From Haliea sp. (GTDB taxonomy: Bacteria; Pseudomonadota; Gammaproteobacteria; Pseudomonadales; Halieaceae), in NCBI GenBank assembly GCA_002692965.1, contig NZNC01000021.1, positions 62,001-126,000 of the forward strand: a stretch of DNA of 64,000 nucleotides. Direction: 5' to 3'. Position numbers and translations under genes: made by a program. Under the pieces are notes generated by a model. That model was not told the origin of the DNA. It worked only from the letters and a program-made list of their open reading frames with translations, and made no database searches. Of this stretch, positions 1 to 64,000 are shown piece by piece (the first letter of the stretch is position 1; each line of letters opens with the position of its first letter).

Positions 1-638
1 GAACAGCGGCGATTCGGGCCCGGGATATTCGCTCCCGGGGCATGGCGGGCTCCAGTTTTATCGCCTCGACGCCCGAGGGGGACACGCCCGTGCGTTTGGC
101 CTTGCCCGGTCGACACAACGTTTCCAATGCGCTGGCGGCGATGGCCATCGGTCTGGCCTGCGGCCTGGGTCTTGCCGAGATAACCGCAGGCCTCGCCGAG
201 GTCAGGCCGGTGACGGGCCGCGGCGCCCTGTCCCGTGGCCCGCGGGGCTGCACCCTGGTGGATGACACCTACAACGCCAACCCCGGTTCGGTGCGCGCCG
301 CGATTGATCTGCTGACGGACTGCGCCCCCCGTCGCTGGCTGGCCCTGGGTGCCATGCTGGAGCTGGGTGCCGAGAGTGAGCGCATGCATCGCGAGATTGG
401 CGAATATGCCCGGGAGCAGGGGCTGGAGGCCTTTGTCGGGGTGGGTGAGGCGCTGCGCGGAGCGGTCGACGTTTTCGGCGACGGAGGGCAGTGGTTCGCC
501 GACTGCGACAGCGCGGCGGTGGCGCTGCGCGATCAAATACAGGCGGGGGACACCCTCGTCATCAAGGGCTCCCGCGGCAGCGCCATGGAGCGCCTGCTGA
601 CGGCGCTGGCCGAAGACTCAAGCGAGGCGGGAGACTGA
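1..638 (+). CDS. murF: UDP-N-acetylmuramoyl-tripeptide--D-alanyl-D-alanine ligase, C-terminal part
   Basis: MurF adds D-Ala-D-Ala to the UDP-MurNAc tripeptide, the last cytoplasmic step of precursor synthesis. The frame is open from base 3 to the window edge, so the ATG at 42 is internal and only about 211 C-terminal residues are present. The Mur ligase signature [11 protein letters not shown] and the segment [11 protein letters not shown], typical of the central-to-C-terminal Mur ligase domains, are visible. It stops one base before mraY, as in other dcw clusters. The start and the ATP-binding P-loop lie upstream of the window. Confidence 0.95.
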
Positions 639-639
639 G

Positions 640-1722
640 ATGCTATTGCTGCTGGCCGAATATCTGACGCGATTTGAGGGGGCTTTTCAGGTCTTTCAGT
701 ACCTGACGCTGCGGAGCATCCTCTCGGCGGGTACGGCGCTGGCGATTTCGCTGCTGGTGGGACCGGCAATGATTCGCTGGCTGAACCAGTACCAGGTCGG
801 CCAGTCGGTGCGCAGTGACGGGCCCCAGAGCCATCTGAGCAAATCCGGCACACCCACCATGGGTGGTGCGCTGATCCTGGTGGCTATCGCCGTGGCGAGC
901 CTGCTGTGGGCCGACCTGCGCAGCCCCTACATCTGGATTGCGTTGGGGGTCACCGCGGTGTTCGGTGCCGTGGGTTGGGTCGACGACTACCGCAAAGTGG
1001 TGGAGAAAGACTCCCGTGGCTTGCCCGCACGCTGGAAATATTTCTGGCAGTCCGTGGCGGGGCTCGCGGCGGCCATCTATCTCTATGTGGCCTTTGACAC
1101 ACCGGTGACCACGCAGCTCTTCGTGCCCTTTTTCAAGGACTTTGCCTGGAGCATGGGCCCGCTGTTCATCCTGCTCACCTACTTCGTGATTGTCGGCGCC
1201 AGCAACGCGGTCAACTTGACCGATGGCCTGGACGGCCTCGCCATTTTGCCCACGGTGATGGTGGGCACCGCGCTTGGCGTCATCGCCTATCTCACCGGCC
1301 ACGTGGATTTTGCCAGTTACCTGCATATTCCCTACGTCGCGGGCAGCGGTGAACTGGCGGTGTTCTGCGGTGCGATTGCCGGGGCCGGGCTGGGCTTCCT
1401 CTGGTTCAACACCTATCCGGCGCAGGTGTTTATGGGCGACGTGGGGGCACTGGCACTGGGCGCTGCTCTGGGAACCGTGGCGGTGATTACCCGCCACGAG
1501 ATCGTGTTCTTCATCATGGGGGGGATTTTCGTGCTGGAGACCGTCTCGGTCATCCTGCAGGTCGCCTCCTTCAAGCTGACAGGCAGGCGCATCTTCCGCA
1601 TGGCGCCGATTCACCACCACTTCGAGCTGAAGGGGTGGCCGGAGCCGCGCGTGATCGTGCGCTTCTGGATTATTACCGTGATGCTGGTCCTGTTCGGGCT
1701 GGCGACATTGAAGCTGCGATAG
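640..1722 (+). CDS. mraY: Phospho-N-acetylmuramoyl-pentapeptide transferase
   Basis: MraY transfers phospho-MurNAc-pentapeptide to undecaprenyl phosphate at the inner membrane, forming lipid I. The protein has 360 residues, the usual family length, and reads as about ten membrane segments. Visible family motifs are the Asp-Asp pair in [22 protein letters not shown], and the histidine-rich loop [14 protein letters not shown] near the C-terminus. The ATG at 640 follows murF by one base. It is followed 16 bases later by murD, so the genes are surely co-transcribed. Confidence 0.98.
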
Positions 1723-1738
1723 GGGGTACAGGGGCACC

Positions 1739-3097
1739 GTGACCGACAGTCTGATTGCCAGCAGTGCGCAAACCGTTGTCTACGGCCTGGGTGTGACCGG
1801 GCTGTCCTGCGTGCGCTACCTGCGCCGCCGCGGTGATCGCTGTGCGGTAATCGACACTCGCGAAGCCCCCCCGGGACTGGCTGCACTGCGCAGTGAGTTT
1901 CCCGAGGTGCCGGTCTTTGCGGGCAGCGCGCCAGACGCCCTGGTAGAGAGCGGCGGCGACTGGGTGGTGAGCCCGGGCATTTCCCTGGACGATCCGCTGG
2001 TGGTGCGCGCGATGGCCGCGGGAGCCCGCGTTCTCGGCGATATCGACCTGTTTGTCGCGGCCGCACAGGCACCGGTTGTGGGTATTACCGGTTCCAATGC
2101 CAAATCCACGGTGACCTCCCTGCTCGGTTGCATGGCCGAGGCCGCGGGGGTCAATGTCGGTGTCGGGGGCAACCTGGGCGTGCCGGCGCTGGACCTGCTG
2201 GCTCCCGGGCGTGAACTGTACGTGCTGGAGCTCTCCAGCTTCCAGCTGGAGCGGGCTGGACGACTGGCGCTCGCCGTGGCCACGGTACTCAATATTTCCG
2301 CGGACCACCTGGACCGCCACGGTTCCCTGCAGCAGTACCATCAGGCCAAGCACCGCATCTTCCGCGGCTGCGGCCACGCGGTGGTCAATCGCGACGATCC
2401 CCTGACCCAGCCCTTGCTGGAGCCCGGAGTGCCGGTGACCAGCTGGCGACTGGGCGAGCCGGACCTGAATGGTTTCGGGGTGCGCAGTGAGGACGGCGTC
2501 GACTGGCTCTGCCGCGGGCTGACACCCCTGATGCCCGCCAGCGACCTCGGCCTGGTCGGTCGCCACAACCTCGGCAACGCCCTGGCGGCGCTGGCCCTGG
2601 GCTACGCCGCGGGCCTGCCGGTGGAGGCCATGCTGCGCGCAGCGCGCCAGTTCCAGGGGCTTCCCCATCGCTGCCAGAACGTCGGCAGTGTGGATGGTGT
2701 GCGCTATGTCAACGACTCCAAGGGCACCAATATTGGCGCCACCGAGGCGGCCCTGAGCGGTGTCGGTGGGCAAGGCAATGTCCTGCTGGTCGCCGGTGGT
2801 ATTGGCAAGGGTGCGGATTTTCGCACTCTGCGCGGCGTGGTACAGCGCCACTGCAAGGCGCTGCTCCTGCTCGGGGAAGCGGCGGAGGAGCTCGCCGTTG
2901 CCCTGGGCGACCTCTGCCCGGTACACCGGGTTGCCGACATGCCGGAGGCGGTGTCGACAGCGGCCCAGCTGTCTGCGCCCGGGGATGTGGTCCTGCTGTC
3001 CCCCGCCTGCGCCAGTTTCGACATGTTCACCGGCTATGCGGCCCGCGGTGAGGCTTTCGTGGCCGCCGTGGCGGCGCTGCGGGAGGGTCGGGCATGA
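1739..3097 (+). CDS. murD: UDP-N-acetylmuramoylalanine--D-glutamate ligase
   Basis: MurD adds D-glutamate to UDP-MurNAc-L-Ala in the cytoplasm. The protein is 452 residues long and starts with GTG at 1739. The N-terminal part has a Rossmann-like start (VYGLGVTGLSCVRYL). The ATP P-loop reads GSNAKSTVTSLLG, the MurD variant of the Mur ligase loop. GRHNLGNALAALAL and VNDSKGTNIGATEAAL are further Mur ligase signatures. The stop overlaps the ftsW start (ATGA at 3094-3097), which indicates translational coupling. Confidence 0.98.
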   Translation: MTDSLIASSAQTVVYGLGVTGLSCVRYLRRRGDRCAVIDTREAPPGLAALRSEFPEVPVFAGSAPDALVESGGDWVVSPGISLDDPLVVRAMAAGARVLGDIDLFVAAAQAPVVGITGSNAKSTVTSLLGCMAEAAGVNVGVGGNLGVPALDLLAPGRELYVLELSSFQLERAGRLALAVATVLNISADHLDRHGSLQQYHQAKHRIFRGCGHAVVNRDDPLTQPLLEPGVPVTSWRLGEPDLNGFGVRSEDGVDWLCRGLTPLMPASDLGLVGRHNLGNALAALALGYAAGLPVEAMLRAARQFQGLPHRCQNVGSVDGVRYVNDSKGTNIGATEAALSGVGGQGNVLLVAGGIGKGADFRTLRGVVQRHCKALLLLGEAAEELAVALGDLCPVHRVADMPEAVSTAAQLSAPGDVVLLSPACASFDMFTGYAARGEAFVAAVAALREGRA

Positions 3098-4242
3098 TGG
3101 GCCCCTGGCGCGACTTGCGGGTTGAACCCGTCCTGTTCGGACTGGGGCTGGCGCTGCTGCTCACCGGTCTGGTCGCCATCAGTTCGGCCTCGGTGGAGTA
3201 CGCGGACTGGCACTTCCAGGACGCCTGGCATCACACCCATCGACACCTGATGTACTTGCTGGTGGCCCTGGCGGCCGCCAGCCTGGTTCTGCTCCTGCCC
3301 CTGGGTTTCTGGCTGAGAACCGGCTGGGCGTGGTTGCTGGTGGGGCTCGCCGCGCTGGTCGTCGTGTTGCTGCCGGGTATCGGCAAAGAGGTCTACGGGG
3401 CGCAGCGCTGGCTGGCCATCGGGCCGTTCAGCCTGCAGCCCTCCGAGTTTGCCAAGCTGGCCATCCTGATTTACCTGGCGGGCTACCTGGTGCGACAGGC
3501 GCGGGAGGTGCGCCAGGAGTGGAGCGGCTTCATCAAGCCGGCGGGTGTGCTGGGCCTGGTTGCTCTCCTGCTGCTTGCCGAGCCCGACTTCGGCGCGACT
3601 GTCATCATCGGTGGCATGGTCATGGGCATGCTGTTCCTGGCGGGGGCGCGACTGGCGCCTTTCCTGACTGTGCTTGGCCTGGCGCTGGGCGGGCTGGTAC
3701 TGCTGGTCCTGGCGGCGCCCTACCGGATGCAGCGACTGACCGCCTACACCGATCCCTGGGCGGATCCCTACGGCAGTGGCTTCCAGCTGATTCAGTCACT
3801 GATTGCTTTCGGTCGCGGCGAGTGGTTTGGGGTCGGCCTGGGCAACAGTGTGCAGAAACTGTTTTATTTGCCGGAGGCTCACACCGACTTCGTGTTCTCC
3901 ATCTGGGCCGAGGAAACCGGCTTCATCGGGGCCCTGGCGCTGATCGGGCTGTTCGTCGCCTTGATCTGGCGAGTGCTCCAGGTGGGACGCCTGGCCCAGC
4001 TCGGTGGGCACGAGTTCGGCGCCAACCTCTGCTATGGCGTGGCGCTGGTGTATGCCGGCCAGGCTTTCGTCAACATGGGCGTGAGCGCCGGTTTGCTGCC
4101 GACCAAGGGGCTGACGCTGCCTTTCGTGAGTTACGGCGGTTCCAGCCTGATCGTGTCCTGCTGCATGCTGGCCCTGGTGCTGCGTGTTGCCATGGAGTGT
4201 CCCGCCCCGGCGGGTGCCGCCACGCGGGAGGCAAGCCCATGA
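3094..4242 (+). CDS. ftsW: Cell division SEDS glycosyltransferase FtsW
   Basis: FtsW polymerises lipid II into septal glycan together with its partner PBP3 (FtsI). The 382-residue protein has a short cytoplasmic N-terminus followed by about ten hydrophobic segments. SEDS family motifs are visible: GAQRWLAIGPFSLQPSEFAKLA, the loop YGSGFQLIQSLIAFGRG, and near the end FVNMGVSAGLLPTKGLTLPF followed by SYGGSS. Two adjacent ATG codons (3094 and 3097) could serve as the start; the first overlaps the murD stop. It overlaps murG by four bases. Confidence 0.98.
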   Translation: MMGPWRDLRVEPVLFGLGLALLLTGLVAISSASVEYADWHFQDAWHHTHRHLMYLLVALAAASLVLLLPLGFWLRTGWAWLLVGLAALVVVLLPGIGKEVYGAQRWLAIGPFSLQPSEFAKLAILIYLAGYLVRQAREVRQEWSGFIKPAGVLGLVALLLLAEPDFGATVIIGGMVMGMLFLAGARLAPFLTVLGLALGGLVLLVLAAPYRMQRLTAYTDPWADPYGSGFQLIQSLIAFGRGEWFGVGLGNSVQKLFYLPEAHTDFVFSIWAEETGFIGALALIGLFVALIWRVLQVGRLAQLGGHEFGANLCYGVALVYAGQAFVNMGVSAGLLPTKGLTLPFVSYGGSSLIVSCCMLALVLRVAMECPAPAGAATREASP

Positions 4243-5336
4243 GCCGGCCGCGGGTATTGATCATGGCGGGGGGCACCGGCGGGCATGTCTTCCCGGCACT
4301 GGCCCTGGCCCAGGTGCTGCAGGCCCGCGACTGGCAGGTCGACTGGGTGGGTACCCAGCGCGGGCTGGAGGCGCGGGTGGTGCCAGCGGCGGGTATCCCC
4401 CTGCACACCCTCGCGGTGCGCGGGCTTCGCGGCAAGACCTCCTGGCATACCCTGGTGGGTGGGCTGCGCCTGCTGTGGTCATTGCTTCAGGCCCTGTCGC
4501 TGGTCTGGCGTCTGAAGCCGGACTGTGTGGTGGGCATGGGGGGCTACGTGGCTGGCCCCGCGGGCCTGGCGGCCTGGCTGCTGCGCCGGCCTTTGCTGAT
4601 CCACGAACAGAATGCGGTTGCCGGAACCACCAACCGGCTGCTGGCGCCCCTGGCGCGCACCGTGGTGGCGGGCTTCCCTGGCGCTTTCCGGGACGCGATG
4701 CAGCCGCGCGTACTGGGCAACCCGGTACGCGAGTCCCTGGTAGAGGCGGCGCGGGAGCACCATTGGGACTATCACGGTCAGCGCCCACTGCACCTGCTGG
4801 TTCTCGGCGGCAGCCTGGGTGCACAGCCGATCAACCAGCTGCTGCCGGAAGTGGTCCGGCAGCTGAGCCAGCGCGCGGGCGCGGGCGCCGTAGAGGTCTG
4901 GCACCAGGCCGGCGAGGCCCATGCGGCGGGTCTGGAGAAGGACTATGGCGCCCTGCTGGGCCAGGGCGTTCGTGTCAGCCCCTTTATCGAGGATATGGCA
5001 GAGGCCTATGCCTGGGCCGATGTGGTGCTGTGCCGTGCCGGCGCGCTGACCGTGGCGGAGCTGGCCGTGATGGGGCGCCCCGCACTGCTGGTGCCGCTGC
5101 CCCATGCCATCGACGACCACCAGACCGCCAACGCGCGCAGCCTCTCTGAACGTGGCGGCGCGTTACTGCTGCGTCAGTCCGAACTGAGCGCCGAGCGTGT
5201 GGCCGCGGCACTCAAGGGCTATATCGATACCCCCCGGCGCCTGGCCGCCATGGCCGCGGCGGCTGCCGCGGCGGCGAGCCCCCGGGCCACCGCGGACGTG
5301 GCCGATTGCGTCCAGGAGCTGTTGAAGCATGAGTGA
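4239..5336 (+). CDS. murG: UDP-GlcNAc:lipid I N-acetylglucosaminyltransferase
   Basis: MurG converts lipid I to lipid II on the inner face of the inner membrane. The ATG at 4239 overlaps the ftsW stop and begins with the family N-terminus [20 protein letters not shown], including the GGTGGH loop. Downstream are [33 protein letters not shown] and [20 protein letters not shown], typical of the GT28 donor-binding domain. The protein is 365 residues, a normal MurG length. An open frame continues upstream to 3330, but that part lies within ftsW in another frame and is not expected to be translated. It overlaps murC by eight bases. Confidence 0.98.
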
Positions 5337-6762
5337 GCGCAACGTCTACAGTGTGCCCGAGATGCGCCGTATCCGCCGGATCCACATGATAGGCATCGGC
5401 GGCACTGGCATGAGCGGCATCGCCGAAGTCCTGGTCAACCTCGGCTACCAGGTCGCCGGCTCTGACCTGCGTCCCACCTCGGTAACCGAGCGCTTGCAGA
5501 GCAAGGGCATCGTGATTCACTTCGGCCACGCCGCCGACAATATCGGCGCCGCGGATGTCGTGGTCAGCTCCAGTGCTGTGAAGGATGACAACCCCGAGGT
5601 CCGCGCCGCGCGGGAGGCGCGGGTGCCGGTGGTGCCCCGCGCCGAGATGCTCGCGGAGCTGATGCGCTACCGCCATGGTATCGCCGTGGCCGGTACCCAC
5701 GGCAAGACCACCACCACCAGCCTGATTGCGGCGATCTTTGCCGAGGCGGGGCTGGATCCGACCTTTGTCATTGGCGGTCTGGTCAACAGTGCCGGCAGCA
5801 ACGCCCAGCTGGGTGCCAGCCGCTTCCTGATCGCCGAGGCCGATGAAAGCGACGCTTCCTTCCTGCACCTGCAGCCGATGGTGGCCGTGGTTACCAATAT
5901 CGAGGCGGACCATATGGAAACCTACGGCGGCGATTTCTCGCGCCTGCGGGGGACCTTCCTGGAGTTCCTGCACAACCTGCCCTTCTATGGGCTGGCCGTC
6001 CTCTGTGCCGATGATCCCGTGGTGACCGGGCTGACCCCCGACCTGTCGCGCCAGTTCGTCACCTACGGCTTTGGCGACGAGGCGGACTATCGCGTCACCG
6101 ATATGTCTCCCGAGGGCCTGACTACGCGCTTTACCCTGCACCGGCCGGCGGGGCAATCGCCACTGGCTGTGCACCTGAACATGCCGGGTCGACACAACGT
6201 GCTGAACGCCGCGGCGGCCATCGCGGTGGCCTGCGACGAGGGCGTGCCGGATGCCGCGATTCTCGGCGGCCTGGCGGGTTTTGCCGGCGTCGGTCGGCGC
6301 TTTACCCAGCTCGGCGAGCTGGGTCTGCCCGGGGGCAGCGCCCTGCTGGTCGACGACTATGGCCACCACCCGACCGAAGTGCGCGCCACCCTGGAGTCGG
6401 CGCGCCAGGCCTGGCCGGATCGCCGGGTGGTGATGGTCTACCAGCCGCACCGCTACTCCCGCACCCGCGATCTCTACGAGGATTTTGTGGCCGTGCTGTC
6501 CCGCTGTGATCTTCTGCTGCTGCTGGACGTCTACCCCGCGGGGGAAGATCCGATCCCCGGTGCGGACAGCCGCAGCCTGGCCCGCAGTATCCGCCAGCGG
6601 GGCCAGGTGGAGCCCGTGTTCGTGGAGTCGGTGGAGATGGTGCCGGCGCTGCTGCGCGACATCCTCCGCGACGGCGATGTGGTGATCACCCAGGGCGCGG
6701 GGAATATTGGACGACTGGCCCAGGACCTGCAGGCCCTGGGGTCGCTGGAGGCCGAAGCATGA
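5329..6762 (+). CDS. murC: UDP-N-acetylmuramate--L-alanine ligase
   Basis: MurC commits UDP-MurNAc to peptide addition by ligating L-alanine, in the cytoplasm. The 477-residue product begins with a short tail and then [18 protein letters not shown], the UDP-binding domain. The ATP loop is [15 protein letters not shown], and [15 protein letters not shown] and [14 protein letters not shown] are Mur ligase signatures that bind substrate and metal. It overlaps murG at the start and ddl at the stop (ATGA), consistent with one transcript. Confidence 0.98.
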
Positions 6763-7688
6763 GCTGGGAGCTGGCTACCGCCGCCGATGTTGCCGTGCTG
6801 CTGGGCGGGCAGTCCGCCGAGCGGGAAATTTCCCTGCAGACCGGCGCCACCATTGTCGACGCCCTGCAGTCACTCGGCTGCCGGGTGCGCCGGGTGGACC
6901 CGGCGCAGGCGGGTTGGGTTCGCGAACTGGAAGGGGTGTCCTTCGCCTTCAATGCCCTGCACGGCCCCGGAGGCGAGGACGGCGTGATCCAGGGCGCCCT
7001 GGAGAGCCTGGGGGTGGCCTACTCCGGTTCCGGGGTACTGGGCTCGGCCCTGGCCATGGACAAGCAGCGCAGCAAGCAGTTGTGGCAGGGCGTCGGGGTG
7101 TCCACGGCCGGCTTTGTCACCCTGGATGCGGACACCGACTGGTCGGCGGTTATGGCCCGCTTTGGCAAGGTGTTCGTAAAGCCGGCCTGTGAAGGTTCCA
7201 GCGTGGGTATGGCCCCCGCCTCCAGTGCTGAACAGCTCGAGGCGGCCTGGCGGGCGGCGGCGGGCTACGGCACGGTGCTGGCGGAGCAATTCATCCGTGG
7301 CCCGGAATACACCGTGGGCATCCTCGGTGAGCGAGCGCTGCCGTCCATTCGCATGGAGACCGATCGCGAGTTCTACGACTACGAAGCCAAGTACCTGTCA
7401 GACGATACCCGCTATCACTGCCCCAGTGGCCTGAATGCCGCTGAGGAGGCGGAGGCCGCCGCGCTGGCACTGTCCGCCTTCCGCAGCCTGGGCTGCGCGG
7501 TCTGGGGACGCGCCGACCTGATGCGCGATGCCGATGGCCGTTTCTACGTGCTGGAAGTGAACACCATCCCCGGCATGACCTCCCACAGCCTGGTGCCGAT
7601 GGCGGCGCGGGCCGCGGGTATGGAGATGCCGGCCCTGGTGCGCCGGATTGTGGAACTGAGCTGGGAGGAGCGTCACCGCCATGGCTGA
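6759..7688 (+). CDS. ddl: D-alanine--D-alanine ligase
   Basis: This cytoplasmic ATP-grasp enzyme joins two D-alanines for MurF. The protein has 309 residues, the length of the DdlB type found in dcw clusters. Visible are [17 protein letters not shown] near the N-terminus, [18 protein letters not shown], the ATP-grasp segments [12 protein letters not shown] and [14 protein letters not shown], and the C-terminal metal-binding [18 protein letters not shown]. It overlaps murC by four bases and ftsQ by eight. Confidence 0.97.
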
Positions 7689-8553
7689 GCTGCGTCGCAA
7701 GGCCCACCGCCGCCGCGCTGCCGCGACTCCGCGTCGCCGGGGGCGTCGTACGGCCGCGGCGCGCAGCAATGGTCTCTGGCCGCGCCTGGGCGGCTGGCTG
7801 AACCGGCTGCTGATTGTCGCGGGCCTGTGTGCCGTCGGGCTGGCCGCCACCCGGGCCTGGCTGGCCCTGGCGGCGATTCCGGTGGAGCGGGTGGGGATCA
7901 GCGGCAACCTGCAGCGCACGCAGATCGCGGCAGTGGAGGAGGTGGTGCAGCCGGCCCTGGCGGGGGGCTTCCTGAATGCCGATCTCGGGGCCGTGCGCGG
8001 CGAACTGGAGGCCCTGCCCTGGATCTATCGCGCCACGGTGCGTCGCCGCTGGCCGAATGCCCTGGAGGTCGCGGTGGTGGAGCAGCTGCCGATTGCCCGC
8101 TGGGGCGAAGGGGGCTTCCTCAACCATGAGGGTGAGGTTTTCGAATCCCGCCGGGCGCGGGAGCTCGGCAGCGACCTGCCGCGGCTGGAGGGGCCACCGG
8201 GCAGCGCCCGCGAGCTGATTGTCTCCTTCCAGCAACTGGGAGAGTGGCTGCAGCCACTGGAACTCGAGCTGGCGGCCCTGCGTCGGGATGAGCGCGGCCA
8301 CCTGACGGCGGAGCTGGCCAACGGCGTGCGGCTGGTGCTGGGCGATCGCGAGTTGCGTGCGCGCCTGTCGCGCTTCGCACGGGTCTGGCGGGCCGAACTG
8401 TCGGTGGATCCGGCGCGGGTGGAGCAGGTGGACCTGCGTTACAGCCAGGGGCTGGCAGTCGCGTTCCGCGCGCCTCCGGCCGAGGTGGCAGGTGGGCTGG
8501 CCCAGTTGGGTAGCGCACAACAGACAACAACACATATGACTGGTGGGGAGTGA
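7681..8553 (+). CDS. ftsQ: Cell division protein FtsQ
   Basis: FtsQ is a single-pass inner membrane divisome protein that links early cytoplasmic and late periplasmic division proteins. The 290-residue product has a highly basic cytoplasmic N-terminus (about residues 1-30), a hydrophobic segment near residues 38-60, and then a POTRA domain starting about IPVERVGISGNLQRTQIAAV. The motif LPWIYRATVRRRWPNALEVAVVEQ matches the FtsQ POTRA/beta core. It overlaps ddl by eight bases, and ftsA begins immediately after. Confidence 0.95.
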   Translation: MAELRRKAHRRRAAATPRRRGRRTAAARSNGLWPRLGGWLNRLLIVAGLCAVGLAATRAWLALAAIPVERVGISGNLQRTQIAAVEEVVQPALAGGFLNADLGAVRGELEALPWIYRATVRRRWPNALEVAVVEQLPIARWGEGGFLNHEGEVFESRRARELGSDLPRLEGPPGSARELIVSFQQLGEWLQPLELELAALRRDERGHLTAELANGVRLVLGDRELRARLSRFARVWRAELSVDPARVEQVDLRYSQGLAVAFRAPPAEVAGGLAQLGSAQQTTTHMTGGE

Positions 8554-8560
8554 GACTGCC

Positions 8561-9796
8561 ATGGGCAGCGCACAGGACAAACGCATGATCGTGGCACTGG
8601 ACATCGGCACCTCCAAGGTGGTGGCGATTGTCGGCGAGTTGACCAGCGACGGGGGCATCGAGATCGTCGGTATCGGCTCGCACCCCTCCAAGGGCATGAA
8701 GAAGGGCGTGGTGGTGAACATCGAATCCACCGTGCAGTCCATTCAGCGGGCGGTGGAGGAGGCCGAATTGATGGCCGGCTGCCAGATCCACTCCGTCTAC
8801 GCGGGGATCGCCGGCAGCCACATCCGCAGCCTGAATTCCCACGGCATCGTGGCGATCCGCGAGCGGGAGGTGTCTCACCTGGAGATCGAGCGTGTGCTGG
8901 ATGCCGCCAAGGCGGTGGCCATCCCCCAGGACCAGAAAATTCTGCACATCCTTCCCCAGGAGTATGTCATCGACAACCAGGAGGGCATCAAGGAGCCCCT
9001 GGGCATGTCGGGTGTACGCCTGGAGGTCAAGGTGCACCTGGTCACCTGCGCCGAGAATGCGGCCCAGAACATCGAGAAGTGCATCCGCCGCTGCGGACTG
9101 GATGTCGAGGAAATCATTCTCGAGCAGCTGGCCTCCAGCCACGCCGTATTGACCGACGATGAGCGCGAACTCGGGGTCTGCCTGGTGGATATCGGCGGCG
9201 GCACCACGGATATCGCCGTGTTCACCGAGGGCTCCATCCGCCACACCGGGGTGATCCCGATCGCCGGCGACCAGGTCACCAACGACATCGCCATGGCCCT
9301 GCGCACGCCGACCCAGTACGCCGAGGAGATCAAGATCAAGTACGCCTGCGCCCTGACCCAGCTGGCCGGGCCGGACGAGACCATCAAGGTGCCCAGCGTG
9401 GGTGACCGCCCGCCGCGGGACCTGTCCCGCCAGGCGCTGGCGGAGGTCGTGGAGCCCCGCTATGACGAGCTCTTCACCCTGGTGCAGGCCGAACTGCGCC
9501 GCAGTGGCTTCGAGGACATGGTGCCCGCGGGCATCGTCCTGACCGGCGGCACCGCCAAGATGGAAGGCGTGGTCGAGCTGGCCGAGGAAATCTTTCACAT
9601 GCCGGTGCGGGTGGGTTACCCGCAGACGGTCAAGGGGCTGAACGACATCGTGCGCAACCCGATCTACTCCACCGGGGTGGGCCTGCTGCAGTACGGGCAG
9701 CGCCAGCTGGCTGAACGCAGCGCCGCGGGGGGTGACCTGGACGATGGCACTGGCCTGTTCGCGCGCCTGCGTGGCTGGCTGCAGAGCAATTTCTGA
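8561..9796 (+). CDS. ftsA: Cell division actin-like protein FtsA
   Basis: FtsA is an actin-fold ATPase that tethers FtsZ to the membrane and recruits later divisome proteins. I chose ATG 8561 (411 residues) rather than the in-frame GTG at 8543, because the purine-rich stretch GGTGGGGAG (8542-8550) then serves as a ribosome site, and the GTG lies inside ftsQ. Motifs are VALDIGTSKVVAIVGE (phosphate 1), CLVDIGGGTTDIAVF (phosphate 2) and a terminal amphipathic helix ending LFARLRGWLQSNF for membrane binding. Confidence 0.96.
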   Translation: MGSAQDKRMIVALDIGTSKVVAIVGELTSDGGIEIVGIGSHPSKGMKKGVVVNIESTVQSIQRAVEEAELMAGCQIHSVYAGIAGSHIRSLNSHGIVAIREREVSHLEIERVLDAAKAVAIPQDQKILHILPQEYVIDNQEGIKEPLGMSGVRLEVKVHLVTCAENAAQNIEKCIRRCGLDVEEIILEQLASSHAVLTDDERELGVCLVDIGGGTTDIAVFTEGSIRHTGVIPIAGDQVTNDIAMALRTPTQYAEEIKIKYACALTQLAGPDETIKVPSVGDRPPRDLSRQALAEVVEPRYDELFTLVQAELRRSGFEDMVPAGIVLTGGTAKMEGVVELAEEIFHMPVRVGYPQTVKGLNDIVRNPIYSTGVGLLQYGQRQLAERSAAGGDLDDGTGLFARLRGWLQSNF

Positions 9797-9856
9797 TTTT
9801 CAAGCGGTAAATCTCCGCGCGCGAGCGCGGCAAACACGAGAAAGGGGAGAAAGACC

Positions 9857-11020
9857 ATGTTTGAACTGATTGACAACGTACCTCAGAACGCGGTCATCAA
9901 GGTCATCGGTATCGGTGGCGGCGGTGGCAATGCCGTGAAACACATGATCGACAACCGGGTGGAAGGCGTCGATTTCATCTGCGCCAACACCGACGCCCAG
10001 GCGCTCTCGGACATCGAGTCGCGCACGGTGCTGCAGCTGGGCAACAGCATCACCAAGGGCCTGGGTGCCGGCGCCAACCCCGAGGTGGGTCGCGCCGCGG
10101 CGATGGAAGATCGCGATCGCATCGCCGAGTCCCTGCGCGGTGCCGATATGGTGTTCATCACCGCCGGTATGGGCGGTGGCACCGGTACCGGCGGTGCCCC
10201 GATCGTTGCCGAAGTGGCGCGGGAAATGGGTATCCTGACGGTCGCGGTGGTGACCCGGCCCTTCCCCTTCGAGGGCAAGAAGCGCCTGGCAATCGCCCAG
10301 CGCGGCGTGCAGGAACTGCAGCAATACGTCGACTCGCTGATCACCATTCCCAACGAAAAGTTGCTCGAGGTCCTCGGAAAAAGTACCAGTTTATTGGATG
10401 CCTTCCGCGAAGCGAATGATGTATTGTTGGGCGCAGTTCAGGGTATTGCCGACCTGATTATTCGCCCCGGCATGATCAACGTAGACTTTGCCGACGTACG
10501 TACGGTGATGTCCGAAATGGGCATGGCGATGATGGGAACCGGCAGTGCCCGCGGTGAAAACCGCGCCCGGGAAGCTGCGGAGCGCGCGATCAACAGCCCG
10601 CTGCTGGACGATATCGACCTGCAGGGCGCACGCGGCATCCTGGTCAACATCACCGCGGGTCTCGACCTTTCCCTGGGTGAGTTCTCCGAGGTGGGTGACA
10701 CCATCGAGGAGTTCGCGTCCGACGAGGCGACGGTCGTGGTCGGCACGGTAATCGACCCCGACATGAGCGATGAGATCAAGGTAACTGTCGTGGCCACGGG
10801 CCTCGGCGGGGAGGCGGCCCGGGTGCCGCTGCAGGTGGTGGATGCGCCGGCACAGCGCCAGGCGGAGTCGGGTTCCGAGCCCAACTACCGGGATTACGAA
10901 CGCCCCACCATGATGCGTCGCGCACGCGGCGGCGCAGGGCAGGCAGCTGCCGCGGCCCTCGAAGCCGGCGGCGAGGAGTATTTCGATATTCCCGCCTTCC
11001 TGCGCCGACAGGCCGACTAA
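9857..11020 (+). CDS. ftsZ: Cell division GTPase FtsZ
   Basis: FtsZ is the tubulin-like GTPase that forms the division ring. The protein has 387 residues. It shows KVIGIGGGGGNAVKHMID near the start and the tubulin signature GGGTGTGGAP. After a linker of about 50 residues the conserved C-terminal peptide YFDIPAFLRR, which binds FtsA and ZipA, precedes the last few residues. A strong ribosome site (AAAGGGGAGAAAG, about 9840-9852) precedes the ATG. The 60-base gap to ftsA and the strong site fit the high FtsZ level usual in cells. Confidence 0.99.
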   Translation: MFELIDNVPQNAVIKVIGIGGGGGNAVKHMIDNRVEGVDFICANTDAQALSDIESRTVLQLGNSITKGLGAGANPEVGRAAAMEDRDRIAESLRGADMVFITAGMGGGTGTGGAPIVAEVAREMGILTVAVVTRPFPFEGKKRLAIAQRGVQELQQYVDSLITIPNEKLLEVLGKSTSLLDAFREANDVLLGAVQGIADLIIRPGMINVDFADVRTVMSEMGMAMMGTGSARGENRAREAAERAINSPLLDDIDLQGARGILVNITAGLDLSLGEFSEVGDTIEEFASDEATVVVGTVIDPDMSDEIKVTVVATGLGGEAARVPLQVVDAPAQRQAESGSEPNYRDYERPTMMRRARGGAGQAAAAALEAGGEEYFDIPAFLRRQAD

Positions 11021-11077
11021 GCGGGTAGTCCGTCCAGACGCGGCTGCCTGGCTCGGGCCACATCGCGTGATGCGGTC

Positions 11078-11117
11078 CCAGGGGTGCCCCGGACAGTTCA
11101 GGCTGCCGGGGCCCTGG
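11078..11117 (+). promoter_or_regulatory. Strong hairpin in the lpxC leader
   Basis: The arms CCAGG (11078-11082) plus GCCCCGG (11086-11092) pair with CCGGGGC (11106-11112) plus CCTGG (11113-11117): 12 pairs, a three-base bulge and a 13-base loop. There is no T run after it, so it is not a classical intrinsic terminator. It sits 29 bases before the lpxC start and might act on lpxC translation, on transcript stability or as a processing site between ftsZ and lpxC. The structure is read directly; the role is inference. Confidence 0.5.
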
Positions 11118-11146
11118 CAAGGTAATGGACACGAACGGACGGACCT

Positions 11147-12058
11147 ATGATTCGACAGCGGACTCTGCGCAATGCCATCCAGGCGACCGGAATTGGCCTG
11201 CACACTGGCGACAAGGTCTATCTGAACCTGTGTCCGGCGCCCGTCAACACCGGTATTGTGTTCCGTCGCACCGACCTCGACCCGGTGGTCGAGATCCCCG
11301 CGCGGGCGGAGAACGTCGTCGAGACCACGCTGTCCACCACCCTCTGCGCCAATGGCGAGAAGGTGTCGACCGTGGAACACCTGATGGCGGCGATGGCGGG
11401 GCTGGGTATCGACAATGCCTATGTCGATGTCAGCGCCTCCGAAGTGCCGATCATGGACGGCAGTGCGGGGCCCTTCGTGTTCCTGATCCAGTCCGCTGGA
11501 ATCGAGGAACAGGCAGTGGCCAAGAAATTCATCCGCATCAAGCGTCCGCTGGTTGTGGAGGACGGAGACAAGCGAGCCAGCTTCCTCCCCTTTGATGGCT
11601 TCAAGGTCTCCTTCACCATCGACTTCGACCATCCGGTGTTCCGCGATCGGTCTCCCCACGCGGAGGTCGATTTTTCCACCAGCTCCTTCGTCAAGCAGGT
11701 GAGCCGTGCGCGGACCTTCGGTTTCATGCACGAGATCGAGTACCTCCGCTCCCGCGGCCTGGCCCGCGGCGGCAGTGTCGACAACGCCATCGTGGTGGAT
11801 GAATATCGCATTCTCAACCAGGATGGTTTGCGCTACGACGACGAGTTCGTGCGCCACAAGATCCTCGATGCCATCGGTGATCTCTACCTGATGGGTTACA
11901 GCCTGATCGGCGAGTTCCGCGCCTACAAGTCCGGGCACGCCCTCAATAATGCCGTGGTGCGCAGCCTGATCGCCCAGCCGGACAGCTGGGAGATGGTGAC
12001 TTTCGAGGACGAGGCCAGCGCCCCGATCTCCTACGCTCTGGCCCCCGCGGCCGCCTGA
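11147..12058 (+). CDS. lpxC: UDP-3-O-acyl-N-acetylglucosamine deacetylase
   Basis: LpxC catalyses the committed, zinc-dependent step of lipid A synthesis in the cytoplasm. The 303-residue protein starts [21 protein letters not shown], as in the family. The zinc ligand histidine lies in [16 protein letters not shown], and the His/Asp pair in [14 protein letters not shown]. The active-site loop [12 protein letters not shown] and the segment [12 protein letters not shown] are also present. It lies in the standard place after ftsZ, separated by 126 bases that include a strong hairpin. Its ribosome site (ACGGACGGACC) is weak. Confidence 0.98.
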
Positions 12059-12215
12059 GCACACGCTATCCGCAATCGGCCCGGCGTCGCGCCGGCTCAC
12101 CGCCGACCGGGCCCCTGGATCGGCCCCAGCTGCGGTGCCTGTGGCCAAATCTGAAGTGGTAATATTTACACGCCTGTGGCATAGTCACGCGCCTGTATCC
12201 TGCAGCCGGTTGTCA

Positions 12216-13145
12216 ATGAAGGTCGTCCTCATACACCGAAAGCATGGCGGTTCGCGGTCTGTCGAATTGGGCCGCTGGTCCCGTGCCCTGCTATCCCTGT
12301 GCTGTCTCGGGCTTCCCCTGGGGCTGGTGGCGCTGGGGTATTTTGTCGGTCAGCAGGCCGAGGCCCGCGCCGTGCGCGAAAGCTCCCTGGACAGCATGCA
12401 GGATGAGCTGGCCTCACAGTCCTCCGAACTCCAGGGCCTGAGAGCCCGGGCCGAGCGCAAGCTGCAGGCCCTGTCCATGGGCTTGGCGGAGCTGCAGGCT
12501 CGCATGACCCGACTCGATGCCCTCGGCGAACACCTCGCCGGCATAGCGAACCTCGAGGCCGGGGAGTTTGATTTCAGCCAGACACCGGCCGTGGGTGGGC
12601 CGCTCGCCCCCGATTACGGCGTCGACCTCCTGGCGCCCGGTCTCACCGAGGACATGGAGGCTTTCGCCGAGCGTCTCAGTCGGCGCGAGCACGAGCTGGA
12701 TATCCTTGAATCGCTGCTGACCCACCGCAAACTGGATGACCAGGCCTGGGTCTCCGGGCGCCCTGTCGAGAAAGGTTACATCTCCTCGGGCTACGGCGTC
12801 CGCACCGACCCCTTCACCGGAAAGCGCTCCAGCCACTACGGCATTGATTTCGCCGGCCCCGCGGGGTCCAACGTGGTGGCCGTGGCCAGCGGTGTGGTGA
12901 CCTGGTCCGGGCGCAAGCCTGGCTACGGCAATCTGGTCGAGCTGTCCCACGGCGACGGGCTGGTAACGCTGTACGCCCATAACCAGGACAACCTGGTGCA
13001 GCCGGGGGACGTCGTCCGCAAGGGTGAGCCGATCGCCCTGATGGGCTCCAGCGGCCGCGCTACCGGCTCCCACGTGCACTTCGAGGTGTACAAGCACGGC
13101 CGCCCGGTCGACCCTTCCAGCTACGTGCGCCGCACGCGACGCTGA
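12216..13145 (+). CDS. M23 family metallopeptidase (LytM domain, membrane-anchored)
   Basis: This is a probable periplasmic murein endopeptidase or divisome-associated LytM factor. I start at ATG 12216, giving MKVVLIHRKHGGSR, the usual N-terminus of this family beside secA in pseudomonads; the in-frame GTG at 12135 would add 27 residues without support. The order is a short basic tail, a membrane segment near residues 22-45, a coiled-coil stretch near 55-100, then LytM at the C-terminus. Zinc-binding motifs are present: SSHYGIDFAGP (HxxxD) and SHVHFEVYK (HxH), so it looks catalytically intact. Its exact substrate is not known. Confidence 0.9.
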   Translation: MKVVLIHRKHGGSRSVELGRWSRALLSLCCLGLPLGLVALGYFVGQQAEARAVRESSLDSMQDELASQSSELQGLRARAERKLQALSMGLAELQARMTRLDALGEHLAGIANLEAGEFDFSQTPAVGGPLAPDYGVDLLAPGLTEDMEAFAERLSRREHELDILESLLTHRKLDDQAWVSGRPVEKGYISSGYGVRTDPFTGKRSSHYGIDFAGPAGSNVVAVASGVVTWSGRKPGYGNLVELSHGDGLVTLYAHNQDNLVQPGDVVRKGEPIALMGSSGRATGSHVHFEVYKHGRPVDPSSYVRRTRR

Positions 13146-13226
13146 CAGCTTCCTCGCAGCAGCTACCAAGGCCCCGTCCGAGACCTATCCGGGCGGGCAG
13201 TTCCGTATATCGCGACGACCAATGAC

Positions 13227-15956
<2,730 letters not shown>

Positions 15957-15988
15957 GCACCAGTCGATAGATAGCAGGAGATAGCCGC

Positions 15989-17215
15989 ATGGCGGTGGGT
16001 GAAGACAAGCTGGTAACGCTGTTGCCGGTGCCGGGCGTCCGGCTGGCAACGGTCTGTGCCGGTATCAAGAAGCCGGGCCGCCGGGACCTGGTGGTCCTGG
16101 AGCTGGCCCCCGGCAGTCATTGTGCCGGTGTGTTTACCCGCAACGCTTTCTGCGCGGCGCCGGCGGTGGTGGCCCGGGAGCACCTGGGCCAGAGTCGTGG
16201 TCGGCCGAACTACCTGCTGGTGAATACCGGCAATGCCAATGCCGGCACCGGGGAGCGCGGCCTCGCCGACGCCCGCCGCTGCTGCGAGGCGTTGGCCGAG
16301 ATGGCCGGGGTGGATGCGAAAGGGGTGTTACCCTTTTCCACCGGGGTGATTGGCGAGCCGCTGCCGGTGGGGCGGATCACGGATGCCCTGCCCCTGGCGA
16401 TACAGGGGCTCACCGGCGACGGCTGGCTGGAGGCCGCCCACGGCATTATGACCACTGATACGCGGCCCAAGGGTCACTCCCTGCGTTTCAGCTGCGAGGG
16501 GCGCGACTACACCATCACCGGCATCGCCAAGGGCGCCGGCATGATCCGGCCCAACATGGCCACCATGCTCGGCTTTCTGGCCACCGATGCCGCGGTCAGC
16601 CAGCCCGTGCTGCAGGCGCTGATCACCGAGGCGGCGGAACTGTCCTTCAACCGCATTAGCGTCGACGGCGACACCTCCACCAATGATGCCTGCGTGCTGG
16701 CGGCGACTGGCGCGGCCGGCAATCCGCTGCTGGAGACCCTGGAGGGGCCGCTCTACGACGCCCTGCGGGAGGCGGTGCAGGCCGTCTGTATCGAGCTGGC
16801 CCAGGGCCTGGTGCGCGATGGCGAGGGCGCCAGCAAGTTCGTCACCATTGCGGTGAACGGCGGTCGCAACGATCAGGAATGCCTGGATGTGGCTTTCACC
16901 ATCGCCCACTCGCCGCTGGTGAAGACCGCACTGTTTGCCTCCGACCCCAACTGGGGGCGCCTGCTGGCCGCCATCGGTCGCGCCGGCCTGCCCGAGCTCG
17001 ACGTCAACCGGGTATCGGTGTTCCTCAATGGCGTTCTGATTGCCGAGAACGGCTGTCGCGCCGCTAGCTACACCGAGGAGCAGGGCGTGGCCGCGATGGC
17101 GCCGGAGGAGATCACCATCCGCGTCGAGCTGGACCGCGGCGCGGCCGAGGCACAGGTCTGGACCACGGATTTCTCCTATGATTACGTGCGCATCAATGCG
17201 GAGTACCGCACCTGA
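15989..17215 (+). CDS. argJ: Bifunctional ornithine acetyltransferase/N-acetylglutamate synthase
   Basis: ArgJ recycles the acetyl group of N-acetylornithine onto glutamate in arginine synthesis; some members also use acetyl-CoA. The 408-residue protein contains the autocleavage site in GMIRPNMATMLGFLATD, where cleavage before Thr makes the alpha and beta chains and exposes the nucleophile. Also present are NTGNANAGTG and DPNWGRLLAAIGRAG. It lies between secA and mutT, as in pseudomonads and unlike E. coli. Its stop overlaps the mutT ATG by one base. Whether it is mono- or bifunctional cannot be told here. Confidence 0.97.
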   Translation: MAVGEDKLVTLLPVPGVRLATVCAGIKKPGRRDLVVLELAPGSHCAGVFTRNAFCAAPAVVAREHLGQSRGRPNYLLVNTGNANAGTGERGLADARRCCEALAEMAGVDAKGVLPFSTGVIGEPLPVGRITDALPLAIQGLTGDGWLEAAHGIMTTDTRPKGHSLRFSCEGRDYTITGIAKGAGMIRPNMATMLGFLATDAAVSQPVLQALITEAAELSFNRISVDGDTSTNDACVLAATGAAGNPLLETLEGPLYDALREAVQAVCIELAQGLVRDGEGASKFVTIAVNGGRNDQECLDVAFTIAHSPLVKTALFASDPNWGRLLAAIGRAGLPELDVNRVSVFLNGVLIAENGCRAASYTEEQGVAAMAPEEITIRVELDRGAAEAQVWTTDFSYDYVRINAEYRT

Positions 17216-17604
17216 TGGCGGCGCTGCATGTGGCGGTGGGCGTTCTCACGGCCGCGGACGGACGTGTGCTGATCAGCCGCCGCGCCGACGCTGTCCACCA
17301 GGGCGGGTTGTGGGAGTTCCCCGGCGGCAAGGTGGAAACTGGGGAGAGTGTAGAGCAGGCCCTGGTGCGCGAGTTTGCCGAGGAACTTGGTGTGCGGGTG
17401 AAAGCCACGCGCCCCCTGTTGCTACAGCCTTTTGACTATGGCGACAAGGCCGTATTACTTGACGTGCACCGGATTAGCGAGTGGAGCGGGGAACCACGGG
17501 GATTGGAGGGGCAGCCCCTGGCGTGGGTCGCGCCCGAGGCGCTCGCGAATTATGCTTTTCCGGCCGCGAATCGGCCTATCCTGCAGCGTCTGCTGGCGAG
17601 TTGA
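17215..17604 (+). CDS. mutT: 8-oxo-dGTP diphosphatase MutT
   Basis: MutT is a Nudix hydrolase that removes oxidised dGTP from the nucleotide pool. The 129-residue protein has the complete Nudix box as GKVETGESVEQALVREF followed by AEELGV, with the metal-binding Glu residues intact, preceded by GLWEFPGG. The ATG shares its first base with the argJ stop. Its last 29 bases overlap the convergent end of the DUF4143 ATPase gene, which suggests the ATPase gene was placed here without a spacer. Confidence 0.97.
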   Translation: MAALHVAVGVLTAADGRVLISRRADAVHQGGLWEFPGGKVETGESVEQALVREFAEELGVRVKATRPLLLQPFDYGDKAVLLDVHRISEWSGEPRGLEGQPLAWVAPEALANYAFPAANRPILQRLLAS

Positions 17605-18934
17605 TAGAACGCGCGCCATTCGACAATAGCTTCCCCAGGTGCTCCGCGTAATACAGAGGCAGCACGATATTTTCAGTCTCCGTGGCGGGCGAGCCCCGGG
17701 TTCCGGTCAGCTTGATGGTCATGTGCGGTTTGCATTTGCTGATATAGGATGCGAGGGACTTGGCGCGGGTTCGGTTGCCACTTTTCACTTCCAGGGGAAC
17801 CACGCGACCGCTGTCATCGGTCAACAGAAACTCTATCTCCGCGCGCGAATCCTGCCACGAGAAACTTGGCTCCTGACCCATGGCGGCCAGTTCCTGTTGT
17901 ACAAAGTTTTCGGCGATATAGCCCTTGTATTCATAGGCTTGCTGCTTGAGTTCGCGGTAGCTGGTACCCAGCATGTGGTTCAACAGCCCGGTATCAAACA
18001 GAAATAGCTTGACGCGATTCTCCTTCTGATAAGCGGCCAGTGGAGATTTTGCCTGCCCCTCTACCGGAAAGTTTTTCAACACCAGTCGGCAGCGGTGCAG
18101 CCAGGCAATGGCGCTCTCCAGCTCCGAGTAGCGCGACTTGCGCTCGTGAACGCCCTTGAACTGGAAGCGTTTGACCGATTCGTCACGCACCGCAGACAGT
18201 TGCGAAGGCACGCTGGAAAATACAGCTTCGATCAGTTGGGCATCGGTCTTGCCGGAATACTTGCCGAAATCCCGCTTGTAGCCTTCAACCAAGTCTGCGT
18301 GGAGGCGGGAGACGGCCTCAATACGTTGCAGAATGCTGGCATCGCGGTTTTCATACCAGATTGCGACCGCTTCAGGCATGCCGCCAGTGAAGTAGTAGTC
18401 AGTGAGCCTGTCAAACAGCTGGCCGTGGGCGGCGGCGTTGTTGACCTGTCCCTCGTAGGCCTTGATCAGGGCCCGCTCTCCGGATGCCCACAGGAACTCC
18501 CGGAAAGTCAGTGGCCGCAGAGCGTGCTGCTCCACCTTGCCGACCGGGAAGGAGGTGAGCAAGCCGATATTGGAGCCGCTGGCCGCGATGAACCCCCGGG
18601 GTAGCTGTTCGGCAAAGTATTTCAGCGCGGTCACTGCACGTGGGCACTCGCCGATTTCATCCAGAATCAGCAAATCGGTATCGGGGTTGAAAGACTCGCC
18701 GGTAATCAGCTCGATGTTCATCAACACCGTTTCGGGCGTCAGGGCATCGGCGAAAGCATCGGACAGTGCGGGATTTTCGAGAAAATCCAGGCGCAGGACC
18801 CTCTGGAAGGTTTTGCCGAGCAAGTCTGTCAGCAGATAGGTCTTGCCGGTTTGCCTGGCCCCGTCCAGAAGAATGGGTTTACGTGTTTCCGCTGCTCGCC
18901 ACGCCAGAAGTCTGTCCAGAAGAGCGCGTTGCAT
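17576..18934 (-). CDS. AAA ATPase with DUF4143 C-terminal domain
   Basis: This is an AAA_14/DUF4143 family ATP-binding protein of unknown role. The Walker A loop GARQTGKTYLL lies near residues 25-35 and the Walker B LLILDEIGE about 60 residues later. The C-terminal half contains the nuclease-like segment IEFLLTDDSGRVVPLEVKSG (E...D...EVK), as is usual in DUF4143. I chose ATG 18934 because GCGAGG lies just before it; ATG 18967 would add 11 residues. It occupies the place where yacG and zapD stand in E. coli, and its base use is visibly more AT-rich than its neighbours, suggesting transfer. A large inverted repeat covers its promoter. Its 3' end overlaps mutT by 29 bases. Confidence 0.85.
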   Translation of the reverse strand: MQRALLDRLLAWRAAETRKPILLDGARQTGKTYLLTDLLGKTFQRVLRLDFLENPALSDAFADALTPETVLMNIELITGESFNPDTDLLILDEIGECPRAVTALKYFAEQLPRGFIAASGSNIGLLTSFPVGKVEQHALRPLTFREFLWASGERALIKAYEGQVNNAAAHGQLFDRLTDYYFTGGMPEAVAIWYENRDASILQRIEAVSRLHADLVEGYKRDFGKYSGKTDAQLIEAVFSSVPSQLSAVRDESVKRFQFKGVHERKSRYSELESAIAWLHRCRLVLKNFPVEGQAKSPLAAYQKENRVKLFLFDTGLLNHMLGTSYRELKQQAYEYKGYIAENFVQQELAAMGQEPSFSWQDSRAEIEFLLTDDSGRVVPLEVKSGNRTRAKSLASYISKCKPHMTIKLTGTRGSPATETENIVLPLYYAEHLGKLLSNGARSINSPADAAG

Positions 18935-18967
18935 ATTGGCCTCGCATCGGTGTTGCGATAGGCCCAT

Positions 18968-19029
18968 ATTACACTTTTATGCGCAAAAAAATGTAGATAA
19001 ACACATTATAACGCGCGTAAAAGTGTAAT
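18968..19029 (-). promoter_or_regulatory. Nested inverted repeat around the ATPase promoter
   Basis: A 17-base arm at 18968-18984 is the reverse complement of 19013-19029 with one mismatch. Inside the 28-base spacer a second pair, AATGT (18990-18994) and ACATT (19003-19007), repeats the symmetry. On the minus strand a perfect TATAAT lies at 19010-19005, so the arms sit over the -35 area and just after the likely transcription start. This looks like an operator for the DUF4143 ATPase gene. It also follows the coaE stop, but lacks the T run of an intrinsic terminator. Confidence 0.6.
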
Positions 19030-19040
19030 TCCGGGCTGCC

Positions 19041-19646
19041 TCAGCTCCGTTCGGCCCTCTCCAGAAACTCCCGGTGCAGTTCTTCCACCACCAGATCCAG
19101 GTCTTCCAGGCTGCGGCTGTTGTCGATCACGATATCGGCCCGGGCCAGGCGCTCCTCCCGGGCGAGCTGTGCGGCCATGATGCGTTTGACCTGTTCCGCA
19201 TCGTTGTTGTCCCGGGCCATGGTGCGTTCCAGCTGCACGGACTCGGGTACGTCCACCACCACGATCAGGTCCACCAGCAGGCGCTGCTGGCCCTCCAGCA
19301 GCAGCGGCGAGGCGAGGATCGCATAGGGAGAGCGGGCCGCTTCCAGCTGATCCTCGATTTCCTCCCCGATCAGGGGATGGGTCAGCCCTTCCAGCCACTG
19401 CCGTTCGGCGGGTTCGGCGAAAACGATCTTGCGCAGGGCCGCGCGGTCCAGTTCGCCCTCGGCGGTCAATACCCCGCTGCCGAAATGCTTGGCAATCGCC
19501 GCGAGGGCGGGGCTGCCGCCCTCGACCACCTTGCGCGCCGCCAGGTCTGCGTCCACCACGGTAATGCCGCGGGCAGCGAAGCGGTCGGTGACGGCGGTCT
19601 TGCCGCTGCCGATGCCGCCGGTGATGCCCACAATCAATTTGCTCAT
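19041..19646 (-). CDS. coaE: Dephospho-CoA kinase
   Basis: CoaE phosphorylates dephospho-CoA, the last step of coenzyme A synthesis, in the cytoplasm. The 201-residue protein begins MSKLIVGITGGIGSGKTAVT with the P-loop at residues 9-17, and has DADLAARKVVEGGSPAL and SPLLLEGQQRLLVDLIVVVD, all typical. It is the last gene of the pilB-pilC-pilD-coaE run, 71 bases after pilD. The link of coaE to pilD is conserved across many gammaproteobacteria. Confidence 0.97.
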   Translation of the reverse strand: MSKLIVGITGGIGSGKTAVTDRFAARGITVVDADLAARKVVEGGSPALAAIAKHFGSGVLTAEGELDRAALRKIVFAEPAERQWLEGLTHPLIGEEIEDQLEAARSPYAILASPLLLEGQQRLLVDLIVVVDVPESVQLERTMARDNNDAEQVKRIMAAQLAREERLARADIVIDNSRSLEDLDLVVEELHREFLERAERS

Positions 19647-19717
19647 GCGTTGAAAATCTCCCGAGTTGCCCGTTGTTGCTGTCGGTTCTGGCGCCGCTGT
19701 CGAGAGGGCCGGCGCTG

Positions 19718-20599
19718 TCAGGGGCTGATGCCGACCGCCCCCAGGTAGCTTGCCATCCAGGTGTCACCCCAGAGCAGAGCCAGCCAGCCGGCGGCCGCCA
19801 GCCAGGGCCCGAAGGGCAGTGGCACATCCTTGCCGCGACCACTGAGGGCCATCAGTGCCAGGCCCACCACGGCGCCCACCAGGGAGGACAGCAGGATGAT
19901 GATCGGCAGCGCCTCCCAGCCGAGCCAGGCGCCGAGGGCCGCGAGCAGCTTGAAATCACCGTAGCCCATGCCCTCCTTGCCCGTGGCCAGCTTGAACAGC
20001 CAGTAAACACTCCACAGCAGCAGGTAGCCGCAGACCGCTCCGAGCACCGCCTCCGGCAGGGGCGCGAAGGTGCCCGTGAGGTTGAACAGCAGGCCCAGCC
20101 AGAGCAGGGGTAGGGTGATGTTGTCCGGCAGCAGTTGGGTGTCGAGGTCAATCAGGGCCAGGGCCAGCAGGGCCCAGGTGAGGAACATGGCCCCGAGCAG
20201 TTGCAGTGACAGGCCGAAGTGCAGGCCCAGCAGCAGGGTCAGCAGGCCACAGGCCAGTTCCACGATCGGGTAGCGCGGCGAGATGGCGCAGCCGCAGCTG
20301 GCGCAGCGCCCCCGCAGCAGCAGCCAGCTGAGGACGGGAATATTGTGCCAGGGCTTGACCGCTGCCTTGCAGCGGGGGCAGTGGGAGTTGGGGCTGGCCA
20401 GGCTAAGCGGGGGATCGCCGGCCCCGGGGTCGGGCTGCTCCAGCAGCTCGCAGCAGTCCCGCCGCCACTGGGCCTCGAGCATTTTCGGCAGCCGGTAGGC
20501 CACCACATTGAGAAAACTGCCGACCACCAGGCCCAGCAGCAACAGGCTGCTGTACAGCCACCAGCCGTGCTCCGCCACGAGTGCCGTGAAATCCGCCAA
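19718..20599 (-). CDS. pilD: Type IV prepilin leader peptidase and N-methyltransferase
   Basis: PilD cleaves prepilin leaders before the conserved hydrophobic helix and methylates the new N-terminus, in the inner membrane. The 293-residue protein has the N-terminal cysteine domain CPRCKAAVKPWHNIPVLSW followed by CASCGCAI (two CxxC pairs) and about eight membrane segments. The catalytic aspartates lie in ALIDLDTQLLPDNITL and the GxGD region GMGYGDFKLLAALGAWLG. It is the only prepilin peptidase in this window, so it probably also processes the Gsp pseudopilins encoded at 61813-64000. Confidence 0.98.
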   Translation of the reverse strand: MADFTALVAEHGWWLYSSLLLLGLVVGSFLNVVAYRLPKMLEAQWRRDCCELLEQPDPGAGDPPLSLASPNSHCPRCKAAVKPWHNIPVLSWLLLRGRCASCGCAISPRYPIVELACGLLTLLLGLHFGLSLQLLGAMFLTWALLALALIDLDTQLLPDNITLPLLWLGLLFNLTGTFAPLPEAVLGAVCGYLLLWSVYWLFKLATGKEGMGYGDFKLLAALGAWLGWEALPIIILLSSLVGAVVGLALMALSGRGKDVPLPFGPWLAAAGWLALLWGDTWMASYLGAVGISP

Positions 20600-20608
20600 G
20601 ACCGGGGC

Positions 20609-21835
20609 TTAGATAACCGAGCCGAGCATGAAGATCGGCAGGTACATGGCGATCATCAGGCCGCCCACCAGGATCCCCAGCACCGACATGATGATGGGCT
20701 CCATCAGCGAGCTCAGGCTGTCCACCGCGTTGTCCACGGCTTCCTCGTAGAAGTTGGCCACCTTGTCCAGCATCTCGTCCAGGGCGCCGGATTCCTCGCC
20801 GATCGACACCATTTGCAGCAACATGTTCGGAAACAGGCCCGTGGAGCGCACCGACTGGTATAGGGTGGCACCGGTGGAGACGTCGTCGCGGATCTGCAGG
20901 ATTGCCTTGGCATAGACCGAGTTGCCCGCGGCACCAGCGGTCGACTGCAGCGCGTCCACGAGTGGCACCCCGGCGGCGAAGGTGGTGGCCAGGGTGCGCG
21001 AGAAGCGCGCGATCACCGCATCGTGAACGATGGTACCGATCACCGGCAGGCGCAGGGCGAGGCGGTCGAGGAACTCCGCGAAGGCGACCGAGCGGTGCTT
21101 GGCCTCCCGGAAGGCGTAGCCGATTGCGATCAGTGCCAGCAGGATGATGAACCACCACTCCTGCATGAAGTTGGACAGGCTCACCACCATCAGGGTGAAA
21201 GCAGGCAGGTCGGAACCGAAGCTGCGGAAGGTTTCGGCAAACTGCGGCACCACCTTGATCAGCAGGATGGCAGTGACCACGATGGCGACGATGACCACCG
21301 CGGTGGGGTAGGTCATGGCCTTCTTGATCTTGGCCTTCAGGGCCTCGGTCTTTTCCTTGTAGGTGGCCACGCGGTCGAGCATGACTTCGAGGGTGCCCGA
21401 GCCCTCGCCCGAGGCCACCAGGCTGATGAACAGGTCGTCGAAGTGGCGCGGGTACTTGGCCAGGGAGGGCGCCAGGCCGGTGCCGGTGGCGACGTCGTTC
21501 TTGATGTTGACCACCATGTCGCGCATCTTGGGCTTTTCCAGGCCCTCGGCGACGATATCGAAGCTCTGCACCAGGGGCACGCCGGCCTTCATCATGGTGG
21601 CCAGCTGGCGGGTGAAGATGGCGATGTCCGCGGGCTTGATCGGCTTGCCGCCCCCGAACAGAGGCTTGGGCTTCCTGCGCACGCTGCTGGGGCGAATGCC
21701 CTGGGTGCGCAGCTGCGCCCGTGCGGTGGTGTGGTTCTGGGAGGTGATTTCGCCTTGAGTGTCGCGACCTTGGCGATCGGTGCCGCGCCAGACAAATACG
21801 CTGGTCTTGCTTGCTTCGCTTGAAGAGGTTGCCAT
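20609..21835 (-). CDS. pilC: Type IV pilus inner membrane platform protein PilC
   Basis: PilC is the polytopic platform that couples the PilB ATPase to pilin assembly. The 408-residue protein has two T2SSF domains, each with the family pattern (FTRQLATMMKAGVPLVQSFD in the first; FSRTLATTFAAGVPLVDALQ in the second) and three strongly hydrophobic segments, the last ending MIAMYLPIFMLGSVI. It lies 9 bases before pilD and 30 bases after pilB on the same strand. It is paralogous to gspF at 60591, with the same domain layout. Confidence 0.97.
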   Translation of the reverse strand: MATSSSEASKTSVFVWRGTDRQGRDTQGEITSQNHTTARAQLRTQGIRPSSVRRKPKPLFGGGKPIKPADIAIFTRQLATMMKAGVPLVQSFDIVAEGLEKPKMRDMVVNIKNDVATGTGLAPSLAKYPRHFDDLFISLVASGEGSGTLEVMLDRVATYKEKTEALKAKIKKAMTYPTAVVIVAIVVTAILLIKVVPQFAETFRSFGSDLPAFTLMVVSLSNFMQEWWFIILLALIAIGYAFREAKHRSVAFAEFLDRLALRLPVIGTIVHDAVIARFSRTLATTFAAGVPLVDALQSTAGAAGNSVYAKAILQIRDDVSTGATLYQSVRSTGLFPNMLLQMVSIGEESGALDEMLDKVANFYEEAVDNAVDSLSSLMEPIIMSVLGILVGGLMIAMYLPIFMLGSVI

Positions 21836-21865
21836 CTCTTAACCCTTTCGGCCCCGCGCTCTAGT

Positions 21866-23587
21866 CTAGTCGGTCGTGACCCGGTTGACCTCCTCCAGGC
21901 TGGTTACCCCCTGGGCAACCTTCCTCAGGGCGGAGGTGTGGATGTCGTTGAAGCCTTCCTTGCGCGCCTGCTCGTGGATCTGGCGGGCATTCCCCTGCTC
22001 GAGGATCAACTGCGAGATGGTCGGAGTGATGCGTACCACCTCGTAGATGCCTACCCGGCCCTTATAGCCGTCCTTGCAGTGATCGCAGCCAACTGCCTTG
22101 CGAATATCGGCGTCTTGCAGTTGTTCTTCGGTGAAACCCTCTTCCAGCAGCACGTCGAGGGGCAGGTTGGCGGGCTCGCTGCACTCCTTGCACAAGCGTC
22201 GCGCCAGACGTTGGGCGATGATCAGGTTGACCGAGGTGGCAAGGTTGAAGGAGGGCACCCCCATGTTGAGCAGGCGGGTCACGGTTTCCGCGGCACTGTT
22301 GGTGTGCAGGGTCGAGAGTACCAGGTGGCCGGTCTGGGCTGCCTTGATGGCGATCTCGGCGGTTTCCAGGTCCCGGATTTCCCCCACCATGATGACGTCC
22401 GGGTCCTGGCGCAGAAAGGCGCGCAAGGCTTCGGCAAAGCCCAGGCCCACCTTGTGGTTTACGTGCACCTGGTTGATGCCTTCCAGGTTGATTTCCACCG
22501 GATCCTCCGCGGTGGAGATGTTGCGCTCGGGCTGGTTGAGCAGGTTGAGGCCGGTGTAGAGCGAGACCGTTTTACCCGAGCCCGTGGGGCCCGTCACCAG
22601 AATCATGCCCTGGGGCTTGGACAGGGCGTTCAGGTACATGGCCTTCTGCTCTTCCTCGTAACCCAGGGCATCGATGCCCATCTGGGCGCTGGAGGGATCG
22701 AGGATACGCAGCACCACCTTTTCGCCGAACAGGGTCGGCAGTGTGTTGACCCGGAAGTCGATGTTGCGGTTGCGCGAGAGGCGCATCTGGATGCGCCCGT
22801 CCTGGGGCACGCGGCGCTCGGAGATGTCCATCTGCGACATGATCTTGAGGCGCGCGGCGAGGCGCGGTGCCAGGGTCTTTGGCGGCTTTACCACCTCGCG
22901 CAGGATGCCGTCGGTGCGGAAGCGTACCCGGTAGGTCTTCTCGTAGGGCTCGAAGTGAATGTCCGAGGCGCCCTGCTTGATGGCGTCGATGAGCACCTTG
23001 TTGACGAAGCGCACTATGGGGGTTTCATCGATGCTGCTGGTGTCGCTGGCCTCCTCGCCCTCGCGGTCCTCCACCGCGCTGATGTCGATGCCCTCGAGGT
23101 CTTCGGACTCCAGGTCGCCGAGGCCGTCGGTCAGAGTGTCCTGGGCATCGATCCATTCGGCGATGACCTTGCTGAGGGCGCGCTCCTCCACCAGCACAGC
23201 GTCGGTGTTGATGCCGGTGTGAAACTTGATTTCGTCCAGTGCCGCCAGGTTGGTGGGGTCGGACACGGCGATAAACAGGCGGTTGCCGCGGCGGAACAGG
23301 GGCAGGGCGTGGTGCTTCTGCACCAGGGCGACATCCACCAGGCCGGCAGGGAGGGCACCCATATTGAAGGCGCCGATATCGAACAGCGGGACGCCAAATT
23401 CCATGGAGGCGATTTCGGCAATGCGCTCGCTGTCGAGATTGCGCTTGTCGACCAGGTATTTGACCAGCGGGACGCGCTCATAGACGGCTTCGCGCTGGGC
23501 CGCCTTGGCTTCGTCGGCGGTCAGCAGGCCTTCGATGACCAGCCGCCCGGCGAGACCGCTGAGCTGGCCAATTGCCCTCTCATTCAT
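21866..23587 (-). CDS. pilB: Type IV pilus extension ATPase PilB
   Basis: PilB is the hexameric cytoplasmic ATPase that powers pilus extension. The 573-residue protein has an N-terminal MshEN/GSPII_E_N domain (about residues 1-150) and a C-terminal ATPase core. Visible are Walker [13 protein letters not shown], the Asp box EDPVEINLEGINQVHVN, Walker [20 protein letters not shown], and a His box LSTLHTNSA. A zinc module is present as CKEC and CDHC. The gene opens the pilBCD-coaE run and is divergent from pilA across a 438-base control region. Confidence 0.98.
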   Translation of the reverse strand: MNERAIGQLSGLAGRLVIEGLLTADEAKAAQREAVYERVPLVKYLVDKRNLDSERIAEIASMEFGVPLFDIGAFNMGALPAGLVDVALVQKHHALPLFRRGNRLFIAVSDPTNLAALDEIKFHTGINTDAVLVEERALSKVIAEWIDAQDTLTDGLGDLESEDLEGIDISAVEDREGEEASDTSSIDETPIVRFVNKVLIDAIKQGASDIHFEPYEKTYRVRFRTDGILREVVKPPKTLAPRLAARLKIMSQMDISERRVPQDGRIQMRLSRNRNIDFRVNTLPTLFGEKVVLRILDPSSAQMGIDALGYEEEQKAMYLNALSKPQGMILVTGPTGSGKTVSLYTGLNLLNQPERNISTAEDPVEINLEGINQVHVNHKVGLGFAEALRAFLRQDPDVIMVGEIRDLETAEIAIKAAQTGHLVLSTLHTNSAAETVTRLLNMGVPSFNLATSVNLIIAQRLARRLCKECSEPANLPLDVLLEEGFTEEQLQDADIRKAVGCDHCKDGYKGRVGIYEVVRITPTISQLILEQGNARQIHEQARKEGFNDIHTSALRKVAQGVTSLEEVNRVTTD

Positions 23588-23743
23588 GATTGTGCATCCC
23601 TGTCATCACTGAGCCCGTGCACCCGGCAAGCTGTTATTGGCGCCAGTATACCCCCCCTGACTTCAGGCTAATACCCCGTATTGTGCTGTAAAAGCATGAT
23701 TTACTACCGGTTTCGCCCCCACTCTGACGTCAAACGGCAGGCT

Positions 23744-23792
23744 TGGGTGACGATTTGTGTCACCCCTTGGAATTGGGTGACGTATTTTGTCA
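23744..23792 (+). repeat. Tandem 19-base direct repeat, candidate PilR sites
   Basis: TGGGTGACGATTTGTGTCA at 23744-23762 and TGGGTGACGTATTTTGTCA at 23774-23792 share the first nine bases and the TGTCA/TTGTCA end; they are 30 bases apart, close to three helical turns. Both end in a T-rich tract followed by GTGTC or TTGTC, which resembles the (T)nC/GTGTC sites described for the response regulator PilR in Pseudomonas. They lie about 170-200 bases upstream of the predicted pilA start, where a sigma-54 activator may bind. The assignment to PilR is inference. Confidence 0.5.
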
Positions 23793-23934
23793 GCTGCTCC
23801 GATCGCAGGCCCGGCCTGAGTTGAGTATTGCGTGACCACCTCGAGTGCTGGGCGGCGCATTCGGAGCTTTGACAGCGAGAAACCTGTAAAAAGTAGGGAT
23901 TTCGCACGTCAGTCCTTGACGGATCTGTATCCAC

Positions 23935-23950
23935 TGGCACACATTGTGCA
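23935..23950 (+). promoter_or_regulatory. Sigma-54 promoter of pilA
   Basis: TGGCACACATTGTGCA matches the sigma-54 consensus TGGCACR-N4-TTGCW at all fixed positions but one (G for T just before TGC), with the GG and GC pairs at the required spacing. Transcription would begin near 23961, giving a leader of about 65 bases before the pilA ATG. Sigma-54 plus PilR control of the major pilin is established for Pseudomonas; here it is predicted from the sequence. No pilS or pilR gene lies in this window. Confidence 0.8.
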
Positions 23951-24025
23951 GGTACACGAGGGCACGTGTGTTGCCGCGTGAGCATCGCAACAGATCATAA
24001 TCCCCCGGGGGAGAGGAGCAGAAGC

Positions 24026-24499
24026 ATGAAACAGGTACAGAAGGGTTTTACCCTGATCGAACTGATGATCGTGATCGCGATCGTCGGCATTCTGGCGGCC
24101 ATTGCGCTGCCGGCTTATCAGGATTATACGGTGCGGGCGCGGATGTCTGAGCCGATGGCGAAGCTGTCTGAAGCGAAAGCTACGATTGCGGAGTTCTATG
24201 CAACACAGAACAGGCCGCCTAATACTTTGGGGGAAGCCGGTCTTCTCGGTTTGGAGACTGAAATTGGTACAGAGATTATTGAAAGTATGACTCTCTCCGT
24301 GAACAATGACGCACCTATTGTCAGCATATACGTGCATGAGTCAGTGCTTCCAGGAGAGACCGCACCGCTTGCATTTCAGCTCTCTGGGGTAACTCGCGAC
24401 GATGGTTCCATTACTTGGAAATGCCGCCGAGGCGCTGGTGTGGGTGGTTCAACAGCACCGATGCTTTCAAAGTGGTTGCCTACAAACTGCCGAAGCTAA
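24026..24499 (+). CDS. pilA: Major type IV pilin PilA
   Basis: This is the main pilus subunit. The ATG at 24026 gives a seven-residue leader MKQVQKG, cut by PilD before [20 protein letters not shown], the N-terminal assembly helix with the required Glu5. The mature globular part carries Cys133 and Cys155, spanning a C-terminal disulfide loop. The last residue is Ser157, a position that is glycosylated in one Pseudomonas pilin group. The open frame extends upstream to 23966, but the ribosome site GAGAGGAGC fixes the start at 24026. The second half is richer in A and T than neighbours, as is common in fast-evolving pilins. Confidence 0.96.
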
Positions 24500-24511
24500 T
24501 TTCAGTTCATC

Positions 24512-24539
24512 AAAAAGCCCGGCTCTGCCGGGCTTTTTT
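24512..24539 (+). terminator. Rho-independent terminator after pilA
   Basis: AAAAAGCCCGGC, a TCT loop and GCCGGGCTTTTTT form a GC-rich stem extended by A/T pairs and followed by a six-T run. It begins 12 bases after the pilA stop. It should end most pilA transcripts before the downstream membrane protein genes, so those probably use read-through or their own promoter. Confidence 0.92.
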
Positions 24540-24589
24540 GTGTTCTCTTGGGTAAGCTGTTAGCACACTGGTGACACAAGCTTGCACGG

Positions 24590-26545
24590 ATGCCCGAGCC
24601 CTCCCCGTATCAGAATGCTTTGCCCGCAGTTGCGCTGACGCTGCTGATCGTTTTGGTTTATATCTCGGGGCTGACAGGCCCCTGGCTCTTCGACGACCAT
24701 TCCAATCTGCAACGTAATAGCCATCTTGTATTTGCCCCTGTCGTTGCTGACGAATGGCGCACTGCCGCCCTGAGCTCCGACTCCGGCCCCCTGCGCCGCC
24801 CCCTGGCGATGTTCAGCTTTGCCGTCAACAGCGCCCTGGGGGACGGGCTCTCACCCCTGGCGGTCAAAGCAACCAACCTCGGTATACATTTGCTGGCAGG
24901 CCTGCTGCTGGGTGGCTTGGCTCTCGCGGTTTTGCGGGTGGTGACGCCGGGCGCGGAGCGCGAGGAGCGCAACCATTGGATTGCCCTGCTGGCTGCCGCC
25001 CTATGGCTGCTGCAGCCGCTGCATGTGTCGACGGTCCTTTACGCTGTGCAGCGGATGGCCCAGCTCGCGGCGCTGTTCATGCTGGCTGGCCTTTGGTTGT
25101 TTGTGCATTTGCGGCAGCGCTGGGCCGAGCAGGGTGCTGGGGTGGCGGAGGTGGCGGCGGCTGGCCTGTGGCTCGGGCTCCTGACCGGGCTGGCGGCGCT
25201 GGGCAAGGAAAACGGCCTGCTGCTGCCCTGGCTGCTGGTGGCGGTCGAGGTGAGCCTGTTTCGGGGCCGCTGGGCGGGGCGTGACACGCCGTGGCTGGCG
25301 CGACTTAGCTGGGCGGCGCTATTGGCGCCGATCCTGTTGGCGGGATTGCTGCTCTGGTTGTATCCCGAGTTCTTTTTGCGCGGTTATGGTGGGCGCGACT
25401 TCAGCCTCGGCGAGCGGCTGCTGACCCAGGCTCGCCTGTTGTGGCAGTACCTTTACTGGCTGCTGGTACCGGCGGTCGGCGAGATGGGCTTGCACCACGA
25501 TGACATTCGCCTTTCCACTGGCGCATTCACACCCTGGACTACCCTGCCGGCACTGCTGGGCTGGCCTCTGTTGGTAGCGGTCGCACTCTGGCTCCGCGGA
25601 CGTGTGCCGCTATTGCTGCTTGCCGTGCTGTTCTACCTGATCGGCCACGCCATGGAGTCCACGTTGTGGCCGCTGGAAATGGTATTCGAGCACCGCAATT
25701 ATTTCCCCTCCGTGGGCTGGATGCTGCTGCTGGCCTGGGCACTGGTGGCCGGCCTCGGTCGCCTGGGGCCACTGCCCGCGGTGGCCGTACCCCTGGCCTG
25801 GTGTCTGCTGTTGGCGGGCTTCCTGTTTATTCGCACCAGCACCTGGTCGGAAGAGTTGCGCCTGGCCCAGGTGAACATGCTCAACCACCCTGAGTCGGTG
25901 CGGGCTCGCCATGCGGTGGCCAATATCCTGCTGGAGCGCTACCTGAATCCCGCGGAGTATGGCCTGGAAGGCGAGGAGCGAGCGGCCTACCTGGTGGAGG
26001 CGCGACGACTCTATGCCGAGAATGCCAGCCGCGACGCGCATGATCTCGGTTCGCTGGTGATGCTCTATCAGCTGGACAGTGCCTACTTCCACGCGCAGAC
26101 GGAGCCGCGCCAGTGGCTGGAGCCGATTCGCAGGGCGATTGATGCGCGCCCGCTCCAGGTGTCCGATCACATCGCCCTGCGCACCCTGATGACCTGCCTG
26201 GGGGAGGCGCGCTGCCGTGCTGACGCAGGTGCGGCGGAGGAATTGATTGCTCTGCTGCGCGTCAGCTACCCGGGCTCGAGCCGCATTGCCGATTTGCACT
26301 ATCGCTACCTGCGTGCGCGGGGTGTAGCGAGTGACCAGCGGGTCAGTATGCTGGAGGAAACGCTGGTCCAGCACCCTCACGCGATTGGCCTGCGCTACCG
26401 GCGCATGGAGGAAGCTGCGGAACAGGGAGATTACGGCAGCGTCTACGAGCAGATGCGCGCGGTGCTGGTGGCTGACGATGATTTTCGTCAATTGAGCCGG
26501 CTGCGCGCGCTTTTCGCGCAGCCGGGAGCCAGCCATGAAGGCTAG
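24590..26545 (+). CDS. GT-C/TMTC-like multi-spanning membrane protein, first copy
   Basis: A 651-residue inner membrane protein with about ten hydrophobic segments in the first 430 residues and a soluble, helical C-terminal part of about 220. The first extracytoplasmic loop has PWLFDDHSNL (Asp35-Asp36), the acidic pair expected of GT-C glycosyltransferases, and GKENG at 205-209 resembles the KE motif of TMTC/DUF1736 proteins. HHDD (302-305) and EHRNYFPSVG (367-376) are shared with the next gene. It lies 50 bases past the pilA terminator. A role in glycosylating pilin or another exported protein is inference from fold motifs and position; the donor is unknown. Confidence 0.65.
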   Translation: MPEPSPYQNALPAVALTLLIVLVYISGLTGPWLFDDHSNLQRNSHLVFAPVVADEWRTAALSSDSGPLRRPLAMFSFAVNSALGDGLSPLAVKATNLGIHLLAGLLLGGLALAVLRVVTPGAEREERNHWIALLAAALWLLQPLHVSTVLYAVQRMAQLAALFMLAGLWLFVHLRQRWAEQGAGVAEVAAAGLWLGLLTGLAALGKENGLLLPWLLVAVEVSLFRGRWAGRDTPWLARLSWAALLAPILLAGLLLWLYPEFFLRGYGGRDFSLGERLLTQARLLWQYLYWLLVPAVGEMGLHHDDIRLSTGAFTPWTTLPALLGWPLLVAVALWLRGRVPLLLLAVLFYLIGHAMESTLWPLEMVFEHRNYFPSVGWMLLLAWALVAGLGRLGPLPAVAVPLAWCLLLAGFLFIRTSTWSEELRLAQVNMLNHPESVRARHAVANILLERYLNPAEYGLEGEERAAYLVEARRLYAENASRDAHDLGSLVMLYQLDSAYFHAQTEPRQWLEPIRRAIDARPLQVSDHIALRTLMTCLGEARCRADAGAAEELIALLRVSYPGSSRIADLHYRYLRARGVASDQRVSMLEETLVQHPHAIGLRYRRMEEAAEQGDYGSVYEQMRAVLVADDDFRQLSRLRALFAQPGASHEG

Positions 26546-28451
26546 GCCGTCTGACAACCTCCTCCGACGGGACGCGGCCGCGGGTGTCGTGCTGCTGGCC
26601 CTGCTGGTGCTTACAGCCTGGTTGTACTGGCCGGGGACCAGCGGGCCTGCCCTGCTGGATGATGTCTCCAGCGTGCTGGTGATCGACAACTTGCAGGACA
26701 ACCCGGAGCGCGCCATGGACGCGATCCTCGGCGACGACTCGGGGCCCCTGGGTCGCGTGTTGAGCATGGCGACCTTCGTGGCGGAAAAGCTCTGGCTGGG
26801 GGACAGCCTGACGATCAGCAAGCGGGTCAATCTGGCCCTGCACCTCGGCAACGGTCTGCTGGTGTTCCTTGTCCTGCGTCTGCTCCTTGGGCACGTCCGG
26901 GCTCCGGCGGCGCCCGTGCTGGCGGCATTGCTGGCCGGCGGCTGGCTGCTGGCGCCGCTGCAGGTGAGCAGTGTGCTCTATGTGGTGCAGCGCATGGCCA
27001 TGCTGGCGACCACCTGCATGCTGTTGGCCCTTCTGGCATGGATCCTCTGGCGCCAGTCACTGGCGCGCGGCCGTCCCCGCCATGTCTGGCTGTTACTGGC
27101 GGTGCTGGCGACGCTCGCGGGCCCGTTTGCCAAGGAAAACGCCGTGGTGGTGATTCCGGTCCTGCTGGTGCTGGAGGCCCTGTGGTTCGAATGCCGGGAT
27201 GCGGCGGGGCGGGTCATGCCGCGTCTGCGTAACGCGGTGTGGGGCAGTATCGGACTGGGCGCCCTGGGTCTGGTGGCCGTTGCTCTGCTGCGCTGGGAGT
27301 CCCTGGCGGCGCGCTTTGGTCACCGGCCTTTTACGCTGGAAGAGCGGTTGCTGACTCAACTGCGAATTCTCTGGGACTACCTTGGTCAACTGTGGTGGCC
27401 CGATGTACAGCGGCTGGGTATTTACCATGACGATATCGCTGTCTCGACGTCCTTCACCGAGCCGCTGTCAACGCTTTGGGCGGCCCTGGCGTGGGGGGGG
27501 CTGTTGCTGCTTGCCGGGCTCGCGGCCTGGCGCTCGACCTCGGGGCGCTGCTTCCTCGCGGGGCTTGCCTGGTACCTGTTGGGGCACGCAGTGGAAAGCA
27601 GCGTACTGCCCCTGGAGCTCTATTTCGAGCACCGCAACTATTTTCCCGCGGTGGGTCTGTGGTTGATCCTCGGCCTGCTCCTGGCGCAGGCCATGCGGCT
27701 GGGGCGCCCCCTGGTTCTGCCACTGTTGGTTTACCTCGGGGTGTGGGTGGGCTGGCTGGCCCTGCAGACCTCGCCCCTGGCGCAGCTCTGGTCCAGCCGA
27801 CCATTGTTGACGCTGCACCAGCTAAACGGCCATCCCGCGTCCCCCCGGGCCAACACCGACATGGCGGTGCTGCTGGCGGATGCCGGCGCCTATTCCGAGG
27901 CGCGTCACTACTCCGAGCAGGCCTTCGCCCACAGTCGCGGTGAACGGGTGGCGGATCTGGCGCTGCGCAACATCGCCCTGGGCTGCATGGCGGGAAGTGC
28001 CATCCCGGCCGAGGAGATCGAGCGCATTGGCCGCCACAACCCCCAGCGGCCGGTCAGCTCGGTCACCACGCTGCTGACCCTGGTGCGCATGCTGCAGGAC
28101 GATCGCTGCCCGGGTCTGGACCGCGTGCGTTTCGCCAACCACATGGCCAGCCTGTTCCTGGTGGAGGACTTCCGCCGCCGCGCCGCGCCGAACATCTACT
28201 TCAGCCTGGCGGTTCTGGAAAATGCCCTGCAGCGCTTCGACATGGCCTATCGCTACACTGATCAATACCTGGCCATGCTGCCCGACAATACTCGCGGCCA
28301 GCTGATGCAGCTGCATTTCACCACCGCCTTGGGTAAAGTGGCGGAGGCCGAGGCGCTGAAGGCGCGTCTGCTGGAAAAGCAGGCCGCCGGTGAGCTGAGT
28401 GTCGGCGACGGGCAGACCCTGGCCCTTTATCTGGAACCGGAGCAGGACTGA
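26535..28451 (+). CDS. GT-C/TMTC-like multi-spanning membrane protein, second copy
   Basis: A 638-residue paralogue of the preceding gene, which it overlaps by 11 bases. Shared blocks in order are the acidic pair PALLDDVSSV (Asp42-Asp43), VSSVLYVVQRMAML, the KEN motif in PFAKENAVVV, FTLEERLLTQLRILWDYL, YHDD, and FEHRNYFPAVG. The soluble C-terminal 200 residues are helical and resemble a degenerate TPR-like solenoid, but I cannot assign repeats with confidence. Duplication with divergence suggests two acceptors, two sugars or a heterodimer. It is directly followed by a DPM1-like glycosyltransferase with no gap. Confidence 0.65.
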   Translation: MKARPSDNLLRRDAAAGVVLLALLVLTAWLYWPGTSGPALLDDVSSVLVIDNLQDNPERAMDAILGDDSGPLGRVLSMATFVAEKLWLGDSLTISKRVNLALHLGNGLLVFLVLRLLLGHVRAPAAPVLAALLAGGWLLAPLQVSSVLYVVQRMAMLATTCMLLALLAWILWRQSLARGRPRHVWLLLAVLATLAGPFAKENAVVVIPVLLVLEALWFECRDAAGRVMPRLRNAVWGSIGLGALGLVAVALLRWESLAARFGHRPFTLEERLLTQLRILWDYLGQLWWPDVQRLGIYHDDIAVSTSFTEPLSTLWAALAWGGLLLLAGLAAWRSTSGRCFLAGLAWYLLGHAVESSVLPLELYFEHRNYFPAVGLWLILGLLLAQAMRLGRPLVLPLLVYLGVWVGWLALQTSPLAQLWSSRPLLTLHQLNGHPASPRANTDMAVLLADAGAYSEARHYSEQAFAHSRGERVADLALRNIALGCMAGSAIPAEEIERIGRHNPQRPVSSVTTLLTLVRMLQDDRCPGLDRVRFANHMASLFLVEDFRRRAAPNIYFSLAVLENALQRFDMAYRYTDQYLAMLPDNTRGQLMQLHFTTALGKVAEAEALKARLLEKQAAGELSVGDGQTLALYLEPEQD

Positions 28452-29342
28452 GTGGACCTTTCCATCGTCATACCCGCCAAGGACGAGGCGGAAGCCCTCG
28501 TCGGACTCTTGCCCCGACTGCGCGAGCAGTGTCCCGACAGCGAGATTATCGTGGTCGACGATGGCTCGCGGGATGCCACGGTGGCGATTTGCCGCGAGGC
28601 GGGTGTGCGCGTGCTGTCGCATCCCTACTCCAAGGGCAACGGCGCCGCGATCAAGGCTGGCGCGCGCGCGGCGAGCGGCGACTGGATCCTGTTCATGGAC
28701 GGCGACGGCCAGCACGACCCGGCGGACATTCCGCGCCTACTGGAAAAGGCGAGCGAGGGCTACGACCTAGTGGTGGGTGCCAGAGCCGGACGCGACTCCC
28801 AGGCCAGCCTGGCGCGCTGGAGCGCGAATACCTTTTACAATCGCTTCGCCAGCTGGATGGTCAACCGGCGCATCGACGATCTCACTTCCGGCTTTCGTTT
28901 GGTCAATCGCCGCAAGTTCATGAGTTTCCTCTACCTGCTGCCGAACGGCTTCAGTTATCCGACCACCTCCACCATGGCTTTCTTCCGCGCCGGCTACTCC
29001 GTGGGCTTCGTGCCGATCAAGGCGGCTCAGCGTGTAGGGCGCAGCCACATCAATGCCCTGCGCGACGGGGTGCGCTTCTTCCTGATCATCTTCAAGATCG
29101 GCACTCTGTATTCGCCCCTCAAGGTGTACTTCCCGCTGGCCGTGCTGCTGGCGGGCATGGGGGTGGTGAACTATGTCGCCGGGGCCATCGGCAGCGGCTT
29201 GCTGCGCTTCTCCAACATGAGTTCACTGCTGGTGCTGGCGGGCATGGTGGTGTTCTTCATCGGCCTGCTATCCGAGCAGCTGACCAATCTGCAATACAAG
29301 GATGTCGACTCCGATGTGGAGGAGGACAGGCCGCCAGCCTGA
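28452..29342 (+). CDS. GT2 glycosyltransferase, DPM1-like with two membrane segments
   Basis: A 296-residue family 2 glycosyltransferase starting with GTG directly after the preceding stop. It opens MDLSIVIPAKDEAEALVGLL and has the nucleotide-sugar motifs VVDDGSRDATV and FMDGDGQHDP (DxD). Two hydrophobic segments at about residues 220-275 anchor it. This layout fits enzymes that load a sugar on polyprenyl phosphate for use by GT-C transferases. With the two upstream GT-C-like proteins it makes a plausible donor-plus-transferase set. The sugar is not predictable from the sequence. Confidence 0.8.
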   Translation: MDLSIVIPAKDEAEALVGLLPRLREQCPDSEIIVVDDGSRDATVAICREAGVRVLSHPYSKGNGAAIKAGARAASGDWILFMDGDGQHDPADIPRLLEKASEGYDLVVGARAGRDSQASLARWSANTFYNRFASWMVNRRIDDLTSGFRLVNRRKFMSFLYLLPNGFSYPTTSTMAFFRAGYSVGFVPIKAAQRVGRSHINALRDGVRFFLIIFKIGTLYSPLKVYFPLAVLLAGMGVVNYVAGAIGSGLLRFSNMSSLLVLAGMVVFFIGLLSEQLTNLQYKDVDSDVEEDRPPA

Positions 29343-29438
29343 CGCTCCTACCCACCCGGGGGTATGAAGTCGCCCCTCCTGCTGTGTCATCCTAGTCCCG
29401 GACATCCATCAACCGTTTTCAGCGAGGAGCTTGTCGAC

Positions 29439-30557
29439 ATGCTGATCGGGGTACCCAAGGAAATCAAGAATCACGAATACCGCATCGGCCTCACCCCCGC
29501 CGGGGTGCGCGAGCTGGTGCACGACGGCCACCAGGTGATGGTGGAGGAGGATGGCGCCGCAGCGATCGGTTTTGACAACGACCAGTACCGCGATGCCGGT
29601 GCGGAGATTGTCGCCGGCGCGGAGGAGATCTTCGAGCGCGCCGAGTTGCTGATCAAGGTCAAGGAGCCCCAGCCGGAGGAGTATGCGCGCCTGCGCGAAG
29701 GACAGGTGCTGTTCACCTACCTGCACCTGGCCCCGGACCCGGAGCAGGCCAAGGGCCTGCTGGCCTCAGGCGCCACCTGCATTGCCTACGAGACAGTGAC
29801 CGGTCCCAACAAGGGGCTGCCCCTGCTGGCGCCGATGAGTGAAGTGGCGGGGCGCATGGCGATCCAGGCCGGTGCCCACAACCTGGAAAAGGCCCAAGGC
29901 GGCAACGGGGTGCTGCTGGGTGGCGTGCCCGGCGTCGAGCCGGCGAAGGTGCTGGTGATCGGTGGCGGCGTGGTGGGCATCAACGCCGCCCGCATGGCCA
30001 TGGGCATGGGGGCCGACGTGACCCTGCTGGACCGGGACCTGCGTCGCCTTAAGGAGCTCGACATGTTCTTCGGCGGGCGTCTGAAAACCGTGTATTCCAC
30101 CAAGGAGGCGGTCGAGCGCTACGCCCTGGAGGCCGACCTGGTGATCGGCGCAGTTCTGATTCCCGGGGCGGCGGCGCCCAAGTTGATCAGTCGCGAGTTG
30201 GTGGAGCGCATGAAACGCGGCGCGGTGATGGTCGACGTGGCCATCGACCAGGGCGGCTGCTTCGAGACCAGCAAGCCCACCACCCATCAGGATCCCACCT
30301 TTGTGATTGACGGCGTGGTGCACTACTGCGTGGCCAACATGCCGGGCGGTGTGGCGCGTACTTCCACCATCGCCCTGACCAACGCCACGCTGCCCTACGC
30401 GGTGGACCTGGCGCGCAAGGGCGTGGCCCGGGCCTTGAAGGACGACGAGCACCTGCGCAACGGCCTCAACGTGCATGCCGGCCAGGTGACACACCGGGCG
30501 GTGGCGGAGGCGCTGGGCTATGACTTCGTGGAGCCGATGCGCGTGCTGGGGAGTTGA
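29439..30557 (+). CDS. ald: Alanine dehydrogenase
   Basis: Ald interconverts L-alanine and pyruvate plus ammonia with NAD. ATG 29439 gives [20 protein letters not shown], the exact family start, with GCGAGGAGC as the ribosome site; the open frame from 29364 adds a non-family extension. The 372-residue length is standard. The catalytic lysine lies in [13 protein letters not shown] and the histidine in [11 protein letters not shown]. The NAD fold is [20 protein letters not shown]. It stands alone on its strand and may feed D-alanine or nitrogen metabolism. Confidence 0.97.
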
Positions 30558-30571
30558 AGCGCGGCGGCGGC

Positions 30572-30623
30572 TTGACGGGCTATACATCAGGTACCAATAT
30601 AAAGTACTTGTTGGTATCTGATG
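30572..30623 (+). promoter_or_regulatory. parDE promoter with operator palindrome
   Basis: CATCAGGTACCAA (30585-30597) and TTGGTATCTGATG (30611-30623) are reverse complements with one mismatch across a 13-base spacer. A -35-like TTGACG lies at 30572-30577, and TATAAA at 30598-30603 inside the spacer is the best -10. The arms therefore flank the -10 box, the usual place for ParD autoregulation. The right arm includes the ATG at 30621, which argues against that codon being the start of parD. Confidence 0.65.
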
Positions 30624-30632
30624 AGGTGGCGC

Positions 30633-30872
30633 ATGGCTAGGAACACCAGCATTACTCTGGGCAAGCATTTCGAAGGTTTTATCGCCGAGCAAATTGCCGA
30701 GGGAAGATACGCCTCTGCCAGCGAAGTGGTCAGGGCGGCACTGCGGCAGCTTGAGGATTCGGAAAACAAGGCGGCCACGCTCAGGCGTCTGCTCGAGGAA
30801 GGCGAAAATAGCGGTAGGGCTGACTACAGCTACGAAGCGCTGATGAATGAGCTCGACGAAGAGCTCGGCTAA
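30633..30872 (+). CDS. parD: ParD-family antitoxin
   Basis: A 79-residue ribbon-helix-helix antitoxin that should neutralise the adjacent ParE and repress its own operon. ATG 30633 gives MARNTSITLGKHFEGFIAEQ, the normal ParD start, after GAGGTGG; ATG 30621 lies within the operator. The segment RYASASEVVRAALRQLED is the second half of the RHH fold, and the acidic C-terminal tail (NELDEELG) would wrap the toxin. The stop overlaps the toxin start (TAATG). Confidence 0.93.
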   Translation: MARNTSITLGKHFEGFIAEQIAEGRYASASEVVRAALRQLEDSENKAATLRRLLEEGENSGRADYSYEALMNELDEELG

Positions 30873-31174
30873 TGGCAGCGTTTGTCCTGACCCAGGCAGC
30901 CAGAGCAGATCTCAAGGCGATTGCGGTATTCACCCAGCGCCGCTGGGGCAGAGAGCAGCGCCGGCTGTATATCAGGCAGTTTGATGATGCCTTTCACCTG
31001 CTGGCCGAAAGGCCCGAAGCCGGCACGGTCTGCGACTCCATCAAGTCCGGGTACCGAAAATTTCCCAACGGTGGTCACGTGGTGTTTTATCGCCAGCTCT
31101 CGGATTCGGAAATAGAGGTGGTCAGGATTCTTCACAAGCGCATGGATCTGGTTCGGCAGCTCGAGTACACCTGA
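30872..31174 (+). CDS. parE: ParE-family toxin
   Basis: A 100-residue RelE/ParE-fold toxin translationally coupled to parD. The sequence has the family features LTQAARADLKAIAVFTQRRWG near the start, the segment RPEAGTVCDSIKSGYRKF, and the C-terminal strand EVVRILHKRMDLVRQL. ParE toxins typically poison DNA gyrase; this is known for the family, not shown here. The gene appears intact. Its stop lies 20 bases from the convergent end of malate synthase G. Confidence 0.92.
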   Translation: MAAFVLTQAARADLKAIAVFTQRRWGREQRRLYIRQFDDAFHLLAERPEAGTVCDSIKSGYRKFPNGGHVVFYRQLSDSEIEVVRILHKRMDLVRQLEYT

Positions 31175-31194
31175 CGCCACTCTTCCAGCATAGC

Positions 31195-33384
31195 TTAGCC
31201 AGGCATACCCTGAGCCGCCTTGGCCTGCCGCCGCCGGGCGTGCAGTACCGGTTCGGTATAGCCGTTGGGCTGCTCGCGGCCCCTGAGCACCAGGTCCAGG
31301 GCTGCCTGAAACGCGATGTTGCTGTCGAAGTCGGGGGCCATCGGCCGGTAGGTCGGGTCCCCGGCGTTCTGCCGGTCCACCACTGCCGCCATGCGCTCCA
31401 GGGTTTCCCGCACCTGTTCTTCGCTGCACACGCCGTGGCGCAGCCAGTTGGCGATATGCTGGCTGGAGATGCGCAGGGTGGCGCGGTCTTCCATCAGGCC
31501 GACGTCGTTGATGTCCGGTACCTTGGAGCAGCCCACACCCTGGTCGACCCAGCGCACGACGTAACCGAGGATGCCCTGGGCATTGTTATCCAGCTCCCGC
31601 TGGATGTCGGCGGCTGACAGGCCCTCGGCGCCCTTCAGGGGGATGCTGAGGATGTCGTCCAGTGACGCCATCGGACGCGCGCACAGTTCGGCCTGGCGTG
31701 CAGCGACGTCGGTTTCGTGGTAGTGCACGGCGTGCAGTGTGGCCGCGGTGGGCGAGGGCACCCAGGCGGTGCTGGCGCCGGCCCGGGGGTGGACGCCCTT
31801 GTTCTGCAGCATGTCCGCCATCAGGTCGGGCATGGCCCACATGCCCTTGCCGATCTGGGCGCGTCCGGGCAGGCCGCAGGCCAGGCCGACGTCGACGTTG
31901 CGATCCTCGTAGGCATTGATCCAGGCTTCCTGCTTCATCGCCCCCTTGGGGGTCATGGCGCCGGCCTCCATGCTGGTGTGGATCTCGTCGCCGGTGCGGT
32001 CGAGGAAGCCGGTGTTGATGAACACGACCCGCTCTTTCGCCACCGCGATACAGGCCTTAAGGTTGACGGTGGTGCGTCGCTCCTCGTCCATGATGCCCAG
32101 CTTCAGGGTGTGGCGCTGCATGCCCAGGAGATCTTCCAGCCGGGCAAAGAGATCACAGGTGAAGGCTACTTCCTGGGGCCCGTGCATTTTCGGTTTGACG
32201 ATGTAGACGCTGCCCGTGCGCGAGTTGCGCAGCATGTTGTCCGCATTCTTGCGCAGGTCGTGAAGGGCGATCAGCGCGGTGAAGGCACCGTCGAGGATGC
32301 CCTCGGGGATCTCCCGGCCGTCGCCCCAGAGAATCGCATCGCTGGTCATCAGGTGGCCGACGTTGCGTACGAACATCATGCTGCGCCCCGGCAGCATCAG
32401 CTCGCCGCCCTCCGGCGTGGTGAACAAACGGTCGGGATGCAGATGGCGGGTTAGCTGGCGGCCGCCCTTGTCAAAACGCTCTTCCAGGTCACCGCGCATC
32501 AGGCCCAGCCAGTTGCGGTAGACCAGGGTCTTGTCCTCGGCGTCCACGGCGGCGACTGAGTCCTCGCAGTCCTGGATGGTGGTCAGGGCGGCCTCCAGCA
32601 CCAGGTCCTTGACCCCGGCCGGGTCGGTAGCACCCACCGGATGCTGCGGATCGACCTGGATGTCGATGTGCAGGCCGTTGTGACGCAAGAGCAGGTTGCC
32701 GGGCGCCGTGGGCAGGCCGCAGTAGCCGCGGAACTGGGTCGGCTCCCGGAGCCCGGTGGATTCGCCACTGGCCAGTTTGACCATGAGCTGCTGATCGGCG
32801 ACCTGGTAGCTGTGTGCGTCGCGGTGGCTGCCGTTAGCCAGCGGACAGAAGCGGTCGAGGAAGTCGCGGGCCCAGTCTATGACCTTCTGGCCACGCACCG
32901 GGTTGTAGTCGCCGGAACGTGTGGCGCCCTCGCTCTCGGGGATCACATCGGTGCCATAGAGGGCGTCGTAGAGGCTGCCCCAGCGGGCGTTGGCGGCATT
33001 CAGGGCGTAGCGGGCATTCATCACCGGCACCACCAGCTGTGGCCCGGCGAGCTGACCGATCTCCGGGTCGACATTGGCGGTGCTGATCTGCACCTCGCCG
33101 GGTTCTGGTAGCAGGTAGCCGATCTCCTCCAGGAAGGCGCGGTAGGCGGCGCGGTCGTAGTCGGCCCCCGGGTGTTCCCGGTGCCAGGCGTCAATCCGCG
33201 CCTGCATCTGGTCGCGGATTGCCAGCAGCTCGCGGTTGCGCGGTGCCAGATCGTTCACAATCTCCTCCAGGCCCTGCCAGAAGCTTGCCGCCTCCACGCC
33301 GGTGCCGGGGGTAATCTCCTCCTCGAGCAACTGGAACAGGGGGGCGGCGATCTGCAGGCCACCGCGGCGAATGCGCTCGGTCAT
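31195..33384 (-). CDS. glcB: Malate synthase G
   Basis: GlcB condenses glyoxylate with acetyl-CoA to malate, allowing growth on acetate, fatty acids or glycolate. The 729-residue length is that of isoform G. Seen in order are [66 protein letters not shown] with the catalytic arginine region, [19 protein letters not shown], and the C-terminal [16 protein letters not shown]. No glc oxidase or aceA gene is near, so the glyoxylate source is encoded elsewhere. Confidence 0.98.
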
Positions 33385-33615
33385 GGCTGGTTCCTGTGTC
33401 TTTAGAATGCGTGCGTTGCCTGCGAGTCTAGGGGAGGGTGCGGGTATTCGTCTAATTTATCGTTTTGATCTCGGGTATTTGTTGCATGAACGACTGTACG
33501 TGTTTTCGCCAGGTGCTGCGGTAGCTTTTTGCGAGCTAATTTGATTGCCGTTGTGGCATGCAGACTCTATTCAATCGTGCCAAAATTGAAAAATAGCTGA
33601 CTTGGGAGGCAGGCA

Positions 33616-33882
33616 ATGGATCTGCAACAAATTGAACAGGAGGCATTGCATCTCTCGAAGGACGAGCGAGCCAGACTGGTTAAGCAACTGATTCTGAGCC
33701 TGGATTCTCCCTCCAAAGAGGAAGTCCGGAAAGCCTGGCTGCAGGAGGCTGCTCGCCGTGCGGAAGAAATCGACGACGAGCTCCTCTCGGCTACAGCTGG
33801 AAGTGCAGTCCTGTCCAAGGCGCGAGACATGGTGGGGGGTGATTCAGGCTGCCCGGTCGCAGGGTGGAACAGTCCAGGGTAG
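33616..33882 (+). CDS. Addiction module antitoxin (PF09720-type), apparently orphan
   Basis: An 88-residue protein resembling the short antitoxins paired with RelE/ParE toxins. The family pattern is visible in LSKDERARLVKQLILSLDSPS, VRKAWLQEAARRAEEIDDE and SAVLSKARDMV. The ribosome site GGGAGGCAGGC precedes the ATG. No toxin follows on the plus strand: the next reading frame of size is a toxin on the opposite strand, belonging to another pair. It is therefore either a solitary antitoxin or the remains of a broken module. Its last dozen residues look non-family. Confidence 0.7.
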   Translation: MDLQQIEQEALHLSKDERARLVKQLILSLDSPSKEEVRKAWLQEAARRAEEIDDELLSATAGSAVLSKARDMVGGDSGCPVAGWNSPG

Positions 33883-33920
33883 TGCTGATGGGGGTTACGG
33901 AGCTCCACAGCAGCCCAATG

Positions 33921-34217
33921 TCATACGTAACCTGCTTCCTTTTGGTGTCGCAGAGCCAGCAGATAGACACGATTTGCACCTGACTCGTGTCGATATAGCG
34001 CAACATAACCCGAATCCCCAAAAGGTATAATGAGCTCTCGCATTGGCGGAGTGCTCTCCAGGAGACGACCGGAATCCGGGTCGGAAGAGAGCAGTGCCAA
34101 GTGTTCCTTGATGACCTGACCGGCTCTTCTCGAGGCAAGGGGGGTCTTTTCGGCGAGAAAATGTCGGCAGCGTTCCAAATCTCTGGCAGCGTGTGCCGTG
34201 ATTATCAGCTGTGGCAT
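33921..34217 (-). CDS. RelE/ParE-family toxin
   Basis: A 98-residue toxin with the ParE-like outline: TAHAARDLERCRHFLAEK at the N-terminus, then LALLSSDPDSGRLLES, the segment MRELIIPFGDSGYVALYRHE and the closing strand VYLLALRHQKEAGY. The ATG lies inside the end of the upstream antitoxin gene (13-base overlap), so the pair is translationally coupled. It appears intact. The cellular target cannot be predicted; relatives hit gyrase or ribosomes. Confidence 0.88.
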   Translation of the reverse strand: MPQLIITAHAARDLERCRHFLAEKTPLASRRAGQVIKEHLALLSSDPDSGRLLESTPPMRELIIPFGDSGYVALYRHESGANRVYLLALRHQKEAGYV

Positions 34218-34477
34218 TCCGGGATTTCACTTTCGTCGTCACTACCCCAGCGGTCCAACCAATCATTGACTTCGCCAGCCGACAGATGGAGACCGGTCTC
34301 CCGGTAGGCTTGCCAAGCCACTAAAGCTTCCTTTGTGAAACGATCCCGCGCTTCTTCGCGCTCAACGTAACTCCGGATTGCCTCGCGCATCATCCAGTGT
34401 GATGAGCGCTGGTGCTGCTCGGCCAAGCGCTGTAGGCGCTCTTTCAATTCGTCGTCCAGTTTGATAGAAACTGCCAT
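34205..34477 (-). CDS. Ribbon-helix-helix antitoxin
   Basis: A 90-residue CopG/RHH-type antitoxin for the overlapping ParE-like toxin. The DNA-binding half reads MAVSIKLDDELKERLQRLAE followed by RSSHWMMREAIRSYVEREEA, and the C-terminal part is acidic (EVNDWLDRWGSDDESE), as needed to bind a basic toxin. A short palindrome before its start is a likely operator. Confidence 0.88.
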   Translation of the reverse strand: MAVSIKLDDELKERLQRLAEQHQRSSHWMMREAIRSYVEREEARDRFTKEALVAWQAYRETGLHLSAGEVNDWLDRWGSDDESEIPECHS

Positions 34478-34496
34478 AGTCAGGGCTCAAAATTGT

Positions 34497-34515
34497 GGTA
34501 TTACCTTTTGATACC
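34497..34515 (-). promoter_or_regulatory. Candidate operator of the RHH/ParE pair
   Basis: GGTAT (34497-34501) and ATACC (34511-34515) form a short inverted repeat with a nine-base spacer, 20-38 bases upstream of the antitoxin start. The symmetric repeat is placed where RHH antitoxins usually bind. The arms are short, so chance is possible. Confidence 0.35.
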
Positions 34516-34548
34516 CTAGCACGAAATGGAAAATTTGCCAGTTTCTCC

Positions 34549-35505
34549 CTACGGCAGTGGCTCCCGCCCATCCAGCCGGTGCGCGGTATCGGTGATCAGC
34601 CGGCGCAGCCAGCGGTTGCCGGGGTTGTGCTGTAGCAGGGGGCTCCAGGCCATGGTCAGCTCCAGGGGCGGGATGGGCAGTGGCGGCTCGCGCATGACCA
34701 CCTTTGGATCTTCCGCGCGCAGCTGGGCCGCCCGGGAGGGCAGGGTGACGATCAGGTCGTGCTGCTCCGCCAGCAGCATGGCGGTCTGGTAGTGGCGGGT
34801 GAACACGCGAATCTGCCGCTTCTTGCCCAGCCGGGCCAGGGCACTGTCCACCCAGCCGAGGCGCTGGACGTCGTCCGGGTCGACGCCGACACCCACGCCC
34901 ATGCCGGTCTTGCTGACCCAGACATGGCCGGCCTCGAGGTAGCTGTCGAGGGTGAAGTTCTCCAGCACCGGATTGTCGCGGCTCATCAGGCAGCTGAAGC
35001 TGTCCCGCCACAGCAGGACCTGGTGGAAAGACTGGGGTAGGCTGTCGAAGCGGTTGATGGCCATGTCCACCTTGCCGCGCTCGACGTCCAGGAAACTCAC
35101 ATCCGAGGGGTTCATGATGTCCAGGGTGACACCCGGCGCCTGCTGGCGGAGCAGTGCCAGCACCTCCGGCAGCAGCGTCGATTCGGCGTAGTCGCTGGCC
35201 ATGATGCGGAACACCCGCTGGGCCTTGTCCGGTTCGAAGGGGGTGCGCGGCTGTACCGCCCGCTCGACTCCGGTGAGCACTTCGCGTACCAGGGGTTCCA
35301 GTTCCAGAGCGCGGTCAGTGGGCGTCATGCCATCGGAGGTGCGCACCAGCAAGGGGTCGTCGAAAAGCTCGCGCAGCCGGCGCAGCCCGTTGCTCATGGC
35401 CGGCTGCGACAGGTTCAGCTGATTGGCGGCCTGGGTCACATTGCGCTCTCGCAGCAGGGCATCCAGGTAGACCAGCAGGTTCAGATCAATGCGGTGCAGG
35501 TTCAT
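34549..35505 (-). CDS. LysR-family transcriptional regulator
   Basis: A 318-residue regulator with the winged HTH at residues 1-65 (LNLLVYLDALLRERNVTQAA, then QLNLSQPAMSNGLRRLRELF) and a two-lobed effector domain. The N-terminal region resembles NodD/LinR-type LysR proteins (PLLVRTSDGMTPTDRALEL). It is divergent from the acyl-CoA dehydrogenase at 35692, with 186 bases between, the classical arrangement for a LysR protein and its target. The effector may be an acyl-CoA or fatty acid; that is inference. Confidence 0.92.
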   Translation of the reverse strand: MNLHRIDLNLLVYLDALLRERNVTQAANQLNLSQPAMSNGLRRLRELFDDPLLVRTSDGMTPTDRALELEPLVREVLTGVERAVQPRTPFEPDKAQRVFRIMASDYAESTLLPEVLALLRQQAPGVTLDIMNPSDVSFLDVERGKVDMAINRFDSLPQSFHQVLLWRDSFSCLMSRDNPVLENFTLDSYLEAGHVWVSKTGMGVGVGVDPDDVQRLGWVDSALARLGKKRQIRVFTRHYQTAMLLAEQHDLIVTLPSRAAQLRAEDPKVVMREPPLPIPPLELTMAWSPLLQHNPGNRWLRRLITDTAHRLDGREPLP

Positions 35506-35536
35506 GGGCTACTCCATTCACGAACGGAATGTTGGC

Positions 35537-35580
35537 AATGTAATGCATTTGTTGGGCGGATGGCAGTGTGGCGTTACACT
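35537..35580 (+). promoter_or_regulatory. Promoter of the acyl-CoA dehydrogenase with candidate LysR site
   Basis: TTGGGC (35552-35557) and TACACT (35575-35580) are separated by 17 bases and could form the -35 and -10 boxes. Immediately upstream, AATG-N5-CATT (35537-35549) is an inverted repeat in the position expected for LysR binding. The -35 match is only moderate. Confidence 0.4.
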
Positions 35581-35691
35581 AGGCCGACAATCGCCACCCG
35601 TGCGGGCGGTGAGAGGGTTGCGCGTTGTCGGTCGACCGCGGAGCCCACCGCAGTGTCCGCAGAGCGCCAATCAGCAGAGGAGAATCCCGGC

Positions 35692-37452
35692 ATGTACCAG
35701 GCCCCCCTGGAAGACCTGCAGTTTCTGATCGATGACGTACTGCGGGCGGAAGACGTCCTCGGCGGGTTGCCCGAGTTCTCGGGGCTGGAGGTTGGGCCGG
35801 ATCTCACCGGCGCCTTGCTCGCCGAGGCCGGGCGGCTTGCCGCCGAGGTGGTGGCGCCCCTGCGGCGGGTCGGGGACCAGCGCCCGGTGACCTGTGATGA
35901 CGGGCGCATCACCCTGTCCCCGGGCTACGCCGAGGCGCTGCAGCAGCTGGCGGCGGGGGGCTGGCTGGGGGTGGCGGCTGACCCCGAGTACGGCGGTCAG
36001 GGCCTGCCGGAGCTCTACAATACGGCCGCCTTTGAAATGTGGAACGGGGCCGACCTGGCTTTTGGGCTGGCGCCCATGCTGAGTACCGGCGCGGCCCTGG
36101 CCCTGCATGCCCACGGCAGTGAAGCGCTGAAACGCCTCTATCTGCCCCGTCTGCACAGCGGCGAGTGGACCGGGACCATGAACCTCACCGAGGGCGGTGC
36201 CGGCTCGGATCTCGGGGTGCTCAAGACCCGGGCCGAGCCCGAGGGGGACCACTACCGTATCCGCGGCCAGAAGATCTATATCACCTGGGGCGACCACGAG
36301 GCGGCGGAGAACATCATTCACCTGGTGCTGGCGCGCCTGCCGGATGCCCCCGAGGGCAGTCGCGGCATTTCGCTGTTCCTGGTGCCGAAGTACCTGGTCA
36401 ATCCCGACGGCAGCCTGGGCGAGCGCAACGATGTGTGGCCGGTGTCCACCGAGCACAAGCTGGGCATCCATGGCAGCCCCACCTGTGTGATGGCCTTCGG
36501 CGACAGGGAAGGCGCGATCGGATACCTGGTGGGTGAAGAGAACCGCGGTCTGGCCTGCATGTTCACCATGATGAACGAGGCGCGTCTCAAGGTTGGCGTG
36601 CAGGGGCTGGCCGCCGCCGAGGGTGCCCGCCAGCAGGCCCTGGCCTACGCCCGGGAACGGGTGCAGGGCGGTGTCGCGATCATTCACCATCCCGATGTGC
36701 GGCGCATGCTGTTGACCATGACCGCACTCACGGAAGCCATGCGCGCCCTGGCCTGCAGCGAGGCTCTCACCCTCGACCTGGCCCATCGCGGACCGGAGGC
36801 GGAGCGCCCGGCCCGGCAGGCGCGCATCGACCTGATGATTCCGGTAATCAAGGCCTGGATGACCGAAGTCGGCGAGGAGGTGGCCTCCATGGGCATTCAG
36901 GTGCACGGGGGCATGGGCTACATTGAGGAAACCGGTGCGGCGCAGTTCCTGCGGGACGTGCGCATCACCTCCATTTACGAGGGGACCAACGGTATCCAGG
37001 CGGCGGACCTGGTCGCCCGCAAGCTGGCACGCGATGGCGGTGGCGCGCTCGCAACTGTCCTCGAGGCGGTGGGGCGGACAGCGTCACAGCTATCGGAGCA
37101 GGCCGATGCAGGCCTGGGTGCTCTCGGCACCGCCCTGGAGCAGGCGCGATCGGCCCTGGAGACCAGCGCCGATCTGTTGCTGCAGCGACATGCCCAGGAC
37201 CCGGCCCGGGCGCTGGGGGGCAGTTTCGATTTCCTGATGCAGTGTGGCTATCTCTTCGGTGGCTGGCAGCTGGCCCGGGGCGCACTGGTGGCGGCCGCGC
37301 GGGCGGCGGAGAGTGACAATCCCTTCTACCCCCGCAAGGTGGCGACCGCAGTGGCCTATGGGGAGCTGATCCTGCCCCGCTGTGCCGCCCACGCGGGCGC
37401 GGTCAAGGGCAGCGGTGGGCAACTTGCCGAATTTCCCGAGGCCTGGCTGTAG
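35692..37452 (+). CDS. Acyl-CoA dehydrogenase with extended C-terminal domain
   Basis: A 586-residue FAD enzyme of the long acyl-CoA dehydrogenase group that includes DmdC (methylmercaptopropionyl-CoA dehydrogenase). ATG 35692 follows AGAGGAGAAT and gives MYQAPLEDLQFLIDDVLRAE, the usual start; the open frame from 35494 is longer but unsupported. Visible are MNLTEGGAGSDLGVLKTRA (flavin site), GIQVHGGMGYIEETGAAQFL and the catalytic-base region SIYEGTNGIQAADLVARK. The C-terminal 120 residues form the extra domain of this subgroup. The exact substrate cannot be told from the sequence. Confidence 0.93.
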   Translation: MYQAPLEDLQFLIDDVLRAEDVLGGLPEFSGLEVGPDLTGALLAEAGRLAAEVVAPLRRVGDQRPVTCDDGRITLSPGYAEALQQLAAGGWLGVAADPEYGGQGLPELYNTAAFEMWNGADLAFGLAPMLSTGAALALHAHGSEALKRLYLPRLHSGEWTGTMNLTEGGAGSDLGVLKTRAEPEGDHYRIRGQKIYITWGDHEAAENIIHLVLARLPDAPEGSRGISLFLVPKYLVNPDGSLGERNDVWPVSTEHKLGIHGSPTCVMAFGDREGAIGYLVGEENRGLACMFTMMNEARLKVGVQGLAAAEGARQQALAYARERVQGGVAIIHHPDVRRMLLTMTALTEAMRALACSEALTLDLAHRGPEAERPARQARIDLMIPVIKAWMTEVGEEVASMGIQVHGGMGYIEETGAAQFLRDVRITSIYEGTNGIQAADLVARKLARDGGGALATVLEAVGRTASQLSEQADAGLGALGTALEQARSALETSADLLLQRHAQDPARALGGSFDFLMQCGYLFGGWQLARGALVAAARAAESDNPFYPRKVATAVAYGELILPRCAAHAGAVKGSGGQLAEFPEAWL

Positions 37453-37465
37453 CGGCCGCGCAGCC

Positions 37466-39034
<1,569 letters not shown>

Positions 39035-39038
<4 letters not shown>

Positions 39039-39865
39039 ATTTTCTGGCCCTGATCATTGCCCTGCTGGTTCGACAGTCCCGGGGCGTCCCCGCGACCCTG
39101 GATCGCAGCACACCCTGGTGGCGATGGCTGGCCTGGTGCCGCCGGCAAGTCTCCGGGGAGGTCCTGCAGCTGTTGATGGCGGTGGCGCTGCCGGCCCTGC
39201 TGCTTGCCTGGCTGCTGGCGGCCATCGACACACTGCTGTTCGGTCTGCCCTGGCTGGCGCTGGCCACCTGGCTGCTGTTGTTCAGTTTTGGACGCGGGGA
39301 TTTCCAGGCCGACCTGCGTCGCTATCGCGACCTCTGCGCCGAGGGCAATGCGGAGGGGGCCTGGCTGCATGCCCAGGCCGCTTTCAATGCCCGCGGCGAC
39401 CTGCCTGCGGAGGATTTTGTGGCGCTGCAGTGGGAGGTGGAGAAACGTCTTTGCTACGAGGGTTACCAGCGCTGGTTCGCCGTGGTGTTCTGGTTTCTGC
39501 TGCTGGGGCCGGCGGGTGGGCTCGCCTACCGCCTGCTGCAGTGGTTTGGTCGCGAGGTCGAGAGTGACACGACGCGTCGCGCACGCTATCTGCTGGACTG
39601 GGTGCCGGTGCAGTTGCTGGCCTTGGCCTTTGCCCTGGCGGGAGATTTCGTCCGCAGCCGGGCACCGCTGACCGAGGGCCTGTTGAGCCCCCGCCTGGAT
39701 CACGCCGCCTGGCTGGGAGAGCTCGCCCTGGCAGCCGCGGGCCAGGGGCCGGCCCCGCGAGCCGGGGCCGAGGCGGCCCTGCGGGTGGACGCGCTCTCGG
39801 ATCTGCTGTCGCGCAGCAAGGTTGCCTGGCTGGCGGTCGTGGCGCTGCTGACCATCCTCGCGTGA
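39035..39865 (+). CDS. ampE: Regulatory membrane protein AmpE
   Basis: AmpE is an integral inner membrane protein, classically co-transcribed with ampD and linked to beta-lactamase induction; its biochemical role is unclear. The 276-residue product begins MNFLALIIALLVRQSRGVP and has about four hydrophobic segments (near residues 43-70, 75-90, 148-170, 185-205) plus a final one. GRGDFQADLRRYRDLC and FAVVFWFLLLGPAGGLAYRL match the family. It is translationally coupled to ampD. Confidence 0.93.
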
Positions 39866-39957
39866 GCTGACCTGGCCTGTACAGTCTGGAAGGCGATGCT
39901 ACACTGGCTGTAAAGGGACTAAGGGGAGGGGGGTGAACTGGCTCACCCCACCACGCC

Positions 39958-41526
39958 ATGCCAGATGCCTGGTCCAGGGACGGAACGCTTCCCGCTATCG
40001 ACACGGCCGATGCGACCACGGGTGAGTGGCGCGGCCTCTATCTGACCCTGGTTTTTCATCCCGACCCCGAGCGCATCGGGGCCGCCTGCTCGCTGTTTGC
40101 CGACGCCGATCGGCGCCAGAACATCGGGCGCGAACATCCGGTCTTTCGCCGCGGTGATGGCGCCAGCGAGTTTACACTGGGCGATCGGCACATCAGCCGG
40201 CTGGCACTCTCATTGCACCTTCGGCCCGAGGGGCTGCGATTGTCCCGGCCGGACGGTGCCAGTCGCTGTCTGGTGGATGGTATGCCCCTGAGCGGCAGCC
40301 TGCTCCTGTCACCGACGCGTCTTGTCGCCGGGGTTACCCTGCAGTTGGCACACAGCGTGGTGTTGCTGCTGCGCGAGCAGCCCCGCTGTCAGGAGGGCGT
40401 ACCGGCGGTCGCCGCCGTGGAGGGTTTGCTGGGTGGCAGCCAGAGCATGCGTCAGTTGCGCCAGGCGATCCATAGCGCCGCAGCGGTCGATCGCGATGTG
40501 CTGGTGCTGGGAGAGAGCGGCAGTGGCAAGGAGGGCGTCGCCCGGGCCCTGTACCGGGCCAGTTCGCGCTCCGGTGGTCCCTGGGTGGCGGTCAACATGT
40601 CGGCTGTTCCGGTGGGGGTCGCGGCGGCGGAGCTGTTTGGCAGCGAGCGCGGCGCCTTTACCGGGGCCGACCGTCAACGGCGGGGCTACTTTCAGCGCGC
40701 GGAGGGTGGCACCCTGTTCCTCGACGAAGTCGGTGACACCCCGCCCGAGGTGCAGCCACTGCTGTTACGGGCACTGCAGGAGCGTGAGATTCAGCCGGTG
40801 GGTGGCGAAGCCCGGCAGGTGGACCTGAGAGTGATAGCGGCCACCGAGCTGGATCTGGATGATGCGGAGCGCGGCTTTCGCAGCTCCCTGCGTTACCGCC
40901 TGGCAGGGCTCGAAGTTCGGGTTCCCGCGCTGCGGGAACGTCCGGAGGACATCGGTGAACTGCTCTGTCACGCCCTGGCGCAGAGTTGTGCCGAGATGGG
41001 CCATCCCTTTCCCCTCGATCGCCTGACACAGGATCCGCGCCGGGCGGCTCGCTGGGCCAGTCTGTTTGCGCGCTGCCTGCAGCACACTTGGCCTGGCAAC
41101 GTGCGCGAACTGCAGAGTTGTGCACGGCAACTGGCACTCACCGCAGAGCGGGGGCCGATGCTGCCGTCGATGCTGGCCAGTGGTCGCGGCGGGGCGGTGA
41201 ACGAGCCCCGGCACAGGGACGGTGGCGCCGTGCCGGTCAAGCCGGCCCCCGAACAGGCGGCGGCCCCGCTCACCGATGCGGCACTGCGCGCCCTGCTGGC
41301 GGAATACGACTATGACCTCGCGGCTGTCTCCCGGGCTGCGGGTGTCAGCCGCGGGAGCCTCTACCGTCGCCTCTCCGGTCTCGGCTTGCGCCTGGCCCGG
41401 GATATTCCCCGCGGGGAAATCGAACGGGCACTGGCGGCGGAAGCCGGTGATGTGGCCGCGGCCGCCCGGGCGCTGAAAGTCTCCCGGGCGGCCCTGCAGG
41501 CGCGCTGTGCGGCGCGAGAGGGGTGA
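39958..41526 (+). CDS. FHA-domain sigma-54-dependent activator with two Fis-type HTH motifs
   Basis: A 522-residue sigma-54 activator whose sensory part is an FHA phosphothreonine-binding fold (about residues 30-140, with NIGREH and DRHISRL). The AAA+ core has Walker A GESGSGKEG at 185-193, the sigma-54 contact loop GAFTGA at 232-237 and Walker B TLFLDE at 252-257, so it looks active. The C-terminus contains two tandem Fis-like helix-turn-helix units (LAAVSRAAGVSRGSLYRRL, then VAAAARALKVSRAAL), which is unusual. It overlaps or abuts a Ser/Thr kinase gene, suggesting phosphothreonine-based control. The targets are unknown. Confidence 0.9.
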   Translation: MPDAWSRDGTLPAIDTADATTGEWRGLYLTLVFHPDPERIGAACSLFADADRRQNIGREHPVFRRGDGASEFTLGDRHISRLALSLHLRPEGLRLSRPDGASRCLVDGMPLSGSLLLSPTRLVAGVTLQLAHSVVLLLREQPRCQEGVPAVAAVEGLLGGSQSMRQLRQAIHSAAAVDRDVLVLGESGSGKEGVARALYRASSRSGGPWVAVNMSAVPVGVAAAELFGSERGAFTGADRQRRGYFQRAEGGTLFLDEVGDTPPEVQPLLLRALQEREIQPVGGEARQVDLRVIAATELDLDDAERGFRSSLRYRLAGLEVRVPALRERPEDIGELLCHALAQSCAEMGHPFPLDRLTQDPRRAARWASLFARCLQHTWPGNVRELQSCARQLALTAERGPMLPSMLASGRGGAVNEPRHRDGGAVPVKPAPEQAAAPLTDAALRALLAEYDYDLAAVSRAAGVSRGSLYRRLSGLGLRLARDIPRGEIERALAAEAGDVAAAARALKVSRAALQARCAAREG

Positions 41527-41535
41527 GTGACGGGC

Positions 41536-42909
41536 ATGGCTGAGCCGCACATTGGTCCCTACCGCCTGCTCCGGCTGCTGCATGAAGGCGGACAGGGGCG
41601 CGTGTTCCTGGGGCAGGATGACCGACTGCAGCGACCGGTGGCGGTGAAGATTCACGCGCTGCCCGACGCACCCTCCGCGCGCCGGCAGGTGCTTACCGAA
41701 GCGCGCCTGCTGGCGCGGCTGCAACATCCGGGCGTGGTGCAGATCCACGATGTCATCGCCAGTGAGCAGCATCTGGCGATGGTGATGGAGTATGTCTCGG
41801 GCTGTGATCTGGACGAATTGCTGGCACACACGGATCTGTGCCTGGCAGAAAGCCTGGAGGTGATCGAAGGGATTGCCGCCGCCCTGGGGGCGGCGGCTTC
41901 CCGCCAGATTGTTCACGGCGACCTCAAGACCGCCAATGTGCTGGTGGACCGGGAGGGGCATATCAAACTGGCGGATTTTGGCATTGCCGGCCTGGTTGGG
42001 GAGGCCCGTGGCGGCCGCGGCAGCCTGTCCTGCCTGTCACCGGAGCAGGCCCGGGGGGCGCCGCTGGACACGCGCACCGACCTGTTTGCGCTGGGTTGTC
42101 TGCTCTACCGCCTGCTCGACGGGGAATACCCCTTCTACCGCGGCGGGCGACTGGACCGGGCGGCCTTGCTGAGCGCCGATTACCCGCCGCTCGCCCCTCT
42201 CACCCCCTGCGGCGAGCCGGTGCCCGCGGCACTGCAGACCCTGGTGGCACAACTGCTGGCCCGCGACCCGGCCCGGAGGCCCGGCAGCATCGCCGCCCTG
42301 CGACAGCGTTTGCACCAGTTGCGTCGCGCCTTGCCGCGCCGGGTGAACGGCGGTCTGTTGCGGGTGGCGACGCCGGTCTTTCGCGAGGAGACCGCGGCCG
42401 ACCGGCCGCTGCCGCTGCCGGCGGACCTGTTGCGGCGGGGAGCCAGTCATCGGGACTGGTGGCGGAGCCGCCTGGCGTGGTGGCCGGGGCCGCGCCCGGC
42501 GGTCCTGTCCTTCTCCCTGCTGGGTGTGTTGCTGCTGGTGGCGGCGGGTGTGCTGTACCAGCAGCAGCTGCCGCCTCCCGCGGTGCAATTACAACCCCTG
42601 CAGCTAAGCCTGGCGCCTGGCGTCGCACTGCCCGAGGCGTCGGGCCCGTCGTGGTTGCGAGAGGTCGTGCGGGAACGGCTTCAGGCGCTGGAGCTGTGTC
42701 TGCTGGTGGAGCCGCGGGCGGCTGCCGACGAGACCCTGCAGCTGTTTCTGCAGTGCGAGGAAGGGCTCTGTCTGCTGGGCATGACGCGGGATCGTGTCGA
42801 AGGGGGTGCCAGCCGCTATCAGCAGGCGCTGCTGCCCCCCGCCGCGGGTGCCGCGGCCTGGGAGAGCCTGATAGGCGAGGCACTGGCAAGGCTCTACCGG
42901 GAGCCCTGA
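41536..42909 (+). CDS. Membrane-anchored Ser/Thr protein kinase
   Basis: A 457-residue PknB-type kinase. I start at ATG 41536, 12 bases after GAGAGGGG; GTG 41527 would directly follow the upstream stop. Kinase features are LLHEGGQGRVFLG (Gly loop), VAVKIH (Lys38), HGDLKTANVLV (127-137, with Gly where most kinases have Arg) and ADFGIAG (DFG 147-149). A membrane segment spans about residues 322-341, followed by a 115-residue periplasmic domain that I do not recognise. It probably phosphorylates the FHA activator encoded just before it. Confidence 0.88.
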   Translation: MAEPHIGPYRLLRLLHEGGQGRVFLGQDDRLQRPVAVKIHALPDAPSARRQVLTEARLLARLQHPGVVQIHDVIASEQHLAMVMEYVSGCDLDELLAHTDLCLAESLEVIEGIAAALGAAASRQIVHGDLKTANVLVDREGHIKLADFGIAGLVGEARGGRGSLSCLSPEQARGAPLDTRTDLFALGCLLYRLLDGEYPFYRGGRLDRAALLSADYPPLAPLTPCGEPVPAALQTLVAQLLARDPARRPGSIAALRQRLHQLRRALPRRVNGGLLRVATPVFREETAADRPLPLPADLLRRGASHRDWWRSRLAWWPGPRPAVLSFSLLGVLLLVAAGVLYQQQLPPPAVQLQPLQLSLAPGVALPEASGPSWLREVVRERLQALELCLLVEPRAAADETLQLFLQCEEGLCLLGMTRDRVEGGASRYQQALLPPAAGAAAWESLIGEALARLYREP

Positions 42910-42915
42910 TCCCCG

Positions 42916-43830
42916 TCAGCGGGCGAGCTCGCGCACCGCCTGCAGCATCTCGCGGTTGCGCGGCGCTTTCACGCCATGCCGAAGGGCGACCTCGACCAGG
43001 TGGCCATTGAGGAAGTCAATTTCCGTGGCGCGCCCGGCCATGACGTCCTGCAGCATGGAGGAGCGGTTGGCGGCGGTGCCCTGCAGCACGCTGTCGACCC
43101 GTGCCGGCAGGTCCGCCACCGCCGCGGCCTGGCCTTCGGCACTGGCAATGGCAGTGATTTCTTCGCAGAGGGTGGCGACCTCGAGACTGAGAGGCGGCTG
43201 CAGCAGTGTGCCGTTGGCGCATTGGTGCAGGGCCGTGAGAGGGTTGATGGCACAATTGATGGCCAGTTTGCGCCACAGGGCCGTCAGGATTTCCGTTTCC
43301 CAGCGGCAGCGGATACCCAGGGACTGCCAGTCGGCGAACCAGCCGGGCATCGCTTGGCCGGGCGAGCCCAGCAGGGTCTCACCGCTGCCGGCGTGGTGCA
43401 CCGCGAGTGGCGCTTCCCGCCAGGCGCCTTCGGTGGTGATGCCCCAGGTGAAGCGCCACGCCGGCCAGCGACGCTGCAGCCGCTCCTGGTAGCCCATGCC
43501 GTTGGCCAGCACAACCACCGTGGCATGCTTGGCCAGCCTGGGTGCCAGGTCGGCGACGGCCGCTTCCACCTCGCCAGCCTTGGTGCATACCAGGAGGTAG
43601 TCAATCCGGCCGTCACTGTCCGGGGTCTGCAGGTTCAGCGGGTAGCGATGCACCGAGTCCCCGCGTTGCAGCCGCAGCGTGGCCTTGCCGCGACCTTGCC
43701 GGCCGCGGCGGCCGATCAGTGTGATCGGGCGACCGGCCTCGAGGAAGAAGCTGGCGAACAGGCTGCCGATGGCGCCGGCGCCCAGGATGTACCAGTGGCG
43801 TCGGTGTTCAGCGGACGAGGGGGATTGCAA
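42916..43830 (-). CDS. 2-dehydropantoate 2-reductase family protein
   Basis: A 304-residue NADP-dependent ketopantoate reductase (PanE/ApbA) family protein. The dinucleotide fold reads YILGAGAIGSLFASFFLEAG, then YLLVCTKAGEVEAAVADL, and the catalytic lysine region ALWRKLAINCAINPLTAL is followed by the C-terminal helical domain ending REMLQAVREL. The reaction supplies pantoate for coenzyme A. PanE-like proteins also include other 2-oxoacid reductases, so the exact substrate is not certain. It converges on the kinase gene with a six-base gap. Confidence 0.88.
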   Translation of the reverse strand: MQSPSSAEHRRHWYILGAGAIGSLFASFFLEAGRPITLIGRRGRQGRGKATLRLQRGDSVHRYPLNLQTPDSDGRIDYLLVCTKAGEVEAAVADLAPRLAKHATVVVLANGMGYQERLQRRWPAWRFTWGITTEGAWREAPLAVHHAGSGETLLGSPGQAMPGWFADWQSLGIRCRWETEILTALWRKLAINCAINPLTALHQCANGTLLQPPLSLEVATLCEEITAIASAEGQAAAVADLPARVDSVLQGTAANRSSMLQDVMAGRATEIDFLNGHLVEVALRHGVKAPRNREMLQAVRELAR

Positions 43831-43885
43831 AGCGGGTGCGGCCCATTACCATGGGCTCCTTCTTTCAGCAGCGGGAATGCGGACT

Positions 43886-44368
43886 ATGCCATCTTTCGAC
43901 GTGGTTTCGGAAGTCGACTTGCACCAGTTGACCAACGCGGTTGATCAGGCCCAGCGGGTGATCACCAACCGTTTTGACTTCAAGGGTGTCGACGCCAGTT
44001 TCGAGCGCGAGGAGCGCACGGTCATCCTGCGCGCCGAGGCGGAGTTCCAGCTGCTGCAGATGGCGGACATCCTGCGCGGCACGCTGATCAAGTGTTCTAT
44101 CGAACCCGCGGCCATGTCGGAGGGCAGCCCGGAGGCGTCCGGCAAGGGCGTGCGCCAGGTCATGACCTTCCAGCACGGGCTCGACAGCACCCAGGCCAAG
44201 CAGATCGCCAAGGCGATCAAGGAGAGCAAGCTCAAGGTCCAGGCGCAGATCCAGGGCGAGCAGGTCAGGGTTACCGGCAAGAAGCGCGACGACCTGCAGC
44301 AGGCCATCGCACTGTTGCGGGATACCGACATCGGTGTGCCGCTGCAGTTCAGCAACTTTCGCGACTGA
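43886..44368 (+). CDS. YajQ family nucleotide-binding protein
   Basis: A 160-residue protein of the YajQ/DUF520 family. ATG 43886 gives MPSFDVVSEVDLHQLTNAVD, the exact family start; the open frame from 43679 is an overlap with the divergent reductase. RFDFKGVDASFE, GKGVRQVMTFQHGLDS and VRVTGKKRDDLQQAIALLR are typical. Members bind RNA or nucleotides, and one Xanthomonas protein binds cyclic di-GMP; the role here is open. Its last 20 bases overlap the convergent end of the thiamine kinase-like gene. Confidence 0.93.
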   Translation: MPSFDVVSEVDLHQLTNAVDQAQRVITNRFDFKGVDASFEREERTVILRAEAEFQLLQMADILRGTLIKCSIEPAAMSEGSPEASGKGVRQVMTFQHGLDSTQAKQIAKAIKESKLKVQAQIQGEQVRVTGKKRDDLQQAIALLRDTDIGVPLQFSNFRD

Positions 44369-45245
44369 GGCCTGCCAGGCCGGTGACCAGTTGCTGCCGC
44401 CGGTGTTCCCAGGCTGCGGTCGACATCTCCGCGCCGGGTTGGCAGTGCCAGAGCAGTTCCAGATAGCGGTAGATCACCTGGTAGCGCCTGAGCTGCCGGC
44501 CTTCCTGGCCGCTGGCAGGGCGCTGCAGCCAGGCCTCGAGCAGGGCCTCCTCGGCGGCTGTCGGCCAGTCGTCCCCCGCCAGCAGCGCCGCCAGCTCAAA
44601 CCAGACCGACCCCATGGCCGCATACTCCCAGTCCAGGGCATAGAGCCGGCCGCCACTGTGGAGCCGGTTGGCCCGCAACAGGTCGTTGTGGCACAGGCGG
44701 GGCGGGCCGTCCTCGGCCGAGGCAGCCTGCAGGCAGCGCCGCAGGTTGGTTTGCAGCCCCTGGAGAGCCGCCCAGCGGCCGGGGCTGGTGACTTGCGTCT
44801 GGCGCTCGTAGCGCTGCAGTCGCAGGCCGAGATCCAGGCGTAAATGAATTCCCGGCAGGGCGTGGATCCGCCGCAGGAGTGCGCCGAGAGCCTCGGTCTC
44901 GTCGGCGGGGGGAGTCGTGTCGGGCGGCAGGTAGTCGCAGAGGAGGGCACCCAGCTCGGCGTGCTGCCAGCGGGGTGCCGGTGCCAGTCCGGCGGCGTGG
45001 GCCTGTTGCAGGACGCGCCACTCGGCCTGGCGGTTGAGGCTGTGCTGCAGGGGATCGAGACGGTCCAGCCGCAGCACCAGCCGGTGCTCCCCCGCACGCA
45101 GCAAGAGGTTGTAGTTGCTGAGTCCGTTGCCCAGAGCACACTCCACCTCCGGTGGCCGCGGCGGCCCCGGCAAGCGCCAGTGGCGCCACTGGGCCAGGGC
45201 CTGTTCCAGCCTCAGCTGTACTGGGCGCGGTAGTGCAGCAACCAT
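44349..45245 (-). CDS. Thiamine kinase-like aminoglycoside/choline phosphotransferase family protein
   Basis: A 298-residue kinase of the APH/ChoK fold, probably phosphorylating salvaged thiamine. ATG 45245 overlaps the end of the permease gene by 34 bases; the open frame goes further upstream but through pnuT. The catalytic loop is LCHNDLLRANRL (HxDxxxxN) and the metal site ALDWEYAAMGS. GLSNYNLLLRAGEHRLVLRL forms the nucleotide-binding start. As the fourth gene behind a TPP riboswitch, next to a PnuC-type permease, a ThiK-like role is the most economical reading, though choline or another alcohol cannot be excluded. Confidence 0.78.
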   Translation of the reverse strand: MVAALPRPVQLRLEQALAQWRHWRLPGPPRPPEVECALGNGLSNYNLLLRAGEHRLVLRLDRLDPLQHSLNRQAEWRVLQQAHAAGLAPAPRWQHAELGALLCDYLPPDTTPPADETEALGALLRRIHALPGIHLRLDLGLRLQRYERQTQVTSPGRWAALQGLQTNLRRCLQAASAEDGPPRLCHNDLLRANRLHSGGRLYALDWEYAAMGSVWFELAALLAGDDWPTAAEEALLEAWLQRPASGQEGRQLRRYQVIYRYLELLWHCQPGAEMSTAAWEHRRQQLVTGLAGLSRESC

Positions 45246-45814
45246 TGCCGCCAGCCAAAGCAGACGATGACCAGGTAGACCGCGAACAGCCCCGCGGTCA
45301 TCAGCAGGCCCCGTTCCAGGTACAGCCAGATCGAGGCGCTGTCGATCACCAGCCAGTAGACCCAGTTTTCCAGGACCTTGCGCGCCACCATCCAGGTGGT
45401 GAGGATGCTGCCCCAGGTGGTAAAGGAATCCAGGTAGGGCAGGGCGGCCTCGGTGTAGCGCGCCAGCAGCGCGCCACTGATGCCACTGGCCAGGAGCACC
45501 CCCCCGATCGCCAGCAGATGTTGCCGGCCCCCCCAGGTGGAGATGCCCAGGGCGCTGTCCTGCCTGCCGCCGTGACGCCACTGGTACCAGCCGTAGACCG
45601 CCATGACCAGGTAGTAGAGCTGCAGGGCGGACTCCATGGGCAGCTGCACCTGCCAGAACAGCCACAGGTAGATGGCCGTGCTGAAAAAGGCCGCGTACCA
45701 GCACCACAGGCTCTCGCGCACGGCCAGCAGGAGGTAGGCGACGCCCAGGGTCACCGCCAGAGCCTCCCAGGCGTGCAGGCTCCCCAGGGTCTGCCACAGG
45801 GTCTCCAGGTTCAC
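45212..45814 (-). CDS. pnuT: PnuC-family permease, probable thiamine transporter PnuT
   Basis: A 200-residue inner membrane protein with about seven hydrophobic segments and PnuC signatures: WCWYAAFFSTAIYLWLFWQV, then ESALQLYYLVMAVYGWYQW, and DSFTTWGSILTTWMVARKVL followed by ENWVYWLVID. PnuC-type carriers let vitamins pass along their gradient, with trapping by a kinase; the next gene encodes such a kinase. Control by a TPP riboswitch points to thiamine (PnuT) rather than nicotinamide riboside. The ATG overlaps the stop of the upstream gene (ATGA). Confidence 0.88.
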   Translation of the reverse strand: MNLETLWQTLGSLHAWEALAVTLGVAYLLLAVRESLWCWYAAFFSTAIYLWLFWQVQLPMESALQLYYLVMAVYGWYQWRHGGRQDSALGISTWGGRQHLLAIGGVLLASGISGALLARYTEAALPYLDSFTTWGSILTTWMVARKVLENWVYWLVIDSASIWLYLERGLLMTAGLFAVYLVIVCFGWRQWLLHYRAQYS

Positions 45815-46065
45815 CCGGCGATCTCCAGCTCGCGGGGGATAAACTTGCAGACCAGTACCTGGCGACCCCAGCGTCGTTCACTGTCCTCCAGGGCCTCGCG
45901 CACCAGGTCGAACACGACCCGCGCCTCGCCGCAGAGCTGGGTACTCATGGCATTGGTCACTACCGTGATCCCCTCCCGGCCTTGCAGGGAGTCGATAAAG
46001 GCCTGGATGATCGGCAGGTAGTCATCCTGCAGGGGGTAAAGGCTCAATTCCGCCGTGACTTGCAT
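45811..46065 (-). CDS. Thiamine-binding YkoF/MTH1187 family protein
   Basis: An 84-residue single-domain protein of the DUF77/YkoF type, an alpha-beta fold known to bind thiamine or hydroxymethylpyrimidine in Bacillus YkoF. It opens MQVTAELSLYPLQDDYLPII and contains VTNAMSTQLCGEARVVFDLV, the family core, then ERRWGRQVLVCKFIP. It sits between the TonB receptor (12-base gap) and the permease (four-base overlap), so it may bind vitamin in the cytoplasm. No signal peptide is visible. Confidence 0.85.
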   Translation of the reverse strand: MQVTAELSLYPLQDDYLPIIQAFIDSLQGREGITVVTNAMSTQLCGEARVVFDLVREALEDSERRWGRQVLVCKFIPRELEIAG

Positions 46066-46077
46066 GCTTTTGCTCCT

Positions 46078-48180
46078 CTAGAACTGGTAGCTGGCGCTGA
46101 CACCAAAGGTGCGCGGTTCGCCATAGGAATAGTAGGGTTCCAGTGCGTAGCCCTTGCGCGGGTCGTTGCCGAAGGAGCCGAAGCCGCGCTGGGCGTAGTC
46201 CTCGTCGGTCAGGTTGCGCCCCCAGAGTGCGACTTCCCAGTGCTCTGTGGTGTAGCCCAGGCGCAGGTGCAGCAGCTCGTAGCTTTCGGCGCGGGCGCGG
46301 TGGCGATCGGAGAAGAAGAAGTCGTCCCGGGCCTCGGCGTCCAGGCGCAGGTACCAGGCCTCGGTGAAGGCGTAGCGCGCGCCGATCGCGGCCTGGTAGT
46401 CCGGAGCGTGGGCCTGCTCGCGATCGGCCAGATCGACGCCGTCGGCATTCACGTAGCGGTCGAAGCGGGCATCCAGCAGGCCCAGGCTGGCGTCGAGTCG
46501 CAGGCGCTCACTGGCCTGCCAGTTCAGCTCCAGCTCCAGGCCGCGGTTGAAGCCGCTGGCGGCGTTGTTGATGTGGTCGATAAAGGCAACGCTATTGCCG
46601 TCCTCGCGCGGGATCACCAGGGAGCCCTTGACCTGCTGGTCGCGGCGGTCCATCCAGAACAGGGCACCACGCAGCTGCAGGCGGCCCTCGAGCAGGCGCG
46701 CCTTGTAGCCCAGCTCATAGTTAACCAGGGCTTCTTCGTCGTAGGTCAGCAGGCCGTCGAGGCGCGGATCGTCGTATATCTCCAGGCTGGATAGCACCCG
46801 GGCGTTCACGCCGTTGGCGCGATAGCCCCGGGAGATACTGGCGTAATACAGCGGGCCGTCATCCGCTTGATACTCCAGGGCGAGGCGGCCGCCCCAGAGG
46901 GTGCGCGCCGGGTCGGCCGCGACACCATTGCTGTCGTTGTAGTCGGTGTGCCGGCGCTCGACCCGCAGGCCGCTGACCAGCGTCAGTACCTCGCTCAGGG
47001 GCGTCTCCAGCTGGCCAAACAGGGCGCCGGTGTCGGTGTCGTAGTCGCTGAAAAAATCGCTCTCCAGGTAGGTGTACTGGCGCTGCAGGTCCTCGCGGTC
47101 CCCCAGGTAGTAGGCGCCCAGCACCCAGTCGCTGTGTCCCCAGAGCCGGCTGCTGTCGTTCGAGAGGAGACGCAGCTCGGCGCTGACGCTGTCGCGGTCA
47201 CGCAGGTAGCGGTCGAAGGACGAGTACTCCAGCTCCGGGGCGATGCCCACAAAGCTCCAGTCCTCGTCGAAGCTGTATTCGGTGTCGGAGCGGGCCACGC
47301 TGAGGCGGGATTCCAGGGTGACGTTGTCGCGCTCCGCCTGCCAGTGCAGGCTCAGGGCGGTGGACTGCTGACGGTCCCGTCCGGGCTGGTCGGACAGGGT
47401 GCGGCGGTTGTTGTCCAGGGAGAAGGCGTCGAAGCCGTTGTCGATGTCGGTGTGCAGCAGGGTCAGATCGAGGGTGTCGGCGTCTCCCGCCAGCCAGCGC
47501 AGGCGCAGGCGGGCCCCGCGTTCGTCGCGGTTGTTGGTGTCATCGCGGTCGAGGAAGTCGTTCTGGTAGAAACCGTCGCTCTGGTGCTGGTGCACCGCGA
47601 TGCGGTAGAGCAGGCGGTCCTGCACCAGCGGACCGGTACCCGCCAGTCCCAGCGTGTGGCTGTCGTAGTTGCCGAACCCGGCCTCCAGGCGCAGGCCCGG
47701 TTCGGCCTCGGGTGCGGCGCTGCGGATGCTGATCAGGCCGGCGAGGGCGTTGGCCCCATGCAGCGTGCCCTGGGGCCCGCGCAGGACCTCCACCTGTTCG
47801 ATGTCGAACAGAGCGCCGGCGGTGCCGAGGCCGCTGAAATCCACGCCGTCCATCAGCAGGCCGACGGAGGCATTCAGCGGCTCCTGGTACTGGCTGCGCT
47901 CGCCGATGCCGCGCACCTGGAAGAAGCGTGCACGGGAGGTGCCCCCGGCGAAGTTCAGGTTTGGAATCGCGTGGAGGATATCTTCCAGGTGGTTGGCCGC
48001 ACGCTCGCGCACGGTCTGGGCACTGACCACGCTGGTACTCGCCGCCTGGTCGAGCAGTGGGGTGTCCCGCAGGCTGGCGGTGACAACGATTTCTTCCAGG
48101 GGCTGGGCGGTGGCGGGCAGGGATGCCGCGAGGACCAGAGCCGCCAGGGAGGTGCGTTTGGGGGTGTAGCAGTGGGTCAT
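46078..48180 (-). CDS. TonB-dependent receptor under TPP control, probable thiamine receptor
   Basis: A 700-residue outer membrane receptor. The signal peptide spans about residues 1-25 (ends SLPATAQP), followed by the TonB-box-like EEIVVTAS. The plug domain follows (HLEDILHAIPNLNFAGGTSR, IEQVEVLRGPQGTLHGANAL) and a barrel ending in the expected aromatic residue, FGVSASYQF. Energy comes from TonB-ExbBD, not encoded here. Gene order and the upstream TPP riboswitch indicate uptake of thiamine or its phosphates, as for Omr1-type receptors. Its ribosome site AGGAGA lies in a possible riboswitch-controlled hairpin. Confidence 0.92.
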   Translation of the reverse strand: MTHCYTPKRTSLAALVLAASLPATAQPLEEIVVTASLRDTPLLDQAASTSVVSAQTVRERAANHLEDILHAIPNLNFAGGTSRARFFQVRGIGERSQYQEPLNASVGLLMDGVDFSGLGTAGALFDIEQVEVLRGPQGTLHGANALAGLISIRSAAPEAEPGLRLEAGFGNYDSHTLGLAGTGPLVQDRLLYRIAVHQHQSDGFYQNDFLDRDDTNNRDERGARLRLRWLAGDADTLDLTLLHTDIDNGFDAFSLDNNRRTLSDQPGRDRQQSTALSLHWQAERDNVTLESRLSVARSDTEYSFDEDWSFVGIAPELEYSSFDRYLRDRDSVSAELRLLSNDSSRLWGHSDWVLGAYYLGDREDLQRQYTYLESDFFSDYDTDTGALFGQLETPLSEVLTLVSGLRVERRHTDYNDSNGVAADPARTLWGGRLALEYQADDGPLYYASISRGYRANGVNARVLSSLEIYDDPRLDGLLTYDEEALVNYELGYKARLLEGRLQLRGALFWMDRRDQQVKGSLVIPREDGNSVAFIDHINNAASGFNRGLELELNWQASERLRLDASLGLLDARFDRYVNADGVDLADREQAHAPDYQAAIGARYAFTEAWYLRLDAEARDDFFFSDRHRARAESYELLHLRLGYTTEHWEVALWGRNLTDEDYAQRGFGSFGNDPRKGYALEPYYSYGEPRTFGVSASYQF

Positions 48181-48181
48181 G

Positions 48182-48213
48182 GGTTCTCCTCAACAAACAA
48201 TAAAGAGAACCGG
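48182..48213 (-). promoter_or_regulatory. Expression platform hairpin hiding the ribosome site
   Basis: In the minus-strand transcript, GGTTCTC (48211-48205) is perfectly complementary to GAGAACC (48188-48182), which contains most of the Shine-Dalgarno sequence of the receptor gene. The neighbouring CCGGTTCT (48213-48206) is also complementary to AGAACCGG (48268-48261) inside the TPP aptamer. The two pairings exclude each other. This is the expected design of a translational off-switch, read from the sequence and not tested. Confidence 0.75.
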
Positions 48214-48247
48214 TTGAGAAGAGCGGGCTGGAAACAGGAGTTGATAC

Positions 48248-48330
48248 ACCTATCCCTACGCCGGTTCTAACCGGATCAGGTTCAAAGGGTTCGCCGCGCA
48301 GGCGTCTCAGGCCGAAGCCACCCCTTAGGT
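48248..48330 (-). promoter_or_regulatory. TPP riboswitch (THI element) aptamer
   Basis: Minus-strand sequence shows the conserved elements in order: the closing P1 pair ACCTA...TAGGT (48330-48326 with 48252-48248), GGGG, CTGAGA (48310-48305), ACCTGATCC (48281-48273), a perfect CCGGTT/AACCGG hairpin, and GCGTAGGGA (48261-48253). These are hallmark bases of the thiamine pyrophosphate sensor. Bound TPP should lower expression of the receptor, YkoF-like protein, permease and kinase downstream. Confidence 0.97.
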
Positions 48331-48336
48331 CACACA

Positions 48337-48352
48337 AAATGCATCTGCATTT
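48337..48352 (-). repeat. Perfect 7-base inverted repeat at the riboswitch transcript start
   Basis: AAATGCA and TGCATTT flank a two-base centre. The repeat falls within the first bases of the predicted transcript. It could be an operator or a 5' stabilising hairpin; the role is not known. Confidence 0.4.
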
Positions 48353-48360
48353 GCGCGGCC

Positions 48361-48390
48361 AGTATAGTCGGCAGTACACTCCGGAGACAA
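48361..48390 (-). promoter_or_regulatory. Sigma-70 promoter of the thiamine operon
   Basis: On the minus strand, TTGTCT (48390-48385) and TATACT (48366-48361) are separated by 18 bases, a reasonable sigma-70 promoter. Transcription would start near 48354, just before the TPP aptamer, giving a leader of about 175 bases. Confidence 0.65.
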
Positions 48391-48444
48391 TAACGATTCG
48401 CAACCATCGCTGGCGTTAGTGCCTCATTACCGCGGGAACCCCGG

Positions 48445-49587
48445 ATGACTGAGCCTTTTGAGTACGACGGTCTGCCTGTCGAAGAGATTGAAGCGGCACC
48501 GCCCGTGGGGACCGCAAGCGAGGTCCGCGAGCAGCGCGTCAAGGAGACGGTCACCCTCAACCGCTTTCTCTACCAGGTGGCACGGGATCTGGAATTGCAA
48601 CTCATGGAGATCACCGATCTCCACGGGCTCCTCGAGCTGTTGCTGGTGGCGGCGCCGCGCTATTTCGGCTTCCGTGCCGCCGAGCTGTGGCTCTACGATC
48701 CCGAGCACGTCCTCTCCGGCCTGATCTCCTCGGCCCAGCGCTATGGCCACTCCCTGCAGCTGCACCACGACGTCTTCGAGATGCAGGAACTCTACCCGGT
48801 GGAACCGGTGTCGGTGATGGTGGATGCCACCGACTCCCGCATGTTCCAGGTGCTGAAGTCGGACGAGGGCATCCAGCACGCCCTGTTGATACCCCTGCTG
48901 GACGGCGGGCGCTTCATGGGCAGCCTGCACTGCGGTTTTGTCGAGGCGCCGATGCCCCACAATGCCGCGGACGCCGAGATGATCGAGCACCTGGGGCGCC
49001 TGGTCTCCCGCTGTTTCCGCAATGCAGTCAGTCGCCAGCAAATTTCCCAGCTGACCATGCTCGACCCGCTCACCCAGATCAGCAATCTGCGCGGCTTCGA
49101 GAAAGATATTGCCCGCGAGATCGCCCGGGCCCGGCGCGCCCGGGAGCCCCTGACCGTGCTGATGATGGAGATCGACGAATATGTCGACCTCTACCAGCAT
49201 TACGGCGAAATCGCGTCGCGTTTCGTGCTGAAGAAAGTCACCGAGCGTGTCTCCTCCAGCCTGCGGGCCACGGACTACCTGGCGCGACTGGGGGATGCCC
49301 GCTTGTCGGTCCTGCTTACCGGCACCGGGGAGGTGGGCGCACGTGAAGTGGCCGAGCGCCTGCGCCGGGATATCGAGCAGTTCCTGATCGACGACGGGCG
49401 CGGTGCCGTGCTGCAGGTTACCCTGAGTACCGGCCTGGTGACCTGGGAGCCCCAGCAGTATCCCGCGGTGGACATGGCCCAGTTGGCCAAACAGATTCAA
49501 AGTGTCGGTGTAAAAGCGGTACAATCCGCGGCTGCCAACAACGGCAACCAGGTCAAGGTGGCCCGGCTGTCGACTTTGATCATCTGA
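48445..49587 (+). CDS. GAF-domain protein with degenerate GGDEF domain
   Basis: A 380-residue cytoplasmic protein. Residues about 60-195 form a GAF-like sensor (LLVAAPRYFGFRAAELWLYD, HALLIPLLDGGRFMGSLHCG). The rest follows the GGDEF fold (LTMLDPLTQISNLRGFEKDI, VTLSTGLVTWE), but at the signature position it reads RLGDARLSVLL instead of RxGGDEFxxLL. It is therefore unlikely to make cyclic di-GMP; it may bind a nucleotide or partner. ATG 48445 has no clear ribosome site beyond GCGGGAAC. Confidence 0.85.
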   Translation: MTEPFEYDGLPVEEIEAAPPVGTASEVREQRVKETVTLNRFLYQVARDLELQLMEITDLHGLLELLLVAAPRYFGFRAAELWLYDPEHVLSGLISSAQRYGHSLQLHHDVFEMQELYPVEPVSVMVDATDSRMFQVLKSDEGIQHALLIPLLDGGRFMGSLHCGFVEAPMPHNAADAEMIEHLGRLVSRCFRNAVSRQQISQLTMLDPLTQISNLRGFEKDIAREIARARRAREPLTVLMMEIDEYVDLYQHYGEIASRFVLKKVTERVSSSLRATDYLARLGDARLSVLLTGTGEVGAREVAERLRRDIEQFLIDDGRGAVLQVTLSTGLVTWEPQQYPAVDMAQLAKQIQSVGVKAVQSAAANNGNQVKVARLSTLII

Positions 49588-49606
49588 CCGAGGGGGACTG
49601 ACGGCC

Positions 49607-50254
49607 GTGAGCGGTGTCGACGAGCTGTTTGCCAACAACCGGGCCTGGGCCCAGAGTATCAAGACCTCCGATCCGGACTTTTTCGAAAAGCTGGCCAACC
49701 AGCAGAGCCCGGAATACCTGTGGATCGGCTGCTCCGACAGCCGCGTGCCGGCCAACCAGATCGTCGGCCTGCTGCCGGGTGAGGTCTTTGTGCACCGGAA
49801 TGTCGCCAATATGGTGGTGCACACGGATTTCAACTGCCTGTCGGTGCTGCAGTTCGCGGTGGACGTGCTCAAGGTCAAGCACATCCTGGTCGTGGGACAC
49901 TACAACTGTGGTGGTGTCCGCGCTGCCTACGAGGGTCGCGACAACGGGCTGATCGACAACTGGCTGCGCAATATCAAGGACGTACAGCAGCGCTACCACA
50001 AGCGGATTGAAGCGCTGGAAAGCGACGATGCCCGGGTCGACCTGCTGTGTGAACTGAACGTGATCAGCCAGGTGTCCAATGTCTGCCACACCACGATTGT
50101 GCAGAACGCCTGGAGCCGCGGGCAGCCGCTGTCGGTGCACGGCTGGGTCTACAGCCTCAAGGACGGCCTGATCACCGACCTCCAATGCACGGTCAGCAAG
50201 GCCGATCAGATCTCCGAAGTCTACCGGGTCATCCCCGGTCTGGAGGGAGGCTAG
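49607..50254 (+). CDS. can: Beta-class carbonic anhydrase
   Basis: A 215-residue zinc enzyme interconverting CO2 and bicarbonate. The ligands are visible as WIGCSDSRVPANQ (Cys42, with Asp44) and VGHYNCGGVRAAY (His98, Cys101). The fragment GEVFVHRNVANMV is a family hallmark, and the length matches E. coli Can. The GTG start at 49607 is preceded by GAGGGGG at an acceptable distance. It lies 19 bases after the GAF protein gene. Confidence 0.96.
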   Translation: MSGVDELFANNRAWAQSIKTSDPDFFEKLANQQSPEYLWIGCSDSRVPANQIVGLLPGEVFVHRNVANMVVHTDFNCLSVLQFAVDVLKVKHILVVGHYNCGGVRAAYEGRDNGLIDNWLRNIKDVQQRYHKRIEALESDDARVDLLCELNVISQVSNVCHTTIVQNAWSRGQPLSVHGWVYSLKDGLITDLQCTVSKADQISEVYRVIPGLEGG

Positions 50255-50346
50255 TCCCTCCCCCCCGAACGGGTGACTCCCCGCCGCGGCAAACGCGCTA
50301 TGCTTTCTGGCCGCAACCCGAGCAGCGACAATAAAGGAGTCACAGC

Positions 50347-51279
50347 ATGCCCGCAGAACCCGTTGACCTGAGTGGAGCCCGTATTCTCATCACCGGGCCC
50401 ACCGGTCAGGTGGCCCAGCCGGTTGTCCAGGCCTGGGCCGACAAGGCCGAGATTTTTGCCCTGGCCCGCTTCAGCGACCCGGCCCAGCGCGAGGCCCTGG
50501 AACAGGCCGGGGTGCACACCCTCAAGGCCGATCTCGCCGCACCGGATGGCCTGCGCGGCCTGCCGGATGACTTCGACTATGTGCTGAATTTTGCCGTGGT
50601 GAAGACCGACAGTTTCGACTACGACCTGGCCGCCAACGCCGAGGGCGTGGGGCGGCTGATTTCCCACTGTCGCAAGGCAAAAGCCTTCCTCCACCTCTCG
50701 TCCACCGCGGTCTATGAATACGCCGGCCACGAGCCGCGGGCCGAGGACTCCCCCCTCGGCGACAACCACCGGTCCATGTTCCCCACTTACAGCATCAGCA
50801 AGATCGCAGCGGAGGCGGTATGTCGCTACGCCGCCAAGGAATTCGGTGTGCCCGCGATCATTGCCCGCCTCAGCGTGCCCTACGGCGATAACGGCGGCTG
50901 GCCCTGGTACCACCTGCTGATGATGCAGGGTGGTGTGCCCATCGATGTGCACCCGGAGCGACCGAACACCTACAACTTGCTGCATGTTGACGACTACATG
51001 GAAAAGCTGCCACGCCTGCTGGCCGCTGCTGGGACCGAGGTGCCGACCGTCAACTTCGGTGGTTCCCAGGCGGTGAGCATCGAGGAGTGGTGCGCCTACC
51101 TGCAGGAGCTGACTGGCTTCGAGCCGGTGTTCCAGGACAACCCCAAGGCCTTCGGCAGCCTGGCCATCGACCCCACCCGCATGCACGAGCTGATCGGCCC
51201 CACCCGGGTCGACTGGAAAGACGGTATTCGCCGCATGGTGGCGAACCTGGCTCCCGAGTTGCTGCGGGACGCAGGCTGA
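50347..51279 (+). CDS. NAD-dependent epimerase/dehydratase family protein
   Basis: A 310-residue extended short-chain dehydrogenase. The NAD fold reads ARILITGPTGQVAQPVVQAW, followed by HLSSTAVYEYAG and the catalytic pair in YSISKIAAEA (Tyr-x3-Lys). A C-terminal substrate domain begins around the segment YNLLHVDDYMEKLPRLL. A clear ribosome site AAAGGAG precedes the ATG. The substrate is not predictable: members act on sugar nucleotides or on small alcohols and ketones. It is followed by a small membrane protein gene after 12 bases. Confidence 0.87.
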   Translation: MPAEPVDLSGARILITGPTGQVAQPVVQAWADKAEIFALARFSDPAQREALEQAGVHTLKADLAAPDGLRGLPDDFDYVLNFAVVKTDSFDYDLAANAEGVGRLISHCRKAKAFLHLSSTAVYEYAGHEPRAEDSPLGDNHRSMFPTYSISKIAAEAVCRYAAKEFGVPAIIARLSVPYGDNGGWPWYHLLMMQGGVPIDVHPERPNTYNLLHVDDYMEKLPRLLAAAGTEVPTVNFGGSQAVSIEEWCAYLQELTGFEPVFQDNPKAFGSLAIDPTRMHELIGPTRVDWKDGIRRMVANLAPELLRDAG

Positions 51280-51291
51280 CGGATCGCCGCC

Positions 51292-51474
51292 GTGGAGACG
51301 CTGTTACTGCTCTTGCTGCTGATTTTTGTCGGTGTTGGCCTGATGGTCTTCCTCGGGGAGCGTTTTGCCTCCCCGATGGCGCCGGAGCGCATGGCGCGTC
51401 TGCAGCGCTGGCTGTGGCCGCTGGTGGGCCTGATGCTGGTGCTTTCCCTGCTCAATCACAGCTTCGGCAGCTGA
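51292..51474 (+). CDS. Small membrane protein, unknown
   Basis: A 60-residue protein, METLLLLLLLIFVGVGLMVF at the start, with two hydrophobic segments (about residues 2-22 and 41-56) and a basic loop between them (MAPERMARLQRWLW). It starts with GTG 12 bases after the epimerase gene. I do not recognise a family. The amphipathic layout and tight spacing favour a real gene, but a chance open frame is possible. Confidence 0.55.
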   Translation: METLLLLLLLIFVGVGLMVFLGERFASPMAPERMARLQRWLWPLVGLMLVLSLLNHSFGS

Positions 51475-51585
51475 GTCTCGCTGTCGCCCGGGCCCGACTC
51501 GCGGCCAACCACCCACAAGGGTGATGTGCGCCGGGCCCCGGGTTGCCATACTCCCCCCACGTTCCCACAGTACAGGTGAAGGCCC

Positions 51586-52707
51586 ATGTCCGATAATGAC
51601 AAATTGCAGGCGCTGCTCCGCGGCGACCTGTGGAACGAATTCTGCGACTCCCTGAAAGCGGCCGGCAACCAGGTGCTGGCCGAGGATACCCCCGACGACC
51701 CGCTGAGCCGGGCCGAGGGCTTCCGCTACCTGACCCGGCTGTTGCGTCTCAGCCTGGAGAAGAACCTCGAGTTTGGCGATCCCTGGCACCCGCAGTTCTA
51801 TTCCCTGTCCCACGAGACGGCGAAGATCGGCAACGACAACCCCGACAACTTCTACCAGAACTGCGCCGTGGACGGCCGCTGCACCTACCGCATCAGCGGC
51901 AATGTCGGCACGGTGGATTACCTGAGCATCGAGACCAAGGCCGGGTCCTACGTCGGCGGCGGTGACATGCAGCCCACCGGTCACATTGCCCTGGGCGAGA
52001 TCGACACCGATGCCGAGGGCAACTTTACCCTGCTGGTCAGTGCCAGCGAACAGCCCGGCAACTGGCTGTCGATGAGCGAGCAGAGCGACAATATCCTGGT
52101 GCGCCAGACCTTCCGCGACCGCGCCAGCGAGCGCCGGGCAGAGCTGCAGATCGAGTGCCTGGACCCCCGCGGCAGCGCCGTGCTCGACCCGGCGCAGTTC
52201 GCCGCGCAGCTGGAGGGCGTGGTGCCCTTCGTGACCGGCACGGCGGGTCTGTTCCGCGAGTGGATGGCGGGTTTCCGCGCCCACACCAACCAGCTGCCCC
52301 CCAATGACCAGAGCATGTGCCTGCGGGCCGGGGGCGATCCGTCCATCTATTACCACAACACCTACTGGGAGCTGGCGCCCGACCAGGCCCTGCTGATCGA
52401 GTTCACGCCGCCGAAAGTGTGCCGCGTGTGGAACCTGCAGGTGTCCAACTACTGGATGGAGTCGCTGGATTACCGCTACCACCGCATCTGCATCAATCGG
52501 CACAACGCCCACTACGAGGCCGACGGCTCCGTGCGCATCGTGGTGTCCGAGGGCAACCCCGGGGAGGCCTGGCCGAACTGGCTGACCACTGCGGGCCATG
52601 TCTGCGGCAGTCTGCTGTTGCGTTACGTGGAAGCCCAGGACCATCCGCCGATCGCCACGCGTGTGGTGTCGCTGGACGAACTGGCCGCCGCGGGCAGCGC
52701 CGGGTAA
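51586..52707 (+). CDS. DUF1214 domain-containing protein
   Basis: A 373-residue protein without signal peptide. The second half carries the DUF1214 features: YYHNTYWELAPDQALLIEF, VWNLQVSNYWMESLDYR, and GSVRIVVSEGNPGEAWPNWL, ending LRYVEAQDHPPIATRVVSL. The N-terminal half (YLTRLLRLSLEKNLEFGDP) is common in multi-copy marine relatives, some found near steroid or lipid degradation genes. No enzymatic function is established. It lies 38 bases before a sulfotransferase gene on the same strand. Confidence 0.85.
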   Translation: MSDNDKLQALLRGDLWNEFCDSLKAAGNQVLAEDTPDDPLSRAEGFRYLTRLLRLSLEKNLEFGDPWHPQFYSLSHETAKIGNDNPDNFYQNCAVDGRCTYRISGNVGTVDYLSIETKAGSYVGGGDMQPTGHIALGEIDTDAEGNFTLLVSASEQPGNWLSMSEQSDNILVRQTFRDRASERRAELQIECLDPRGSAVLDPAQFAAQLEGVVPFVTGTAGLFREWMAGFRAHTNQLPPNDQSMCLRAGGDPSIYYHNTYWELAPDQALLIEFTPPKVCRVWNLQVSNYWMESLDYRYHRICINRHNAHYEADGSVRIVVSEGNPGEAWPNWLTTAGHVCGSLLLRYVEAQDHPPIATRVVSLDELAAAGSAG

Positions 52708-52745
52708 GACAAGCACAGCAAGCAACACAAGCACAGGAAGCAAAC

Positions 52746-53921
52746 ATGCAGGATGAGATTCAATTTGATGCGGACGCTCTGGTCGCGGCCGCCAAGGCCG
52801 TGGACGGTCTGGAAGACTTCGGCGACGACAGCTACCGCGAACCCCTGGAAAAGCTGCTCTGGTCCCTGGAGCACGAGGCGCAACTGAATGCCATCGGCCG
52901 CCCGGCCATGTACTACCGCGTGCGCGACATACTGGCTACCCAGCTGCGGGTGCAGGAGTGGCTCAAGCGCTACCCGGAGATCCGCGACGAGGAAATCCAC
53001 GCGCCGCTGGTGATCGTGGGGCTGCCGCGTACCGGCACCACCATGCTGCACCGCACTATCGCCGCCGACCATCGCATGTATGCGCCGCTGTGGTACGAAA
53101 CCCGCTTCCCCTGTCCGGACCTGGACTGGGATTTCACCCTGGAGAACGACCGCCGTATCCGCGACGGCAAGGCCGAAGTGCAGCAGATGCTCGACGGCAG
53201 CCCCGACCTGATCAAGATCCACCCGATGGATGCCCTGGGGCCGGACGAGGACATCATGCTCCTGGAGCAGTCCTTCTACAGCTTCAATACCCAGGCCTGT
53301 GCCTGGATTCCCACCTTTGATGCCTGGGTCGAGGCACAGGACCACACCCCGGGTTACGAATACCTCAAGCTGCTGCTGCAGTTCCTGCAGTGGCAGAAGA
53401 AGCGCAGCGGTCAGCAGGGCGAGCGCTGGGCGCTCAAGGCACCGCACCACCTGCACTACATGGACCTGGTGTTCAAGGTCTTTCCCGATGCGAAGGTGGT
53501 ACAATCCCACCGCGACCCGCTGGATACCATTCCGTCGATCGCCAGCATGATCACCGCGGTCTGGAAGATCTACTCGGATCAGGCCGACCCGCTCAAGGCC
53601 GGCGAGCAGTGGGCGCGCAAGTTCGCCAACGGCATGCGCCACACCATGGCCGTGCGCAAGCAGGTGGGCGAGGAGCGTTTTCTCGATCTCTGGTTCCGCG
53701 ACACGGTCAGCCAGCCGCTGGTCGAGATCGGTAAAGTGTACGATTTCCTGGGCATGGACCTCACCCCCGAGGCCCGCGCCGAGATGGAAAAGTGGCAGGA
53801 CTTCAATCGCCGCGAGCTGCGCCCGCCCCACGAGTACACCCTGGAACAGTTCGGCTATACCGAGGCCGGCCTGAAGGCGCAGTTCCGCGACTATCGCGAG
53901 GCATTCATCGAGGGCCACTGA
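52746..53921 (+). CDS. PAPS-dependent sulfotransferase
   Basis: A 391-residue protein of the sulfotransferase 3 family. The PAPS-binding 5' loop is VGLPRTGTTMLHR (92-103 region) and the 3'-phosphate site is VVQSHRDPLDTIPS (SHRDP at 254-258). The C-terminal part (EIGKVYDFLGMDLTPEARAE) is typical. ATG 52746 follows AGGAAGC. The acceptor is unknown; in this family it may be a sugar, lipid or small alcohol. The two next genes, cysC and sat, make PAPS, so this looks like a dedicated module. Confidence 0.9.
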   Translation: MQDEIQFDADALVAAAKAVDGLEDFGDDSYREPLEKLLWSLEHEAQLNAIGRPAMYYRVRDILATQLRVQEWLKRYPEIRDEEIHAPLVIVGLPRTGTTMLHRTIAADHRMYAPLWYETRFPCPDLDWDFTLENDRRIRDGKAEVQQMLDGSPDLIKIHPMDALGPDEDIMLLEQSFYSFNTQACAWIPTFDAWVEAQDHTPGYEYLKLLLQFLQWQKKRSGQQGERWALKAPHHLHYMDLVFKVFPDAKVVQSHRDPLDTIPSIASMITAVWKIYSDQADPLKAGEQWARKFANGMRHTMAVRKQVGEERFLDLWFRDTVSQPLVEIGKVYDFLGMDLTPEARAEMEKWQDFNRRELRPPHEYTLEQFGYTEAGLKAQFRDYREAFIEGH

Positions 53922-53967
53922 CAGCGGCGGCCCGCGGCAATTTCATTCACCTGTGAGAAAGGACGAC

Positions 53968-54585
53968 ATGGCAGAGCAGAAAGCGACCAACGTACATTGG
54001 CACGAGGGTGACATCACCCGGGACCACCGGCAGAAACTGCTGGGCCACAAGGGGGCAACCCTGTGGTTCACCGGCCTGTCCGGCAGCGGCAAGAGCACCG
54101 TGGCAGTAGAGCTGGAAGGGCGCCTGAACGAGATGGGTATCCTCGCCTACCGCCTGGATGGCGACAATGTACGCCTCGGCATCAACAAGAACCTGGGCTT
54201 TTCCGCCGAGGACCGCACCGAGAACATCCGCCGTATCGGCGAGGTGGCCAAGTTGTTCGCCGACTGCGGCGTGATCGCCCTGAGCAGCTTCATCAGCCCC
54301 TACGCCGCGGATCGCGACGGGGTGCGTGCGCTGCACGAAGCGTCCGGCATGGACTTCATCGAAGTCTTCGTCGACTGCCCCCTGTCCGAGGCCGAAGATC
54401 GCGACCCCAAGGGCTTGTACAAGAAAGCCCGCGCCGGCGAGATCAAGAACTTTACCGGCATCGACGACCCCTACGAGGCCCCGGCAAAGCCGGAGGTACA
54501 CCTGCGCTCCGACCAGATGAGCGTGGCCGAGGAAGTGGACGTGATCCTCTCGGCACTGCGCGAGCGCGGCATCCTCCCGGCCTGA
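53968..54585 (+). CDS. cysC: Adenylylsulfate (APS) kinase
   Basis: CysC phosphorylates APS to PAPS in the cytoplasm. The 205-residue protein has the P-loop FTGLSGSGKSTVAVELE (36-44 core), RLDGDNVRLGINKNLGFS, and ALSSFISPYAADRD with the active serine region, then YKKARAGEIKNFTGIDDPYE. ATG 53968 lies after GAGAAAGGAC; GTG 53953 would add five residues before the ribosome site. It lies between the sulfotransferase and sat. Confidence 0.97.
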   Translation: MAEQKATNVHWHEGDITRDHRQKLLGHKGATLWFTGLSGSGKSTVAVELEGRLNEMGILAYRLDGDNVRLGINKNLGFSAEDRTENIRRIGEVAKLFADCGVIALSSFISPYAADRDGVRALHEASGMDFIEVFVDCPLSEAEDRDPKGLYKKARAGEIKNFTGIDDPYEAPAKPEVHLRSDQMSVAEEVDVILSALRERGILPA

Positions 54586-54616
54586 TCCGGCGACAACAGT
54601 TTCAAGGAGTTTTGCA

Positions 54617-55813
54617 ATGATCAAACCCCACGGTTCCGAACAACTGAACCCGCTCTACGTGGCCGATGATGCGGCGCGTGCCGCCCTGCAGCAGGAAGCC
54701 GAGGGCCTGCCCTCGCTGCTGCTGAATTCCGCCGCTGCCGCCAACGCGGTGATGCTCGGCGCGGGCTACTTCAACCCCCTGAACGGCTACATGAACCTGG
54801 CCGACACCCTGAGTGTGGCGGAGAAGCTGCAGACAGTCGACGGCCTGTTCTGGCCGGTGCCCATCGTCAACCTGACCAAGGAGTCGGGCGTTGAGGCCGG
54901 CAGCCGCATTGCCCTGCGCGATCCCAATGTCGCCGGCAACCCGGTGCTGGCGGTGATGGACGTCGAAGCCGTGGAGACGGTCAGCGAAGAGCAGGTGGAT
55001 TTCATCTGCGAGAAGGTCTTCCGCACCCTGGACGACAAGCACCCCGGTGTCGCGACCTTCAAGGCCCTGGGTCGCACCCTGCTCTCCGGCCCCATCCAGG
55101 TGCTGAACTTCTCCTATTTCGAGAAGGACTTCCCCGAGACCTTCCGCACCGCCTACCAGATCCGCGACGAGATCGCCCAGCGCGGTTGGAACAAGGTGGT
55201 GGCCTTCCAGACCCGCAATCCGATGCACCGCGCCCACGAGGAACTGTGCCGCATGGCCATGCAGGACCTGGGTGCCGACGGCATCCTGATCCACATGCTG
55301 CTGGGCCAGCTGAAGCCGGGGGATATCCCCGCCGACGTGCGCGACGCCGCGATCCGCAAGATGGTCGATGTGTACTTCCCGGAGAACACCGTGATGATTA
55401 CCGGCTACGGTTTCGACATGCTCTATGCCGGTCCCCGGGAAGCGGTTCTGCACGCGGTATTCCGTCAGAACTGTGGCTGCACCCACCTGATCGTGGGTCG
55501 CGACCACGCCGGTGTCGGCGACTACTACGGCGGCTTTGACGCGCAGACGATCTTCGACGAGGAAGTGCCCGCGGGTGCCCTGGAGCTGGAGATCTACCGC
55601 GCCGATCACACCGCCTACAGCAAGAAGCTGGATCGGGTGGTGATGATGCGCGACGCGCCGGACCATAGCCCCGAGGACTTCGTGCTGCTCTCCGGCACCA
55701 AGGTCCGGGAAATGCTCGGCAACGGCATCGCGCCGCCCCCCGAGTTCTCCCGTCCGGAAGTGGCGCAGATCCTGATGGATTACTACCAGCGTCAGGACGC
55801 CGCGTCCGCCTGA
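54617..55813 (+). CDS. sat: Sulfate adenylyltransferase (monomeric Sat type)
   Basis: Sat makes APS from sulfate and ATP. The 398-residue protein is the single-chain Sat type, not the CysD-CysN pair. Motifs are VVAFQTRNPMHRAHEELC (HxxH region), HLIVGRDHAGVGDYYG and LLSGTKVREMLGNG, all typical of this family. A ribosome site AAGGAG precedes the ATG. It ends the sulfation module and is followed by a hairpin and the PhoB-like sites of the gsp operon. Confidence 0.97.
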   Translation: MIKPHGSEQLNPLYVADDAARAALQQEAEGLPSLLLNSAAAANAVMLGAGYFNPLNGYMNLADTLSVAEKLQTVDGLFWPVPIVNLTKESGVEAGSRIALRDPNVAGNPVLAVMDVEAVETVSEEQVDFICEKVFRTLDDKHPGVATFKALGRTLLSGPIQVLNFSYFEKDFPETFRTAYQIRDEIAQRGWNKVVAFQTRNPMHRAHEELCRMAMQDLGADGILIHMLLGQLKPGDIPADVRDAAIRKMVDVYFPENTVMITGYGFDMLYAGPREAVLHAVFRQNCGCTHLIVGRDHAGVGDYYGGFDAQTIFDEEVPAGALELEIYRADHTAYSKKLDRVVMMRDAPDHSPEDFVLLSGTKVREMLGNGIAPPPEFSRPEVAQILMDYYQRQDAASA

Positions 55814-55823
55814 TGCGCCTGCA

Positions 55824-55849
55824 GCGGCCACCGCCTCCGCGGTGGTCGC
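55824..55849 (+). terminator. GC hairpin after sat, weak terminator candidate
   Basis: GCGGCCACCGC (55824-55834) and GCGGTGGTCGC (55839-55849) pair over 11 positions, one of them G-T, with a four-base loop. It begins ten bases after the sat stop. There is no T run, so it may work with a factor, protect the 3' end, or not terminate at all. Confidence 0.4.
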
Positions 55850-55877
55850 ACCTCCTCTCCCCGCGCCTGCGGCGCCC

Positions 55878-55917
55878 CTGTCATCTTTTCGTCATCTGAC
55901 GGTCATCCCGCTGTCAC
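55878..55917 (+). promoter_or_regulatory. Four PhoB-type half-sites (double Pho box)
   Basis: CTGTCAT, TCGTCAT, CGGTCAT and CTGTCAC begin at 55878, 55889, 55900 and 55911, exactly 11 bases apart, in one orientation. The best match CTGTCAT equals the consensus 7-mer of PhoB half-sites, and the 11-base step is that of Pho boxes. They lie upstream of gspC, 26 bases before a perfect TATAAT. The repeats are observed; PhoB as the binding protein is inference. Confidence 0.7.
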
Positions 55918-55942
55918 GGTTTTATCTTTTAATGGCGGTCCC

Positions 55943-55948
55943 TATAAT
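55943..55948 (+). promoter_or_regulatory. -10 box of the gsp operon promoter
   Basis: A perfect TATAAT with no good -35 hexamer at 16-18 bases upstream (the region reads TTTTATCTTT). Lack of a -35 box next to upstream activator sites is characteristic of activator-dependent promoters. The leader to the gspC start would be about 50 bases. Confidence 0.55.
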
Positions 55949-56004
55949 CGGGCAGTAAAACGACCGGGACAGATCTCTGCCCGGCACAGGTTCGGGAGAC
56001 CCTC

Positions 56005-57033
56005 TTGGCCATATCCTGGCTCCACAGCGGCAGCGAATCCGGCGCGCGTCTGCGCGAGTTTCCGGGGTCGCGCTCCCTCGCCGGACTGTGGCAACGTCTG
56101 CGCCAGCCCCGTCAGGTAGCCCGGCTCAAGGCACTCTGCCTGGCTCTGGCCGCGCTGTGGCTGCTGGCGTCGCTGGCACAGCTGTTCTGGGCCTTCTGGC
56201 CGCAGCCGGACGTGACGCCCGCGGCGGCGCCACTCAACCCGGCCCAGGGGGCCGCACGCCGCGCCGTGGCGGGCCCGGCCGTGGACCTGGAGGCCCTGCG
56301 TGCCGCGGCGCTGTTTGGTCGTCGCGATGCCTCTGACGTCGCGGCGACGCCCGCCCCGACGCCCCGCGAGGCGCGTGAGGGCATCGAGGAGGGCGCCCGG
56401 GAGACCCGGCTGGATCTGGTGCTGCGTGGCGTGGCGGCCTCTCCGGTGGAGGGGCAGGGCAGTGCCGTGATCGAGGTGCGCGGCCAGCAGCATGTGTTTC
56501 GCGTGGACCAGGCGCTGCCGCTGTCCGGCCGCGTGACCCTGGCCAAGGTACTGCCCGACCGGGTGGTGCTGGATAACGCCGGCACCTATGAATTGCTGCG
56601 CCTCTATGCGGAGTCCGAACTGGACCGGCAGCTCGGCGCTGCGGCGAACAGAGAGCCCGCGGCGGCACCGCAGACCGTGGATCGCCGCGACGATGCCGGC
56701 GTGGCAGATCTCGCCGGTCGCTACCGCGAACAGCTCTACCGCGACCCGCAGTCACTGGCCTCCCTGGTGCGCATCGCCCCGGTTCGCCAGGCGGGGGAGC
56801 TGCAGGGCTACCGGATCACCCCGGGGGAAAACCGTCAGCAGTTCGAGCAGCTGGGCTTTCGGGCCGGCGACCTGGTGGTCGCGGTCAACGGCATGCCCCT
56901 CTCGGACCCGGCCAACGCCATGCGCCTGTATCAGTTGATGCGCACGGCCAGCGAAGCCACCTTTGAACTGCAGCGTGACGGCCAGCCGCTTGCAGTGAGT
57001 ATCAGCCTGGGCGATGCTGCCCCGGATGCCTGA
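56005..57033 (+). CDS. gspC: Type II secretion protein GspC
   Basis: GspC is the inner membrane protein that contacts the GspD secretin. The 342-residue product starts with TTG at 56005; GGGAG at 55994-55998 is well placed and no better start is seen. It has a cytoplasmic tail, one membrane segment near residues 44-66, the HR domain (about 120-200, LDLVLRGVAASPVEGQGSAV) and a PDZ domain at the C-terminus (LQGYRITPGENRQQFEQLGF, then RAGDLVVAVNGMPL). It is the first gene of gspCDEFGHIJK. Confidence 0.92.
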   Translation: MAISWLHSGSESGARLREFPGSRSLAGLWQRLRQPRQVARLKALCLALAALWLLASLAQLFWAFWPQPDVTPAAAPLNPAQGAARRAVAGPAVDLEALRAAALFGRRDASDVAATPAPTPREAREGIEEGARETRLDLVLRGVAASPVEGQGSAVIEVRGQQHVFRVDQALPLSGRVTLAKVLPDRVVLDNAGTYELLRLYAESELDRQLGAAANREPAAAPQTVDRRDDAGVADLAGRYREQLYRDPQSLASLVRIAPVRQAGELQGYRITPGENRQQFEQLGFRAGDLVVAVNGMPLSDPANAMRLYQLMRTASEATFELQRDGQPLAVSISLGDAAPDA

Positions 57034-57053
57034 CATGACCGACTGCTGAGGAT

Positions 57054-59096
57054 ATGCCGCGAGTGACCGCCAAGATCCGCGCCCTGTGCGCCCTGCCATA
57101 CTGCCTGTTGCTGGGCGCCGTCCTGTCGATCGGCACCGCCCATGCCCAGGAGTTCACGGTCAATCTCAAGGACACCGATATCCAGGAGCTGATCAAGTTT
57201 GTCGCCGAGGCGACGGATACCACCATCGTGGTCGATCCGGCAGTGAAGGGGCGGGTGAAGGTCGTCTCGACCAAGCCGGTTTCACGCAGCGAGCTCTATG
57301 ATTTGTTCCTCTCCATCCTGGAAGTCCACGGCTACACCGCGGTGCGCTCGGGCGGTGTGGTCCGGGTGATCCAGAACAAGGATGCGCGCTCCGCTCCGGT
57401 TGCGGTCGGGGACACCCGGGAGGGGGCCTCGGGGGACGAGTACGTAACCCAGGTGATGCGCCTGGAGAACATTTCCGCGGCCAAGCTGATTCCGGTGTTG
57501 CGCCCGCTGGTGCCGCAGCAGGCCCACATGGCCGCCTATGCCCCCAGCAACGCGATCATTATCTCCGACGTGGCGGCGAATATTGCCCGCATCGCGGCGA
57601 TCATCGAGCGCATGGACCGCAGCGCGGTGCAGGAAACCGAGATGATCAAGCTGCGCTACGGGGTGGCCGAGGATGTGGTGGAGAAGCTCAATGCCCTGAA
57701 CCGGCAGGTCGCGGGCGGCGAGGGCAGTGAGAGCGAAACCCTGCTGGTGGCGGACAAGCGTACCAACAGTATCCTGGTCAGCGCCGATGAGCTGGAGCGG
57801 GCCCGGATCAACCGTCTGATCCGCTTCCTCGACAGCCCCCAGGAGCAGACCGGCAACGTCAAGGTGGTCTACCTGGAATACGCCAAGGCCGAGGAGGTCT
57901 CCGAGGTGCTTTCCCGGGTGGTCCAGAACGTGCGCCGGCGCGACAGCGGCGAGAGCAGCGCGACCACGCGCAGGGGCGACGGCCCGACCATCGAAGCCGA
58001 TCCCGGCACCAACGCCCTGATCATTACCGCCGAACCCGATGAAATGGCGTCCCTGGAGTCGGTGATTGCGCGCCTGGACATCCGCCGTGCCCAGGTCCTG
58101 GTGGAGGCGATCATCGTCGAGATGGAGGTGCGCGACGGGCAGGATCTCGGCCTGCAGTGGCTGTTCGCCAACGAGGACGGCTTCTACGGCAGCAGCATCA
58201 ATCCCGACGACGCGCGGGCCCGGCGCATCGCCGGTGCCATTCTGCCGAGCGACAGCGAGGATGGCAGTGGCGGTACCACGACTGGCGATTTCAATGTCGG
58301 CGCCCTGGCCGGCGCCCTGGCGCAGTCGCCGGGGCTGTCCCTGGGCTGGGGTGTCGTGGATGACGACCTGTCGATGACGGTGATCCTCAACGCCCTGCGC
58401 GAGCAGTCCAACGCCAATATCCTCTCCACGCCGAGCCTGCTGACCCTGGACAACCAGGAGGCCTACATCACCGTGGGCCAGAACGTGCCCTTCGTGACTG
58501 GCTCCTACACCAGTACTGGCGCCAGTGACGGTGCCCAGAATCCCTTCCAGACCATCGAGCGGGAAAACGTCGGTATCACCCTCACGGTGACGCCGCACAT
58601 CAACGAGGGCAATGCGGTGGTACTGGATATCTCCCAGGAGGTCTCCAGCCTCAGCAATACGTCGGCGGTGCTGGACGCCTCGGACCTGATCACCAACGAG
58701 CGCATCCTGCAGACCAAGGTGCTGGCCGCGGACCAGAGCACGGTGGTGCTGGGCGGGCTGATCAAGGACGACGTCCAGGACGGCAGCCAGAAGGTGCCGC
58801 TGCTGGGTGATATTCCACTGCTGGGCCGCCTGTTCCGCAGCGACGCCACCTCGGTGGTGAAGACCAACCTGCTGATTTTCATCCGCCCGACCATCATTCG
58901 CGACGATCACCAGCTGCACGGTGCCACCGCGGAGAAATACCGCTATATCCGCGACCAGCAGCTGGAGCGCCAGCGCCGGGGTATCCGCTTCCTGGACGAC
59001 AGTTACATTCCGGTGCTGCCGGAGTGGGAGGATCAGGTCCGCCAGCTTGAGCAAATGCAGCAGGATGCCGGCAAGCGCGAGGGCGCGGGTCCGTGA
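57054..59096 (+). CDS. gspD: Type II secretion secretin GspD
   Basis: GspD forms the outer membrane secretion channel. The 680-residue protein has a signal peptide (about 1-31, ending TAHA) and an N0 domain starting [21 protein letters not shown]1-N3 repeats follow ([59 protein letters not shown]). The secretin core includes [20 protein letters not shown] and [16 protein letters not shown]. The ATG follows the gspC stop by 20 bases. No pilotin gene is visible in the window. Confidence 0.97.
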
Positions 59097-60586
59097 CCTT
59101 GGCTGCCGCCAGCCCGGCTCCGCGGCCGCTGCCCTTCGGTTTTGCCAAGCAGCACGGCGTGCTGTTGCAGGCAGCGGAGGTGGATGCGCCGATAGTCGCC
59201 CACCGCGATGCGCCGCCGCTGTCGGTGTTGCTGGAGCTGCGCCGCTGGCTGGGCGGGCCTTTCCAGCTTGAAGCGGTGAGCGAAGCCGAATTCCAGCGGC
59301 GTTTGACCCGGGCCTATCAGCGCGACAACAGCGAAGCGGTGCAGATGGCCGAGGACATTTCGGCGGATGTCGATCTCAGCCGCCTGGCGGATGAAATTCC
59401 CGAGGCCGGCGACCTGATGGATGCCGAGGACGATGCGCCGATCATTCGTCTGATTAACGCCATCCTCTCCCAGGCGGTGCGGGAACAGGCCTCGGACATC
59501 CACATCGAGACCTTCGAGGATCGCCTGAGTGTGCGCTACCGCATCGACGGCGTGCTCAGCGAGGTGCTTTCGCCCAAGCGCATGCTGGCGCCGCTGCTGG
59601 TATCGCGCCTCAAGGTGATGGCCCGCCTGGACATCGCCGAAAAGCGCGTGCCCCAGGATGGCCGCATCTCGGTGCGCATTGCCGGCCACGCCATCGACAT
59701 CCGCATGTCCACGATTCCCTCCGCCCACGGCGAGCGGGTGGTGCTGCGCCTGCTGGACAAGCAGGCGGGACAGCTGGAGCTGATGCAGCTGAACATGAAC
59801 CCCCAGGTGCTGCAGGCCTACCAGAAGGCCCTGCACAGCCCCCACGGCATCATCCTGGTCACTGGCCCCACCGGCTCGGGCAAGACAACCACACTCTACG
59901 CCGGGCTGTCCCACATCAACCAGAGCACCCGCAACATCCTCACCATCGAGGATCCGATCGAATACATGCTTCCCGGTGTGGGCCAGACCCAGGTCAATCC
60001 CAAGGTGGAGATGACCTTCGCCCGCGGCCTGCGCGCCATCCTGCGCCAGGACCCGGACGTGGTGATGGTGGGGGAAATCCGCGACCTGGAGACGGCGGAG
60101 ATTGCGGTGCAGGCTTCCCTCACCGGCCACCTGGTACTTTCCACCCTGCACACCAATACGGCGATCGGCGCGGTGACCCGCCTGCAGGACATGGGGATCG
60201 AGCCCTTCCTGCTCTCCTCCAGCCTGATCGGCGTAATGGCCCAGCGCCTGGTGCGCCTGCTCTGTAGTCACTGCCGTCAGCCGGCGACGGCCACTGCCAG
60301 TGAATGCGCGCTGCTCGGCGTGGACCCGGCGCAGGCGCCGCAGATCTGGCACGCCGGCCACTGCGAGCACTGCAACGACAGCGGCTATCGCGGCCGCACC
60401 GGGATCTACGAGCTGATCGAGATCAACGACGCCCTGCGCAATGCCATTCACGAGGGCGCCAGCGAGCAGCAAATGCTGCTGCTGGCGCGTCAGCACTACC
60501 CGGGTATTCAGGAGGACGGCCGCCGCCGCATCCTGGCCGGGGAAACCAGCATCGAGGAGGTGCTGCGGGTGACCGCGGTCAACTGA
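59093..60586 (+). CDS. gspE: Type II secretion ATPase GspE
   Basis: GspE is the cytoplasmic ATPase of the secretion system. The 497-residue protein starts with GTG overlapping the gspD stop by four bases. The core carries Walker [18 protein letters not shown], the Asp box [17 protein letters not shown], Walker [20 protein letters not shown] and the His box [10 protein letters not shown] zinc module with CSHC and CEHC is present. It is paralogous to pilB at 21866. Confidence 0.97.
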
Positions 60587-60590
60587 TCCC

Positions 60591-61811
60591 ATGACCGCCT
60601 TCCGTTATCGCGCACTCAATCCCGGCGGCAAGCTGGTCAAGGGGGTCCTCGAGGGGGACTCCGAGCGCCAGGTACGCCAGCAGCTGCGCCAGCAGAAACT
60701 GCGACCCGTGGAGGTGGCCCAGGCCAACCGCGAAGCCTCGCCGCGCCGCGGTTTGCGCCTGAACCTGTTTCGGCCGCGCATCAGTACCGCCGAACTAGCC
60801 CTGCTGACCCGCCAGCTGGCGACGCTGGTCCAGTCCAGCCTTCCCCTCGACGAGTGCCTGCAGGCGGCGGCCGAGCAGAGCCGGCGGCCGCGCACCAAGG
60901 CGCTGTTGCTGCAGGTGCGCTCGCGGGTGGCCGAAGGGCACACCCTGGCCTACGCGATGGGGGAGTTTCCCCAGGTGTTCAGCGACATGTACCGCGCCAT
61001 GGTCAATGCCGGGGAGCACGCCGGTTTCCTGGGGCCGGTACTGGAGCAGCTGGCGGATTACAACGAGCAGCGCCAGTACACCGCCCAGAAGTTGAAGATG
61101 GCGATGATCTACCCCTTCATTCTGGTCGCCGTGGCCATTGCCGTGGTGGTGGCGCTGATGGTCTTTGTGGTGCCGGAGCTGGTGGGAATTTTCGCCCACA
61201 GCCAGAAGGCCCTGCCGCTGCTGACCCGCGGGCTGATCGCCACCAGCGATTTCTTCCGCGATTACGCCCTGTGGCTGCTGGCGGGCATTGTCCTCGCGGT
61301 GTTCGGCCTGCGCTACTGGCTGCGGGTGCCGCGCAACCGTCGGCGCTGGCACGCGCTCCTGCTGCGTCTGCCCGGCGTGTCGGGCCTGGTGACGGCGGTG
61401 GACACGGCGCGCTTTGCCTCCACCCTGAGCATTCTGATGGCCAGCGGGGTGCCCTTGCTGGAGGCCCTGCGCATCGCCGGGCAGGTGCTGACCAACCGGG
61501 TGCTGCGGGAGGACAGCGCTGCGGTGGCGGCGCGGGTGCAGGAGGGCAGCAGCCTCAATCGCGCCCTGCGCGAGAGCGGGCGTTTTCCGCCGATGATGGT
61601 ACATATGGTTGCCAGCGGCGAGGCCAGCGGCGAGCTGGAAACCATGCTGCAGCGCTCGGCGACCAACCAGGAGCGCGAGCTGGAAATGACTCTGGGTACG
61701 GTGATGGGCCTGCTCGAGCCCCTGCTGGTGGTGGTCATGGGCGGGATGGTGCTGATCATTGTGATGGCCATCCTGCTGCCGATTTTCGATCTCAACACAA
61801 TGGTGCGATAG
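60591..61811 (+). CDS. gspF: Type II secretion platform protein GspF
   Basis: GspF is the inner membrane platform. The 406-residue protein has two T2SSF domains (LTRQLATLVQSSLPLDECLQ and FASTLSILMASGVPLLEALR) and three hydrophobic segments, as in PilC. The N-terminus MTAFRYRALNPGGKLVKGVL is standard. The ATG follows gspE by four bases. Confidence 0.97.
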   Translation: MTAFRYRALNPGGKLVKGVLEGDSERQVRQQLRQQKLRPVEVAQANREASPRRGLRLNLFRPRISTAELALLTRQLATLVQSSLPLDECLQAAAEQSRRPRTKALLLQVRSRVAEGHTLAYAMGEFPQVFSDMYRAMVNAGEHAGFLGPVLEQLADYNEQRQYTAQKLKMAMIYPFILVAVAIAVVVALMVFVVPELVGIFAHSQKALPLLTRGLIATSDFFRDYALWLLAGIVLAVFGLRYWLRVPRNRRRWHALLLRLPGVSGLVTAVDTARFASTLSILMASGVPLLEALRIAGQVLTNRVLREDSAAVAARVQEGSSLNRALRESGRFPPMMVHMVASGEASGELETMLQRSATNQERELEMTLGTVMGLLEPLLVVVMGGMVLIIVMAILLPIFDLNTMVR

Positions 61812-61812
61812 C

Positions 61813-62265
61813 GTGATGCGAGACAAGCGAGTGACGGCGAGTCGCCAGGGCGGCTTCTCCCTGGTGGAAATCCTGGTGGTGCTGGTGATCATGGGCCTGC
61901 TGATCAGCGTGGTGGCCCCCACGGTGCTCAATCGCGCCGACGAAGCGCGGGTGCAGAAGGTCTACGCGGATTTCAAGGCGATCGAGACGGCCCTGAAAAT
62001 CTACCGCCTGGACAACTACACCTACCCGACCACCGAACAGGGCCTGCAGGCCCTGGTGGAGCCCAGCGGCCTGGAGCCCCAGCCGCGCAACTTCAAGACC
62101 GGCGGTTACCTCGCCGAGGTGCCGGTGGACCCCTGGGGGCGGCCCTATCTCTACTTGAGCCCGGGTGAGCAGGGCGAAGTGGATATCTACACCCTGGGTG
62201 CCGACGGCTTGTCGGGCGGCGAAGGCCAGAATGCCGATATCGGCAACTGGAAAGCGGAGGACTGA
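61813..62265 (+). CDS. gspG: Major pseudopilin GspG
   Basis: GspG is the main subunit of the T2SS pseudopilus. The 150-residue product begins with a basic leader and is cut before FSLVEILVVLVIMGLLISVV, giving Glu at mature position 5. The C-terminal part contains YPTTEQGLQALVEPS, VDPWGRPYLYLSPGEQGEVD and GADGLSGGEGQNADIGNW, the last with calcium-site acidic residues. GTG 61813 or ATG 61816 may be the start; the leader is otherwise the same. Confidence 0.96.
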   Translation: MMRDKRVTASRQGGFSLVEILVVLVIMGLLISVVAPTVLNRADEARVQKVYADFKAIETALKIYRLDNYTYPTTEQGLQALVEPSGLEPQPRNFKTGGYLAEVPVDPWGRPYLYLSPGEQGEVDIYTLGADGLSGGEGQNADIGNWKAED

Positions 62266-62271
62266 AGCGGC

Positions 62272-62901
62272 GTGAGCTTCCCGCTTCCGCCCGTATCTGT
62301 CTGCCCGGTGCCCGGTTTCCCCCGAGGCGCCCGGGGCTTCAGCCTGATCGAGCTGTTGGTGGTGATGCTGGTGATCGTGATCATGACCTCCCTGGCCACC
62401 CTGAGCATGAATGTCGGCACCCGCGAGCGCACGCTCGAGGCCCAGTTGCGGGAGCTGAGCAACCTGGCCCGGCACGCCCAGGAGGAGGCCGAGCTGAGCG
62501 GTCGCAGCTACGGCCTGCTGCTGGCACTGGACAGCGTGGACGGCGAGCCGGTCTATCAATACCACTGGCGCGAGCAGCGTCCGGGCGGTTGGCGCCGGCC
62601 GGAAATCGGCGGCGAGCTGTTCCGCCCGCGCACGCTGGTGGAGGGCCTGCTGCTGGAGTTGACCCTGGAGTCGGTGCCGGACACCCCGGCGCTGCCGGCT
62701 CCCGTGGCGCCCGATGCCACGCCACAGGTGCTGTTCCAGGCCAGCGGAGAAGTCAGCGCCGGCACCCTGGACATCTACGATCGAGAGAGCAATACATTGC
62801 TCTGGCGTCTGCAATGGGACGGCCTGGGCCGCTGGGAAATGTTGCCGGAGGGGCGGCCCGAGGGCGACAGCGGGAGAGGTGAGCGTGAAATCGCGCGCTG
62901 A
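62272..62901 (+). CDS. gspH: Minor pseudopilin GspH
   Basis: A 209-residue minor pseudopilin. A GTG start gives an unusually long, Pro-rich leader of about 22 residues (MSFPLPPVSVCPVPGFPRGA) before the RG/FSLIELLVVMLVIVIMTS cleavage region. The globular part is typical in length, with SYGLLLALDSVDGEPVYQYH. Downstream sequence suggests no shorter start with a better ribosome site, so the long leader may be real. It overlaps gspI by 17 bases. Confidence 0.87.
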   Translation: MSFPLPPVSVCPVPGFPRGARGFSLIELLVVMLVIVIMTSLATLSMNVGTRERTLEAQLRELSNLARHAQEEAELSGRSYGLLLALDSVDGEPVYQYHWREQRPGGWRRPEIGGELFRPRTLVEGLLLELTLESVPDTPALPAPVAPDATPQVLFQASGEVSAGTLDIYDRESNTLLWRLQWDGLGRWEMLPEGRPEGDSGRGEREIAR

Positions 62902-63304
62902 GGGCGGCTTCACCCTGGTCGAGGTCATGGTGGCCCTGGCCGTGGTGGCCCTGGCGCTGCCGGCACTGCTGTTTACCCTGCACCAGCAGCTGGATGGCAC
63001 CGGCTACCTGCGCGACAAGACCCACGCCCAGCTGGTGGCGGGCAACAAGCTCAGTGAGCTGCGCCTCTTGCAGCAAGTCCGCGGGGGCCTGTTCCGCGGC
63101 AGCGACAGCGGTGTCAGCCAGATGGTCGGACGCGACTGGGCCTGGGAGCTGCGTACCGAAGACACCGCGGTGCAGGGTTTTCAGCGAGTGGAAATCCGTG
63201 TCTACGCCGGCGAGGAAGCCGAGGGCTCGCCGCTGCACACCCTGGTGGCCTTCCTCGCCGATCTCGATGCGCCCGCTGCGGCGGAGGTGCCGGGTGCGGG
63301 CTGA
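62885..63304 (+). CDS. gspI: Minor pseudopilin GspI
   Basis: A 139-residue minor pseudopilin. GTG 62885 gives MKSRAEGGFTLVEVMVALAV, cleaved before FTLVE, with Glu at position 5. The globular domain includes NKLSELRLLQQVRGGL and RVEIRVYAGEEAEGSPLHTL. The frame is open upstream to 62714 but overlaps gspH, so the short leader is preferred. It overlaps both neighbours, in keeping with tight coupling of gspGHIJK. Confidence 0.93.
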   Translation: MKSRAEGGFTLVEVMVALAVVALALPALLFTLHQQLDGTGYLRDKTHAQLVAGNKLSELRLLQQVRGGLFRGSDSGVSQMVGRDWAWELRTEDTAVQGFQRVEIRVYAGEEAEGSPLHTLVAFLADLDAPAAAEVPGAG

Positions 63305-63941
63305 GCGCGGGTTCACTCTGGTCGAGGTATTGATTGCCCTGGCCATCACCGCCTTTGTCGCGGCGGCGGCCTACGCCGGCCTGTCCGCGGCAATAGACGG
63401 GGTGGAGCGCAGCCGCGCCGAGGCGGAGCGCCACTGGGAACTGACCCGCGCCCTGCGCATCTTCGCCCGCGACCTGCGCCATTTCGTGCCACGCCCGGTG
63501 CGCGACGAGTTTGGCGAGACGGAGCCCGCCCTGATGGGCGGACCGGCAGCGCGTTTCACCCTGAGCCTGACCCGCAGCGGCTGGCACAATCCGAACAACC
63601 ACCCGCGCAGCCATTTGCAGCGGGTTAATTACGTCTGGGAGGACGACGCCCTGTGGCGCGAGAGCTACCCGGTACTCGACCGTGCCGGCAATACCGAAGC
63701 GCAGCGGGTGCGCCTGTTCGGGGGTGTCACTGATCTGCGTCTGTTCTTCCTCGACAATCCTGGCAACCTGGACGCGGCCAGCCGCGGGGTGTCGATCGAT
63801 ACGCGCAACTGGCCCGAGAGTTGGGCGCCGGACCCCATGCAGTTCGGGGATGAGCTGGCGCCACCGCTGGCACTGGAGCTGGTTTTGCAGCTGGATGGCC
63901 TGGGCGAGGTGAGGAGTCTGCATGTGCTCCCGTCGAACTAG
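63294..63941 (+). CDS. gspJ: Minor pseudopilin GspJ
   Basis: A 215-residue minor pseudopilin. GTG 63294 gives MRAERGFTLVEVLIALAITA, cleaved before FTLVE. The globular part shows IFARDLRHFVPRPVRDEFGE and FTLSLTRSGWHNPNNHPRSH, then VNYVWEDDALWRESYPVLDR, typical of GspJ. It overlaps gspI by 11 bases and gspK by 20. The open frame from 62994 belongs partly to gspI in another frame. Confidence 0.94.
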   Translation: MRAERGFTLVEVLIALAITAFVAAAAYAGLSAAIDGVERSRAEAERHWELTRALRIFARDLRHFVPRPVRDEFGETEPALMGGPAARFTLSLTRSGWHNPNNHPRSHLQRVNYVWEDDALWRESYPVLDRAGNTEAQRVRLFGGVTDLRLFFLDNPGNLDAASRGVSIDTRNWPESWAPDPMQFGDELAPPLALELVLQLDGLGEVRSLHVLPSN

Positions 63942-64000
63942 TGTTCCCGCCCGCCAGCGCGGGGTCGCCCTGGTGGTGGCCCTGCTGGTCTTTGCCCTGT
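63922..64000 (+). CDS. gspK: Minor pseudopilin GspK, N-terminal fragment
   Basis: The first 26 codons of gspK run off the window. ATG 63922 gives a basic leader and then RQRGVALVVALLVFAL, the GspK N-terminal helix, which lacks Glu5 as expected for this member. It overlaps the end of gspJ by 20 bases. gspL and later genes presumably follow beyond 64000. Confidence 0.85.
   Translation, partial: MCSRRTSVPARQRGVALVVALLVFAL

Follow-up and report, generated by a model that had tools for sequence, protein, structure and literature searches.

A predicted PhoB-dependent promoter overlapping an older promoter of the type II secretion operon in Haliea sp.

Introduction

Phosphate is often growth-limiting in the sea. 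In the genome of Haliea sp., a member of the Halieaceae, a row of short repeats lies before gspC in a type II secretion (gsp) operon, and this raises the question of whether secretion in this bacterium is controlled by phosphate supply and, if so, from which promoter. An earlier note on this DNA had predicted phosphate-starvation control of the operon through tandem Pho boxes. Here we consider the repeats, the promoter elements behind them and their counterparts in relatives. The window is the whole stretch of DNA that was analysed, 64,000 nucleotides long (contig NZNC01000021.1, positions 62,001 to 126,000 of the forward strand), and coordinates within it are counted from its first letter.

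Results

One gspC was found in the genome, and the operon described here is therefore the only gspC operon detected. Its upstream neighbours are the sulfate-assimilation genes cysC and sat. The genes C, D, E, F, G and H lie inside the window; J, K, L and N were assigned by Pfam, and gspK, gspL and gspN continue past the window edge. There was no separate Pfam match for gspI and gspM in the operon. The gene order runs from gspC to gspN, which bears out the description of a complete gsp operon in the earlier note.

55824 to 55849, plus strand: GC-rich hairpin past sat, likely the end of the sulfate operon (uncertain, since a clear T tract is missing)
56005 to 57033, plus strand: gspC, with a TTG start as listed
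57054 to 59096, plus strand: gspD, secretin
59093 to 60586, plus strand: gspE, ATPase
60591 to 61811, plus strand: gspF
61813 to 62265, plus strand: gspG, major pseudopilin
62272 to 62901, plus strand: gspH
62994 to 63941, plus strand: reading frame holding gspJ, its listed start too far upstream

Between the end of sat (55813) and gspC (56005), four 7-base half-sites follow each other at exact 11-base steps, all on the plus strand, just as they had been described before.

55878 to 55884, plus strand: predicted PhoB half-site 1, CTGTCAT; GTCA core in register in genus g27
55889 to 55895, plus strand: predicted PhoB half-site 2, TCGTCAT; from sequence, matrix score and relatives
55900 to 55906, plus strand: predicted PhoB half-site 3, CGGTCAT; from sequence, matrix score and relatives
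55911 to 55917, plus strand: predicted PhoB half-site 4, CTGTCAC; the most conserved half-site across the array-bearing clade
55922 to 55928, plus strand: degenerate slot 5, TTATCTT, in register; it overlaps the older core promoter and is not clearly a PhoB site

Four GTCA cores at 11-base steps occur once in the two strands of the window taken together, where 1.3e-5 occurrences would be expected from base composition. Scoring with a PhoB matrix had been proposed as a check, and we used two matrices, a general PhoB matrix and one built from the E. coli boxes that PMC3465305 lists. By both, the array was the best four-site match in the window. The general matrix gave it 35.2, compared to 2.0 for the best unrelated site; the matrix from published boxes gave it 32.3, and the runners-up were overlapping registers of the same array. 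When the upstream region was dinucleotide-shuffled 1000 times, the score rose to 8.0 at most, compared to the observed 34.8. Genome-wide statements on the array come from pattern searches. With up to 3 mismatches, the four-site pattern matched the 3.8 Mb genome 3 times (reversed control, 0), and the gsp array was the only match with 0 mismatches. A promoter scan of 55750-56050 gave no sigma-70 -35/-10 pair, in agreement with the earlier statement that a -35 box is absent. TTATCTT is at best a doubtful fifth PhoB site, because lineages that lack the array have these letters as well, as part of the older core promoter.

A regulator for such sites is encoded in the genome. One response regulator exceeds the TIGR02154 cut-off for PhoB, and it is adjoined by the histidine kinase PhoR, with PstS, PstC, more pst genes and a Porin_5 porin beside them. 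Upstream of phoB we found TTGTCAC-N4-TTGTCAC-10 nt-TCTAAT, and upstream of the Porin_5-family porin CTGTCAC-N4-CTGTCAT-10 nt-TATAAT; the half-sites before pstS are CTGACAT, GTGTCAT and CTGTCAT. Another regulator of the OmpR/PhoB family might use the array, as 11-base tandem sites are a trait of that family and the genome has 12 Trans_reg_C matches. However, the half-sites match the E. coli PhoB boxes and the genome's own phoB, pstS and porin sites, and its PhoB shares the recognition helix RTVDVHIRRLRKAL letter for letter with E. coli PhoB. We consider the use of the array by another regulator very improbable.

The two-site pattern matches the genome exactly at 7 places, its reversed control at none. 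The other two four-site places lie before genes of lipid metabolism and uptake, which are the usual company of a Pho regulon. One (L047:12090; G000:C17:406089) stands before a PAP2-like gene with an MJ1255/VC2487-type glycosyltransferase and possibly serves phosphate-saving lipid remodelling; the other (L046:13349-13652; G000:C31) is oriented to a TonB receptor and lies in the stretch that separates it from the ornithine-lipid synthase OlsF opposite. Some further boxes were observed. CTGTCAC-N4-CTGTCAC is located 33 bases upstream of a polyphosphate-kinase-like gene, and no clear -10 follows it at 10 nt (L110; G000:C21:95064), three half-sites precede the genes of two small proteins with predicted export, of which the second is lipoprotein-like (L114; G000:C31:147036), and a perfect two-site Pho box lies within phoR on the reverse strand (L112; G000:C21:179684).

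gspC is present in 112 of 115 genomes of the family, and we compared the DNA upstream of it from about 90 relatives, oriented by strand. In genera g1, g3, g11, g16, g18 and g27, half-sites in the 11-base register stand directly upstream of the core promoter described below. All four slots are filled in g27 and g1, and their spacer letters differ. The mean entropy over these two genera was 0.06 bit in the GTCA columns, compared to 1.06 bit in the spacers (p = 6e-6). Conservation of the repeats, the lack of which had been named as a ground for giving up the prediction, was thus found: the GTCA cores are kept in register and the spacers have diverged. This result also bears on the idea that the repeats are a relic or the intrinsic terminator of the sat operon, with no regulatory role. 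A terminator scan does point to 55897-55916, where TGACGGTCATCCCGCTGTCA has a T-rich tail. However, the inverted repeat is not conserved in g27, g11 and g16 while the direct repeats are, and the cores stay as the spacers drift, so that we take this explanation to be the least probable of those considered. The prediction of tandem Pho boxes before gspC is well supported by the encoded PhoB and PhoR, the like half-sites at phoB, pstS and the porin, and the register kept in relatives.

The question then is which -10 element belongs to the array. The candidates are as follows.

55918 to 55927, plus strand: gap of 10 nt from the last half-site to the predicted PhoB-type -10, as long as the gap of E. 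coli phoA, pstS and phoB
55928 to 55933, plus strand: proposed PhoB-dependent -10, TTTAAT, from its canonical spacing and from TTYAAT accompanying the array in relatives
55943 to 55948, plus strand: predicted basal -10, TATAAT, named in the earlier note; from its sequence and the family-wide core
55919 to 55949, plus strand: predicted older promoter core of gsp, GTTTTATCTTT-N10-CCCTATAATC, found once in each genome that has it, whether or not the lineage bears the array

The earlier note had paired the array with TATAAT and remarked that the 25-base gap was longer than in E. coli pstS. It had missed the degenerate slot 5 and TTTAAT, which follows the last half-site after exactly 10 nt. In E. 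coli (NC_000913), the last half-sites of phoA, pstS and phoB are likewise followed by 10 nt and then by TATAGT, TATTTT and CATAAT, respectively. The odd gap of 25 bases thus appears to have arisen because the wrong -10 had been paired with the array. TTTAAT matches the -10 consensus at four to five of six positions, and it is without the conserved A at position 2 of the -10, which counts against its use. In an unbiased scan for -10 elements behind the arrays over all gaps, the TATAAT position (25 nt) ranked first and the 10-nt position second. This ranking agrees with two -10 elements and does not prove that either is in use.

The perfect TATAAT is indeed present at 55943, but its assignment to the array did not hold, because it is an older, array-independent element across the family. 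The core GTTTTAWCTTT-N10-CCCTATAATC recurs upstream of gspC in 56 sequences from 19 genera, and a whole-genome search found it as a single occurrence in every genome that has it. The strongly conserved GTTTTAWCTTT occupies the expected -35 place in this core and is unlike TTGACA. By this comparison, the TATAAT is part of an older predicted gsp promoter that does not depend on the array.

TTYAAT at +10 shows a different distribution. It was present in 15 of 15 core-bearing sequences of array genera and in 0 of 41 other core-bearing sequences, which are not independent samples because the array marks essentially one clade; under a strict half-site threshold, which misses CCGTCAC, the table became 9/0/6/41 (p = 7e-7). 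Nine genera, in essence a single clade of Halieaceae, carry the array, and the other members of the family lack it. It falls in one part of a GspC/GspD tree, which is a quick tree with several open forks, and no shuffle was as clustered. Three genera (g14, g15 and g4) have kept the array with TTCAAT or TTAAAT at +10 and have lost TATAAT. The genus g26, within the array clade, has kept TATAAT, and both array and TTYAAT are gone. Exact two-site Pho boxes were found in 29 of 38 relatives' genomes, far more commonly than reversed controls, and because array-free lineages are among them, the absence of the gsp array elsewhere is not due to a generally different PhoB motif. Upstream of gspC in g13, g5 and g24 (L037, L092, L094, L096, L104, L095, L097), which were counted as 'maybe' for the array, weaker half-sites stand in 11-base register with the -10 candidates TACACT, TACTAT and TACAGT; these may be independent Pho promoters for gsp.

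It is conceivable that PhoB binds the array and activates the TATAAT promoter from 25 nt upstream, in which case GTTTTATCTTT would act as a weak -35 region and TTTAAT would be unused. TATAAT is a perfect -10 in the best-scoring position behind the arrays, and in P. aeruginosa the pho box of pdtA and phdA lies upstream of a separate -35/-10 that is used with the sigma factor VreI (PMC4971064). However, the genera that lost TATAAT kept the array together with the element at 10 nt, TTYAAT is kept only with the array, and the 10-nt geometry recurs at phoB and the porin in this genome and in E. coli. Activation of TATAAT by the array is therefore unlikely in our view. Because TTYAAT is paired with the array, TATAAT is lost in three genera and TATAAT is otherwise family-wide, gspC probably carries two overlapping promoters, one driven by PhoB and one basal. 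The co-occurrence of array and TTYAAT would reflect few independent events, roughly a single gain followed by a loss of the array in g26 and a loss of TATAAT.

What the system exports is less clear from the genome. We found two PhoX, three PhoD and one phospholipase-C-like gene, and a profile search of the genome gave no PF00245 alkaline phosphatase. The PhoX and PhoD genes are on contigs other than that of gsp, and none adjoins the operon; phosphatase genes beside the secretion genes, as in the Hxc type, are absent here, where the neighbours are cysC and sat. The N-termini of PhoX and PhoD carry twin-arginine-like signals, as judged by eye. The two PhoX genes lie in an organic-phosphate cluster (L135; G000:C6:44000-63900), side by side with one PhoD gene and a pair of TonB-type receptors. 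The search for the same boxes at secreted phosphatase genes, another proposed check, succeeded in part. PhoX gene 2 (C6:56643) is preceded by a fair Pho box, GTGTCAC-N4-CTGACAT-10 nt-CATACT, whose score is matched in the window by the gsp array alone. PhoX gene 1 (L135:6161) has no valid box: its CTGTCAC repeats are spaced 10 and not 11, with a hairpin after them, and were not counted. The region upstream of the phospholipase-C-like gene (C21:82358) is without a Pho box. No link of any PhoX or PhoD to the gsp secretion system was found in the genome. Export of phosphatases by the gsp system is plausible, with about even chances.

Discussion

We consider it highly probable that a PhoB-activated promoter overlaps the basal promoter of the only detected gspC operon in this genome. 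At low phosphate, PhoR would phosphorylate PhoB, which would occupy the four half-sites in the form of two dimers in tandem. The pho box of E. coli is near the -10 and replaces the -35 (PMC4971064), and the review literature gives the same half-site layout (PMC4415409). Bound PhoB in Haliea could likewise substitute for the missing -35 and recruit sigma-70 RNA polymerase to TTTAAT at 55928-55933, while the older TATAAT, 15 bp downstream of TTTAAT, would provide basal, phosphate-independent transcription. With both promoters active, type II secretion capacity would be raised under phosphate starvation, probably for the export of phosphate-scavenging and other degradative enzymes. We infer the binding of PhoB, the use of both -10 elements, the induction and the cargo from sequence. 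As a point against induction, many PhoB sites of E. coli, mainly intragenic ones, are reported to be transcriptionally inert (PMC10294691).

The closest model in layout is the pstS promoter of E. coli, which also has four half-sites of 7 bases, set 11 bases apart and followed after 10 nt by a -10, and no -35, but drives a phosphate transporter. In function, the gsp operon resembles systems of Pseudomonas. Both type II secretion systems of P. aeruginosa, Hxc and Xcp, rise at low phosphate (PMC9769906), which confirms the phosphate regulation of Hxc cited in the earlier note; for Haliea the rise is predicted from sequence. However, Hxc is a dedicated system that exists in addition to Xcp and has lapA/lapB beside it, whereas the Haliea genome has one gspC with sulfate-assimilation neighbours. 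In P. putida BIRD-1, entries for GspK and GspG beside PhoX are up at low phosphate and their neighbours are PhoBR-dependent (PMC5082522). Xcp and this gsp system beside phoX/uxpA thus offer a likeness, in that parts of a general type II secretion system rise with PhoX-type enzymes, to what is predicted for Haliea; unlike in BIRD-1, no phosphatase gene was found adjoining the Haliea operon. Caulobacter crescentus, also an aquatic bacterium, makes and releases the type II secretion cargo ElpS under phosphate starvation (PMC2996285). The likeness lies in the link of secretion to phosphate starvation, but that study concerned the cargo and not the promoter of the secretion operon. A full-text search of open-licence papers gave none that treats Halieaceae together with PhoB. 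Control of type II secretion by PhoB has been described for a few Pseudomonas, and the predicted case in Halieaceae is new. The proposed dual-promoter layout is uncommon, and the evolutionary series seen among the compared promoters is clear.

We suggest, giving equal weight to its being right or wrong, the following history. In one clade of Halieaceae, the sole general secretion system gained a PhoB operator and, exactly 10 nt from it, a new -10 inside its older promoter; in some descendants the old -10 was lost, so that secretion came to depend wholly on phosphate, and in one lineage the operator disappeared again. The living relatives in the clade would then show step by step how a new regulator is added to an old promoter and becomes indispensable to it. 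Because the gsp array is built like a phosphate-starvation switch, the marine bacteria that bear it probably increase production of the exporter once phosphate is exhausted. If this is true, Halieaceae couple their whole enzyme-export capacity to phosphate supply, and phosphate shortage would alter the amount of carbon polymer that they degrade.
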